DNA of 45,755 nucleotides, taken from positions 1 through 45,755 of the IMG/VR virus record IMGVR_UViG_3300020183_000139, one strand, 5' to 3'. Under the pieces are notes generated by a model. That model had not been told where the DNA came from. It did no database searches and saw only the letters and a program-made list of their open reading frames with translations. Every line of letters begins with the position of its first letter. Position 1 is the first letter of the stretch. The DNA comes from a virus. Below are positions 1 to 45,755 of the stretch, one piece after another. The translations under genes were made by a program, and so were the position numbers.

Positions 1-1
1 C

Positions 2-154
2 CTCCGCGCCATCCTCGACTTCTTCCGCGCAACCCCACCTACCGATGTGCAGCACGGCCAAGCTCCGCAGGATCTACGCGACGACCTTGCTGCTCGCGTT
101 GCCGATCTGCCTGGGCTGCCAGATGACCAAGGTGGTCCTGGTGCCTCACGGTGA
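2..154 (+). CDS. 3' end of a gene cut by the window start; lysis-region protein, possibly inner-membrane spanin
   Basis: An open frame enters from base 2 and stops at TGA 152-154, giving 50 residues rich in Ala, Leu, Asp and Pro and beginning LRAILDFFRA. The lipoprotein gene starts inside it at 45 in the +1 frame. This is the arrangement known for Rz/Rz1 spanin pairs, so an inner spanin is one reading. The visible part has no membrane segment, and any N-terminal part lies outside the window. The most likely 5' end is the truncated gene at 45720-45755: the two pieces join in frame if one base is removed at the junction. Function is inferred from context only. Confidence 0.4.
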   Translation, partial: LRAILDFFRATPPTDVQHGQAPQDLRDDLAARVADLPGLPDDQGGPGASR

Positions 155-275
155 TCCGGTGATGCTGGCCAAGCCCGTGACGGCCAGCGTCTATGGTTTC
201 GACAAGGACAAGAAGCTCGTCGGGCCGTCCAATGTGACGCTGCCCGCCGGGTGGTACGTTTTGCCCAAGCAATGA
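45..275 (+). CDS. Small lipoprotein, outer-membrane spanin (Rz1-like) candidate
   Basis: A 76-residue protein with a basic N-terminus (KLRR), a hydrophobic segment at about residues 11-24 and a cysteine at residue 25 in the context ICLGC. This resembles a lipoprotein signal with a non-canonical -3 residue. The rest (about 50 residues) is short and polar. It starts inside the upstream open frame in a different frame, as outer spanins often do, and its TGA overlaps the next start (ATGA at 272-275). The expected role is outer-membrane disruption during lysis. A generic phage lipoprotein is the alternative. Confidence 0.55.
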   Translation: MCSTAKLRRIYATTLLLALPICLGCQMTKVVLVPHGDPVMLAKPVTASVYGFDKDKKLVGPSNVTLPAGWYVLPKQ

Positions 276-427
276 AAAACATCCCAACTAACAAGGCGCT
301 TTATTCCAAGGTCAAAGCCGCCGCCAAAGCTAAGTTCGATGTATACCCGTCTGCTTATGCCAACGGATGGCTAGTGCAGGAGTACAAGCGGCGCGGCGGC
401 AAATACCGAGCCTCCAATGCCAAGTAA
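272..427 (+). CDS. Small basic protein of a family recalled from aquatic phages
   Basis: 51 residues, strongly basic, with a core reading KFDVYPSAYANGWLVQEYKR. I recall similar short proteins from marine and freshwater phages and from large DNA viruses; their function is unknown to me. The start overlaps the lipoprotein stop by ATGA, and the 3' end overlaps the next gene by 11 bp, so the four small genes from here to 1061 form one translation-coupled string. Nucleic-acid binding is plausible from the charge but unproven. Confidence 0.75.
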   Translation: MKNIPTNKALYSKVKAAAKAKFDVYPSAYANGWLVQEYKRRGGKYRASNAK

Positions 428-662
428 ACCAAAAGGCGGTCTCAGTCGATGGTTTGACGAGGAGTGGGTCGATATCAAAACCGGCAAGCCGTGCGGACGC
501 CAGAAAGGCGAGACGCGAGACGGCTATCCGGCCTGTCGTCCATCTAAGCGTGTCAGCTCGAAGACGCCCAAGACTGTCGGTGAGATGAGCTCGAAGGAGA
601 AGGCCAAGTTCAAGCGGGAGAAGACATCATCGCAACGTATCTCGTATAAACACAGTCGATGA
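417..662 (+). CDS. Small basic protein, DUF5872-like
   Basis: 81 residues, rich in Lys and Arg. It opens MPSKPKGGLSRWFDEEWVDI and later carries CGRQKGETRDGYPACRPSKR. This pattern (KGGLS-WF-E-WVDI, then a conserved C...YPAC.P segment) matches my memory of the DUF5872-type proteins of aquatic phages and giant viruses. Function is unknown. It overlaps its neighbours on both sides (11 bp upstream, ATGA downstream). The two cysteines could bind metal or form a disulfide; only the pattern is visible. Confidence 0.75.
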   Translation: MPSKPKGGLSRWFDEEWVDIKTGKPCGRQKGETRDGYPACRPSKRVSSKTPKTVGEMSSKEKAKFKREKTSSQRISYKHSR

Positions 663-904
663 TCACCTACCGAGGCCAGAAATTCGCCGGCTACAACAAG
701 CCCAAGCGCACTCCGGGCGCGTCCAAGAAGTCAGCCGTGCTAGCAAAAGAAGGTGGCAAAGTGCGACTGGTGCGGTTTGGTGATCCCAAGATGCCGATCA
801 AAAAGCACATCGCGAAGAACCGGAGGAGCTTTCGTGCGCGGCACGGGTGCGATAATCCGGGGACCAAGCTATCGGCTAAGTATTGGTCCTGCCGGGCTTG
901 GTGA
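659..904 (+). CDS. Small basic protein of a conserved aquatic-phage family
   Basis: 81 residues, very basic. Recognisable segments are GQKFAGYNKPKRTPGASKKS near the N-terminus, then a VRLVRFGDPKM stretch, and an RARHGC...YWSCRAW C-terminus. I recall this family from cyanophages and other aquatic phages, often beside the other small basic proteins seen here. Function is unknown. The start overlaps the previous stop (ATGA). The conserved Cys residues near the C-terminus may be structural. Confidence 0.75.
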   Translation: MITYRGQKFAGYNKPKRTPGASKKSAVLAKEGGKVRLVRFGDPKMPIKKHIAKNRRSFRARHGCDNPGTKLSAKYWSCRAW

Positions 905-908
905 CTTT

Positions 909-1061
909 ATGCAGACGAAGTACGCAAAGCTGGTCACGAAACTAAAAAAACAGGGCGCTGATAAACCTCGCGCCCTCGCGGCCTTCATCGGCAGAAAAAA
1001 GCTCGGCGCAGAAGAGTTTCAACGCCGAGCAGCTGCTGAAAGACGTAAGTCCGGTTATTAG
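909..1061 (+). CDS. Small basic helical protein
   Basis: 50 residues from ATG 909: a Lys/Arg-rich helical protein (KLVTKLKKQG...ALAAFIGRKKLG...RRAAAERR). The frame is open back to 753, but that part overlaps the previous gene and has no protein-like character, so the ATG four bases after the previous stop is preferred. It is the last gene of the rightward string. Its TAG (1059-1061) interleaves with the TAA (1058-1060 on the minus strand) of the convergent scaffold candidate, leaving no space for a separate terminator. Confidence 0.7.
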   Translation: MQTKYAKLVTKLKKQGADKPRALAAFIGRKKLGAEEFQRRAAAERRKSGY

Positions 1062-2296
1062 TAGGCCGACGGCAGTTCGTCGATCGCGTCCTCCGCGTTC
1101 TTGGGCGCTACACGGGTCGCCGTCGAGGTGCCCTCGCCCTGTCCGGGTTCGGACGCCCGGACCTTACCAACCTTCTTCTCTAACTCGGCAACCTTCTGCT
1201 GGAGTCGGATCACCCGGAGGCGCTCACGCCCGTAGGCCCGCGCACGCAGTGCAACCTGAGCCTGAGCCTTGGTGATTAGGTCCACCTTGTCATCGTAGCC
1301 GAGGTCCGCGTCGATGCCCTCACCCTTCAGCGCGATGCGAATCAACGTGTCGCTTTCGTCGAGGAGTTTGTTCCCGTCGTCGTCGCCGTCCTCGCGTGCA
1401 AACAACTGCGCGTGCGATTTTTCGTAGTCGGACAACTGGGAATCAAACAGTTGGCGTGAACGCGCTTGGCGCTGCTCCAACTGTTGGCGCTGTTCGATCT
1501 CCCGCTGCGAACCTTTTTCTTTCCACTCCGCGATTGATCTGTCTCTCGCTTGGGTTAGTTCAAGGATCCGCCGGCGGTGCGCCATAATCTCCGGGGCTGC
1601 CGGCCCAAAGGTCTCTTGGGCGATTATCGCAGCTTTGGCGGTCGGCACGTTCAGGATCGCCATGATGTCTTGGTGATTGGCGTCGCGTTCGGTGCCATCT
1701 TCATCGGCCACGCGGATGCCTTCGATGTCGCCCAAGGCGGTCTGCCAGGCCTCGCGCAGCGGGGTCTCGTACTTCTGTTTGTACTCGCTCGAGCGCGTGT
1801 AGTTCAAGTAGCGGACCTCAGTGTCAAGATCGGTGGCTTGCTTTCGGATCGAGTCCATCTCGTCCTTCAGCGCCTTGGTGGCCGTCTCAATCTCTTTCTT
1901 GGTGCCCTCGGACTTGGCGCGCTCCAACTCGGTGATCTTGGTCGCCAAGTCGTCGCGCTCCTTCTTGGTCAACTCGTACTGCTCGCGAAACTGCTTGAGC
2001 GAGGTGGGCTCCGGCTTGGCCGGCTCCGATTTCACAGGTGCGGCAGGCTCAGTCTTCGGCGTGACCAGCTTGTCAAGGTTGAACAGGTCGTCGTTTTTCT
2101 TGGGCTCCGGCGCCGCAGGAGCGGCAGGCTGCGGCTCAGGCTTGGCCGCCGGGGCAGGCGCGGGCGCAGCTGGTGCTGGCATAGCCGATCCCATCGGGTT
2201 TTCGAGGCCTTGGCCTTCGATCGCGTCGATGCCGGCGAATGCGTCGGCGTAATCGGCGCCACGGTCAGCGGGAGGAGGTGCAGTTTCGGTACTCAT
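1058..2296 (-). CDS. Putative scaffolding protein
   Basis: 412 residues. The first 100 or so are rich in Pro and Ala (AP repeats). Residues about 100-170 are charged and heptad-like, predicting a coiled coil. Another charged helical region rich in Glu, Gln and Arg follows in the middle and C-terminal part, and the end is acidic and polar. The composition and the place directly after the portal and a small protein fit a capsid scaffold, but no sequence signature proves it. The start overlaps the upstream gene by four bases (ATGA), and it is the last gene of the packaging operon. A minor internal head protein is the alternative. Confidence 0.55.
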   Translation of the reverse strand: MSTETAPPPADRGADYADAFAGIDAIEGQGLENPMGSAMPAPAAPAPAPAAKPEPQPAAPAAPEPKKNDDLFNLDKLVTPKTEPAAPVKSEPAKPEPTSLKQFREQYELTKKERDDLATKITELERAKSEGTKKEIETATKALKDEMDSIRKQATDLDTEVRYLNYTRSSEYKQKYETPLREAWQTALGDIEGIRVADEDGTERDANHQDIMAILNVPTAKAAIIAQETFGPAAPEIMAHRRRILELTQARDRSIAEWKEKGSQREIEQRQQLEQRQARSRQLFDSQLSDYEKSHAQLFAREDGDDDGNKLLDESDTLIRIALKGEGIDADLGYDDKVDLITKAQAQVALRARAYGRERLRVIRLQQKVAELEKKVGKVRASEPGQGEGTSTATRVAPKNAEDAIDELPSAY

Positions 2297-2556
2297 TCAA
2301 GATTTTGATTCGGTGTTTTCTTCAGTTCGCGAACATCTACCAGGCCTCTCAACTCCTCCAAAAACGCACGTGCGCCGGCGCGCTTGCAGTTGGCATTCCA
2401 GCCGTGCTGCGGATTTTCGGATGGCGGGAGGTTCCAGCAGAAATTGTTGAAGGCAGCCAGTAGCGCCGCCTGAAGCTCAGAAGATTCGAGCATTCGTTCG
2501 ACCGCCTGAAGGCGTGTTTTGTCGCGTTGGAACTCTTGCTTGGGTGTAGGGATCAT
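2293..2556 (-). CDS. Small protein between portal and scaffold candidate
   Basis: 87 residues, mixed charge and mainly helical, with a FCWNLPPSENPQHGWN segment in the middle. Start and stop both overlap the flanking genes by four bases, so it is translationally coupled to the portal. I do not recognise the family. A role in head assembly is inferred only from its position. Confidence 0.65.
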   Translation of the reverse strand: MIPTPKQEFQRDKTRLQAVERMLESSELQAALLAAFNNFCWNLPPSENPQHGWNANCKRAGARAFLEELRGLVDVRELKKTPNQNLE

Positions 2557-4823
2557 TGGTTGAGGATGTCGGCTTGGGTCTTGAGATCCATGGCGGCAAT
2601 GTCCGCACGGGTCATGGCGCCCTTGCGCTGAGCCTCGGCGATCGTGCCGGCATTCTTGCGCTGCTGGTCCTGCTCGAAGGCGACCTGCTTCTGAATGCGC
2701 TTCTGCTCGGCGTTCGCAGCGGCAATCTGAGCCTTAGACTGCGCGGTGATGATCATTGACTGGATCTTGGCCGCCGTCTCGGCGTCCATGCCGTTACCAG
2801 CGGCGCCGGCCTCTGCTTGGGCTTGGGCCTGCTTTTGGAGGCGCTGCACGTAGCCCTTGATGTAGTTCGACGCCTGACCGAGGCCGTCCATGTAGAGCTT
2901 GATGTTCTGCTCCTGGCCAGGGTCCTGCGAGATCTGCTGCACCTGCTGCTCGATGTGCTGCACAACGTTGGCTAGGCCCATGACGCGCTCTATGGTCGGC
3001 ATACCGCCAGCCTGCTCGATTTTGCCTATCGCGCCGCCAAGCATCTGGAGAAGCGTCTGAATGTACTCGGGCCGGTTGATCGAGGTCGCGATGACCACCG
3101 GCTGACCGTCGATGAGCGTGCCCCAAGCCAAGGTTGCTCGCTCGACCGCCGGAGAGACCGGCTTGTTGTCCACCGGAGCGAGACGATTTGCCAAGAGCGG
3201 ATCGTCGGTGTTGGCCTCGACGTACATATGGACCACCTCGGCCTGTGAGTCGGGTGCCAACAACGGCCGGATAGCCATCAGGCGGTCGGCTTGGGCAATC
3301 TCCAGCATCTTGTTGCCTGAGCCCATGACGCGTTCTGGCATGATGTCCCAGCTGTCGAGGTTATTGAACACGGACGGATCGACGCCTTCAGCCTCGCACT
3401 TGCGGCGAAACTGGATGCAGTCGGGGTGGTCGATCGTGCAGAAGCGGCGAGCAATTTCGCGGTACTGAAAAGCTTGCTGCGTGTACGCACGTGTGAGCAT
3501 AGAGCCCATGAGCGCGTTGGCGTTGTTAACGCGGGCCATGACTTCGGTCGCAGTGAGCTCCTTCGAGGAACCGTCGTTTACGTCCTGCGTGTAGGCCGCG
3601 CTGGACTCCGACATAATCTGTCGGTGCATGGCCATAGCGCCAGACAACATGGTGTAGTCGAGCGTGTGACGCTCTGATTGCGGCACCCAAGAGAGCCCTT
3701 CAGGGATCACACCCATATTGAAGAGGTCAATTTTTTCCATGCGCTCCATGTCGCCGTCAGCGACGTTCCGAAACAACCAAAGCATCTGCTCAAACACGGA
3801 GTCGGTAAATTTGCAGCGAATTCGGTTTTGAAGATGGCAGACTGCGTAAAGCAGGTAGCCGAGTGACCGGACAGAGTGCCAACGGAATGGAGGAACCACC
3901 GCTCCATCAGCAAATTGAACGTGCATCAACTCGAAAATGTCGCGCCCGTAGCAACGGTCTCCCGGGTTGAACAACCACTGACCAGCAGTCTGCATATTGC
4001 CAATTCCGCTGTTATACTGATCTATAATGATGCGGCGTCGCCAAGACGGGTCGTCAGTCGTGGTATCCAAAAAATAAAAATCGTAGCAACGCAGCACTGG
4101 TGTGGCGTCGCTACCCCAGTAGCCGGAATTCTCCTTGAAGTCCTCTTCGATCTTCTCAGGGAAGTATTGACCGGACCAGTCGTTGACTTGGAGGCTTGTT
4201 GCCTCGCGTGAAATCATGGCGGCCAAAAGCTCATTTACCAGTTCAATATTCCAGCCAGGATCTACATTTTCGCCGCGAGTCATGCGAATCAAGTCAGCTG
4301 CGGTAAATGAGGTGTAGATGGCAAAATGCTGAAGGTTTTCCATCGTCGTCAACGTGTTGGTAGGCACAAGAATGTCTTCTGTACCTCGCGCTGACGGGCA
4401 CCAGTCTCGATCCCTTAACCACGTCACAGGGCCAATGCCGTGCAGAACTGTGGCGGCAAGTTGCGACTCAAGCACTGTCGAGTATTTGGGCGACCGCTTG
4501 ATGACGCGGTTCAGTTGTTTTGTGATGATGTTGCCCCATTGAACACGCTTGTCTCGCGGCCCAATGTCCAAGCTGACCGAAAAGTAGTTTTGTGGCTTCA
4601 GCAACGCGTTCGTAAACTGCTGGCGAGCCGCATGAATGATTCGGGTGCCCTCAAGAAAATTGACGTTGGTTTGAATGCGATTGTCCCTGGCCTCCTCAGT
4701 CGAGTAGGGAGGGTTGCCGTTGAAGACAGCGTTGATGCGGGCTCGGTTGCGCGAGCGCGGCTGTTCCGCTTCGAGCATGGCGCTGACGACGCTCCAAACT
4801 TTGAATGGTTCCTTAAAGCTCAT
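2553..4823 (-). CDS. Portal protein
   Basis: 756 residues, a typical length for the portals of short-tailed phages. The first 500 residues are a mixed alpha/beta body (RARINAVFNGNPPYSTEE near the start). The last 100 or so are Gln/Ala-rich helices (AQAQAEAGAAG, AKIQSMIITAQSKAQIAAAN), like the coiled C-terminal barrel region of podovirus portals. It would form the dodecameric DNA-entry ring at one capsid vertex and dock the terminase and tail. It lies downstream of terminase on the same strand. The call rests on size, composition and context. Confidence 0.8.
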   Translation of the reverse strand: MSFKEPFKVWSVVSAMLEAEQPRSRNRARINAVFNGNPPYSTEEARDNRIQTNVNFLEGTRIIHAARQQFTNALLKPQNYFSVSLDIGPRDKRVQWGNIITKQLNRVIKRSPKYSTVLESQLAATVLHGIGPVTWLRDRDWCPSARGTEDILVPTNTLTTMENLQHFAIYTSFTAADLIRMTRGENVDPGWNIELVNELLAAMISREATSLQVNDWSGQYFPEKIEEDFKENSGYWGSDATPVLRCYDFYFLDTTTDDPSWRRRIIIDQYNSGIGNMQTAGQWLFNPGDRCYGRDIFELMHVQFADGAVVPPFRWHSVRSLGYLLYAVCHLQNRIRCKFTDSVFEQMLWLFRNVADGDMERMEKIDLFNMGVIPEGLSWVPQSERHTLDYTMLSGAMAMHRQIMSESSAAYTQDVNDGSSKELTATEVMARVNNANALMGSMLTRAYTQQAFQYREIARRFCTIDHPDCIQFRRKCEAEGVDPSVFNNLDSWDIMPERVMGSGNKMLEIAQADRLMAIRPLLAPDSQAEVVHMYVEANTDDPLLANRLAPVDNKPVSPAVERATLAWGTLIDGQPVVIATSINRPEYIQTLLQMLGGAIGKIEQAGGMPTIERVMGLANVVQHIEQQVQQISQDPGQEQNIKLYMDGLGQASNYIKGYVQRLQKQAQAQAEAGAAGNGMDAETAAKIQSMIITAQSKAQIAAANAEQKRIQKQVAFEQDQQRKNAGTIAEAQRKGAMTRADIAAMDLKTQADILNQ

Positions 4824-4829
4824 CGGGCA

Positions 4830-5222
4830 TCACCTTGAAGACCGCTCTTGAAAAATCCAACAATTATCAGGCATTTGATGATCGTCGATGTACGACAGGG
4901 GAACCCAAACCTTTAGCCTAAGGTAACAGCCGCAAACGTCGCAGGTGCCGGCCGAACCTTCACCCTGAAGAAACATGGCCATGTTGTTGCGGGCCTGTTC
5001 CTGCTCAAGGATTGCCTCTGCGACTGTTTTGGTGATTGACCGCGCATCGGTCGGCTTGTTGTGCAGGCAACGGTTGCAGGTGTCGAGGCGTTGCTGCGCT
5101 AACTGGCGATCAACAGGGACGCCGCCGTCTCCAAGCCATTCGGCAAGAATTCGCGCACCGGCGGCGGTTTGCCGGATCCTATCGACCGCACGTGCGACAG
5201 CCTGAAACCCTTCGTTGAGCAT
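4830..5222 (-). CDS. Small zinc-ribbon-like phage protein
   Basis: 130 residues from the ATG at 5222. The frame is open to 5342, but that part overlaps the upstream gene further and reads poorly. A first pair CNRC at about residue 50 and a second cluster CDVCGC near residue 100, followed by LRLK and a late NCW, match the small phage proteins with a C-x2-C ... C-x2-CGC-x-K ... C-P/W layout. Such proteins probably bind zinc; their role is unknown. It overlaps the upstream gene by 44 bp and lies 6 bp before the portal. Confidence 0.65.
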   Translation of the reverse strand: MLNEGFQAVARAVDRIRQTAAGARILAEWLGDGGVPVDRQLAQQRLDTCNRCLHNKPTDARSITKTVAEAILEQEQARNNMAMFLQGEGSAGTCDVCGCYLRLKVWVPLSYIDDHQMPDNCWIFQERSSR

Positions 5223-5451
5223 ACGTTGTAGCGGGTGGCGTGGCCGAAAGCTGAGGAAGACGGGCGCGGGTGTAGGCCTCCAAGTCAGATGCTGCCTGCT
5301 CAGGCGATGCAGGTAGGCAATTTGCCGTGCGGTGCTGCACAATCAGGTTGACCATGTCTGCGAACCCATAATTTAGCACGTTTTGGGGTGCCCACTTGGT
5401 TCTCGGCTCATAGAACTGCCAACCACCCGGAGGAAAAGTGTCGCGATTCAT
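5179..5451 (-). CDS. Conserved small phage protein (FPPGGW...YEP type)
   Basis: 90 residues beginning MNRDTFPPGGWQFYEPRTKW, then an IVQHRTAN segment and a polar tail ending CRTCGR. I recall the GGW-x-FYxPxTxW start and the HRxAN segment from many phage genomes, always without assigned function. It lies between SSB and the zinc-ribbon-like gene in the packaging operon; its 3' end overlaps the next gene by 44 bp in another frame. Confidence 0.65.
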   Translation of the reverse strand: MNRDTFPPGGWQFYEPRTKWAPQNVLNYGFADMVNLIVQHRTANCLPASPEQAASDLEAYTRARLPQLSATPPATTYAQRRVSGCRTCGR

Positions 5452-5460
5452 GGCAAAGAT

Positions 5461-5883
5461 TTAGAACGGCAGATCGTCGCCGTCGAGATCAGCCTTCGCG
5501 GCAGGTGCAGGAACTGGTTCACGCCGAGGGGCCGAAGCAGGCCCCTCCTCGCGCCCTTTCAGGAACTGAAACTGCTCGATCACGATGCGCGTAACGGATT
5601 TCTTCTCGCCGGTCTTCTTGTCCTCCCACTCGTCCCGCGATAGACGCCCTTCGATCATCAGGGGGTGACCCTTTTTGACGTACTGAGCAAGCACCTCGGC
5701 CTGTTTGCCAAAACTTCGGCAATCGGCGAAGTACACATCCTCCCTGTCCTCCCCTGCTTCGTTTTTCCAGCGGCGATTGACCGCCATTGAGATTCCGCAA
5801 ACAGCCGCGCCCTTAGGCAGGTGCTTGAGTTCCGGGTCGCGGGTAAGGTTTCCGATCAGGATGACTTTGTTGAATGAGGCCAT
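5461..5883 (-). CDS. ssb: Single-stranded DNA-binding protein
   Basis: 140 residues from ATG 5883; the open frame extends upstream to 5952 but overlaps terminase. The start MASFNKVILIGNLTRDPEL, the following VNRRW...VYFADCRSFGKQAE segment and GHPLMIEGRLSRDEWEDK give a standard bacterial-type OB fold. A Pro/Ala-rich linker and the acidic tip DGDDLPF complete the SSB plan; the tip normally recruits partner proteins. It would coat single-stranded DNA in replication and RecT recombination. The odd point is its place: two bases after the terminase stop, inside the packaging operon, far from the replication genes. Confidence 0.95.
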   Translation of the reverse strand: MASFNKVILIGNLTRDPELKHLPKGAAVCGISMAVNRRWKNEAGEDREDVYFADCRSFGKQAEVLAQYVKKGHPLMIEGRLSRDEWEDKKTGEKKSVTRIVIEQFQFLKGREEGPASAPRREPVPAPAAKADLDGDDLPF

Positions 5884-5885
5884 GA

Positions 5886-7658
5886 TTACGAGTAAGTAAG
5901 CGAATGTTGAGCTTCCACAGACCGACGCTTGTCCGACATACGCGTCAGCCACTTGGGCATCTGCCGCTTGACAATACCGACACCCTGTCCGCCTGCAATC
6001 TCAAAACCTGTGCGCCGTGCCATTTCGAGTGCCACGACAAACGAATCCCACAGGTCAGGCGATCGCCCCATGCGCTCCTTGGTTTTCTGCTTTGGCTCCA
6101 CGTCGATCAGTCCAGTGCGGGCGATGCCCCATTCGCGCATCGAGCCTTCCTCGGCTACCTCCCGGGACAAGCGGCGCAGCTGGCGGCTTTCAATCAGCAG
6201 GCGTGACGAGTACCAGAGTGCCGTCACCATCTTGCCGTAGGCTTCCCGCTCGGTCTTCGCATCTCCCTTGCGAACCGGGCGATCAAGCGGCTTGCCGCCA
6301 AACTCGATCGGGACGACCTGCGGGGACCAGAGGCGGGCGAACGCGGACATCAGCGTTCCTCTGCCCGTCGAGTCGAAGCCGACGTTTTCAGGCGGGATGT
6401 TGCGCTGCTTGCAGTAGAGCATGACGTACTCGGCAATCTGCTCCTCGGCCTGCTGGGCTTTGACAGCGGTTACGGGGACGACAACGGGCGCCTCGGCAAA
6501 TGCCAGCACCACCTGCCCGCTTGAGTTTTCGCCGAACTGAAGGTCTGTGATGACGCAACGGTCGCCACCCACGCCTGAGTAGGCGGCGTCGATGCCAATG
6601 ACCCGGGTGATCTTGTCGGCGCGGTTCCAGACTACGTCATCGAACGCCTGATTCTGCTCGCACAGCGACATCGTGACGACGCGCCTAGTGCCACCGTCTC
6701 GAGGCAGAAGCCCCAGATTCATCATCGAGAACTGCAACGAGTCCCGGCCGTAGTAATCGAGGTCTGCCTGAATCTGCTCTGGCGTAATAATGCCTTGGTA
6801 CGGGTTGGTGCCCTTTGGAAACTTTGCGTTCGGTGTGTCGTAGCCGCACAGCTGGACCGCCACACCTCCAAGCGCCCGCGTTTTCCAGGTGCGCGTCTGC
6901 TCGAGGTACTCAAGACCCTCCCACCCGCCGATAGACGAGTGCGGCTCACAAACCACGCCAAGCGCGTCGTTGCGGTCTTTGGGGTTTCCCATGGCGATCA
7001 ACTTGAACTCCGGGTTCTTGCGAAGGTTTGCCACCGAATCGAGAAACCCTCGACCCATCAGCGACGCCTCGTCGGCGATGAGCATGACCCGATCGTTTTT
7101 GAGGCCGACGTAGTTTGACAGACCGACAAAGGTGCCGCCGACCTTGCACGCAACCCCAATAATGCCGTCGCGGAAGTCCTGCGCCTCGGCTTCCTCATCG
7201 GAACTGGTCAAGATAAACCGGCTTTCGATTACGCGTCCCGGAAGCCACTCGCGCTTGGCCTTGGCCTTGTTGTGAAGCTCCTTGATCGAACCCCAGATTC
7301 GCAGCTGAAGACCTTCACGGGTTGTCGATGACATGATGATCGAGGTTCCGGTGGGGTAGATATAGAACGTGCAAAGCCCGTAGGCCGCCGAGTTGTAGGT
7401 TTTGCCCGACGAACCTGGCCCCATGATGCCGACCTCTTGGTTTTCGACGAACGTGCGAATCAGCAGGTCGGACCAGTCATGCCAGTCGAAGTGCGGCCAG
7501 AGGGCCGTCATGGCCTGCCGAAAGTGGTGGTATTTGCCGAGCCCATACCTGACGCCGCCGTGATTGATGTAACCGCCTTTGCGGACCATCTCGGCCTCAA
7601 TCAGGAAGCGGTCTTTTGTACGCCATGGTATGGACAGGTACTCGGCGCTTTCATTCAT
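5886..7658 (-). CDS. Terminase large subunit
   Basis: 590 residues from ATG 7658. The open frame runs 61 codons further, but that stretch overlaps the divergent gene and is not protein-like. The ATPase part has a Walker A at residues 80-87 (GPGSSGKT) and a Walker B-like LIADEA. The C-terminal nuclease part shows VIGIDAAYSG, NVGFDSTGRGT and SPDLWDSFVVALE, which supply the acidic metal-binding residues of the RNase H-like fold. It would cut and pump phage DNA into the head through the portal. It is first in its operon and only 43 bp from the divergent tail gene. No small subunit is recognisable nearby. Confidence 0.93.
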   Translation of the reverse strand: MNESAEYLSIPWRTKDRFLIEAEMVRKGGYINHGGVRYGLGKYHHFRQAMTALWPHFDWHDWSDLLIRTFVENQEVGIMGPGSSGKTYNSAAYGLCTFYIYPTGTSIIMSSTTREGLQLRIWGSIKELHNKAKAKREWLPGRVIESRFILTSSDEEAEAQDFRDGIIGVACKVGGTFVGLSNYVGLKNDRVMLIADEASLMGRGFLDSVANLRKNPEFKLIAMGNPKDRNDALGVVCEPHSSIGGWEGLEYLEQTRTWKTRALGGVAVQLCGYDTPNAKFPKGTNPYQGIITPEQIQADLDYYGRDSLQFSMMNLGLLPRDGGTRRVVTMSLCEQNQAFDDVVWNRADKITRVIGIDAAYSGVGGDRCVITDLQFGENSSGQVVLAFAEAPVVVPVTAVKAQQAEEQIAEYVMLYCKQRNIPPENVGFDSTGRGTLMSAFARLWSPQVVPIEFGGKPLDRPVRKGDAKTEREAYGKMVTALWYSSRLLIESRQLRRLSREVAEEGSMREWGIARTGLIDVEPKQKTKERMGRSPDLWDSFVVALEMARRTGFEIAGGQGVGIVKRQMPKWLTRMSDKRRSVEAQHSLTYS

Positions 7659-7701
7659 CTTGCGGGAATGCTGGGATAGGTTTTTAATCGGTTCAAGCGC
7701 T

Positions 7702-9741
7702 ATGGTCGCCGAAAAAAATCGTATTGTAGACGGCCTGCTCACCGCTGAGGGCGGGGTTGACAGCGGATTTTCGCCGTCCTTGATCCAACCTAACCAGCTG
7801 GCCTGGGCGGTCAACACGACGGTGCGCGGCGGGTTTCCCAAGGCACGGCCAGGGATCTGGGTAAAGAACTTGACCTTCCCGGACCCATCGGTCGTCTACA
7901 ACAACGGATACTACAACGCGACTGTCCAACAGGCGTTTTTGCAGGGATTTTTTCAAGGCTGCGGGACCTACATCACCGATGCGGGAGACCCATATTTGTT
8001 TGCGTCAATAGGCGGCAAGGTCTTTCAGATCGACATCAACAATGGCTTTGCGGTGTCCGACTTGACTCCGATAGGTATCACGTTTCAGGTGTTGACTCGC
8101 GGCCGCGTTTCCAATGTAGCGACCTACGTTACCAACGGTCCCCACGGCCTTTCGGTTGGCATGGTGGTTCGTTTGGTTGAACCGCCCGGTGCGTTTTTTC
8201 CGGCCGGGTTCTTTGGTGATTTTGTTGTCGAGACCGTCCCAAGTCCAACGACCTTCACCACGTTCTCCCCAGGCATTGATGCAGGGCCGTTGCTTGGGCC
8301 ACCGTTCAACTGCTACCAGCTGTTGACCAACAACCCGCAGGCTACGCACGTTTTTTTTCAACAGGCTGAAAACTGGCTAATCATTCAGGATCAGCAGTCG
8401 CCTCCGTTTCTTTACAACGGATCAGCGTTGCGCCGGGCAACGAATGAAGAGGTTCCCGTTGGCGGCCCTATGTGCTACGGCAAGGGCAGACTTTGGGTAG
8501 CCAATGGATCTGAGTACTTTGGTGGAGATCTTGTCTACAGCGACCTAGCTTATGGCCGCAACAGCGTCATTCGATTCACCGAGAACACGTTCCTCAATGA
8601 GGGTGGCGCCTTTGCCGTCTCTAACGGACCGATTACCGGGCTAGCGTTTGCAGCAAACCTTGATACCGCGCTTGGAGACGGGGACCTGCTGGTCTTTACG
8701 CCCACCGCGACCTACGCGTTTAACGCGCCTGTTGATCGCGACGTGTGGAAAGACCTTGACTATCCGATCCAGCGGTTCGCCCTGTTAAACTTCGGCTCGT
8801 TCAACCACGAATCCATCGTGCCAGTGAACGGCGACCTGTTCTTTCGCGCTCAAGATGGCATCCGATCCCTGATTTACGCCCGGCGGGACTTTACCGAGTT
8901 CGGTAACACCCCGATCAGCAGGCAGGTCGTGCGTGCCTTGGCCTACGACACGGAATACTACCTTACGGCCGCGTCTGCCGTGAACTTCGACAACCGGATG
9001 CTAATGACCATCCAGCCGCGCAAGGTCAACAACCGTGGCATTGTCCACAGCGGCATGGTGGTTATGGACTTTGATCTCGTTTCCGGAATGGGTCGCAAAA
9101 TCCCGCCGGCATGGGAGGGCGTCTGGACCGGCGTAGACGTGTTCCAGATGGTAACGATTCGCGTTCGGCGCACGGAACAGTGTTTTGTGTTTGGCCTCAA
9201 TCAAGGCAACATCGGCCTGTATGAAGTCACTAAATACGGCCAGTTCGACTTTGACGGGTTTGATGATGCCCCGATTGACTGGACCATTGAAACCCGATCG
9301 CTGACGTTTGCCGAGCCCGCCAACAAGAAGCGCCTAGTGAGCGCGGAGCAGTGGTATGACCAAGTAATGGGCAACATCGAATCCAAGGTCTATTTTAAGG
9401 CAAACGAAAGCGAGTGCTGGCAGCCATGGGCAGAGTTTAAGGACTGCGCGAAGTACCGAAACTGCGAGCCCGGGGAAATTTCCTGCCCGCCGGCGGTGAT
9501 CAGCTGCCAAGAGGTCAAATACTACCAGCCGCCCGCCCGGTCCCGCATCGCGCTTCCGCAGCCTCCGGACAAGTGCGACGTGCAGACCGGAGGGTTCACC
9601 CGAGATGGTTATGAGTTCCAACTCCGCTACGTCAACACGGGCAGGTTTCGCCTCAAGCGTGTGGCGATGGTTGCTCAACGCCTTCAAGAGGATCTTTACG
9701 GGGACCTCAGTCGCGTCGCCTGCCCGCTACTCTCAGCCTGA
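7702..9741 (+). CDS. Tail hub or stabilisation-type protein with one FCCH-like repeat
   Basis: 679 residues from ATG 7702; an upstream extension to 7579 overlaps the terminase start. It opens with a segment typical of podovirus tail proteins (LIQPNQLAWAVNTTVRGGFP) and continues as beta-rich sequence with repeated short strands, fitting a large propeller-like tail protein. Residues about 131-194 carry a beta module (NVATYVTNGPHGLSVG ... VPSPTTFTTFSPG) related to the repeats in the next gene. The C-terminal part is Cys-rich (ECW...DCAKYRNCEPGEISC). First gene of the tail operon. A virion tail protein is likely; the exact position is not shown. Confidence 0.65.
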   Translation: MVAEKNRIVDGLLTAEGGVDSGFSPSLIQPNQLAWAVNTTVRGGFPKARPGIWVKNLTFPDPSVVYNNGYYNATVQQAFLQGFFQGCGTYITDAGDPYLFASIGGKVFQIDINNGFAVSDLTPIGITFQVLTRGRVSNVATYVTNGPHGLSVGMVVRLVEPPGAFFPAGFFGDFVVETVPSPTTFTTFSPGIDAGPLLGPPFNCYQLLTNNPQATHVFFQQAENWLIIQDQQSPPFLYNGSALRRATNEEVPVGGPMCYGKGRLWVANGSEYFGGDLVYSDLAYGRNSVIRFTENTFLNEGGAFAVSNGPITGLAFAANLDTALGDGDLLVFTPTATYAFNAPVDRDVWKDLDYPIQRFALLNFGSFNHESIVPVNGDLFFRAQDGIRSLIYARRDFTEFGNTPISRQVVRALAYDTEYYLTAASAVNFDNRMLMTIQPRKVNNRGIVHSGMVVMDFDLVSGMGRKIPPAWEGVWTGVDVFQMVTIRVRRTEQCFVFGLNQGNIGLYEVTKYGQFDFDGFDDAPIDWTIETRSLTFAEPANKKRLVSAEQWYDQVMGNIESKVYFKANESECWQPWAEFKDCAKYRNCEPGEISCPPAVISCQEVKYYQPPARSRIALPQPPDKCDVQTGGFTRDGYEFQLRYVNTGRFRLKRVAMVAQRLQEDLYGDLSRVACPLLSA

Positions 9742-9742
9742 T

Positions 9743-12700
9743 ATGCCATCATCCAACCCAGTCGATTACGGCGCTGATCCCTGCGGGTTTAGAAACAGCG
9801 CGTGGGCGATTAACGAGTGCTTGCAGGCCGCAAAACGCTGCGACTTCCCGGAGGGCACGTTCCTGCTTGGATCGAGCCCAGGGGCGAAGATCATTAATCG
9901 GTTTCGATTCGGCGATATTGCAACCTTTACGACCTCAACCCCACACGGGTTGGTTGTTGGCGAAAAAATTACGTTGTACGGATTCACCGACTCGACGTTT
10001 AACGGTACAGGGCCACTCCAGTTTGGATTTACCGTTACGGCAACGCCAACCCCGACTACGTTTGCCGCCACGGTGCCGGGACCAAACTCCGCTCTGGTCG
10101 TCGAAGATGGCTGGATCAACCTGATTGGCGGCGGTTACACGTCGTCGTTGATAATGGGATTTCCGCCGTTCAACGGAGTCATCAACAACATCGTGTTTAC
10201 TGGCAAGGGGATCGGCAAAACGATCGTTAAGTTCGCGGATCGAGCATCGACCAAGAGAGGAGACACCTTTGGCTTCAACATCCAGATGCTTAAGGTGACC
10301 GGCGATTATCCTGGATCCGGAACGGCTGTCGGGTCGCCGGGATCTTATCCAGGAGTTCCAGTTTTCGGACTCAACTGCAAAAACACGGTGATCGAGGGGA
10401 TCACCTTCGATGGCAATTACACGAACAACTCCATCGCTGACGAAAAAATCACTGCGGTTGAACGCGTCAACGGAATCAACACTTATTACACCGAGGTGCC
10501 ACTGTACGATCCCGGCATTCAATTTACTCAATTTTACGCATTGCCTCCTCCATCGTACACTCCTCCCGTTATTCCGGCACCATACACCAATGTTAGCGCC
10601 TACAACCAGTACATCAGTAACGTAATTACTACAGGCACGTCAAACGATCTTACATTTGGGGGTTTCGGTCAAATTGTCAATTTGACTGCTCAGAGTTTTC
10701 AAAGGGATTTGCGGGTGGTGTTGATCGAAGGGCGAATCAATCAATTTGGGTATGCTATCTACACGAAGCACCCGCAGTGGAACTATGGTTTTACAGTAAA
10801 CGACACCATCACCGTCACTGGGTTCACAAACCCAGATTTAAATGGAACATTCATTGTTGCAGGATTTGTTCCCGTAACACTTGAGGCATATTGTCTAAAC
10901 GCTGGAACAGCGACCGTGTTTTCGATGCTAGGGTACGAACGGTTGACCAACGTGGCAACCTACGACACCTCGCTGGTGCACCCGTTTGCACCTGGAGACA
11001 CGGTCGTCATTTTAGGGTTTGCGGACGCTACGCTAAACGGTACGTTCGTGATTACAAGCATTCCATCACCAAATCAGTTCAACTGTGCAAACGTAGGCCC
11101 GAATACCGGAGTCGTCGGGGACAGCGGGTCTGTCTACAAGGTAATTTCCGAAAACGCCCGTGCATGGACCGCCCCAGACGTGCCGCTGACACCGCAGACC
11201 AAGGCGGGGGTCAATTCGCTGATCACGGTGGCCGGAATCAATCACTCTGGCGAAAACGGCCTATTCCAAAACCTTCAGTTCTACGATTTTGGAGTTGGAA
11301 TTGCAGACGCGGAGACGTTCCTACTCAAATCGTTTCTGTCCATGGATGTCGCGCCGATGACCAAGGGCGCTACGGTCAAAAACGTCGATTTCGGGTATCA
11401 AGGCAGGAACTTTGTCCAGAGCGTCCTGTACCCCGGCCAGGCCGAGTCCAACACTCAGTGCGCGATCGGCGGGTATTCCGCGTTGCAGAACCCAATCAAC
11501 GTCGTTTCAAGGTCGGCGGGCATTGCCACCTTTACCTGCGTCATGCAGCACACGTTGCGGGTTGGGGATGTGGCAAGCGTTTCGATGACCTACGTTTCTT
11601 TTGTACAACGAAACGCCAGCATTGCTACATACACCACAGCGGGAAGGCACTTTGTTAACACCGGCGAACAAGTCACAATCAGTGGAATTACGTTTGATGG
11701 GTCCTTCAACGGAACATTTGTTGTCTTAGCAATTATCGACGACTTCAATTTTACCGTCTCTCAAGTTTTGCCAAACGTCCCAAATACGTCTGTCAGCAAT
11801 TTTCCGCTTGTTTACGCTAAATCAGCAATAGTTTCAGTGCCAGACAACAAGCGTTTTACAGTTGCCGCACCCGGCCCCGACATTCTCCCCGGCCTCTACC
11901 TTGACGGCAACGTCATTATGCTGCGCGCCCAGCGCATTTTCGCCAGCGGCTGCGTATTTGAGAAAAATCGTATTACTGGCGGATCGAATGTCATCAACCA
12001 GCAAAGTCCAGTAACGGCAATAACCGTTCGAGACACCGACGGCGCGGAGATCTGCGACAACAACTTCGATAATTTTACAGGCACCTGCTTCTACGTTGAT
12101 TCGTTCTATCATTACCGGACACACATTCACCGCAATTCATGCTACAACATTTCGGCGTTTGTTGCGCTGGTTGTTCAGGACTGGTACAGGTTGACATCTG
12201 ATCAGCTTTTTTCGGTCAACACGGCCGCGCACAAATCAATGTTGATTGAGAACAACGATGTGCTGCTGACCGGACCCAACTCTTGGTTTTACCAGACTGC
12301 GTTTGCACCCCTCGACGCTCCTTTCCTGATCAACAACCACGACGTGGATCGGTCTGAATGGTACTACCCGACGGACTACCGAGTGCCGATTTCAACTTCC
12401 ACGCGGGCTGCTGGCATTTCCACTCACACGACCGCTTCGGCGCATGAGCTTCAGGCAGGCATGACGGTCTCTGTCGTTAGCGTTCCAGACGGCACATTCA
12501 ATGGCGTTTTCACGGTCACCAGCACGCCATCGCCGACGACGTTCACCGTGGCTAACGCCGGGACATCAACGACGATACTCGGCGGCGCCAACTCCTGCGT
12601 TGGAATCAATGAACCCATTCAGTTCCCGTGGGAGGTTCGCCCGATTGGGTTCCAACGCACCGCTGGCGTGGCCACTTACACAACCAACAAGGCGCACCAT

Positions 12701-13084
12701 CTCCAGTTGAACTGGCACGCCACGGTCGAGGGCTTCAGCGATTCTAGCTTCAACGACGAGATCATTGTGACAGGCACGCCGACCGCGACGACGTTTACCT
12801 GCGCGAGCCCGGGACCTGACGTTGCGTTCACGTCGGAGGTCGGCAACTTCTTTCGGTACGTGGACGACATCCAGATTGGATGCAACACCGTGCGCCGCTT
12901 GAGCGGCAACGGACTGGTTGTCAACAATGGGGGCACCTTCGGCGGATTGTTTTTGCAGGGGCGCCCAACGCGCTGCGTTGCACCGCTAGACCAATTTTTC
13001 TATTTTGATTGTCCTGAGGGCTGTTTGGGTCTTGAATGCGACCCAGGCCCGTGTAAGCCAAACGACTACGCCTACCGCATCTAG
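9743..13084 (+). CDS. Tailspike: beta-helix protein with inserted and nested FCCH-like repeats
   Basis: 1113 residues from ATG 9743, two bases after the previous stop. The N-terminus (VDYGADPCGFRNSAWAINEC ... FPEGTFLLG) matches the start of pectate-lyase-like beta-helix tailspikes. The middle has helix-like rungs (NTVIEGITFDGN, NTVRRLSGNGLVV). About seven copies of a small beta module interrupt the helix, near residues 53-122, 332-390, 398-465, 589-700 (one copy inside another), 884-950 and 969-1030. The C-terminus is Cys-rich (CPEGCLGLECDPGPC). Expected role: binding, perhaps cutting, a surface polysaccharide. The catalytic residues cannot be assigned by eye. Confidence 0.75.
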   Translation: MPSSNPVDYGADPCGFRNSAWAINECLQAAKRCDFPEGTFLLGSSPGAKIINRFRFGDIATFTTSTPHGLVVGEKITLYGFTDSTFNGTGPLQFGFTVTATPTPTTFAATVPGPNSALVVEDGWINLIGGGYTSSLIMGFPPFNGVINNIVFTGKGIGKTIVKFADRASTKRGDTFGFNIQMLKVTGDYPGSGTAVGSPGSYPGVPVFGLNCKNTVIEGITFDGNYTNNSIADEKITAVERVNGINTYYTEVPLYDPGIQFTQFYALPPPSYTPPVIPAPYTNVSAYNQYISNVITTGTSNDLTFGGFGQIVNLTAQSFQRDLRVVLIEGRINQFGYAIYTKHPQWNYGFTVNDTITVTGFTNPDLNGTFIVAGFVPVTLEAYCLNAGTATVFSMLGYERLTNVATYDTSLVHPFAPGDTVVILGFADATLNGTFVITSIPSPNQFNCANVGPNTGVVGDSGSVYKVISENARAWTAPDVPLTPQTKAGVNSLITVAGINHSGENGLFQNLQFYDFGVGIADAETFLLKSFLSMDVAPMTKGATVKNVDFGYQGRNFVQSVLYPGQAESNTQCAIGGYSALQNPINVVSRSAGIATFTCVMQHTLRVGDVASVSMTYVSFVQRNASIATYTTAGRHFVNTGEQVTISGITFDGSFNGTFVVLAIIDDFNFTVSQVLPNVPNTSVSNFPLVYAKSAIVSVPDNKRFTVAAPGPDILPGLYLDGNVIMLRAQRIFASGCVFEKNRITGGSNVINQQSPVTAITVRDTDGAEICDNNFDNFTGTCFYVDSFYHYRTHIHRNSCYNISAFVALVVQDWYRLTSDQLFSVNTAAHKSMLIENNDVLLTGPNSWFYQTAFAPLDAPFLINNHDVDRSEWYYPTDYRVPISTSTRAAGISTHTTASAHELQAGMTVSVVSVPDGTFNGVFTVTSTPSPTTFTVANAGTSTTILGGANSCVGINEPIQFPWEVRPIGFQRTAGVATYTTNKAHHLQLNWHATVEGFSDSSFNDEIIVTGTPTATTFTCASPGPDVAFTSEVGNFFRYVDDIQIGCNTVRRLSGNGLVVNNGGTFGGLFLQGRPTRCVAPLDQFFYFDCPEGCLGLECDPGPCKPNDYAYRI

Positions 13085-13086
13085 CC

Positions 13087-14064
13087 ATGCCTGAGATAAA
13101 CCTTACTGCCGGCACTTTGCCGCCGCCTGCCTGCTACGCCTCGGAGCAGGAACGCCTAGAGGCCTACGCGGCCGCTCTGATCGCGCAGTTCAATGCGCCG
13201 GCAGAATGGGCAGCCAATGCGGTCGCACCCTTTGACCTTGCGCTTTACTGGCTACGTTTAGATGCCAGCAACAGCCCGGTCGAAGTCTTAAAATACAACA
13301 CGGCAGCAGCAGGCTGGGCGCGCCTTACGACTCAGTTTACCTATGGAATCGGTGGAGGCGCCTTAAACGCCTACACGCTAACCTTAACGCCACCTTCGCC
13401 AAGCATCAACCAAGCCTACCGCACAGGAGTGGCCTACGCGTTTGAGGCTGCCGCCGCCAATACGGGAGCAAGCACTCTTTCGGTTGATGGCTTTACTGCA
13501 AAGGCGATCACAAAGTTCGGCACCACGGCGCTTGCGGCCAACGACATTGTAAACGGTCAGATGTGCGTTGTGGTCTACGACGGCACGCGTTTTCAGTTGC
13601 TGAATCCAGGGTTAAACATTGGGCCGTCCGCCTTTACCCCGGGAACAGACCGCCAGTTCCTGCGGACCAACTCAACTCCGGCCACGGTTTGGGAGTCGGG
13701 GTACATTACGCCAGTGGCAAACTATCAGGCGATTCCGGCGGCGGGCGCGTCGGTTACGTTCTCGCACGGCTTGGGTGTGGATCCGCTCACCTGGGACATC
13801 GGAATTATCTGCACGGACGCAGGCGGGGATGCGGGGTATGCGGGGGTCAATCCGGCTGGTGGAGATTACATCTCAGTCGGCAGCATTCTGCGGTCAGGTT
13901 TATCAGAAAGTGATCTTCGGGTAACCTCGTACTCAAATACTACGACCATAGGGCTTGTACGAAGCGATCAGGTGGCAGGATTGGCCGTAAACCACAAAAC
14001 TACCGGCGTGTTAACCGTCATCACCGAAGCCAAATGGAAAGTCATGGCCCGAGCCATCCGCTGA
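13087..14064 (+). CDS. Tail fibre or adhesin-like protein
   Basis: 325 residues, Ala/Thr/Gly-rich and beta-rich. Residues 110-190 (SINQAYRTGVAYAFEAAAAN ... LSVDGFTAKAITKFG ... GQMCVVVYDGTRFQLLNPG) resemble the beta-sandwich segment seen in many phage fibre proteins. The C-terminal 110 residues contain VTFSHGLGVDP and repeated beta strands, and end with a WKVMARAIR strand typical of fibre tips. It lies two bases after the tailspike in the same operon. Receptor binding is inferred from composition and context. Confidence 0.6.
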   Translation: MPEINLTAGTLPPPACYASEQERLEAYAAALIAQFNAPAEWAANAVAPFDLALYWLRLDASNSPVEVLKYNTAAAGWARLTTQFTYGIGGGALNAYTLTLTPPSPSINQAYRTGVAYAFEAAAANTGASTLSVDGFTAKAITKFGTTALAANDIVNGQMCVVVYDGTRFQLLNPGLNIGPSAFTPGTDRQFLRTNSTPATVWESGYITPVANYQAIPAAGASVTFSHGLGVDPLTWDIGIICTDAGGDAGYAGVNPAGGDYISVGSILRSGLSESDLRVTSYSNTTTIGLVRSDQVAGLAVNHKTTGVLTVITEAKWKVMARAIR

Positions 14065-14065
14065 C

Positions 14066-15154
14066 ATGAGAAAGACCCTCGCCCAAGCCAAGAACTCCAC
14101 GATTCCTCAGGCCGTCGGTCTGGCGACGTGCGACGACCGCTTCGTCCAGCTGCTCAACGAGGCGCAGGCAAGGCTGGCGGAAATGGGCAAGTGGTGGGGA
14201 ACCTATAAAAAGCTCCGGGTCTGCGTGACCGCTGGCTGCATTACTTGGCCACGTGAGGTTAAGACGGTCGAGACGATGAACCTTTGCGGCTACAATATAC
14301 CTGTTCGCAATCAATGGTATGAGTTTCAGGCCGACGAACGGGCGCCACGCACCGGGTGTGGCCGCGAAGGCTGCGAGCAGGACCAGCTGCTGGATCGCGG
14401 CATGGTCTACCAGTACCGGGACTTCACCGGCGCATCCAAGATCCGCGTCTACCCCAGCTTGACCGCTGACGCCGGCAAGCGCGTGTTGCTCCAGGGGTTA
14501 GATGCTGGCACGGGCCAACCGATTCGGACGCTCGATGCGGTCACCGGCGAATACGTTTGGGGCGAGTATGTCACGTTGCCGAACCCGGCAGTGACCGCCT
14601 ACGTCGAGACCACGAACACCTTCAAGGTGCCGGGTTTGACCGGCGCTCAGAAACCGCTGACCCAAGGCAGCCTGACGATCGTCGCCTACAACACGACCAC
14701 GGCGGTCCAGACGCAGATTGCGATCTGGGGTCCCAGCGAGCAGAACCCGGAGTATCGCCGGACGTACCTGATCAATATGCCGGAGGTCTGTGGCGCAAAC
14801 GGTTGCAACGGGGGCGCGCTCAACGACTGCATCGACCACGGTGACGGTTGCGTGCCGGCCGATGAAGCCTGCACGAACACGGTGGTCGAGGCCATCGTGC
14901 GCTTGGAATTCATCCCAGCTGTCGTGGACTCGGACTGGCTGTTTATCGGGAACCTTCAGGCCGTGAAGCACATGATGAAGGCCATCCAGAAGGAGGACCG
15001 CAACCAGTACACCGAGGCCGAGCGCGAGATCCAGCTGGCGCTCCGTGCTCTGCGGAACGAGTTGGAAGCCTACAGCCCGAACGAGCGCAGCGTGATCAAC
15101 GTGCAGCCGTTTGGATCAGCCAAGATCGAGTATCGTTTTGGAGGGTTTATCTGA
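14066..15154 (+). CDS. Cys-rich tail or connector protein, function uncertain
   Basis: 362 residues. The helical N-terminus (DDRFVQLLNEAQARLAEMGK) resembles the start of head-tail adaptor or tail-tube proteins, followed by beta-rich sequence. Cysteines are unusually frequent (CGREGCEQD near residue 95; CGANGCNGG ... CIDHGDGC ... DEACTN at about 245-275). The C-terminus is a long helix (HMMKAIQKEDRNQYTEAERE). In short-tailed phages a protein of this size and position often forms the connector between portal and tail, but I do not recognise a family. The stop overlaps the next start (ATG at 15154). Confidence 0.5.
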   Translation: MRKTLAQAKNSTIPQAVGLATCDDRFVQLLNEAQARLAEMGKWWGTYKKLRVCVTAGCITWPREVKTVETMNLCGYNIPVRNQWYEFQADERAPRTGCGREGCEQDQLLDRGMVYQYRDFTGASKIRVYPSLTADAGKRVLLQGLDAGTGQPIRTLDAVTGEYVWGEYVTLPNPAVTAYVETTNTFKVPGLTGAQKPLTQGSLTIVAYNTTTAVQTQIAIWGPSEQNPEYRRTYLINMPEVCGANGCNGGALNDCIDHGDGCVPADEACTNTVVEAIVRLEFIPAVVDSDWLFIGNLQAVKHMMKAIQKEDRNQYTEAEREIQLALRALRNELEAYSPNERSVINVQPFGSAKIEYRFGGFI

Positions 15155-15609
15155 TGGAGGTCGCCCCGACACAACCTGTGACGTGGCTGGATTTTCTGGC
15201 CACCGAAAGCGTGTCGTTCGACGAAAGGCTCGATCGCTGGGAGGCGTTCGTTGCGAACTTGCCGCCGCAGGAGTGTCCGTTGAAGCACACGTTCCCGGAG
15301 GGGATGTACGTGCGGGAAATCTTCATGCCGGCGGGGTCGGTGATCACCAGCCGGATCCACAAGTTTGACAACCCGTTCTTCATCACCAGAGGCAAGGTCA
15401 CTGTGGTCAGCGAGAACGAGGGATGCGTCACCTACACGGCGCCCTACTCTGGCATCACTAAACCAGGCACTAGGCGCGTGTTGCTGATCCATGAAGACAC
15501 GGTGTGGACCACGGTTCATCTCAACCTTGATAACAAGACCGATCACGAAGAGCTTTTGAACGACCTCACCTACGTGAGGCAAAACCAATACTTACCATGT
15601 CATTCGTAG
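15154..15609 (+). CDS. Small cupin-fold protein
   Basis: 151 residues. GMYVREIFMPAGSVITSRIH, FFITRGKVTVVSE and TRRVLLIHEDTVWTTVHLN reproduce the strand pattern of a cupin barrel; His residues lie where metal ligands usually sit, though the full His-His-Glu-His set is not obvious. Related cupin-like proteins occur in phage tail and head modules without known activity. The start overlaps the stop of the previous gene, and the 3' end overlaps the next gene by 13 bp. A structural or adaptor role is as likely as an enzymatic one. Confidence 0.6.
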   Translation: MEVAPTQPVTWLDFLATESVSFDERLDRWEAFVANLPPQECPLKHTFPEGMYVREIFMPAGSVITSRIHKFDNPFFITRGKVTVVSENEGCVTYTAPYSGITKPGTRRVLLIHEDTVWTTVHLNLDNKTDHEELLNDLTYVRQNQYLPCHS

Positions 15610-16373
15610 CCACAGCGGTTGTTGGAACAGGTCTTGCGGTGGGTGGAATTGGTGCGGCAGTTGGCGCCAATCAGGCCAGCAAGGATCGCAAGGCAGCACG
15701 CGCAGCAGCAAATATGCCCGGGTTGGATATTGCTTCGGCCATTGGCGAAGCCGAACAGCTAACACCGAGGACCCGCGAGCTTGAGGCTCAACGCAATGCG
15801 TTTGCCCGCGCTCAACTCCTTGAGTCGCTTGGCATTCAGGTGCCGGGCTACCAAGAGGCGCAAGCTCAGCGGACACAAAATGCATTGGCGCTCCTGCGGG
15901 GTGAGTTGCCGCCCGACGTGCTGGCACAGGTGCAGCGGCAGGCTGCTGCGAGATCGCTGGCGGGAGGTTACGCCGGAAGCCAAGCCGCAGCCAACCTTAC
16001 AGCCCGAGACATTGGCCGCACGTCGCTCGCATTGCAGCAGGCGGGAGGTCAACAGTTTGCCAACATCCTTGGAACGACGCCGCTCGCGCAAATGGCGAAC
16101 TACGAGTTTACACCGCAGATGATTGCCAACATTCGGGCAGAGGAGCGCGCCAAGAAGCAGGCCGGTCTTATGGGTGTCACAACCATGCCAAGCGCCGGAG
16201 GAATTGCGACTGGATACTTGGGGTCCCTTGGCTCCGGTCTCACCAACTTAGGATTTGGGGCGCTTGGACAGGGTGGCTTCAAAACTGGCGGTGGTGGCGG
16301 TGGAAATAATTGGTCCGGACCCGGTGTCGGGACTGGTTCTGGGCCTGAACTCGGAATCGTTGACGCAGGATAA
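15597..16373 (+). CDS. Putative internal virion (ejection) protein with N-terminal membrane segment
   Basis: 258 residues. Residues 2-25 are a Gly/Ala-rich hydrophobic segment (VATAVVGTGLAVGGIGAAVG) with a glycine-zipper look. A Gln/Ala-rich helical body follows (about 45-195), and the C-terminus is a Gly-rich tail. The membrane segment, helical body and place directly before two other alanine-rich proteins fit the small ejection proteins of short-tailed phages, which leave the capsid to form a channel through the cell envelope. The function is inferred from composition and order, not from a recognised domain. Confidence 0.55.
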   Translation: MSFVATAVVGTGLAVGGIGAAVGANQASKDRKAARAAANMPGLDIASAIGEAEQLTPRTRELEAQRNAFARAQLLESLGIQVPGYQEAQAQRTQNALALLRGELPPDVLAQVQRQAAARSLAGGYAGSQAAANLTARDIGRTSLALQQAGGQQFANILGTTPLAQMANYEFTPQMIANIRAEERAKKQAGLMGVTTMPSAGGIATGYLGSLGSGLTNLGFGALGQGGFKTGGGGGGNNWSGPGVGTGSGPELGIVDAG

Positions 16374-16376
16374 TTT

Positions 16377-17792
16377 ATGGCCAACCCCTTCTCAGGACTC
16401 GAAAACATCGGACAGTCGTACCTCGCCGGCGTGCAGCTGGCCAACCAACGTCAGGCGCGTGAGGATGCCATCGCGCAGCGGCGGGAAGAGGCGCGAGTGC
16501 GCGAGAGGTATTATCAGGACCTTGTTGGTCAACGCGCTGAAGCAGCAAAGCTCGCCGCCCAAGGCCGTGAGGATGCCATCAAGCAGCGGGAGGAAGAGGC
16601 GCGAGTGCGCGAGAGGTATTATCAGGAGTTGATTGATGAACGGCAGGCCCAGCGCGAGGCGCAGTTGAGAGCGCGATTTGACCAAGCAGCTGCAATGTTT
16701 GGGCAGGACCTAGTACTGGCCGACGGAACCCCTGATTATGCAGCCTCCGCCTTGAGGCGCGATCGCCGATTGCAGGGAGAACAGACTGCGGCCGCCGAGG
16801 GTGAGCTTGCGGCTCTTTACGGCACCCAGCCGCCGCTAGCACCTGAAATCGTTGCCAGTCCCGCGTACCAGACCGGAAGGATTCGCGGCACGGCCAAACG
16901 GTTGGCCGATGAGCGAGCAGAAACCATTGCCATGATCCGGCGCGGGTATGTACCCGTTGACCAGGAACTGCCGCCTGAGGTCGTAAGTCAAATCGAAGAT
17001 CTTTCGACTCCTGACATTTTTTCTGGCGCTATGCGAGCGCCGGTGGCTCCAGCGCCGGGGGGTGAAATTAGATCGGTTGGTGGCCGTCGCTTTTTGGCTC
17101 CGGCACCGGCCGCCGAAAAACCAAAAAAGGCAGGCACGGTGAAGTTTACCACCCCCGGCGGCGAAGAGGTTTCGATCGACTTGACGCCTGAGGCGGCCCG
17201 CGCATTGCAAGCCGAACGCCTTGCGTCGGTCGATAAGGAGCCCGATCCCTTCAGCGACATCGACGAGGCGGAAAAGGAACTCAAGCGTTTGGCCGGTCGT
17301 GGGAAGGATGTTGAGGTCAACGTCTACGAAGACGATCAAGGCAACATCAAAGTCCGCAAGGATGCCTTTGGATTTTATGGCGAAAGCGCGGGGCTCACGC
17401 CGGATGAGGCCAAGGCGCAACTGGATGTGCTACGCAAAACTCGCAAGGAGGCTCTTGGCATGACCCCCTCCGAGCCCGTTCCCGCAAACCGCGCCGAGGC
17501 CGCCGCACGCGACCGTCGCGTCACGCCGATCGGCGTTCTGACAAATCTGCCTCCGATTACCCAACGCGTTCGCACCAACGCGCTGCCTCCAGTTGTCAAC
17601 TCGCTGGCGCCGGTCTCGCCGGTTTCTCCAGAGAGCCTGCGCGGCTTGGACGCGGACGAGTTAAGGCAGGCGTTGCAGGGGGCAGGCGTCCCAACTGCTG
17701 CTGGCACCAACAGCATTCCCTTGGGTCAAATGCCCGGGTCATTTGACACCATTATGCGTTTGCCTCGCGGCCGCGCCCCGATTGACCTTTGA
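16377..17792 (+). CDS. Putative internal virion protein with duplicated coiled-coil unit
   Basis: 471 residues. The first 120 are charged helices; two copies of a unit REDAIxQRxEEARVRERYYQ lie 36 residues apart and are also repeated at DNA level. The middle is Pro/Ala-rich, with a small ordered segment (GTVKFTTPGGEEVSIDLTPE). The rest is polar and looks disordered. It lies between the membrane-segment protein and the polyvalent protein, with four-base gaps on both sides, so it is probably packaged and ejected with them. Confidence 0.5.
   Translation: MANPFSGLENIGQSYLAGVQLANQRQAREDAIAQRREEARVRERYYQDLVGQRAEAAKLAAQGREDAIKQREEEARVRERYYQELIDERQAQREAQLRARFDQAAAMFGQDLVLADGTPDYAASALRRDRRLQGEQTAAAEGELAALYGTQPPLAPEIVASPAYQTGRIRGTAKRLADERAETIAMIRRGYVPVDQELPPEVVSQIEDLSTPDIFSGAMRAPVAPAPGGEIRSVGGRRFLAPAPAAEKPKKAGTVKFTTPGGEEVSIDLTPEAARALQAERLASVDKEPDPFSDIDEAEKELKRLAGRGKDVEVNVYEDDQGNIKVRKDAFGFYGESAGLTPDEAKAQLDVLRKTRKEALGMTPSEPVPANRAEAAARDRRVTPIGVLTNLPPITQRVRTNALPPVVNSLAPVSPVSPESLRGLDADELRQALQGAGVPTAAGTNSIPLGQMPGSFDTIMRLPRGRAPIDL
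16461..16632 (+). repeat. Spaced direct repeat, 108-bp period, inside an internal virion gene
   Basis: The segments starting at 16461 and 16569 are nearly identical over about 60 bp; both include GAGGCGCGAGTGCGCGAGAG followed by GTATTATCAGGA. The period is 108 bp, exactly 36 codons, so the reading frame is kept and a coiled-coil unit is duplicated. The high DNA identity suggests a recent duplication. Confidence 0.85.
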
Positions 17793-17795
17793 CCC

Positions 17796-20700
17796 ATGCC
17801 TATCGAGATCGACTTCGGCCGGGAACTGGGGGCTGTCGCTTTTCCAGACGATGTCACTGAGGAGCAGGCGCAGCAGTACGCCCGCGAGAACTACCAAGCG
17901 ATCCGCCAAAAACTGCTTCAGCAGCGGAGGGATGAACTCGCTGCTGAGACCGAACGCGAGGAGAGGACCAAGTTTCAGCTGGGGCAATACGGGGCGCTGG
18001 AAACGGTTGGAGGGCAGCTTTACGAAGCGCCTCGCGCCGCTGGCAGAATGCTTGGATCAGCACTCAAAGGCGCGGCCAACGTCATGGAGTGGCTACAGCC
18101 TCCGGATGTCAATCCCGAGACCGGAATCCCGGTCTGGGTGAACCCTGAAACCGGGGTTCCGATTCAAAAACCGGCTCCAGTTCCAGTTGAGCAGACCTCG
18201 ATTTTTCAAACGGGCCAGCAACTGACTGAAATTGCTGAAGGGTTACCGTCCATCCCAGGGGCCGCAGAAACCATTCCCGGACAAGTCATGGGTGGCGTTG
18301 GATCTGTTGCGGGCTTAGTGCCAGCTGCTCTTGTCGGGGGACCGTTTGCAGCCGGAGGGGTTTACGGTCTGTCGGCAGGACAAGAGGCATTGGAAGATGC
18401 GCGTCGAACCATCAATAAGCGCATCGCGGAACGATTGGCGATCGGGGATTTTGCCGGTGCAGACGAGTTGCGCTCTCAGTTGCCAGAAATTGAAGCCACG
18501 GCGTTTGCTCTGACCGCGCCAATCGGTGCTGTCACCGAGGGCGCACTCGGTCTGGCCGGCCGCGTTGGACGTATTGGGCGCGGTCGCCCAACCATCGGCG
18601 GCATAGGGTCAAAGATTGCGGAACGCATGATACCAAAGGCTGCCAGCGTCCGCACGCAGAACATGATCCGTGGCGGCATCGAAGGCGTCGCGACTGAGGG
18701 GCTCCAAGAATCGCTTGAGCAAACGCTTGGAAACATGGCGGCAAAAGTCACCTATGACCCCGAGCGCGGAGTCATGGATGGCGTCGCCCAAGCCGGATTT
18801 ATTGGAGCCGCTACCGGCGGTTTTGTCGGCGGAACGGTTGGTTCTCGGAAGAATCTCGGCGCTGCCAACGCGGTCGCCGAGGCCACAGGCGCGGACCCGT
18901 CCAACCCGCTGCCCCGTGCGACGGCGACGTTGGCCGGCATCCAAGACGGCCCCGAACCCGCCGGCCCGATTGACATTGAGCCTGAGATCACGCCGGAAGA
19001 GGTGTTGCAAAGGTCGCGGGAGCTTGGGATTCCGATGCCGGATGAGGTGCCAACCACCCCGACCCCTGCTCCTGCACCTACGCCGGCCACGCCGGCCGCC
19101 GCCGCTCCCACGCCGGTGCCTGCCCCTGCCCCTGTCCCTGCACCCACGCCGCCCACTCCTGCCGTCGCTGTCGCACCCGGAGAACTCGAGGCCGACGAGC
19201 AGGCCGAACTCGATTCGCTGATCGAGAAGGAGGCTGCTGGCACGCTCACCGAGGACGACAGCATCACGTTGTCCGCTTACCGTGCCCGACTGGGCATACC
19301 TACAGAAATATCAACCCCCACACCCAGTGCCATTCAAGAACAAGGCGCAGATGAAGGCGTGCTTCGCCGAGAAGAACCGCAACCCGAAGTCCAAGTGGAA
19401 CTGCCGGAAGTGGCTGAAGGAGAGCGGCCTCCCGAAGGAGCCGGGGCCGAAGCCCAAGTCACCCCGGAAGAAGTCCAGCAGGTAAAGGCGGAGGTGGTGC
19501 CGGAGGCTGCCCCGGCGCCTGCAACCCCAGCTGTTCAATCCGCGAAGCTCCCCAAGGATCTCGCTGGCGCCAAGCCGCGCTACAACATCTCGATGGATGC
19601 CTATCTGCCGAGGTTTGACAGCGACTTCGATCTGGCCGCGTTCATTGTTACACAGAAGGTTCCATCAAAGCGCGACGCTGATTACCTCAAGTGGGCTGTT
19701 GAGCAATCAGGGATGACTCCCGAGCAAGTCCGTCAACACGGGCTGAAGGTTCGCGCTGAACTAAAGCAACTAGCATCGCAGACAAAGGGGGGCACCTCGC
19801 AAAAGCCGGCCGCGTTGACTGTGTCGGCGGTGGCGATCACGACACCGGAGGTGAAGGTTACAGCAACTCCTGCTCCAGCCCCAGCGCCTGCGCCTGCGCC
19901 CACTCTAGCCCCCACCCCCGCAGCCGACCCTAACGAGAAGCTCGCCGCGTTTATCGAAGATGTAGACGGCGCGATCACGAATCTTGAATCGCCGGCCAAG
20001 CTGCGTGCGATGGTCAAGAAGGCGGTTGCCGCTGGCCACATAACAGCCAGAGACGCTGCTGAGATCGCCAGGGTTCAGAAGTCCATGGGAAGCGCCGAGG
20101 ACACGACCGACGCGTTTGGTGAGTTTGCGAGCTACCTGAACAGAGAGTTGGAGAAGCGGCGGAAGGCGCCGGCGGCGGCTGCGGCGGCTGCGGCTGCGCC
20201 TGCCAAACTTATTTCCACCGCACCGGCCACAGAGCCTGCCCCTGCCCAAGCGCGAGAGGTCCAAACCCCTCCAGCCGAAAAGCAGGCCACCGAACCGCTG
20301 GCTCCGAAAGCCCAGAAACAATTCCTGCTTGCACAGATCGACGAGGCTATCGCCGCTGCGCCCGAAGAGGCGACCTCGGAGACCATTCGCATCACCGTTC
20401 CCGGAGATGGCGAGTTTACGCTGCTCAACTACAAGGCTGCGTTGACTCGCTTCAAGGATCTCGCCAAGCAGTTTCCGGTAAGCCCACTTGGTGGCGAACC
20501 AAAAATGCGGACGGAAGCCAAGCAGGCTCTGCGTCTTGGAACGCTGACGCTGAAAAACGCCCTGAAGTCTGGCGCTGAAATGGCGGCAGACCCATCCCAA
20601 CGCAAAGACGCACCTATTACGGCGATTTTTTCGGACGGCAATCGGATTGTCGCAACTGATGGCAAGACGTTGCTCCAGATAAACGTGAACGCCGGCGGCA

Positions 20701-23700
20701 CAACCGCCAAGCCGATCACGGTCGATGAAACCGGAAAACCGAAGGTCTTCGACACCAAGTACCCAAACGTTGATCAAGTCATTCCGCAAACCACGACCAT
20801 CGTTTCGCCGAAGATCAACACCGAGCGGCTCTTTACGGTGCTGACGCAGGCCAATCAGGCGGCGTTGGATCCTGATTCCCGCGATCCGGTCCGCGACGCA
20901 ACCGCGCAGGTGGTCCTTAACCGCGACGGTTCCATCGGCGTGTTTTCAGAAGTACAAGGCAAGACAAGCTACTCACATAACGTGCGGCGCGGGGCCAAGG
21001 TGCTGACGGGCTACAACATTCGTCGTTTTATTGACATCGTGCAGGCAATGCGACGCGTCGGCGTTGCCGAGTTCGATCTTGCGGTCAGCGACGAGTCGGG
21101 GCGTTCGTTGAAAACTGATGCAGGCGTGCTGCTGGCACCTGGAGTCAAGGGCCTGATAATGCCGGTGCGCCTCGACAAGTACGAGGTGCCAACGTGGGCG
21201 ATGGAGCCGGATACGGGTTTTGCTGTCTCCGCCCAATCCGCCATCGACACCATCGACCGGATCAACAAGGGCCTGTCAGAAAACCAGTATTCCGATCCGT
21301 TGTTTCTGACGCCGCTGGCAAAGCTCGCGTTGCAGATCGCCAAGCGTTTGATCCAAGCCGGCGTCGCGGTTGAGCAGGCAATCCGTCAGGCGATTGCAGA
21401 GGCTCGCCAACAGCTACCGAACGACACGGCAAATGATCAGGAGCTTGAGGCGCGGTTGGTGGAAGACGCGCAGTACACACAAGCTGTCGCCGCTGGTGAC
21501 ATGGAGACGGCCCAGAGGATGGTCGATGAGGCGGCGAAGGCGGCTGGGTATGACGCCCGTCCATATTACCACGGAACCAACGCCGTGTGGACTGAGTACG
21601 AAGACGTTGGTGCTACGACAACAGGCGGAAGAATGTTGCGTCGAGACGTTCCAGGTGCGGCTCCCATTTTCGTTTCGAGCGACCCGGATGTAGCAGAGAG
21701 CTATGGCGAAAACGTCAAGAAGCTCTACATCAACTTTGGTGCTCCCGGAAAACAGGTCACCATTAACGCTAATGGAAAGACCTGGAGATCGGTTTATGAC
21801 CAAGTCGCGAACGCGCTCAACGAAGGCGCTCAATCGGTCTTGGTCAAAAATGTGATTGATTCGACATTTCAGGCAGACCTCGTTCCGTCTGATGTTGTAT
21901 CTGTAATTTACCCGGAACAAATCAAATCCGCCGACCCAGTCACCCGCGACGACGCCGGCAACGTCATTCCGCTGTCTCGCAGATTCCAATCCAGCACCGC
22001 CGACATCCGTGGCACCCAACCCGACTCCGTCGAAGCCATCCTCCAGAAGGTCATCGCCGCCACCGACACCAAGGGCAAAGCCTTCGAGGCCGTCACGGCG
22101 CTTTCCAACGCGGTTCTGAATCAGGCCGCCCGCATCGCTCTGGCGATCTACAAAAAAACCAAGTCTTGGCTGGCTGCTCGCGATGCTGGCATGGACTACA
22201 TCAAGTCCCACATCCAGCTGCAAAACGAGCCGGAGACGGCCGCGAACTTCGAGGAGTTCATCAAGGGTGTTCCCAATCAGGAGATCCCTGCCGGCGCCCC
22301 GGCGTTGCCGCAGCCTCCAAGCCCCGCCGAAATCGTTCCCTCGCGAGGTCTGTTCATTGGCGACATCGAACGCGACACTGACGAGAACTGGGCGGCAGAG
22401 GCCAAGAAGTGGGTGGACTTCTTCAAGGGCAACTTGGAGCGCGCATTTCAGGTTACGTTGACCGCAGACATCGACAACGCGTTTCGCGAGTACGTCCTCT
22501 CCGAACTGCTCCAACGCAGCGAACTAGAGGTTGCCCGCGCCAAGAACGACGTGGACCTGCTGCGCGCCCTTAATCTACAGGAGCGCATCGCCAACGCCGA
22601 AGTCAAGCTGGGTGCTGTCACCGGCAAGGCCATGGCCGCCCGGCGACTTTCGCAGGAGCGGTACTGGTGGCTTCAGCCTGCGCTCATCTACCGAAACCTG
22701 ATCCGCAAGCGCCAAGCCGAGGCCATACCGTTCCCGCAATTCGTCTCCCAGCAGGTTCGCCAATGGCTTCTCCAGTCAGGCCGGGAAGCCGTTGATCAGA
22801 TGCGCGAAACCATGAAGCGGGCAGACGCGGTGTTTGCCCGCGAGTTCCGCAAGATCAAGCAGGTCCCGGGCGCTCCCGGAGAAGGCCCGATTGAAATCCG
22901 GTGGTCTGAGATACTGACCAAAGCCATCGACACCCAAGGCAGCATCCGCCAGAAGATGCTTCAGATCATCCTGGCCGACCCCCGCCTGCGAAACCTGAGC
23001 CCTGCTGGCATCGCGGAGATCACCAATCTGCTGACGACGGCGTGGGAACAAAAGCGTAACCAGATTTTTCGGGCGGAGTTCCGCAAGAAGGTGCCCCTGC
23101 CGACGGTCAAGGCGGACAACCGTGAAAAACTCTTCCGCGCTCTTCCGCGCATTCTAAGGTACTCGAACATCGCCCGCGCTACGCCGGGGGCGTTTTCGAT
23201 CCTCGACGGACCGGACACCGCTCTGCTGTGGGAGCAGGCGTTCCGCGATGCCGTGGCGCCGGAGTTCGGTGTAGCCGAACTCAACGGGGTGACGGCCCGC
23301 AAGATCACCGAGTTGGCCAAGGTCGCGCAGTCCCGCCAAGGCATCAATCGCAACGAGATCATCCAGCAGATGTTCCGCCTTATGCAGCGCGAAGGCGGAG
23401 TCCGGTTTTGGGACGCGCTGCGCGATTATTGGTACGCCGCCGTGCTATCAGGCACGCGCACCCAAGTAGACAACGCGCTGAACATTCTCAACGGCGCACT
23501 GAACACGGCCATGTTTGCTGGTATGGCCAAGGGCGATGCAGGCCTTGTCACCTACAGTGCGCTCAAGGGCCTCGCGGAAGGCGTTCGCGACTTCTGGCCG
23601 ATGCTTTGGAAGGGCGAGCTTTACCGCTCTGTCAACTTTAACCCGGACCAACCGGGCAACGCGCTCGAGGGCCTCGGTCAATCGCGCAAGCTGTTTGCCC

Positions 23701-25190
23701 GTGGCATCAGCCAGATGAAGTACGTAAGCCGCCTAATCCAGGCGCTTGATCACGTCACCGCCCTTATGTCCGACGCCACTGCGAAGGCCTACACCCTAAG
23801 CAAGGAATACGATTCCAATGCCGCCAGAAAATACCTGATGCCGGATGCTGGCATAGTTGCGGCCGCCCGCGATCAGGCAATCGCCGAAGGGACGCGGCCG
23901 GAGTTGGTCAACAAGCGGACCCGCGAAATCATTGAGTCCAAGATTCCTACCGAGGTGCTGCTGACTGCCAAGGAGATCCGCGAGTCGGTGACATTTACCG
24001 AGGTGCCGCAGGGGATCATGGGGGCCGTCTATGAGGCTCTTAACGCCGGCGCTCGCAAATTCCCCGCGCTGAAATTCGTCACCGGAACCAACTTCGTGCG
24101 CTTCGCCGCCAACTACACGAACGAGCTTCTGAACTACGCGGCGCCGGTGGCACTGTGGCGCTGGTTTCAATCCGCGCCTGGAAAATCCGAAGGCCCGCTT
24201 GGGCTGACCTACTCCCAGAGCCGCCGCGATCTGCTTTTGGCCAAGGCAGCCATCGGCACGGCTCTCGGCGCGTTCGCAGCTGCGTTGTTCCTCGGCGACG
24301 ATGACAAGGAGGAGGATCGCAACATCGACATCACCGGGTCGTTCAAGTCCCTCGATCCTAATAAGCGCAAGCAGCTGCTAGCGGAAGGGCGCCAGCCGTA
24401 CTCGATCCGGTTCGGCAACACTTATGTGTCCTACCGACAACTGGGTTTTGGCGGACTGCTTGGCGCCGTTGGTGAACTGCGCGATCGCCAGTTGTTTGCT
24501 CCGGAGAAGTGGTCCAAGGAATCCATCATCGACAAGATGCTTGATGCAGCTGCTGCCGGGCTTTTGATCGTCAAGGATTCGTCGGCGATATCCGGCCTGA
24601 CAGAGTTCCTTGGGTTTGCCAACGCGTACAAGTACGACACCAACGAAGTCATCGAAAAAGCGGTGCCGCGTTACGTAGCGCGTCTGGCGGGATCTTTGAT
24701 TCCCAACATCCTGAAGGAGGTCGATGCTTGGTCCGATCCGTCGATCTTCAAGGCCGAGGGCGGTAATCTGGGTTACGAATACTTCCTTCAGCAGGTGCCC
24801 TATGCTCGCCGTGATATTGGGCCGGGTCCGATCCTGAACGTTTTGGGCGAGCCGGCGGTCGTCGAACGCTATCCGTGGAGCCGCTGGGTCAAGGAACGCC
24901 GCGAGGATCTAGCTTGGGACACGCTCGGCCGCCTTGCCAGTCGCGGCATATTTATGCCGACACCAGCCATCACCGTAAAGGTCAACGACAATGGCACGCG
25001 CCGCGAGCTTACCCGAGACGAGGCCTACGCCTACCAACGCACAGTTGGCCAGGGTTACCGCAAGTTCATCGAGCAGAACTCCAAGCGCCTGCTGGCATTG
25101 CAGCCCGAGCAGGCTGCTGAATTCATCGACAAAAACGCTGATCGAATCCGCCGCGACGCCCGTGAAAAACTTCAAAGGGGAGTGCGGTAG
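17796..25190 (+). CDS. Giant polyvalent protein: sliding-clamp-like and ADP-ribosyltransferase-like regions, large helical C-terminus
   Basis: 2464 residues. Layout: N-terminal virion-type segment; Gly/Ala hydrophobic stretch about 163-195; Pro/Ala linkers at about 420-465 and 690-710; a sliding-clamp-like region at about 905-1125 (FSDGNRIVATDGKTLLQI near 940; closing GLIMPVRLDK near 1119); an ADP-ribosyltransferase-like region at about 1250-1395 (YYHGT at 1257-1261, IFVSSDPDVAESYG from 1291, PEQIKSA around 1373-1379); then about 1000 helical residues resembling the C-terminal domain of other large polyvalent phage proteins, with a hydrophobic segment at about 2145-2166. Such proteins are packaged and injected, carrying effector domains that act early in the cell. 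It ends the tail operon. Domain calls are by eye. Confidence 0.75.
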   Translation: MPIEIDFGRELGAVAFPDDVTEEQAQQYARENYQAIRQKLLQQRRDELAAETEREERTKFQLGQYGALETVGGQLYEAPRAAGRMLGSALKGAANVMEWLQPPDVNPETGIPVWVNPETGVPIQKPAPVPVEQTSIFQTGQQLTEIAEGLPSIPGAAETIPGQVMGGVGSVAGLVPAALVGGPFAAGGVYGLSAGQEALEDARRTINKRIAERLAIGDFAGADELRSQLPEIEATAFALTAPIGAVTEGALGLAGRVGRIGRGRPTIGGIGSKIAERMIPKAASVRTQNMIRGGIEGVATEGLQESLEQTLGNMAAKVTYDPERGVMDGVAQAGFIGAATGGFVGGTVGSRKNLGAANAVAEATGADPSNPLPRATATLAGIQDGPEPAGPIDIEPEITPEEVLQRSRELGIPMPDEVPTTPTPAPAPTPATPAAAAPTPVPAPAPVPAPTPPTPAVAVAPGELEADEQAELDSLIEKEAAGTLTEDDSITLSAYRARLGIPTEISTPTPSAIQEQGADEGVLRREEPQPEVQVELPEVAEGERPPEGAGAEAQVTPEEVQQVKAEVVPEAAPAPATPAVQSAKLPKDLAGAKPRYNISMDAYLPRFDSDFDLAAFIVTQKVPSKRDADYLKWAVEQSGMTPEQVRQHGLKVRAELKQLASQTKGGTSQKPAALTVSAVAITTPEVKVTATPAPAPAPAPAPTLAPTPAADPNEKLAAFIEDVDGAITNLESPAKLRAMVKKAVAAGHITARDAAEIARVQKSMGSAEDTTDAFGEFASYLNRELEKRRKAPAAAAAAAAAPAKLISTAPATEPAPAQAREVQTPPAEKQATEPLAPKAQKQFLLAQIDEAIAAAPEEATSETIRITVPGDGEFTLLNYKAALTRFKDLAKQFPVSPLGGEPKMRTEAKQALRLGTLTLKNALKSGAEMAADPSQRKDAPITAIFSDGNRIVATDGKTLLQINVNAGGTTAKPITVDETGKPKVFDTKYPNVDQVIPQTTTIVSPKINTERLFTVLTQANQAALDPDSRDPVRDATAQVVLNRDGSIGVFSEVQGKTSYSHNVRRGAKVLTGYNIRRFIDIVQAMRRVGVAEFDLAVSDESGRSLKTDAGVLLAPGVKGLIMPVRLDKYEVPTWAMEPDTGFAVSAQSAIDTIDRINKGLSENQYSDPLFLTPLAKLALQIAKRLIQAGVAVEQAIRQAIAEARQQLPNDTANDQELEARLVEDAQYTQAVAAGDMETAQRMVDEAAKAAGYDARPYYHGTNAVWTEYEDVGATTTGGRMLRRDVPGAAPIFVSSDPDVAESYGENVKKLYINFGAPGKQVTINANGKTWRSVYDQVANALNEGAQSVLVKNVIDSTFQADLVPSDVVSVIYPEQIKSADPVTRDDAGNVIPLSRRFQSSTADIRGTQPDSVEAILQKVIAATDTKGKAFEAVTALSNAVLNQAARIALAIYKKTKSWLAARDAGMDYIKSHIQLQNEPETAANFEEFIKGVPNQEIPAGAPALPQPPSPAEIVPSRGLFIGDIERDTDENWAAEAKKWVDFFKGNLERAFQVTLTADIDNAFREYVLSELLQRSELEVARAKNDVDLLRALNLQERIANAEVKLGAVTGKAMAARRLSQERYWWLQPALIYRNLIRKRQAEAIPFPQFVSQQVRQWLLQSGREAVDQMRETMKRADAVFAREFRKIKQVPGAPGEGPIEIRWSEILTKAIDTQGSIRQKMLQIILADPRLRNLSPAGIAEITNLLTTAWEQKRNQIFRAEFRKKVPLPTVKADNREKLFRALPRILRYSNIARATPGAFSILDGPDTALLWEQAFRDAVAPEFGVAELNGVTARKITELAKVAQSRQGINRNEIIQQMFRLMQREGGVRFWDALRDYWYAAVLSGTRTQVDNALNILNGALNTAMFAGMAKGDAGLVTYSALKGLAEGVRDFWPMLWKGELYRSVNFNPDQPGNALEGLGQSRKLFARGISQMKYVSRLIQALDHVTALMSDATAKAYTLSKEYDSNAARKYLMPDAGIVAAARDQAIAEGTRPELVNKRTREIIESKIPTEVLLTAKEIRESVTFTEVPQGIMGAVYEALNAGARKFPALKFVTGTNFVRFAANYTNELLNYAAPVALWRWFQSAPGKSEGPLGLTYSQSRRDLLLAKAAIGTALGAFAAALFLGDDDKEEDRNIDITGSFKSLDPNKRKQLLAEGRQPYSIRFGNTYVSYRQLGFGGLLGAVGELRDRQLFAPEKWSKESIIDKMLDAAAAGLLIVKDSSAISGLTEFLGFANAYKYDTNEVIEKAVPRYVARLAGSLIPNILKEVDAWSDPSIFKAEGGNLGYEYFLQQVPYARRDIGPGPILNVLGEPAVVERYPWSRWVKERREDLAWDTLGRLASRGIFMPTPAITVKVNDNGTRRELTRDEAYAYQRTVGQGYRKFIEQNSKRLLALQPEQAAEFIDKNADRIRRDAREKLQRGVR

Positions 25191-25194
25191 CTGC

Positions 25195-25223
25195 TTGACG
25201 CATTGCACCAGTTGCCATACGGT
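25195..25223 (+). promoter_or_regulatory. Sigma-70-like promoter candidate before recT
   Basis: TTGACG at 25195-25200, a 17-bp spacer and TACGGT at 25218-25223 (three of six consensus positions), eight bases before the recT ATG. The start would be almost leaderless. The -35 is part of GCTTGACG (25193-25200), a word shared with the repressor operator at 40266. It lies in the only gap of any size between the tail operon and the recombination operon. Confidence 0.5.
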
Positions 25224-25231
25224 GAGTCCGT

Positions 25232-26179
25232 ATGAGCAACCTCCAAGTCACCGTTCAATCAAACCCATCCCAACCTCTCAGCGCCTTCTCCTCGGAGCAC
25301 GCGTTCGTCTCAGTGCAGCGCATGGCCAAGGCCCTGTGCTCCAGCACGCTCGTCCCGGACAGCTACCGGGGCGAGGCCAACCTCGGCAACTGCATCATCG
25401 CCCTGGAACTCAGCCAGCGCATCGGCGCCTCGGTCATGGCCGTGATGCAGTCCATGGTCCCCATCCACGGCAAGCCTACGTGGTCTGCCGCGTTTCTGAT
25501 TGCCACCGTCAACAGCTGCGGCCGGTTCTCCCCCATGCGATTCCGCTGGGTGGGCAAGGAAGGCACCGACGACTGGGGATGCCGCGCCTTCGCTGTCGAG
25601 CGCGAGGGGAACCTTGAACTGGTCGGCGCCTTGGTGACGATCGGCATGGCCAAGGCCGAGGGCTGGTACTCCAAGAACGGTTCCAAGTGGAAGACCATGC
25701 CGGAGCAGATGCTCCAGTACCGCGCCGCTGCGTTTTGGACCCGCGCCTACGCGCCCGAGATCGCCTTGGGTATGCACACCGCCGAAGAAATCCAAGACAC
25801 GCCACAGGCCCAAGAGGTCGTTCGGCCGACGGTCGTGGACGTGACCCCAACGCCGCCTGAGCCCAAGCCCCGCAGAAAGAAGCCGGAGCCTGAGCCTGAG
25901 CCGGCACCAGTCGCGGTTGTTGAGCCCGCCCCCGCTCCCGCCCCGGAGCCCACACCCGCACCGGAGCCCGCCCCGGCCGAGGACACCGTCGATTCCACCC
26001 TTGCCCAGATCGGGATCACCTACGCGCAGCTGAAAAAGCTCGCCACCGATCTTGAGTGGTGGACCGATGCCGACAGCTACCCGACCACTCAGGATCTTCC
26101 CCCGGAGATCCAGCAGTGGGTCATCCGAAACAAGCGTGGCATCGCTCGGGCGGTGGCGAAGGCCGGAGGTGCGTTGTGA
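25232..26179 (+). CDS. recT: RecT-family single-strand annealing protein
   Basis: 315 residues. The core (about 20-195) shows the RecT pattern: LCSSTLVPDSYRG, NLGNCIIALELSQRIGASVM, VPIHGKPTWSAAFLIATVN, AKAEGWYSKNGSKWKTMPEQ, then RAAAFWTRAYAPEIALGMHT. A long Pro/Glu/Ala linker (about 200-250) leads to a small C-terminal helical domain. It would anneal complementary single strands during recombination or repair, with the RecE-like nuclease next door. First gene of the operon; its TGA overlaps the GTG of the next gene, and GGAGG at 26165-26169 serves that gene. Confidence 0.92.
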   Translation: MSNLQVTVQSNPSQPLSAFSSEHAFVSVQRMAKALCSSTLVPDSYRGEANLGNCIIALELSQRIGASVMAVMQSMVPIHGKPTWSAAFLIATVNSCGRFSPMRFRWVGKEGTDDWGCRAFAVEREGNLELVGALVTIGMAKAEGWYSKNGSKWKTMPEQMLQYRAAAFWTRAYAPEIALGMHTAEEIQDTPQAQEVVRPTVVDVTPTPPEPKPRRKKPEPEPEPAPVAVVEPAPAPAPEPTPAPEPAPAEDTVDSTLAQIGITYAQLKKLATDLEWWTDADSYPTTQDLPPEIQQWVIRNKRGIARAVAKAGGAL

Positions 26180-26970
26180 AGCTCGTTCACCCCATCGACG
26201 TAACCGCCTACCGCAACCACCCCGCGACCAACATCTCCAGCCTCAAGGCGTTCTCCCGGTCTGCCCTGCACGCGCTGGCTGGCTTTGAGGAAGAGAAGGA
26301 GCCCACCGAGGCCATGAACCTCGGCAGCCTGCTCGACCACAAGATCCTCGGCACGCCTTACCTCTGGACCACGTCGCCCTACGACGACTTCCGGACCAAG
26401 GATGCACGCGCTTGGAGAGACGACCAAGAGGTGCGCGGCGTGACCGTGTTCAAGCAAGAGGCGATCGAGACCGTTGCCAAGATGGTCGAGGCCGTCCGCA
26501 GGCATCCGGTCGCCGGCAGGCTGTTCTCGGAGCCCGGCCGCGCTCAGGTCGGGATGTTCGGCGAGTTCGAGTCTTGTGAGCGCAAGGGTCTGATTGACTG
26601 GCTGCCCAACAGCACGCCGGTGATCGTTGACTTGAAGAAAACAAGGGATGCTAGCAGCGTCGGTTTCCGGCGCCAGATCGGCCAGCTGCGCTACGACGTG
26701 CAGGCCGCGTTCTACCGGGACCTGTACCGGGACATCACCGGCGAGACCCGCGCTTGGCAATGGGTCTGCGTCGAAGACCAAGCGCCCTACGCGGTCGCTG
26801 TTTACCAGCTAGGAACAGAGTCGCTCGACAAGGCCAGCGCCACTTGGCAGTCGTGGATCCGCCAATGGATGGTCTGCGAGGACACCGACAGCTGGCCCGG
26901 TTACAACGGCGATTCGACCGAAATCATCGAGAGCCCCAACTACATTCTAAAAGATGAAAATCTCTCGTGA
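26176..26970 (+). CDS. RecE-like exonuclease (PD-(D/E)XK)
   Basis: 264 residues from GTG 26176, overlapping the recT stop as GTGA. An upstream extension to 26056 lies inside recT. The nuclease core reads GEFESCERKGLIDWLP, then VIVDLKKTRD, then QLRYDVQAAFYRD: the acidic residue, D-x-K and Q/Y motifs of exonuclease VIII-type enzymes. With RecT it forms the classic RecET pair, in which the nuclease resects double-stranded ends and hands the single strand to the annealing protein. The 3' end overlaps the next gene by 17 bp. Confidence 0.9.
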   Translation: MKLVHPIDVTAYRNHPATNISSLKAFSRSALHALAGFEEEKEPTEAMNLGSLLDHKILGTPYLWTTSPYDDFRTKDARAWRDDQEVRGVTVFKQEAIETVAKMVEAVRRHPVAGRLFSEPGRAQVGMFGEFESCERKGLIDWLPNSTPVIVDLKKTRDASSVGFRRQIGQLRYDVQAAFYRDLYRDITGETRAWQWVCVEDQAPYAVAVYQLGTESLDKASATWQSWIRQWMVCEDTDSWPGYNGDSTEIIESPNYILKDENLS

Positions 26971-27190
26971 AGCCATCGAGCGCGTGTTGGGCAAGCAGCC
27001 GCCGCTGCCAGCAATCGCGTCTCTAAAGGGGCCGCAGCGGACGTGGTCCGCGATCGGCAAGGACGAGGCCGGGATCATCGTCAAGTTTGCCCGGAAAAAC
27101 CGGACCCATTCCTACAAGGAGTTGGCGAAAATCTTTGGGCGTTCCGCCAGCGCAATCTGCGCGCTACTAAGAAGGGAGGGAGTCCGATGA
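26954..27190 (+). CDS. Small helix-turn-helix protein
   Basis: 78 residues, basic. The C-terminal segment SYKELAKIFGRSASAICALL reads as a helix-turn-helix: two helices with a turn at Gly, then a recognition-like helix. It overlaps the RecE-like gene by 17 bp upstream and the next gene by ATGA. A DNA-binding regulator is likely; the target is unknown. Confidence 0.7.
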   Translation: MKISREAIERVLGKQPPLPAIASLKGPQRTWSAIGKDEAGIIVKFARKNRTHSYKELAKIFGRSASAICALLRREGVR

Positions 27191-27438
27191 ACTCCACCAT
27201 TGCTTACGCCGTAGCGAAAGGGTGGATCAAGTTTCCGGAGCCCGCGCCGGTGCCGGCACCCAAGCCCTTGGAGCCTGCGCCGAAGCCTGTGTTAGCATCG
27301 AAAGAGCGGTTCGACTGTCGCCTTGCGTGGCGCCTGTGGAACCAAGGGGCGACCCTGACCCATGTGGCCAGGGCTGTCGGGGTGAGGCGCAGCGCCGTGA
27401 TGGCGGTGATTCGGGAGGGTAAGCCGGCAGATCGCTAG
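27187..27438 (+). CDS. Small protein with Pro-rich linker and helix-turn-helix
   Basis: 83 residues from ATG 27187, which overlaps the previous stop. The N-terminal third ends in a Pro/Ala stretch (PEPAPVPAPKPLEPAPKP), and the C-terminal part (AWRLWNQGATLTHVARAVGV) reads as a helix-turn-helix. The open frame upstream of the ATG is inside the previous gene. Two adjacent HTH proteins suggest duplication or a paired regulator. Confidence 0.65.
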   Translation: MNSTIAYAVAKGWIKFPEPAPVPAPKPLEPAPKPVLASKERFDCRLAWRLWNQGATLTHVARAVGVRRSAVMAVIREGKPADR

Positions 27439-27447
27439 GATTCTCGA

Positions 27448-27957
27448 ATGAAAATCACTCTCACATCCGCCGAGGTTGGTGCTGGCGTCAGGGTTGGAGG
27501 ACTACGTCACTACCAAGCGGTGCTACGGCATTGCGAAGAAAAGTCCGATATGCCGGGAGCGGATGGTTGGTCGCACCACATTGAGGGCGCGCTTGGCGAG
27601 ATTGCCGCTGCAAAAGCTCTCAATATGTACTGGCCGGGATCGGTAAACGCCTGGAAGGAGTGCGATCTGGAGGGCATTCAAGTCCGCACCCGAAGCAAAA
27701 GCAGTTACGATCTCCTCGTGCGCCCCAACGATGCGGAAAACTGTGTTTGGGTTTTGGTGACCGGAGGTTGCGGCACTTATGATGTATCCGGCTGGATTAG
27801 CGGACACGATGCGAAGCAGGAACGATTTTTCCGAAGTCCAAACGACAGGGCTCCAGCCTATTTCATTCCGCAATCAGAGTTGAAACCTATCGAAACATTG
27901 ACACATGACCTTCTCCCAATCCGGCCAGCTACCGGCCCATCAGTACTGCTTCGTTGA
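27448..27957 (+). CDS. Putative PD-(D/E)XK-type nuclease
   Basis: 169 residues. The N-terminal half has HHIEGALGEIAAAKAL, then CDLEGIQVRTRSKSSYDLLV. A Gly-Glu pair followed by Asp and then (I/V)-Q-V-R-T is the layout of many small PD-(D/E)XK-fold phage proteins, here with Gln-Val-Arg where E-x-K is usual. The middle GWISGHDAKQERF and the late AYFIPQSEL also recur in this family as I recall it. It would act on DNA in recombination or host-DNA breakdown. The final 50 bp overlap the next gene. Confidence 0.55.
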   Translation: MKITLTSAEVGAGVRVGGLRHYQAVLRHCEEKSDMPGADGWSHHIEGALGEIAAAKALNMYWPGSVNAWKECDLEGIQVRTRSKSSYDLLVRPNDAENCVWVLVTGGCGTYDVSGWISGHDAKQERFFRSPNDRAPAYFIPQSELKPIETLTHDLLPIRPATGPSVLLR

Positions 27958-28450
27958 CGCTGCATTCATCTCCAGCCAGACCGGCTTCGTCCCCTGCGTC
28001 TGGTTCGGTCTGGTCTCAATCCCGGGCCGCGCCTGGGGCTGTACCATCATGCTGGAATGCGGAGCGGTCTACCGGGCGGTTCCACCGCACGCGCTGGCAT
28101 TCCACGACGAACCAGAACTCGATTGGCAGATCCACCACGCACAGCGGTGGGACTGCTATGGTCGGGACTTCTCGACAATCGAGTACACCTACCTGCGCGG
28201 GACAACCGTCGAGGCCAAGGCCGGCGACCGACTGCGAACCGGCGAGTACCTGTTTACCGCCGCACCCATCGACGACGGATTCTCCCGCCAACCCGATCAG
28301 GCCAAGGAGTTCATGTTCCTACGCTTGGACAACGGGCGCCTGACGATCCAACCAACCGACAAGGTTCTCTTTCACGAAACCAGTTTCGCCACGCCTGAGT
28401 GGCCTACGCACCTCCACCCCACAACCATCACCTACTCATGCGAATCCTGA
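27905..28450 (+). CDS. Conserved hypothetical protein of the recombination operon
   Basis: 181 residues, beta-rich, with many Trp, His and Cys residues. Recognisable segments are FVDAAFISSQTGFVPCVWFG near the N-terminus and RAVPPHALAFHD in the middle. I do not recognise a function. It overlaps the upstream gene by 53 bp in another frame; both frames read as plausible protein, so the overlap is probably real. The 3' end overlaps the next gene by 13 bp. Confidence 0.6.
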   Translation: MTFSQSGQLPAHQYCFVDAAFISSQTGFVPCVWFGLVSIPGRAWGCTIMLECGAVYRAVPPHALAFHDEPELDWQIHHAQRWDCYGRDFSTIEYTYLRGTTVEAKAGDRLRTGEYLFTAAPIDDGFSRQPDQAKEFMFLRLDNGRLTIQPTDKVLFHETSFATPEWPTHLHPTTITYSCES

Positions 28451-28704
28451 AACACTTCGGCCGTCCTGCAATTCCGCTCTGGCATCGACTGGTCATCCGT
28501 TGGTGCCCTAGGGCAATCTCTGACCGGGCGCTGGTCGAACTGTTCCATGTCTCCATCACCACAATCCGAAAATACCGATATTATGGAGGAGTGGAAAGAA
28601 ATCGCCCATCTGCTGGCCCAAAGAATAGCCTGCGGGTGCCAGCAGCCAGACCCGTGCTGGACGTGCCGCCAGGTCCTCAAGCGGTTTCAAACGCTGAAAG
28701 ATGA
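28438..28704 (+). CDS. Small HTH-like protein
   Basis: 88 residues from ATG 28438; the upstream part of the frame overlaps the previous gene. SDRALVELFHVSITTIRKYR looks like a helix-turn-helix. The C-terminal 35 residues are Pro/Arg-rich and poorly ordered, and that part overlaps another reading frame, so the true 3' end is the less certain part. Confidence 0.5.
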   Translation: MRILKHFGRPAIPLWHRLVIRWCPRAISDRALVELFHVSITTIRKYRYYGGVERNRPSAGPKNSLRVPAARPVLDVPPGPQAVSNAER

Positions 28705-28747
28705 GGAATCCCTCAAGGAGCACCCTTCGGATCCCGCTGACAGGTAA
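28583..28747 (+). CDS. Small Cys-containing protein
   Basis: 54 residues from ATG 28583, helical, with CGCQQPDPCWTC in the middle: four cysteines in a compact zinc-binding-like pattern. It overlaps the 3' half of the previous gene in another frame, and of the two frames there this one reads as the better protein. It also overlaps the next gene by 47 bp. Function unknown. Confidence 0.45.
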   Translation: MEEWKEIAHLLAQRIACGCQQPDPCWTCRQVLKRFQTLKDEESLKEHPSDPADR

Positions 28748-28895
28748 CCGGGTTGTCTTGGTGGACTTTAATCGGCTCGACGACCGGGCCTACAAGGACG
28801 TCATCGGAATCTGCGTGACGAACTCGCAGGCGCCCGAGACGCTCCTGGCGAATCTCCGGCGCGTGCCCGGCGTGCTGGCAGCGCATTTTGAGTAA
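28701..28895 (+). CDS. Small hypothetical protein ending the recombination operon
   Basis: 64 residues. The first 15 are basic and look like spill-over from the overlap; the rest (RVVLVDFNRLDDRAYKDVIG ... RRVPGVLAAHFE) reads as a small alpha/beta fold of the ACT or ferredoxin type, without further evidence. Last rightward gene before the convergent early operon. Confidence 0.45.
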   Translation: MRNPSRSTLRIPLTGNRVVLVDFNRLDDRAYKDVIGICVTNSQAPETLLANLRRVPGVLAAHFE

Positions 28896-28990
28896 GCGAC
28901 GTGGCCGGGGTGGTTTTCATTGTTTCCCACCCATCGGACTGGTATCGCCTCACGCCCTTCGGAATGGATCACCCGAGGGGCGGCTCTCAC

Positions 28991-29023
28991 AAAAAACCCC
29001 GGAGACCTTGCGATCCCCGGGGG
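28991..29023 (-). terminator. Rho-independent terminator of the early leftward operon
   Basis: On the minus strand a GC-rich stem (CCCCGG pairing with CCGGGG across a loop of about 14 bases) is followed directly by six T residues (AAAAAA at 28991-28996 on the plus strand). It lies 32 bp beyond the HU stop codon, the expected place for the end of the operon that starts at 34715. The 160-bp gap between the convergent operons (28896-29054) holds nothing else I can name. Confidence 0.7.
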
Positions 29024-29054
29024 TGACAACAATCAACCTACAAGCAGCGGCATC

Positions 29055-29357
29055 CTACTCCTTCAGACCTTTAGCCGCAAGGGTTTTTATCACCGCCGCA
29101 GCCAGTTCCTTCGACGGCTTGAAGTGAACCTTCGGTCGTGGCGGGATCGCGATCTCAACCTCAGGCTTCAGAGGGTTCCGGCCAACCATTGGAGCCGACC
29201 AACGCACCTCAAACTGGCCGAACTCCGACACGTAAAACTCCCCTTTCAGGATCTCCTGCCGCATCAAGTCGATCACGCAGTCCACAACCTGCCGGGCGTG
29301 AGGCACCAACAGGCCGCATTGGTCGGAGACCCGTCTGGCAATCTCAATCCGTTGCAT
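29055..29357 (-). CDS. HU/IHF-family DNA-binding protein
   Basis: 100 residues from the ATG at 29357; the longer frame to 29468 overlaps the upstream gene and is poor protein. An N-terminal helical pair is followed by the beta-arm region GEFYVSEFGQFEVRW ... GRNPLKPEVEIAIPPRPKVH and FKPSKELAAAV, the family signature (the Gly-Arg-Asn-Pro segment and FKP are the key matches). It would bend or coat phage or host DNA. Last gene of the early operon, 14 bp overlap with its upstream neighbour. The phage also encodes an AT-hook-like protein two genes upstream. Confidence 0.92.
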   Translation of the reverse strand: MQRIEIARRVSDQCGLLVPHARQVVDCVIDLMRQEILKGEFYVSEFGQFEVRWSAPMVGRNPLKPEVEIAIPPRPKVHFKPSKELAAAVIKTLAAKGLKE

Positions 29358-29544
29358 GGGGTGCTTCTTGGGTCTGTTCTTTCTGCATCCGCACCATCTC
29401 CTCAATGGCGCGCTTGGCCACCGCACCTGCCAGCAGCGCCGGCGTTGGGCACGTCTGCGTGCCGTCATCTGGCAGCGGCGGGTCGGTCTGGACCGACAAA
29501 TGGAACCCTCCCTCGGCGTCCTCGATCTCGATCATCACCTTCAT
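29344..29544 (-). CDS. Small acidic hypothetical protein
   Basis: 66 residues, acidic in the first half (MIEIEDAEGGFHLSV), with a helical second half (LLAGAVAKRAIEEMVRMQKE). It starts at ATGA overlapping the upstream stop and its end overlaps the HU gene by 14 bp. I do not recognise a function. Confidence 0.6.
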   Translation of the reverse strand: MKVMIEIEDAEGGFHLSVQTDPPLPDDGTQTCPTPALLAGAVAKRAIEEMVRMQKEQTQEAPHATD

Positions 29545-29888
29545 GCGCGCCTCCCTTCCACTTGGACCACGCGGGGGAACGGCGGCGGGTTCTGCGCCGA
29601 CCGCTTGATTGCATCCACCATCGCCGGGTTGGTCACCGGCTCGACCAGCTGCGGCTTCACGACCTGCGGCACCGTGGTGTTTCCTCGGGGGCCGTTCACG
29701 ACGATGCCCTGCACGCGCACCACGCGCCGCTTGTTGATCTCCTGCATGGCCTCGGACCGGCGGCTGCGCTCCTCGTTGGTGAGGGTCTTCGGGCGCCCAC
29801 GACCCCGTCGCCCTAGCGACGACGCAGCTTGACTGACTGCCGGAGGCACCAGCGGCGCCCCCTCGTTCGGTTGGTTTTGGTTTTCCAT
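29541..29888 (-). CDS. Small protein with an AT-hook-like motif
   Basis: 115 residues from ATG 29888; the upstream part of the frame to 29999 lies inside the next gene. GRRGRGRPKTL at about residue 25 contains the RGRP core of an AT-hook, which inserts in the minor groove of AT-rich DNA. The N-terminus is polar and the C-terminal half is basic with Pro and Val. The neighbour two genes on is HU/IHF, so both may act on nucleoid structure. Alternative: a chance Arg/Gly/Pro stretch. Confidence 0.55.
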   Translation of the reverse strand: MENQNQPNEGAPLVPPAVSQAASSLGRRGRGRPKTLTNEERSRRSEAMQEINKRRVVRVQGIVVNGPRGNTTVPQVVKPQLVEPVTNPAMVDAIKRSAQNPPPFPRVVQVEGRRA

Positions 29889-29901
29889 ATCTCTCCCCGC
29901 G

Positions 29902-30291
29902 TTACTGGCGCGGATCGGTGCCGCCTGCGAGGGAAGCACCCATCCGAGCCCGAGCGCTATGTTCCATCTGAGCCCGCACCCGTTTCCAATACCCACCACC
30001 GGGTTTGCGCCACCCGTTTGGTCCCCTGTGCCAGATCATCGCAAGATCCCGGTCGGTCGGCGGTCGGCCGATTCGGGCGCCCCAAAACCCTAGGTACGAC
30101 TCAGCAACTTTCGCCGCGACGACTCGGTTGGTCATCTCGGACCATCGGTAATTCGCCCCGACGACTCGGTTCACGTCCGCGACGACGCAGGGGCGCACCT
30201 GGAGCGCACCGAGTTCTCCGTGACGGCCTCGCGCCTGGTCGTCTCCCCCGGATTCCACGGCGATCAGGGCTGCTAGCAATTCAGATTTCAT
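29902..30291 (-). CDS. Lytic-transglycosylase-like muralytic enzyme
   Basis: 129 residues from the ATG at 30291 (an upstream ATG at 30300 is also possible). LLAALIAVESGGDD carries the catalytic-type Glu of SLT folds, then GELGALQVRPCVV and later LAMIWHRGPNGW, which correspond to the GxxQ and N-x-GP motifs. It would cut the glycan strands of peptidoglycan and is the only cell-wall enzyme I find. It sits in the early leftward operon rather than with the holin-like gene, which is odd for an endolysin. No signal peptide is visible. Confidence 0.75.
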   Translation of the reverse strand: MKSELLAALIAVESGGDDQARGRHGELGALQVRPCVVADVNRVVGANYRWSEMTNRVVAAKVAESYLGFWGARIGRPPTDRDLAMIWHRGPNGWRKPGGGYWKRVRAQMEHSARARMGASLAGGTDPRQ

Positions 30292-30298
30292 CGCAGGC

Positions 30299-30330
30299 AA
30301 AAGGGGAGGGCCTCACCGGAAGCCCTCCCC
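30299..30330 (-). terminator. Strong hairpin with T-tract between early genes
   Basis: A perfect 9-bp stem, GGGGAGGGC at 30303-30311 pairing with GCCCTCCCC at 30322-30330, has a 10-base loop. On the minus strand it is followed by TTTT (30302-30299), as expected for an intrinsic terminator or attenuator in front of the transglycosylase-like gene. It could uncouple that gene and those after it from the front of the operon. Confidence 0.7.
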
Positions 30331-30338
30331 GTGAATGG

Positions 30339-30599
30339 TCACACCGTAATCCGTTTCACGCAGTAGTCAACTGCCAAAACGATCAGGTCGCCAGCCATCC
30401 GCGCCGTGAGCGGACCTGACCGGCGACGAAGACAGCCGGCGATGAAATCCTCGGTCCCCTCGGGCAGACCGATCCCGCGCCTGTGAATTTCCCGCGCCAC
30501 GGTCAGGGCGTCGTGTGCGGCCAGCACCGGCCCTCGCACGGCGTCAGGGCCGACCTTGGCGGCCAGCCGGGCAGCCGTCGCTGCCTCTAGGCGGGTCAC
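30339..30599 (-). CDS. Small hypothetical protein of the early operon
   Basis: 86 residues, Ala/Arg-rich and mainly helical (LEAATAARLAAKVGPDAVRG at the N-terminus, ARMAGDLIVLAVDYCVKRI at the end). It starts with GTG at 30599, overlapping the upstream stop as GTGA. I recognise no family. Confidence 0.6.
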   Translation of the reverse strand: MTRLEAATAARLAAKVGPDAVRGPVLAAHDALTVAREIHRRGIGLPEGTEDFIAGCLRRRSGPLTARMAGDLIVLAVDYCVKRITV

Positions 30600-30835
30600 A
30601 GGTCCTCCCCGGGCAGGTGGTTCAGACTCGGCGGCCGGTACGTCGAACCCGCGACGATGTCCGCATCCGGGTACGCCGCCTTAGCCTCGTCCAGCGTCTC
30701 GAAATCATCGACCCAGATGCGGCGACTCTGACCCTCCAGCACAGATCCGCGCCCATAGATCCCATGCTCGTAGACCGTCCAGCGGTTTGTGGCGTACGTC
30801 GCGCCTCGGCCTCGTTCGATGGTGTGCTCAGGCAC
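30596..30835 (-). CDS. Small hypothetical protein of the early operon
   Basis: 79 residues with an alpha/beta pattern: NRWTVYEHGIYGRGSVLEG, then RRIWVDDFETLDEAKAAYPD, then DIVAGSTYRPPS. The strand-strand-helix layout resembles small phage proteins that make a compact domain around a YEHG...F.TLDEAK motif. It starts at GTG 30835 and overlaps the neighbour by 8 bp. Function unknown. Confidence 0.6.
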   Translation of the reverse strand: MPEHTIERGRGATYATNRWTVYEHGIYGRGSVLEGQSRRIWVDDFETLDEAKAAYPDADIVAGSTYRPPSLNHLPGEDL

Positions 30836-31319
30836 GGGACACCTCCGTCCTTACAGCGTGGGCCGCATCCCGACGCAGGTTCTCCAGCAGGTCTTCGTCG
30901 ATGCGCCCAAAAACCTTCTCTGATGCCTCGACGAGGATCGCGACCCGATCCAGCGTGTCATCGTAGTTCACCTCGTTCCAGTTTTGGCCCTCGGCCTCCG
31001 CATCAGCGACTCCGATGGCGGCGACCGCGATGCGCTCCGACATATTCACGGTGCCAGAACGCTGAATGCGAGCCGACAACTGCGAGGCTGCAAAACCCAC
31101 GTTGAACTGATAGCTGGCCGTGAGCGGCACCGCTTCTTCCTCGTCCAATCCCTCGGCCTCGCAGTACTGCGTCAGGCCCCGGTCGTACCCCGCTTTATAG
31201 GCCGACCCCTGAGGACCGGCCGTCTTCCGGTACGGGTTGGCGTAAACCCCTCGGGTCAGGCCGTCGCTGCGGCCCTTCTCGTAGGCGGTCAACACGCGGT
31301 TCAGGTCTCTCGGGTTCAC
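30828..31319 (-). CDS. Hypothetical protein of the early operon
   Basis: 163 residues from GTG 31319, which overlaps the upstream stop as GTGA; the longer frame to 31415 is inside the upstream gene. The N-terminal half is polar with RSDGLTRGVYANPYRK and KAGYDRGLTQYCEAEGL. The C-terminal half is acidic and helical. I do not recognise it. Confidence 0.6.
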   Translation of the reverse strand: MNPRDLNRVLTAYEKGRSDGLTRGVYANPYRKTAGPQGSAYKAGYDRGLTQYCEAEGLDEEEAVPLTASYQFNVGFAASQLSARIQRSGTVNMSERIAVAAIGVADAEAEGQNWNEVNYDDTLDRVAILVEASEKVFGRIDEDLLENLRRDAAHAVRTEVSRA

Positions 31320-31600
31320 AGGGCACCTCCCTTCGCCTTGGCGATGGCATCCTGCGCCTGATCCCAGAGTTCGATGGGCATATCGTCGAACTCTCCATCC
31401 ATTTCCGTCCACCATTCGAGGATATCGCGAAGAGATTTCAGCAACTCAGGCGCAGCTGCGATCAACCGCGCATCAGCCACCATCGGTGGCGTCGGCAGAC
31501 CATCGTGGGTTTCCGACCACGTCTGAGCGACGCAGGTTTCGCTGCCGTAGATCGTGCATCCTTCTGCGCGCCACGGGCCGGGAGTGTATTCTGGTTTCAT
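31316..31600 (-). CDS. TPGPW-type conserved phage protein
   Basis: 94 residues. It opens MKPEYTPGPWRAEGCTIYG and contains MVADARLIAAAPELLKSL, the hallmark of a very common phage protein family of unknown function (TPGPW start, then ADARLIAAAPELL). It begins at an ordinary ATG after a purine-rich ribosome-binding region (ACAGGAAGG on the minus strand) and ends by overlapping the next start as GTGA. Confidence 0.85.
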   Translation of the reverse strand: MKPEYTPGPWRAEGCTIYGSETCVAQTWSETHDGLPTPPMVADARLIAAAPELLKSLRDILEWWTEMDGEFDDMPIELWDQAQDAIAKAKGGAL

Positions 31601-31639
31601 TGTTTTCCTTCCTGTGTTTTCCGCCGGTTGATTCCGGAC

Positions 31640-31674
31640 AGAGAGGGCCCACCCCGTAGGGTGAGCCGTGCTCT
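31640..31674 (-). terminator. 3' hairpin, copy 1 of a covarying pair
   Basis: One base beyond the stop codon of the upstream gene lies a stem-loop: outer AGAG/CTCT, GGC/GCC and an inner CACCC/GGGTG stem with a four-base loop (CGTA). The same element occurs at 32841-32875 with two compensated inner pairs. No clear T-tract follows, so it may be a terminator, an RNA-processing site or a 3' end protector. Confidence 0.65.
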
Positions 31675-31675
31675 A

Positions 31676-32110
31676 TCAGGAGGCGACCGCTTCCTCATCC
31701 GGTGCCGGGGCGTGCGCTAGCAGCCCAAACTGGCCCAACTCATCGGTCAACCCGCTTCTGCAAAACTCCCGCAGGACCGTCTGGTGTTCATTCCACCGCC
31801 GCAGGGACGCCACCACGTCAGCCGTTGTCTGCGACTCCTCAATCCCGGGCATCGGCACCCACTCAGTCCGGGTCCCGGTGTTCTGGTGCCATCGCTCGAC
31901 CAGCACCCCGACGACTACGGTCCCGTTCCGGTAGTGACGCATCTGGAGATCGCAGCGAACGGACGGGGCGCTGTTCCCGACGCCGTCGCCCCCGTGACCG
32001 CTGGTCTTGATGGTTGCGCCCGCTTGCCACCACTCGCCCGATCCGTCGATGCCAGCGGCGGGTCCCTTGCGGCACCGGGCTGAGATGATGAGTTCCTTCA
32101 ATGTTCTCAT
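31676..32110 (-). CDS. Hypothetical protein of the early operon
   Basis: 144 residues. The N-terminal third has IISARCRKG and GEWWQAGATIKTSG; the middle QMRHYRNGTVVVGVLVERWH is strand-rich; the C-terminus is helical and acidic. I recognise no family. A hairpin begins one base after its stop. About 75 bp separate it from the small membrane protein gene upstream. Confidence 0.6.
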   Translation of the reverse strand: MRTLKELIISARCRKGPAAGIDGSGEWWQAGATIKTSGHGGDGVGNSAPSVRCDLQMRHYRNGTVVVGVLVERWHQNTGTRTEWVPMPGIEESQTTADVVASLRRWNEHQTVLREFCRSGLTDELGQFGLLAHAPAPDEEAVAS

Positions 32111-32150
32111 GTTTTTCCCTTTGGTCAGTCCTTACTGGGGACCGATCCGC

Positions 32151-32179
32151 AGGGGCCCCGCCTGTCACGCAGGGCCCCT
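32151..32179 (-). terminator. 3' hairpin after the small membrane protein gene
   Basis: A perfect 8-bp stem, AGGGGCCC at 32151-32158 and GGGCCCCT at 32172-32179, has a 13-base loop and starts five bases beyond the stop codon on the minus strand. Its position copies that of the two covarying hairpins, but its sequence is unrelated. No T-tract is visible. Confidence 0.5.
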
Positions 32180-32184
32180 TCGGG

Positions 32185-32286
32185 TCAGCCAAGGATGGCA
32201 TCGACGAGCAACCAGACCACCAGCCCCACGACGACGCCGCCGAACAGCACCAGCGTGGCGGCGGCCAGACGGTCCCGGCGGCTCAC
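32185..32286 (-). CDS. Tiny single-span membrane protein
   Basis: 33 residues from GTG 32286, overlapping the upstream stop as GTGA. It starts with a basic SRRDR and then has one hydrophobic segment (LAAATLVLFGGVVVGLVVWL) ending DAILG. The charge order predicts N-terminus inside. Its size is at the low end for a gene, but the coupled start, the hydrophobic pattern and the hairpin right after it support it. A role at the host membrane, for example in exclusion or lysis timing, is guesswork. Confidence 0.55.
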   Translation of the reverse strand: MSRRDRLAAATLVLFGGVVVGLVVWLLVDAILG

Positions 32287-32783
32287 TCGGCACCTCCCAG
32301 CGTCGCCGGTTCCGACGCCACGGCCAGCAGTTCGACGCGCCCCTGATGCTCCCGCTGCATCCGGGCCAGCTCCTGCATCCCGGCCTCATCCCACGCCACG
32401 GCCACCGGGCGCATCCCGCCGGCGATTTCCCTCGCACGACTCCGCATCCGTTCCGGCAGCCACGCCACGGCCCCGGCCGCAACCTCGGCCGGGATCGGCA
32501 GGTCGCACCACTCGCCGCCGACGCCGCCGACGAGCACGCCCCGGCCGGCCAGCAACTGCTCGCCGCCCAGCACCCAGAGGTCCGGCTCGGCCACCAGCAT
32601 CCCCTCCTCGTCGATCCAGAGGTCCGCCCCGGCCCCGCACCCAACCCGCTCCAGCAGGTCAGCGCCGATCCACTCCCGGGCTGTCTCCCACGTGTCGTTC
32701 GCCGGCGTGACCGTCCGGGCCGCCGGGTCGATTCTGAGCACCCGGGCACGCACGTGCCGGGGGTTCTGTTCCTGTTGTTCCAT
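32283..32783 (-). CDS. DUF3846-like small phage protein
   Basis: 166 residues. RVLRIDPAARTVTPAND, a middle LWIDEEGMLVAEPDLWVLGG and LLAGRGVLVGGVGGEW resemble the DUF3846-type proteins I recall from phages (the D-D/E-E-G-x-L segment followed by a G-x-G-x-V/L strand). The C-terminal part is helical. Function unknown. Its stop overlaps the GTG of the tiny membrane protein gene. Confidence 0.55.
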   Translation of the reverse strand: MEQQEQNPRHVRARVLRIDPAARTVTPANDTWETAREWIGADLLERVGCGAGADLWIDEEGMLVAEPDLWVLGGEQLLAGRGVLVGGVGGEWCDLPIPAEVAAGAVAWLPERMRSRAREIAGGMRPVAVAWDEAGMQELARMQREHQGRVELLAVASEPATLGGAE

Positions 32784-32840
32784 CGTCTCCTCCTCCTATC
32801 GTCCCGGGATCGGCCCGGGGCCGTCGGCCCGCATCTGGGC

Positions 32841-32875
32841 AGAGAGGGCCGGCCCCGCAGGGCCCGCCGTGCTCT
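32841..32875 (-). terminator. 3' hairpin, copy 2 of a covarying pair
   Basis: Two bases beyond the stop of the gene at 32878 lies a stem-loop with the layout of 31640-31674: outer AGAG/CTCT, GGC/GCC, and an inner GGCCC/GGGCC stem with loop CGCA. Two inner pairs differ from the first copy by compensating changes (C-G to G-C and A-T to G-C), good evidence that the RNA structure matters. Confidence 0.7.
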
Positions 32876-32877
32876 GC

Positions 32878-33663
32878 TCAGGCCGGGATCCCCAGCACCG
32901 CCTCGGCCTGTTGCCGGAGCCATGCGGCCCGGGCCTCTGGCTTGATGGCCGACAACTTGTCGGCATCCAGCACCACGTCCCCGTCGGCCACGGTGACGGC
33001 CGCGCCGTGGCCGTAGGAGGACGGCAGGTCCGGCTGGGTTTCCAGCCACTTGAACGCGACCCGCCGGAACGCCGACGGGTGCATCCCTGCCACGATGCGC
33101 GGCAGGTCCAGCGGCTCCTCGGCCGCCTTGAGCCGGTGCCGGATCTCGAGCACCTTCGCGCCCCACGCCACAGCGTAGGAGACGACGACCTCAACCCGCA
33201 CGCCCCGGGCCTCCAGCACGTCGGCCGCCGCCGCCGTTAGAACCGCCGCACGTTGCAGGTGCTCCTCGCCGACGTGCCACGCCACCCGGCCGCCCAGCAG
33301 CAGCCGCACAACCCGGCCGGCTGCTGGCACGTGCTCCGGCTCCCATGCCATCATGTTCTCCGGCTCGCCCGACAGGAACCGGGACACGTCGGCGTCGTCG
33401 CCGGCCACGTCCCAGACCGGCGCCGGGCGCTCAGTCGAGAGGGCCTCGGCCATCTCGGCTGCGATGCTCGCGCTCAGGGCCCGGGCCTGTTCCGCGCCGG
33501 CCGGCCAGCCGTCGCGCAGGAGCGCCTCGGTCTCACGATAGGACCGGGTCCCGGTAAACTCCCGGGTCCCCTCCTCGCTGCTCCGGCGCTCCGGGGCCAT
33601 GCGGGGGCCGGGGCTCAGGAACGCCGCAAGGCCGTCGCATTCGATCGTCGTTCGCTGTTTCAC
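32878..33663 (-). CDS. Partner protein of the AAA+ ATPase, function unknown
   Basis: 261 residues from GTG 33663 (GTGA overlap with the ATPase stop). SYRETEALLRDGWPAGAEQA, then PVWDVAGDDADVSRFLSGEPENM and a long helical C-terminal half. I recall a phage family with the pattern DGWP-G ... VAG...D...F..G.P..M found beside MoxR/CobS-type ATPases. Translational coupling suggests the two work as a pair. A remodelling or cofactor role is inferred. Confidence 0.6.
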   Translation of the reverse strand: MKQRTTIECDGLAAFLSPGPRMAPERRSSEEGTREFTGTRSYRETEALLRDGWPAGAEQARALSASIAAEMAEALSTERPAPVWDVAGDDADVSRFLSGEPENMMAWEPEHVPAAGRVVRLLLGGRVAWHVGEEHLQRAAVLTAAAADVLEARGVRVEVVVSYAVAWGAKVLEIRHRLKAAEEPLDLPRIVAGMHPSAFRRVAFKWLETQPDLPSSYGHGAAVTVADGDVVLDADKLSAIKPEARAAWLRQQAEAVLGIPA

Positions 33664-34715
33664 AGGCCGATCTCCTTCTCAATCCGGGCCCGGGCATCGG
33701 CCGGCATTCCGCGCCACAGCACCATCTCATCCACCCAATGGATCCCGACGCCAGCCGCTAGCAGCGCCGCACCTGCGACGGTCGCCCGGGGGCTTACGAC
33801 GGCCCGCACCTGTTGTTTCTCGCACGCCGCCCGGACCAGCCGCACCCGGGCCAGCCACGATGTCGGGTTCCACCGGCCGCCCTTCGCGATATCCAGCGCC
33901 GGTGCCGGTGCCGGGAGGCCGATCAGGGAGGCCTCGAGGCCCTCGTCGATCGGCCAGTCCAGCACCGCGAACCGGTCGAGCGTCGCGGCGTCCAGCTGGT
34001 TCCGTCCGACGTACTGCCGACTGGCTCCCTGCCCATACGTGTTGGCGCCGGCCACAACCAAGAACTTGGCGTGCCTCCGCACCATCCCGGCTGGCGTGGC
34101 CATCACGTCGCCGGCCAGCGCGGCGTTCAGCACGGTCAGCACGCCGGCGTTGCCGGCGTCCAACTCGTCGAGCAAGAACAGGCCCCCGTCGCGGTAGGCC
34201 GCCACGAACAGCGATTCCCGGTAGGTCCCGCCGGCGTCGATGAACCCAAGCAGGTCGCTCTTCGACGTCTGGGGCCCGACGCTGACGCAACTGAAGGCGA
34301 GCCCAAGGGCCTCGGCCGCCGCCCGGGCGGCCGTCGTCTTGCCGGTCCCGGCCGGCCCGACGAGGAGCACGTTGACGCCCACGGCCAGCGTCTGGAGCAG
34401 CAGGGGGAACCGCTCATGCTGGCGGCCGATCTCGACTTCCGGCCGGTCCGGGATCTGGACCCGGATCGTGGGCGGCGCCGGGATCTCCTCCCGGATCAGG
34501 GCCCGGACCCGCTCCTCGTCGATGCCGGGCGCCGGCATCAGGGCGGCGAGGGCGGCCGTGAGTTGCGCCGCCGCGTCGGCCACGGGAGCCACGCCTGTGG
34601 TCAGGCCCTGAATCAAGGCGGCCCTGCTCGCCCCTGCACGCCACGTGCCGGAGCCGATGTTGCGTTGCTTGGCCTCCGTGCGGAGGTCCTGTACCGTCAT
34701 TGCGTTGTAGTCCAT
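33660..34715 (-). CDS. AAA+ ATPase, MoxR/CobS-like, with N-terminal SAP-like segment
   Basis: 351 residues. Residues 7-40 look like a small SAP-type DNA-binding helix pair. The AAA+ core has Walker A GPAGTGKT at 120-127, then a Walker B-like LFLLDELDA, and VVAGANTYGQG plus the following NQLDAATLDRF as sensor and arginine-finger region. MoxR/CobS ATPases remodel protein partners, here probably the next gene product. First gene of the early leftward operon; an internal start at 34700 (MTVQDL) is possible. The 5' leader carries a CAA-repeat stretch. Confidence 0.88.
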   Translation of the reverse strand: MDYNAMTVQDLRTEAKQRNIGSGTWRAGASRAALIQGLTTGVAPVADAAAQLTAALAALMPAPGIDEERVRALIREEIPAPPTIRVQIPDRPEVEIGRQHERFPLLLQTLAVGVNVLLVGPAGTGKTTAARAAAEALGLAFSCVSVGPQTSKSDLLGFIDAGGTYRESLFVAAYRDGGLFLLDELDAGNAGVLTVLNAALAGDVMATPAGMVRRHAKFLVVAGANTYGQGASRQYVGRNQLDAATLDRFAVLDWPIDEGLEASLIGLPAPAPALDIAKGGRWNPTSWLARVRLVRAACEKQQVRAVVSPRATVAGAALLAAGVGIHWVDEMVLWRGMPADARARIEKEIGL

Positions 34716-34727
34716 GTTTGCGGGGTT

Positions 34728-34790
34728 CGTTGTTGTTGTTGTGCCTACCGTCGGCGCGCACGATGGCAGAAAGCGTTTTGCGTGTCAAGC
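34728..34790 (-). promoter_or_regulatory. Leader of the AAA+ operon: GCTTGACA -35 element and CAA-repeat leader
   Basis: On the minus strand GCTTGACACG (34790-34781) contains a consensus -35 TTGACA; 17 bp further is the weak -10 CATCGT. The same ten bases stand before the helicase operon (40281-40272). The transcript leader then contains ACAACAACAACAACG just before the start codon, an unstructured stretch that could help ribosome loading. Confidence 0.45.
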
Positions 34791-34817
34791 CCTGATTCTC
34801 AGGCTGCTAGCAAAGCC

Positions 34818-34846
34818 TTGAAAACAGGGGCCGGAACGCGCATTAT
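34818..34846 (+). promoter_or_regulatory. Sigma-70-like promoter candidate for the lone rightward gene
   Basis: TTGAAA (34818-34823), 17-bp spacer, CATTAT (34841-34846). The -10 ends six bases before the ATG at 34853, so the predicted transcript starts at or next to the start codon (leaderless). The repressor gene at 40302 shows the same spacing. Confidence 0.5.
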
Positions 34847-34852
34847 GGATGG

Positions 34853-35200
34853 ATGCCAGCATTGGAAAACCGGGTTACCGGAGCAGACCATCGGAGCCTG
34901 ACTCGAAGAGCGGCGAGGAGTCAGGCGGTGATCGGGATCGCGAGGGCCACGCTGCCCGGGCAGATGGTGCTGCGGCTCAGGCGGTCTGCGGAGAGGATGG
35001 CGGACCTCGTCGAGGATACAGCCGCACCTGCACCGGATCGCATCGCCGCCGCCCGGGCCATGGTCGCCGTGCAGGACCAACTCATCGACCTGCTCGGCAT
35101 CCCTCGCCGCCCCGCCTCGGCCTCCGGTCGCCGCCTCGCCGCCCCCATGCTTGACGTGAGTCCGGGTGCCGCCGCCGCCCCGCCGGACCTGCCGGCCTGA
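34853..35200 (+). CDS. Lone rightward gene between the leftward operons, Arg-rich, no lysine
   Basis: 115 residues: a helical core (VLRLRRSAERMADLVEDTAA, AARAMVAVQDQLIDLLGIP) and a Pro/Ala tail. Third codon positions are mostly G or C and a promoter sits directly upstream, which supports coding. It contains no lysine but many arginines. A small terminase subunit is one possibility, because none is found near the large subunit and the helical core would fit; a regulator is another. I recognise no family. Confidence 0.5.
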   Translation: MPALENRVTGADHRSLTRRAARSQAVIGIARATLPGQMVLRLRRSAERMADLVEDTAAPAPDRIAAARAMVAVQDQLIDLLGIPRRPASASGRRLAAPMLDVSPGAAAAPPDLPA

Positions 35201-35436
35201 GCAGGTGCTAGCACGCCTGCTCCCGCTCCCGCCCCGCTCGGTGCTAGCACGCCGGGACCCGGCCCGGACCGGGGGGCCTCGGTGCCTTGGGCCCGGGCCC
35301 GGGCGTGCGCGTGCCAATGGATTCCTTTGGCCCGGGACCGTCCCCACGGGTGCCGGGGGGCGGGGGCGCGCCGCCGGGACCGGTCAACGTGGGACCCCCT
35401 CCCAAATACCTAGCTCGAAAACCGCTTTGCGAGGGC

Positions 35437-35450
35437 AGGGTAGGGAGGGG
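35437..35450 (+). other. G-quadruplex motif
   Basis: Three G-triplets with two-base loops and then a fourth G-run (GGGCAGGGTAGGGAGGGG) meet the usual G3 rule; another G-run follows at 35456. It lies 20-35 bp outside the left arm of the inverted repeat. Confidence 0.6.
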
Positions 35451-35470
35451 TCTAGGAGGGGTATGACCGT

Positions 35471-35512
35471 ACCCTCACCCTGCGTTTTCGCCCTCACTCT
35501 TAGGGTTTTAAC
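35471..35512 (+). repeat. Left arm of 42-bp inverted repeat
   Basis: Its reverse complement matches 35668-35709 at 36 of 42 positions. The outer half (ACCCTCACCCTGCGTTTT) is almost perfect; the six differences are mostly in the inner half. The arms are 155 bp apart. Confidence 0.85.
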
Positions 35513-35640
35513 ATCTGCTAGTAGAGGGGTAGGGGGGTAAAGTCAACATTCTTGGTTCCAGCCAACAGAGCGCCGCTACGTTTTCCGCTTCCAAGTCTCC
35601 AGCGGCGTTCCGCCGTGAATTTGCGCGACCCCCTCCCCCC

Positions 35641-35656
35641 CCTCCTACTTTTGTCA
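35641..35656 (+). repeat. C-rich direct repeat, copy 1
   Basis: CCTCCTACTTTTGTCA, 14 of 16 bases identical to 35742-35757. It lies next to the inner side of the right arm and runs into GTCAAGC, the half-site word found at the operator. Confidence 0.6.
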
Positions 35657-35667
35657 AGCAAGCCAAC

Positions 35668-35709
35668 GTTAAAAGCCTGAAAGTGAGGTCAAAAACGCAG
35701 GGTGAGGGG
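35668..35709 (-). repeat. Right arm of 42-bp inverted repeat
   Basis: Partner of 35471-35512 (36 of 42 positions). It contains GTTAAAA on the inner side and AAAACGCAGGGTGAGGG on the outer side. It is followed by a run of nine G. Confidence 0.85.
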
Positions 35710-35741
35710 GGGGGCGAACCCTCCACGCACCCTCAACAGAC

Positions 35742-35757
35742 CCCCCTACTTTTGACA
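35742..35757 (+). repeat. C-rich direct repeat, copy 2
   Basis: CCCCCTACTTTTGACA, just before the 3' end of the primase-helicase gene. It is the second copy of the word at 35641-35656. Confidence 0.6.
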
Positions 35758-35766
35758 GAATACGGA

Positions 35767-37986
35767 TTACGTCCAAACCTCCGTTTTCGCTTCCTGAGGC
35801 GGTGCAATCGTCCAGCGGACCTTGCCGTTGGACTTGTTCTTATTAAACCGCTCTGGGTCCTGCTCATGCAGGCGCGCCAGGTATACGCCGCAGGCGGTGT
35901 TGAAGCGGAAGAGCCGGTCAGCCTCCCGGGCGTAGCGCGAGTTGCGTAAAAGCGTTTCGAGGTCAGCGGCGGTGCCTTTCCAGGAGAGGAACTCGTTCTC
36001 GAAGATGACGGCGTCGATGAGGCCGATGAGTTGGTTCTCTGGCGACAGCTGCATGAGTTCGTCGAGGATGGCCGGGTGCTGGTAGGCCTTGAGGCCGCAG
36101 CGGGGTTCGACCAGGTGCTCAGGCACGGTGAGGCCGTCGAGGTAGTGGGCGAACTGGGAAAGCTCGGCGTCGAGGATTTCCTTGAGGACCTCGATCTCGG
36201 GGCCGGGCCACGGGAGTGGGCGGCGGACGCAGCGGAGGATGATGAGCTTGTCCATCAGGGAGGGGTCGATGGGCGGAAGGACTTGGAGGTTCTCGGGCTC
36301 GTCGTTGAGAGAGATGGACATGGCCCAGATGGGGCGCAGGGTGATGGCTTGGCGGTTCTTGGGGTGGCAGGACTGGTTCTGGCTGAACAGCATGGATTTG
36401 ATGTTGGAGCCAAGGGCGCGCCGGGAGTGGATGTCGCGGCCGGGGGCCTCGTCCTCGATGCAGAGGTGCTCGGAGGTGAACAGGTCGCCGTTGAAGTCGG
36501 TGGAGCCGGACATATAGCGGTATGGCTTTGCTATGCGACCGCCGAGAAGGCGCGTGATGATGGCAGACTGCACGAAGGACTTGCCGCACGCGGCAGGGCC
36601 GACCAGCGCCAGCGCCTGACTGGACCTCCAGGTGCCCGTCAAGACAGCCTGCCTGCGGAGAGAGAGCCAGAAGATGAGGCGCCAGTACTGGTCGTCGTTG
36701 AGGTCGAGGAGGTTGTAGAGGTAGGTCTGGATGCGGCCGGAGTCACCCGGGACGGCAGCCAGCGGAACGACGGAGCGTGTGACGAGGATGGTGCCGTACC
36801 GGCCGGCGCGATGGCCTGCGAGGGGGCCGGCGTACTCGATGAGGGTGTCGCGGGTGCGCCGGAGGAGTTCGCGGTCGAGGTCGGAGGAACCGGTCTGGTC
36901 CTTGACGTGGGACACGCCGTGCTCGGTGAGGTGGGTGCGGACGCGGTCGGAGTTGATCTGGGCGTAGTCGCCCCACGCGTTGCGGATCCACCACTGTCCG
37001 GAGTTCGGGTCGTAATGGAGGTCGTCGAGAGGGTCTGGGCTGGCCGCCTGCGGGGCAGCAGGAACCGGCCGTGGCGGATCGCCAGCGGCGTCGAGGAGGC
37101 CCTGGATGGAAACGCCGTCGGGGACGGGATCGGCGAGGTCCCAGCCGTCGGGAAGGGTGGCGGGGAGGTGGACGAGGCGGGCTGGCGGGATGCGAGCCTT
37201 GAGGTAAATCATGGCGTCGCGACCGGGTTTGTCGGCGTCGGGCCACAGGACGATCGGGGTCTGACGGTCCAGCAGCGGTTCGATGGCGGCACGGCCGACG
37301 CGCTTGGAGCCGCCCTGCCAGGTGACGACGACGTGGGACGGGAAGAGCTTTGATGCAGCAGCGGCGGTTTTCTCGCCCTCGACGATGAGGACGGGGTCGT
37401 TTGGGCGCCGGGACAGGAGGTGGAGGTTGAACAGGGGGACGGGGTCCGGGTTGGGCCAGCCCTTCCAGCGCCAGTGGCGGGGGTTGAGGGGGTCCGGCGG
37501 CGCGTCGTCGGGCGGAAGGAACCGCAGAGGAAGGGTGTCCTTGCCGCCGTCGGGACGGTCGAAACGGACGACGTAGGCGTGGACGGTTCCGTCCTCGAGG
37601 TGGTACGGCCACGCGGCCGAGCCGTAACGGTAGGGTTGGGAGGCGTCGGCGCGGTGGCCGTATTTGAGAGGGTCGAACAACCGGGCCGCCGGCCGGTAGT
37701 CGTCGCGGATGCCGAGGAAGTCGCGTGCCCACTGGGCGGCGCGGCCCTTCGGGAGGGTGAGGTTTTGGCCGATAAGCTCGAGAAGGTCGCCACCGTTGCC
37801 AGCGGCGTGGTCATACCAGAGGCCCTGTTTGGGGCCGGCGAGTTCGACGTAGCAGGAGTCGCCGGCGTCGCCGAGGGCGTTGCCGACGATCCACTGGGAT
37901 CCGACCTGACGGCCGGCTGGGAGGAGTTTGGCGCAGAGGTCTGCGACGCGGACGGAAAGTGCGTCCGAGAGTTCGGTGAGGGTCAT
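35767..37986 (-). CDS. Primase-helicase (Toprim-like plus P-loop ATPase)
   Basis: 739 residues. The N-terminus (LSDALSVRVADLCAKLL ... GLWYDHAAGNGGDLLELIG) resembles the start of primase-like proteins without a clear zinc finger. A Toprim-like region at about 195-260 shows VLIVEGEKTAAAA and VLWPDADKPGRDA. A helicase-type ATPase has Walker A GPAACGKS at about residue 461 and Walker B-like LCIEDEAPG near 505. It would open the fork and prime synthesis by the host polymerase. It ends the replication operon, and its 3' end adjoins the origin candidate. Confidence 0.88.
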   Translation of the reverse strand: MTLTELSDALSVRVADLCAKLLPAGRQVGSQWIVGNALGDAGDSCYVELAGPKQGLWYDHAAGNGGDLLELIGQNLTLPKGRAAQWARDFLGIRDDYRPAARLFDPLKYGHRADASQPYRYGSAAWPYHLEDGTVHAYVVRFDRPDGGKDTLPLRFLPPDDAPPDPLNPRHWRWKGWPNPDPVPLFNLHLLSRRPNDPVLIVEGEKTAAAASKLFPSHVVVTWQGGSKRVGRAAIEPLLDRQTPIVLWPDADKPGRDAMIYLKARIPPARLVHLPATLPDGWDLADPVPDGVSIQGLLDAAGDPPRPVPAAPQAASPDPLDDLHYDPNSGQWWIRNAWGDYAQINSDRVRTHLTEHGVSHVKDQTGSSDLDRELLRRTRDTLIEYAGPLAGHRAGRYGTILVTRSVVPLAAVPGDSGRIQTYLYNLLDLNDDQYWRLIFWLSLRRQAVLTGTWRSSQALALVGPAACGKSFVQSAIITRLLGGRIAKPYRYMSGSTDFNGDLFTSEHLCIEDEAPGRDIHSRRALGSNIKSMLFSQNQSCHPKNRQAITLRPIWAMSISLNDEPENLQVLPPIDPSLMDKLIILRCVRRPLPWPGPEIEVLKEILDAELSQFAHYLDGLTVPEHLVEPRCGLKAYQHPAILDELMQLSPENQLIGLIDAVIFENEFLSWKGTAADLETLLRNSRYAREADRLFRFNTACGVYLARLHEQDPERFNKNKSNGKVRWTIAPPQEAKTEVWT

Positions 37987-38010
37987 GCTTGTAGGTGCTG
38001 GGGAGGACGG

Positions 38011-38259
38011 TTACGGGATTGTGATCATAAAGGCTGGCGTGTGCTCGCCGACGTAGGCGCCGATCTGGTTGAATTCGTGGTACTCGACAGCCTCGTCGTG
38101 GGTCATGCCCGAGGACTGGAGGCGTTCGATCACGCGGTTGTAGTCGTAGACCACGAATTGTTCGGAGCCGAACCGGGCGGCCACGCCAAGAATGCAGTCG
38201 TCGAATCCGTCCATTATGAGCAGGTCCGGGTTGATCTCGGCAATTTGGTCAGGGGTCAT
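38011..38259 (-). CDS. Conserved small phage protein of the replication operon
   Basis: 82 residues from the ATG at 38259; the further upstream frame lacks protein character. It reads NPDLLIMDGFDDCILGVAAR, then VVYDYNRVIERL, then EAVEYHEFNQIGAYVGEHTP. I recall this pattern (D-D-x-ILG, then E-Y-x-E-F-N) from many phages; the function is unknown to me. It lies between the primase-helicase and a 49-residue gene. Confidence 0.8.
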   Translation of the reverse strand: MTPDQIAEINPDLLIMDGFDDCILGVAARFGSEQFVVYDYNRVIERLQSSGMTHDEAVEYHEFNQIGAYVGEHTPAFMITIP

Positions 38260-38343
38260 AGGAAAAAGAGGGGGCAATTTGGCTGAAAAGAGGGGTACTT
38301 TCATCTGCAAGCAAATGAGCGTATCATCTTGCAGCTGATATTT

Positions 38344-38493
38344 TCAGTCGTGCTCGAGGTCGTACTCGCGTGCTTCCAAGAGCGCGATGCGGAGTTGCTC
38401 AGGTGTCGGATCGGCAGTGCCGCAGAGGATGCCGAGGCGTTCGTGGTAGCGGTAGGTCGCCTCCTCAGAGAGGCCGGATGGTGTCGGTGTCAT
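38344..38493 (-). CDS. Small helical protein of the replication operon
   Basis: 49 residues from ATG 38493: SEEATYRYHERLGILCGTAD, then PTPEQLRIALLEAREYDLEH. Its start overlaps the VRR-NUC stop (ATGA). It reads as two helices. A small phage protein of this pattern (RL-x-ILCG-x-x-x-P-x-x-EQ) is familiar, function unknown. Confidence 0.7.
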   Translation of the reverse strand: MTPTPSGLSEEATYRYHERLGILCGTADPTPEQLRIALLEAREYDLEHD

Positions 38494-38861
38494 AGGTCGT
38501 CGGTGTCGGAGACGGATCTGGCGATGATGGCGTGGCCGCCGGCGAGGTTGACCTGCTTGAGCCAGTTGGTCTGGTCAGGCCGGACGCGTCCGGTGGGGGT
38601 CTTGACCTCGATGGAGAGGAACTGGGCGATCAGCGTGCCGACCATCTCCGGGGTCACCAGAAGCGTGCGCCAGCCAATGAGGTCGCCGGAGCCTGGAAAC
38701 AGACCCATGCGGACGTGGCGTGCGTCGTGGAGGAAGACGCCTTCAGGATCGTGCAGGGCCTTGCCGACGTAGCCCTCGCCGACTTGGTTGCGGAAGAGGC
38801 GGACGTGCGGGAGCGAGCCGGCCGTGCGGAGGATGTAGGCTTGGAGTTCAGATTCGGTCAT
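38490..38861 (-). CDS. VRR-NUC domain nuclease
   Basis: 123 residues from ATG 38861 (overlaps the helicase stop as ATGA). TESELQAYILRTAG opens it; PGSGDLIGW, then FLSIEVKTPTGRVRPDQTNW and AGGHAIIARS give the D ... E-x-K and Q core of the VRR-NUC branch of PD-(D/E)XK nucleases. It would cut branched or flap structures during replication or recombination. It lies next to the SF2 helicase, a common pairing in phages. Confidence 0.9.
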   Translation of the reverse strand: MTESELQAYILRTAGSLPHVRLFRNQVGEGYVGKALHDPEGVFLHDARHVRMGLFPGSGDLIGWRTLLVTPEMVGTLIAQFLSIEVKTPTGRVRPDQTNWLKQVNLAGGHAIIARSVSDTDDL

Positions 38862-40240
38862 GGGAGCTGGGTGAGCAGGGTAGGTTTGCGCTGCCTCGCC
38901 TGCCAACGGAAATAGGCCCAGCCGGGTTTGTATCCGCGCTTCCGGGCCAGGGCGCGGAAATCCTCGAGCGTGCGGCAGTTGGCCTCCTCGCGGCGCGACT
39001 GGCGCTTGGCCGCGATGTCCTCGATCGACAGGCGCTGGAGTTCACCATCCACCTGATCAACCTCACGTGAACCCGCCTCGCGTTCGGTGCCGCACTGCGG
39101 GCACGTCGTGCCGGTGAAGATGGCGAAGCAGTGTTTGCACTGCTTGGTCTCGACGGGGCGGGACTTGGCCTTGCGCTTCTCGCGGCCCTCAAGATCCCAG
39201 GCGCGCTCCTGCTCGGCCAGACCGTGTCGCAGGCAGTTGCCGACGTGGTCAAGGATGACCGCGTTGATCTTGCCCAGACATGGCCGGAGTGCGCGACCCA
39301 GCTGCTGAAGATGCATGGACAGCGAGTGCGTGGGTCGGAGCAGGATCGCCGCGTTGACCGCCGGCAGATCGAAGCCCTCTGAAATGAGTTCGCAGGAGGT
39401 CAGGACAAGGATCTTGCCGGACGTAAGATCGGCGACGCGCTGGCGGCGAACCTCGGGAGCGAGCGTGCCGTCGATGCTGGCAGCCGGGATTCCAGCGGCG
39501 CAGAATTGGTCGGCGACGTGCTGGGCGTGTGCAACCGATATGCAGAACGCTACAGCGCGCTGGTTGGGGCAGATGCGGCAGTAGTGTGTGACCGCGTCGC
39601 CAGTGATGCGCGGGGTGTCGATGATCTCTTCGACCTCGGCGCGGTCAAAATCGCCGGCGACCTTGGAGACTCGTGACAGGTCAGGCGTGTGCCGAGGCGC
39701 GTAGTAGATCGGCCGGGCGAGAAATCCGTTGTCAATAAGCCACTGGACGGAAGGTCCGAGAACCATGTGGTCGAACATGACGCCGAGGCCCCTGCCATCG
39801 AGGCGCTCAGGCGTGGCCGTGACGCCGATGAACTTGGCGTCAGGCCAGCGGGCAAAGACCTCGACGTAGGTCTTGGATACCGAGTGATGCGCCTCGTCAA
39901 TAATGACCAGATCAGGGACCGAGGTCGTGTCGAGTCGGCGGCCAAGCGTCTGGATCGAGGCGACGATGGCCGGCTGGTTCGACGACGGTTTGCCGGCTTG
40001 TATGAAGCCGTGCGGCACGGCGACCCGCGACAGGGTGCCGCTGATCTGGTCGAGGATCTCGCGCCGGTGGGCGATGATGACCACGCGGGCGCCGCGTTTG
40101 AGGACCCGGGAGGTGATGTAGCTGAAGAGGACGGTCTTGCCGGAGCCGGTGGGGCTCACGACCAGCGGGCGCCGTGCGCCTGAACCGAACGCGGCCCGGA
40201 TGTCGTTTGCCAGCTGCGTCTGGTATGGGCGAAGGTCCAT
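38858..40240 (-). CDS. SF2 DNA helicase with C-terminal zinc ribbon
   Basis: 460 residues from ATG 40240; the frame is open further but that part lies in the operator region and beyond. LRPYQTQLANDIR starts it, Walker A SPTGSGKT is at residues 29-36, then LVIIDEAHHS, GVTATPERLDG and a late LQQLGRALRP give the type I restriction-like SF2 set. CKHCFAIF ... CPQCG forms a zinc ribbon near the C-terminus, followed by a helical tail. It would remodel branched DNA. First gene of the replication operon. Confidence 0.92.
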   Translation of the reverse strand: MDLRPYQTQLANDIRAAFGSGARRPLVVSPTGSGKTVLFSYITSRVLKRGARVVIIAHRREILDQISGTLSRVAVPHGFIQAGKPSSNQPAIVASIQTLGRRLDTTSVPDLVIIDEAHHSVSKTYVEVFARWPDAKFIGVTATPERLDGRGLGVMFDHMVLGPSVQWLIDNGFLARPIYYAPRHTPDLSRVSKVAGDFDRAEVEEIIDTPRITGDAVTHYCRICPNQRAVAFCISVAHAQHVADQFCAAGIPAASIDGTLAPEVRRQRVADLTSGKILVLTSCELISEGFDLPAVNAAILLRPTHSLSMHLQQLGRALRPCLGKINAVILDHVGNCLRHGLAEQERAWDLEGREKRKAKSRPVETKQCKHCFAIFTGTTCPQCGTEREAGSREVDQVDGELQRLSIEDIAAKRQSRREEANCRTLEDFRALARKRGYKPGWAYFRWQARQRKPTLLTQLP

Positions 40241-40265
40241 CGTGAGCCGTAGGCTGCGTTCGCGG

Positions 40266-40281
40266 GCTTGACGTGTCAAGC
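40266..40281. promoter_or_regulatory. Palindromic operator candidate between helicase and repressor genes
   Basis: GCTTGACGTGTCAAGC: two perfect 7-bp arms with a 2-bp centre. It overlaps the -35 of the repressor gene on the plus strand and the TTGACA on the minus strand before the helicase. The half-site GCTTGAC also stands before recT (25193) and the AAA+ operon (34790). The likely ligand is the ribbon-helix-helix protein at 40302. Confidence 0.65.
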
Positions 40282-40295
40282 ACAAGCCACACAAT
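40268..40295 (+). promoter_or_regulatory. Promoter candidate of the ribbon-helix-helix repressor gene
   Basis: TTGACG (40268-40273), 16-bp spacer, CACAAT (40290-40295, four of six consensus). The -10 ends six bases before the ATG, again predicting a leaderless start. The operator covers the -35, so the repressor would control itself. Confidence 0.5.
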
Positions 40296-40301
40296 ACCGG
40301 C

Positions 40302-40520
40302 ATGAAAAACACAATAAGAGTCAGTTTCAGATTGCCGGCTGATGTTGCCCAGTTGCTGGCGGAGGAAGCCGTGCGGTCGCGCCGCACAAAAACTGCGGTG
40401 CTGGTCATTGCAATCGAGGATTACGTGGCTCAAACCGGCCATGATTGCGCGCCTAAAACCACCTTGAAAAAGGTGTTGAGTCGGGTTGAAAAACCCGTTG
40501 ACACCCAGCGGAAGCGGTAG
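40302..40520 (+). CDS. Ribbon-helix-helix (CopG/Arc-like) repressor candidate
   Basis: 72 residues. TIRVSFRLPADVAQLLAEEA ... RTKTAVLVIAIEDYV gives a beta-strand and two helices, the classic ribbon-helix-helix; the rest is a basic tail. Such proteins bind short palindromes as dimers of dimers. It is divergent from the helicase operon and has a palindrome between the two starts, so self-control and control of the helicase operon are likely. Confidence 0.85.
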   Translation: MKNTIRVSFRLPADVAQLLAEEAVRSRRTKTAVLVIAIEDYVAQTGHDCAPKTTLKKVLSRVEKPVDTQRKR

Positions 40521-40730
40521 CACGATTCCGGCAAGACAGAACACTTGGTTTCGTCAACCAAGCGCGAATTGGGCGCGTAATTCCAGTTGGCCAAGAGCGT
40601 CGAAGGGCGCTCGCCGGTTCCACGGCTCGGGCTCGCCGCCGAGGATGGATTGACGGTCTGAAAAGACCTGCAATCTGCCTCGTTGTCTCGGAGAGGCCGG
40701 TGAAGCAAAACCCGAGGCAGGAGAGCCAAT
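40521..40730 (+). promoter_or_regulatory. Leader of the capsid operon with two hairpins
   Basis: 210 bp without a gene. A 7-bp stem (40544-40550 with 40556-40562) follows the repressor gene but has no T-run. A GGTCT-GAAA-AGACC hairpin (40655-40668) has a stable tetraloop. TTGACG at 40650 is a possible -35, but no good -10 follows. AGGAG just before ATG 40731 is a strong ribosome-binding site. Confidence 0.5.
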
Positions 40731-42347
40731 ATGGCCAACGGAAATGTAATCAGCTGTAAGCAGTTCGCTTCTTTCCTTGTCTCGCAGGAGCCTGTGTACG
40801 ACAAGGAGGTGCTCAAGGATATTCGCCCGTTCGACGGGATGATCGGATATTACAACACGGGATCGTTCGACGCGTATTCCGGCACGCAACACACGTTCGA
40901 CCGATTCAACAGCGTGTTTCCCAACGTCACGACAGAATGGGAAAACCCGACCGGAGCCGCCTGCACCGGAACGCCGTGTGATCCCGACGAAAACAAAATT
41001 GGTTGGGGCTGGACCCGAAGCACTTACGCGCTTGAGAAGCAGTCGTGGGGTTCGGACATCCTGTGCTTTGACCAGATAATGACGAAGACAAAAGCCAAGG
41101 AGCATTTTCGTCAGATCATCGACGACGTGTTGCGCCCGGCCACCAACTGGATCACCACGTACTACCTCCAGCGCAAAGCGATGGAGCTTTCCAGCTATAG
41201 CGCGTCTGGCATCAGCGGTAACGCTTTTGCTTGCGCTGCTGGACTACCTGCGGTGATTTACTCCTGGGTTGGCACCGGCTACACCACGCTTCGCGTGACG
41301 GACGCTGCTTTGGCCCCGATCACCGCTGCCTCGCTTGGCAGGTTGACTCCGGAAATTCTTCAGTCACGCGTCACCCGGCAGTATTTCTTGGGCGCTATCC
41401 AGGCTGGAAAGGAGGGCTTCGACTCTCTTCAACTGCACACGGACAAAGACACATTTAGGTATTTGCAAAAAACCAATGCTGCTTTGTACGACGCGTGGCG
41501 TTTCGGAGATTTTGCTCCAGCTGCCAAGGAGTTTTACAAGTACGGCTTCATGGGTTTTGTGGGCGACTTCATGGTTAAGGTACTTCAGTTCCCGCTGCGC
41601 TTTAACCCAACAGCAACGGCTGGCGAGTACACCCTGATCCTGCCGTATAAAAACGTAGCTGCAACCGAGGGCATCAAATCGGTGTTCAACGAGGACTACG
41701 ACAACGCCCATTATCAGATCAGCTACATCAACAACCCGCGTGCTTTGCGCGTGTTGCCATTCCGCCCTGAGGCCGTTAACCCAAATATGCCGTTCATGGT
41801 TCGGGATTACGGTGGGCGGTGGAAGTTCGCGACCAACGATCTTGGTGCAGACTGCTCCGGGAAGCCGATCGACAACAGTCGCGGCAACAAGGGCAAGTTC
41901 ATTGCGGACTTCCAGCTGGCTGTTAAGCCTGAGCATCCAGAATGGCTTGAGGCCATTTTCCACAAGGTTGATCGCGGCTGCATCGAGATCATTCCGACTT
42001 GCGAGGCTGACGAGGAGTCGTATTCCGCTCAAGACTACAACTCTGCGGATCCGGTGTGTTTGCCTGTCATTCAGTTCACCGCTATTGCCAACGATGCCGG
42101 CACTTACGTGATTGGCACTAACGGCATTTTGTGCGATGGCAACATCGTTACCAACGCTGGCATTAGTGTGGCCACCCCGGCGCTGCTTGTTGCGGCATTG
42201 CAGACTGTTTGGGATGCCGAGTTTGGCGCCTCCTCGGGCACCTGGAGCGTGGTCTCTGGCAATCTGATCCAGCTTGCAAGCAGCACGCTTCCGGCAACCT
42301 CTGAGGTTGTGCCCTGCACAAACGTGACCCTCGAGTTCTCGATCTAA
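40731..42347 (+). CDS. Putative major capsid protein
   Basis: 538 residues with a strong AGGAG site. The N-terminal part (VLKDIRPFDGMIGYYNTGS ... HTFDRFNSVFPNVT) and later segments alternate strands and helices, without a hallmark motif I can name. Cys pairs (CTGTPCDPD at about residue 82; later C-rich strands) are a shared virion trait here. First gene of a strongly expressed operon, followed by a strong hairpin, then small head proteins and a fibre: the capsid is the natural candidate. Alternative: another abundant head or tail protein. Confidence 0.6.
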   Translation: MANGNVISCKQFASFLVSQEPVYDKEVLKDIRPFDGMIGYYNTGSFDAYSGTQHTFDRFNSVFPNVTTEWENPTGAACTGTPCDPDENKIGWGWTRSTYALEKQSWGSDILCFDQIMTKTKAKEHFRQIIDDVLRPATNWITTYYLQRKAMELSSYSASGISGNAFACAAGLPAVIYSWVGTGYTTLRVTDAALAPITAASLGRLTPEILQSRVTRQYFLGAIQAGKEGFDSLQLHTDKDTFRYLQKTNAALYDAWRFGDFAPAAKEFYKYGFMGFVGDFMVKVLQFPLRFNPTATAGEYTLILPYKNVAATEGIKSVFNEDYDNAHYQISYINNPRALRVLPFRPEAVNPNMPFMVRDYGGRWKFATNDLGADCSGKPIDNSRGNKGKFIADFQLAVKPEHPEWLEAIFHKVDRGCIEIIPTCEADEESYSAQDYNSADPVCLPVIQFTAIANDAGTYVIGTNGILCDGNIVTNAGISVATPALLVAALQTVWDAEFGASSGTWSVVSGNLIQLASSTLPATSEVVPCTNVTLEFSI

Positions 42348-42360
42348 ACCACCACCAGAC

Positions 42361-42384
42361 GGGGCTCTCCTTCGGGGGAGCCCC
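42361..42384 (+). terminator. UUCG-loop hairpin after the capsid candidate gene
   Basis: GGGGCTCTCC-TTCG-GGGGAGCCCC: a 10-bp stem (one G-T wobble) with a stable UUCG loop, 13 bp after the stop. There is no T-tract, so it may stop only part of transcription or protect the abundant upstream RNA, lowering expression of the genes that follow. Confidence 0.7.
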
Positions 42385-42389
42385 TGAGG

Positions 42390-42429
42390 TGCTGGCAGCC
42401 TTCCGGGATGTCCGGAATGCTGGCAGCCT
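42390..42429 (+). repeat. 12-bp direct repeat flanking a small inverted repeat
   Basis: TGCTGGCAGCCT occurs at 42390-42401 and 42418-42429. Between them is TTCCGG-GATGT-CCGGAA (42401-42417), a perfect 6-bp inverted repeat. The function is unknown; it may be a further regulatory RNA element of the leader. Confidence 0.7.
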
Positions 42430-42453
42430 CTCACCAAAGGAAAGGATTTAGCG

Positions 42454-42717
42454 ATGTACGGACAAATGATGGGCAAGCGAAAAATGGACGGCATGGGCCG
42501 CATGGGCGCCGAGGTCGAGGTCGTTGAGTTTACCCCGCCCGCAGAACTGCGCCTTGAAGGCGAATCCGGCACCGCCATGGTTGATTGGCGCACCACGCCG
42601 CGTGGCACCATCGAGATCATCGGTTTCGACGGCGTTACGTTGGGTGAGTCCGGCCGCCAAGACATGGAGGAGGAGGTCGTCGAAAACGAGATGGACGACA
42701 TGGAGGAAGAGGTCTGA
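42454..42717 (+). CDS. Small Met-rich, acidic-tailed head-module protein
   Basis: 87 residues. The N-terminus is rich in Met, Gly, Lys and Arg (MYGQMMGKRKMDGMGRMG), the middle is a small beta segment (RGTIEIIGFDGVTLG) and the C-terminus is very acidic (DMEEEVVENEMDDMEEE). The opposite charges at the two ends suggest binding to both capsid and DNA or to partner proteins. I recognise no family. Confidence 0.6.
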   Translation: MYGQMMGKRKMDGMGRMGAEVEVVEFTPPAELRLEGESGTAMVDWRTTPRGTIEIIGFDGVTLGESGRQDMEEEVVENEMDDMEEEV

Positions 42718-42718
42718 T

Positions 42719-43123
42719 ATGCCTGCTCTTACGTCCTCTGAAATCGCCGCCCTGAGCGGTTGTTTTGACTGCCTGTCGCCTGGCGTGAAGGAAAGCTTCA
42801 TGCTGGTGCTGCTCCAGCAGATTCAGGCGTCCTCGGCAGGCGCGTCCCTAACCACGACGAGCACCGGCGGCCTGCGTACCGCGACCGCCGCGTCTGCGGC
42901 CAATTCTGCTCGCAAACGGTTCACGCTCCAGAACCAAAAAAACGAGGAATTGTATGTGAAGTTTGGCACTGCCGCTACGGCTGCCGATTTTCACGTCGCG
43001 CTTGCAGCCCATAACCCCGGATCAAAACATTCTGAACCTTTGGTTTTTGATGGCTACGTCGGCGCCATAAGCGTCGCTCCGGTCGCCGGCAATCCTTCGT
43101 ACACGTTTGCTGAATTTGTTTGA
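42719..43123 (+). CDS. Small head-module protein
   Basis: 134 residues from ATG 42719; the longer frame upstream overlaps the previous gene. The N-terminus is helical (EIAALSGCFDCLSPGVKESF). The C-terminal half ARKRFTLQNQKNEELYVKFG ... GYVGAISVAPVAG is beta-rich and resembles a common phage pattern (R-x-R-x-x-L-QN, then V-x-F-G). Possibly a decoration protein; function not shown. Confidence 0.6.
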   Translation: MPALTSSEIAALSGCFDCLSPGVKESFMLVLLQQIQASSAGASLTTTSTGGLRTATAASAANSARKRFTLQNQKNEELYVKFGTAATAADFHVALAAHNPGSKHSEPLVFDGYVGAISVAPVAGNPSYTFAEFV

Positions 43124-43126
43124 CCT

Positions 43127-44845
43127 ATGTCTACCCCATCAATTCAAACCCTAAGAAATGATGCACAGCAGGTGCTCAACCTGGACTCTATATCTGCGGT
43201 CCGGTCAGTAGTTGCCGCAACGCTGGCCAACGCCAACGCTGGCACTCCGCTCAATCCAAATCTTACGACGCAGCAGTTGTGGAATGAGTTTTATCAAATC
43301 GCCACGCAGCCAAAATCTGATATCGAGTCGATCATCGCCAACCAGCTGATGAAGTTTGCGTTTTCGCCGCCAGCTCCAGGCGGATCGAGCGCAAATCAAC
43401 AGGTGATATTCAACGACGCTGGAGTGCTGGCAGGAGATCCAGACTTCTTGTGGAATAAAACCACCAACCTCCTGACAGTAGCAGGTTCCGCCACCATCAC
43501 CGGCGACCTGACCGTTGATACCAGCACCCTGAAGGTCGATTCGGCGAACAATCGGGTGGGTATTGGGACGACGAGTCCGACTGTGCCTTTGGATGTCGTT
43601 GGGTCTGGCGATGGAGAATTGCGACTTCGTGCCGGTTCAGACACCTCTTTGATATTGTCTGAAACAACCGCCAACAAAAATTGGAAGATCAAACCCAGTT
43701 CTGGGGATTTGTACTTCCAGTATTCAGCCACCGGTTACAATACCGGCTACTCTTCATTGATGTCGCTGACCACATCCGGCAACCTCGGCCTAGGGGTTAC
43801 GCCGAGTGCGTGGGGTGGGAGTTACAAGGCATTCCAAATTGCGAACACATCCCGGTCACTTGCTGCAACAGGAGCAGGATCAGGAGATTTAACGCTTGCT
43901 TTTAATGCTGTTTATGACGCTACCGATTCACGGTGGGAATACACCGCAACAGGTGACAAAGCCGGACGCTACTCTCAAACAGGCGCTGGCGACCACGTTT
44001 GGTACAACACAAATACAGCCGGCACCGCTGGCAACCCCATCGCCTTCACGCAGGCGATGACGCTGGATGCGAGTGGGCGGTTGGGTATTGGAACCGTTTC
44101 TCCGGGTGAGCCATTGACTGTGATTGGCGGTGGACCAACAAGTTCAACCGTCAACTTCTCTGGCGGTGTCGGTGGTTTTGATAACGCCACAATCGCTTCC
44201 GATAACGACCTCGTTTTTCAAGTTGACGCTAATAACAATGTCGGAAATCGATCATTTGGTTGGAGATATGGCGGTAAAGGCTACAGCGACGGAACTTTTT
44301 TGATGAAGCTGGATTCGAGTGGGAATTTGTTGGTGGGTGTTACCTCTGCCAACGCCAACGGCGGCGTTCTCCAGCTCAAGTCCGGCATCACCTTCCCCGC
44401 CACTCAAGTCGCTTCAACCGACGCCAACACGCTGGACGATTACGAGGAGGGGACTTGGACGCCAGTTGTCGCTGATGCAGCTTCTGGCGGGAATACTGGA
44501 ACCTGCACCGTCAGCAGCGCAAAGTACGTCAAAATCGGCAGATTGGTTTCCGTTCAATGTGATATCCGCGCAGTCAACACTACCGGAATGACTGCTGGAA
44601 ACACCTTTTTTATAAGAAATTTTCCGTTTACTGCTCAACAGGGTGGTAACGGAAACTTCTACACTTACAGAGTTGGAAGGAATGCTGCCACCGTGAGTTC
44701 TTCCGCATTCGTACCAGATAATGCATCTTCGGTTGTATTTTTCCTGTATTCAACCAATAGCGCGACAACAGATAATACTATACTTGTTTCAAATATAGTT
44801 TCAGGAACTTCTGAAATAATTCTATCTGTAACATACTTTGTCTAA
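43127..44845 (+). CDS. Tail fibre or receptor-binding protein
   Basis: 572 residues. A helical N-terminus (about 1-75) leads to a long repetitive beta region with recurrent patterns (RVGIGTTSPTVPLDV, RLGIGTVSPGEPLTV, SGNLGLGVTPSAWG), the familiar VGIGT-SP repeats of phage fibres. TLDDYEEGTWTPVV then opens a beta-rich tip. It would form a trimeric fibre that recognises the host surface. A second fibre besides the tailspike. Confidence 0.85.
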   Translation: MSTPSIQTLRNDAQQVLNLDSISAVRSVVAATLANANAGTPLNPNLTTQQLWNEFYQIATQPKSDIESIIANQLMKFAFSPPAPGGSSANQQVIFNDAGVLAGDPDFLWNKTTNLLTVAGSATITGDLTVDTSTLKVDSANNRVGIGTTSPTVPLDVVGSGDGELRLRAGSDTSLILSETTANKNWKIKPSSGDLYFQYSATGYNTGYSSLMSLTTSGNLGLGVTPSAWGGSYKAFQIANTSRSLAATGAGSGDLTLAFNAVYDATDSRWEYTATGDKAGRYSQTGAGDHVWYNTNTAGTAGNPIAFTQAMTLDASGRLGIGTVSPGEPLTVIGGGPTSSTVNFSGGVGGFDNATIASDNDLVFQVDANNNVGNRSFGWRYGGKGYSDGTFLMKLDSSGNLLVGVTSANANGGVLQLKSGITFPATQVASTDANTLDDYEEGTWTPVVADAASGGNTGTCTVSSAKYVKIGRLVSVQCDIRAVNTTGMTAGNTFFIRNFPFTAQQGGNGNFYTYRVGRNAATVSSSAFVPDNASSVVFFLYSTNSATTDNTILVSNIVSGTSEIILSVTYFV

Positions 44846-44849
44846 TCCC

Positions 44850-45101
44850 ATGCTCACCGAACGCACCATCTTCTCGCTTTGCGAGGTTCTGCCCAACACG
44901 ACGTTGCAGGTCCGTCTTGCGGATCAGATCGTCGATGGGGAAGCTGTTAAGGCTTCCACCTACCGCCGCTACTGCCTGACTCCCGGTTCCGACCTTACGG
45001 GTCAGCCGGAGCAGGTGGTGGCAATCGCCAACGCTGTGTGGACGCCCGCCGCCATCGCAGCCTACGCCGCTAGCCAAACCGCCAACACCATCACCCAATG
45101 A
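44850..45101 (+). CDS. Small fibre-associated protein, paralogue A
   Basis: 83 residues from ATG 44850. The strand-rich N-terminus is followed by a signature RYCLTPGSDLTGQPEQVVAI and NAVWTPAAIAAYAAS. The next gene carries a clear copy of this signature. The two lie directly after the fibre gene, so a chaperone or fibre-tip role is possible. The stop overlaps the next start (ATGA). Confidence 0.7.
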   Translation: MLTERTIFSLCEVLPNTTLQVRLADQIVDGEAVKASTYRRYCLTPGSDLTGQPEQVVAIANAVWTPAAIAAYAASQTANTITQ

Positions 45102-45400
45102 TCGACCAGACTCCTACCGTGCAGGTTCAGGTGAACGCCAACAACTCGCTCTTTGTCACGACCGGCATCGACTACGACAAAGATGGGTCGATTGTCGGCT
45201 CTGAGATCGTCTCGCAGTACACGCTCAATCCCGGCGACTCGCTGGAAGGTCAGCCGTCTGAGGTGGTGAAGATTGCCAATGCGCTGTGGACTCCTGCGGT
45301 TGTGGAGGCTTACAAAGCGTCGTTGCCGAAGCCTGTGGTTGCGAATGACGAGCCGGTTGTTGATCCTCCGTCTCCGATCATCGAAGATCCCGTCGCATGA
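45098..45400 (+). CDS. Small fibre-associated protein, paralogue B
   Basis: 100 residues. VSQYTLNPGDSLEGQPSEVV and NALWTPAVVEAYKAS match the previous gene's signature at most positions. The N-terminal strand region differs more, and the C-terminus adds an acidic Pro-rich tail. It starts by ATGA overlap. A tandem duplication is the simplest reading. Confidence 0.7.
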   Translation: MIDQTPTVQVQVNANNSLFVTTGIDYDKDGSIVGSEIVSQYTLNPGDSLEGQPSEVVKIANALWTPAVVEAYKASLPKPVVANDEPVVDPPSPIIEDPVA

Positions 45401-45549
45401 TCAAGATCGAACTCAGCACCGAGCAGATCAACCAACTGCTCCAGCTCATCGACATCGCCATCAAAGCTGGTGGCTACCAGAACGCCAAGGTCGCCGTGCC
45501 GCTGGCCGATGCGATCCTCGAAGCTGCTAACGCCGCAAAGACCCAGTAA
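45397..45549 (+). CDS. Small helical phage protein
   Basis: 50 residues: MIKIELSTEQINQLLQLID, then a second helix (VAVPLADAILEAANAA). This short protein (strand, helix, KAGG turn, helix) is a common phage type of unknown role, often next to holin-like genes. ATGA overlap with paralogue B. Confidence 0.7.
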   Translation: MIKIELSTEQINQLLQLIDIAIKAGGYQNAKVAVPLADAILEAANAAKTQ

Positions 45550-45552
45550 ACC

Positions 45553-45723
45553 ATGACCAACGAGCCGTCGAACAATGCTGTGACCGTTGCAATGGGCGCA
45601 GCCGCTGGCCTGACCGCTGCCTCGCTGGCTCCGGTCCTTACCCAATGGGTCCAGCTAGCGACCGCCGTGCTAGGGTTCCTGTGTATGGCATACGGTACCT
45701 ACAAACTGTTTTTTAGAAAATGA
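45553..45723 (+). CDS. Holin-like small membrane protein
   Basis: 56 residues. A Gly/Ala hydrophobic stretch (about 13-30) and a clear membrane segment (LATAVLGFLCMAYGTY at about 35-51) are followed by a basic end (KLFFRK). Size, one to two spans and the basic tail fit a holin. The next gene overlaps by ATGA, and the spanin-like lipoprotein follows on the far side of the window junction. No homology is claimed. Confidence 0.65.
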   Translation: MTNEPSNNAVTVAMGAAAGLTAASLAPVLTQWVQLATAVLGFLCMAYGTYKLFFRK

Positions 45724-45755
45724 ACCCCAACATCGCCTCCCTCATCCGCCACGGT
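45720..45755 (+). CDS. 5' end of a gene cut by the window end
   Basis: Twelve codons: MNPNIASLIRHG. The start overlaps the holin-like stop (ATGA). The rest lies beyond the window. On a circular map it would continue at base 1, but the frame there is off by one base; if one base is dropped it would continue as LRAILDFFRA and end at 154, giving a 62-residue protein. Confidence 0.5.
   Translation, partial: MNPNIASLIRHG

Follow-up and report, generated by a model that had tools for sequence, protein, structure and literature searches.

A spike protein with one module nested in another

An uncultivated phage encodes a spike protein with about eight copies of a small barrel-type module, one of which is nested in another. 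The gene lies in a window of 45,755 nt (IMG/VR record IMGVR_UViG_3300020183_000139, positions 1 to 45,755), in which an open frame on the plus strand at 9743–13084 encodes 1,113 amino acids; residues are numbered from the ATG at 9743, and all modules described below are on the same strand. The explanation that we favour, to which we assign a probability of about two in three as a whole, is that barrel modules are borne on a scaffold, that a c4 module came to be nested in c4, and that the resulting lobes recombine and contact glycans.

The copies were placed by hand, and each was scored with a profile built from the remaining copies against 1,000 shuffles of the same residues. These leave-one-out profiles recovered every copy tested with 23–70 bits, and the best of the 1,000 shuffles gave 7–14 bits. 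The modules are c1 (residues 50–118, 9890–10096; 57.9 bits versus 13.6 for the best shuffle), c2 (residues ~327–392, 10721–10918; 23.0 versus 10.7), c3 (residues 395–460, 10925–11122; 65.8 versus 10.7), the split copy c4 with its inner copy c4i, c5 (residues 884–946, 12392–12580; 69.0 versus 11.5) and c6 (residues 966–1030, 12638–12832; 70.1 versus 12.2). All seven repeats listed in the initial annotation, which was made from the DNA letters, are among them; it had overlooked an eighth, c1b (residues ~238–326, 10454–10720), a degenerate copy with an expanded b3–b4 loop that was located by profile matches and alignment. The N-terminal half of c1b is matched by profiles in many relatives, and its C-terminal half is recognizable by eye in divergent ones. 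Iterated profiles built from the window and its relatives returned the same copies, partial matches to c1b and one copy in the protein encoded upstream. The insertion in c1b is long and proline-rich, and its b3–b4 loop corresponds to the one occupied by the inner copy in c4.

The split copy had been proposed at 11508–11880; we find it at 11489–11893, an agreement to within a few residues. It comprises an N-terminal half of the outer copy (residues 583–615, 11489–11587, predicted strands b1–b3), the complete inner copy c4i (residues 616–686, 11588–11800, predicted strands b1–b6; 45.9 bits versus 11.1) and a C-terminal half of the outer copy (residues 689–717, 11807–11893, predicted strands b4–b5), the two outer halves being assigned from profiles, homologues and AF2.

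Predicted structure of the nested region

We used AF2 with 33 aligned relatives to model 11489–11914 (pLDDT 83.2, pTM 0.75). The predicted strand order is outer b1–b3, a complete inner b1–b6 and then outer b4–b5, with the outer strands at model positions 6–9, 12–16, 28–33, 107–119 and 122–126 and the inner strands at 36–42, 45–50, 61–65, 75–82, 87–91 and 97–101. Structure prediction had been proposed as a check on nesting, with a single domain as the outcome that would speak against it; the model instead gives the inner unit its own complete strand set, flanked by the outer halves. The long strand 107–119 is predicted to run opposite the stretch from 28 to 42, which suggests a two-stranded stalk. 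Strand order, together with the scale of the fold matches described below, points to two separate barrels. The AF2 model of the full-length spike is reliable over the modules only, with pLDDT below 50 for 578 residues.

There is almost no spacer between the copies (model strands 28–33 and 36–42), as would be expected if the region were one compact composite domain that resembles two modules in sequence only. We give this reading very little credence, because an unbroken outer copy occurs by itself in natural homologues, the inner copy has all six strands of its own, and each copy scores separately as a module.

Homologous spikes with an empty site

Homologous spikes were found at 54 viral loci in a first scan and at more in a second, all on metagenomic contigs, giving a set of 61 unique sequences that includes the spike of the window, or 53 once near-copies were removed. 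The inner copy is present in the same loop in 24 of the 53, and in the other 29 it is missing as a unit while the outer copy is contiguous and intact. These empty sites read GDVVxVxxFxxPTFNGxLTVISTPD, without the inner copy. The initial annotation had preferred module insertion to simple tandem duplication, and the natural empty-site homologues with an intact outer copy bear it out. Tandem duplication in a shifted register is rejected for the same reason, as both outer halves remain contiguous in these homologues.

The arrangement of an N-terminal half, a complete copy and a C-terminal half was not clearly seen in the other module-bearing proteins that we inspected (loci L136–L140, L147 and L148), which have plain or half-unit arrays. 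The tail proteins of L147 and L148 carry the same module by profile, arranged head-to-tail and without a split copy; six tandem modules are present in the proteins at L147 2–1801 and L148 3258–5609, and three in the next tail protein. In Microbacterium phage Pumpernickel (L138, 22829–28795 for gp95 and gp96), gp95 ends in a run of N-terminal half-modules of ~36 aa each, and the gene after it, gp96, encodes several C-terminal half-modules of ~42 aa, so that the halves seem to amplify separately. Three cyanophage loci (L139 at 17127–37925, L137 and L140) encode giant structural proteins of about 6,000–7,000 aa with a few copies of the module.

Origin of the inner copy

For 14 of the 16 distinct inner copies, the best match outside the inner copies is an outer c4 copy. 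In a tree of 89 module sequences over 61 columns, a single branch (69/80) separates ten inner copies from the rest, and they lie within a group containing every outer c4 copy (95/77), next to the outer copy of a single relative, L126 (85/94); the support for the inner clade is modest, given an alignment of 61 columns. By sequence, the inner copy thus has the outer copy as its closest relative, and its grouping inside the c4 group indicates that c4 probably received a module of its own type. We favour one such insertion followed by exchange.

The empty state could also be derived, with a filled ancestor and repeated loss of the inner copy. Parsimony on an unrooted tree does not separate gain from loss, and secondary losses within the filled clade are likely. 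Nevertheless, the two most divergent clades comprise 13 spikes, all of them empty and with an intact loop (the root here is a midpoint root, so that depth is not proven), and the inner copies make up a single group that falls within that of the outer copies. A general history of loss is therefore improbable.

Modules vary and probably move between close relatives

To explain the presence of the inner copy, the core tree of the 53 spikes requires 13 or more changes, which is not a count of independent events because recombination may have affected that tree as well. The c3 position, which holds zero, one or two copies in homologous spikes, requires at least eight. Spikes with 98–99% identical cores differ in whether the inner copy is present. 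L028 and L016 have 99.3% identical core proteins; at the DNA level, identity is 100% across most of residues 286–600, breaks down at about 601–720 and recovers to 98–100% from 721. The same pattern is seen in L002, which is filled, and L017, which is empty (4967–5185), a pair with 98.9% identical cores.

Change is concentrated in the modules. Among the 62 pairs whose cores are 96% or more identical, and with equal-sized core windows as the reference, identity fell below 85% in 63% of pairs for c4, 47% for c5 and 31% for c1, as against 0–2% for the core windows. Unlike c1, c4 and c5, c6 is conserved between close relatives. Module cassettes have most likely been exchanged by homologous recombination across the conserved scaffold, as judged from these identity patterns.

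Breaks between nearly identical flanks are also where assemblers can misjoin, and the filled and empty versions could in principle be chimeras of co-occurring strains, so that some swaps might be mimicked. However, identical c4 DNA recurs in different datasets in both states, filled in L002/L003/L022 and empty in L040/L041/L050 and in L019/L029/L047, and misjoins produce neither a nested copy that is in frame nor an empty loop that is intact. An assembly artefact thus merits scarcely any credence.

Alternatively, the inner copy may be neutral, or have a structural role only, as an insert in a permissive surface loop, spread by hitch-hiking recombination and adding length or stability with host recognition unaltered. 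The b3–b4 loop is expanded in c1 and c1b too, so this site tolerates insertions, and the endosialidase barrel has been reported to be largely permissive to mutation (PMC12632334). On the other hand, between close relatives several modules differ much more than the core does, as diversifying pressure or frequent import would explain better than neglect, and c6, which has the same fold, is conserved. We consider a neutral insert unlikely, if still a serious alternative to a cassette that alters recognition.

Relationship to known barrel domains

A fold search of the PDB with the predicted model returned E1 enzymes (UBA6, UBA1) or phage endosialidases as nearly all of the first 50 matches, at E-values from 1.1e-3 upwards and TMq of 0.31–0.47, as expected if one of the two barrels of the query was matched. 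UBA6 and UBA1 chains came top (probability 1.00, E about 1e-3, TMq 0.36–0.41 for the best four), and the endosialidase structures 4hiz, 1v0e and 3ju4 were within the top 12 (probability 1.00). A search of viral models gave 49 matches at E-values no worse than 0.001, among them endosialidases and many tail, fibre and baseplate proteins of phages; one match aligned over 78 columns at 1.9 Å, and most of the query-spanning matches were at about 10 Å.

Whole-spike searches of Pfam, NCBIfam and the PDB gave no matches, nor did tblastn of the spike against cultured phage records, and the c4 region used alone as the query gave weak module-level matches only. With profiles, the PDB matches were endosialidases, the best being 4hiz (6.8e-4), and covered model positions 16/17–57 of 61. 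The endosialidase barrel family End_beta_barrel (PF12195) weakly matched 5 of 20 modules (best 2e-4) and 3 of 26 spikes (best 5.3e-4). The FCCH family (PF16190) weakly matched 5 of 26 spikes at E-values up to 0.5 (best 2.9e-4); its best score, 16.8 bits in one of six records and none in the window, was below the gathering cut-off of 29.5 bits. The E1 adenylation-domain context of FCCH was not found, the spike having no match to an E1 model or to that of any other family.

The FCCH-like resemblance suggested in the initial annotation is thus upheld by predicted fold, with E1 enzymes among the top matches, and not by sequence, where PF16190 stays below its cut-off. By profile, the best-matching solved structure is an endosialidase beta-barrel rather than FCCH. 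The module looks like the endosialidase and FCCH barrels, and we claim no formal family membership. A literature search for FCCH in phages found nothing relevant, which, at partial coverage, is weak evidence of absence.

The module is alike in fold to the FCCH of ubiquitin-activating enzyme E1 (UBA1, UBA6), with weak profile matches, but differs in scoring below the curated cut-off, in lacking the E1 context and in occurring in a phage virion protein. Endosialidases have one barrel in a beta-propeller enzyme. The phage endosialidase barrel (K1F 1v0e/3ju4, phi92 4hiz) is likewise an accessory barrel in a phage tailspike, but the present spike is not a propeller and has about eight barrels, one of them nested and polymorphic.

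Genomic context

The spike gene directly follows an open frame at 7702–9741 on the plus strand, encoding a virion-type protein of about 680 aa that is nozzle- or neck-like by position only, and a terminase-like gene lies at 5886–7841 on the opposite strand. This upstream protein contains one module copy (8089–8283, plus strand; leave-one-out score 41.7 bits versus 9.4). Homologous spikes are also preceded by a protein of similar size with one module, and the module copy in the upstream protein lies on its own branch of the module tree (100/100).

A RecT-like annealing protein is encoded at 25232–26179 of the window; this is compatible with homologous exchange but proves nothing. Far from the spike, 43127–44845 encodes a second possible tail fibre-type protein with a weak tail fiber match (phrog_9942, 1e-6). 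A 2,464-aa open reading frame at 17796–25190 has a weak match to internal virion proteins and a sub-threshold match to ART-PolyVal.

Scaffold and proposed function

The N terminus of the spike resembles those of two proteins that match Beta_helix, with which it has a DYGAD segment in common; together with the motif style of the core, this leads us to infer a beta-helix scaffold. The spike itself has no beta-helix family match in Pfam or the PDB. The two proteins (L134 and L135), which are 42–44% identical to spike residues 5–42, are of the GLAA-B type (PF23764/PF13229), with a barrel model match inside a beta-helix protein, and are cellular, secreted-type proteins. In one of them (L134, 5893–10128), the GLAA-B barrel II match reads HPGDKVAFF...LYTVASV, like the core of the module, and shared ancestry is possible.

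We propose that about eight endosialidase-barrel- or FCCH-like modules project from a scaffold that is probably a parallel beta-helix, and that c4 acquired an additional barrel in the loop joining strands 3 and 4. This barrel probably came from a different c4 allele, so that the domain would be nested in its own kind. Both ends of the loop would have been extended into the apparent two-stranded stalk, leaving the outer barrel whole and carrying the inner barrel outward. A c4 cassette, consisting of the inner barrel and the outer C-terminal half, would then have moved between related phages by recombination across near-identical flanking scaffold, as would c1, c3 and c5. The outcome would be spike lobes that can be swapped and extended and that most likely touch host surface glycans. 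In the K1F endosialidase tailspike, one of the three polysialic acid sites lies in the barrel, whose loops were host-discrimination hotspots in a deep mutational scan (PMC12632334); by analogy, the modules of the present spike probably touch host glycans.

Discussion

Mosaic receptor-binding proteins that arose as protein fragments were shuffled have been described in phages, with ongoing domain exchange in tail proteins (PMC10684548). That account does not use the word 'nested'; the unit exchanged here differs in being a domain within its own kind. Our literature search found no paper on nested domain insertion in tailspikes, which, at partial coverage, is weak evidence of absence. For annotation, methods that assume tandem units will miscount nested pairs.

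Domain insertion is usually regarded as a finished, ancient event. In these spikes, the filled and empty states coexist in close relatives: some have an uninterrupted receiving loop, and in others that loop is filled by a copy from the same family as the recipient domain. How domains become nested, step by step, and how nesting affects host recognition can therefore be tested directly. At somewhat less than even odds, a receptor-contact domain may be diversifying by self-insertion here, with the nested barrel serving as a host-range cassette that can be detached, recombines, and is found in some but not all of a set of otherwise near-identical viruses. More generally, the existence of close relatives with or without just the inner copy suggests that these phages use the nesting and exchange of modules to remodel the surface that faces the host.
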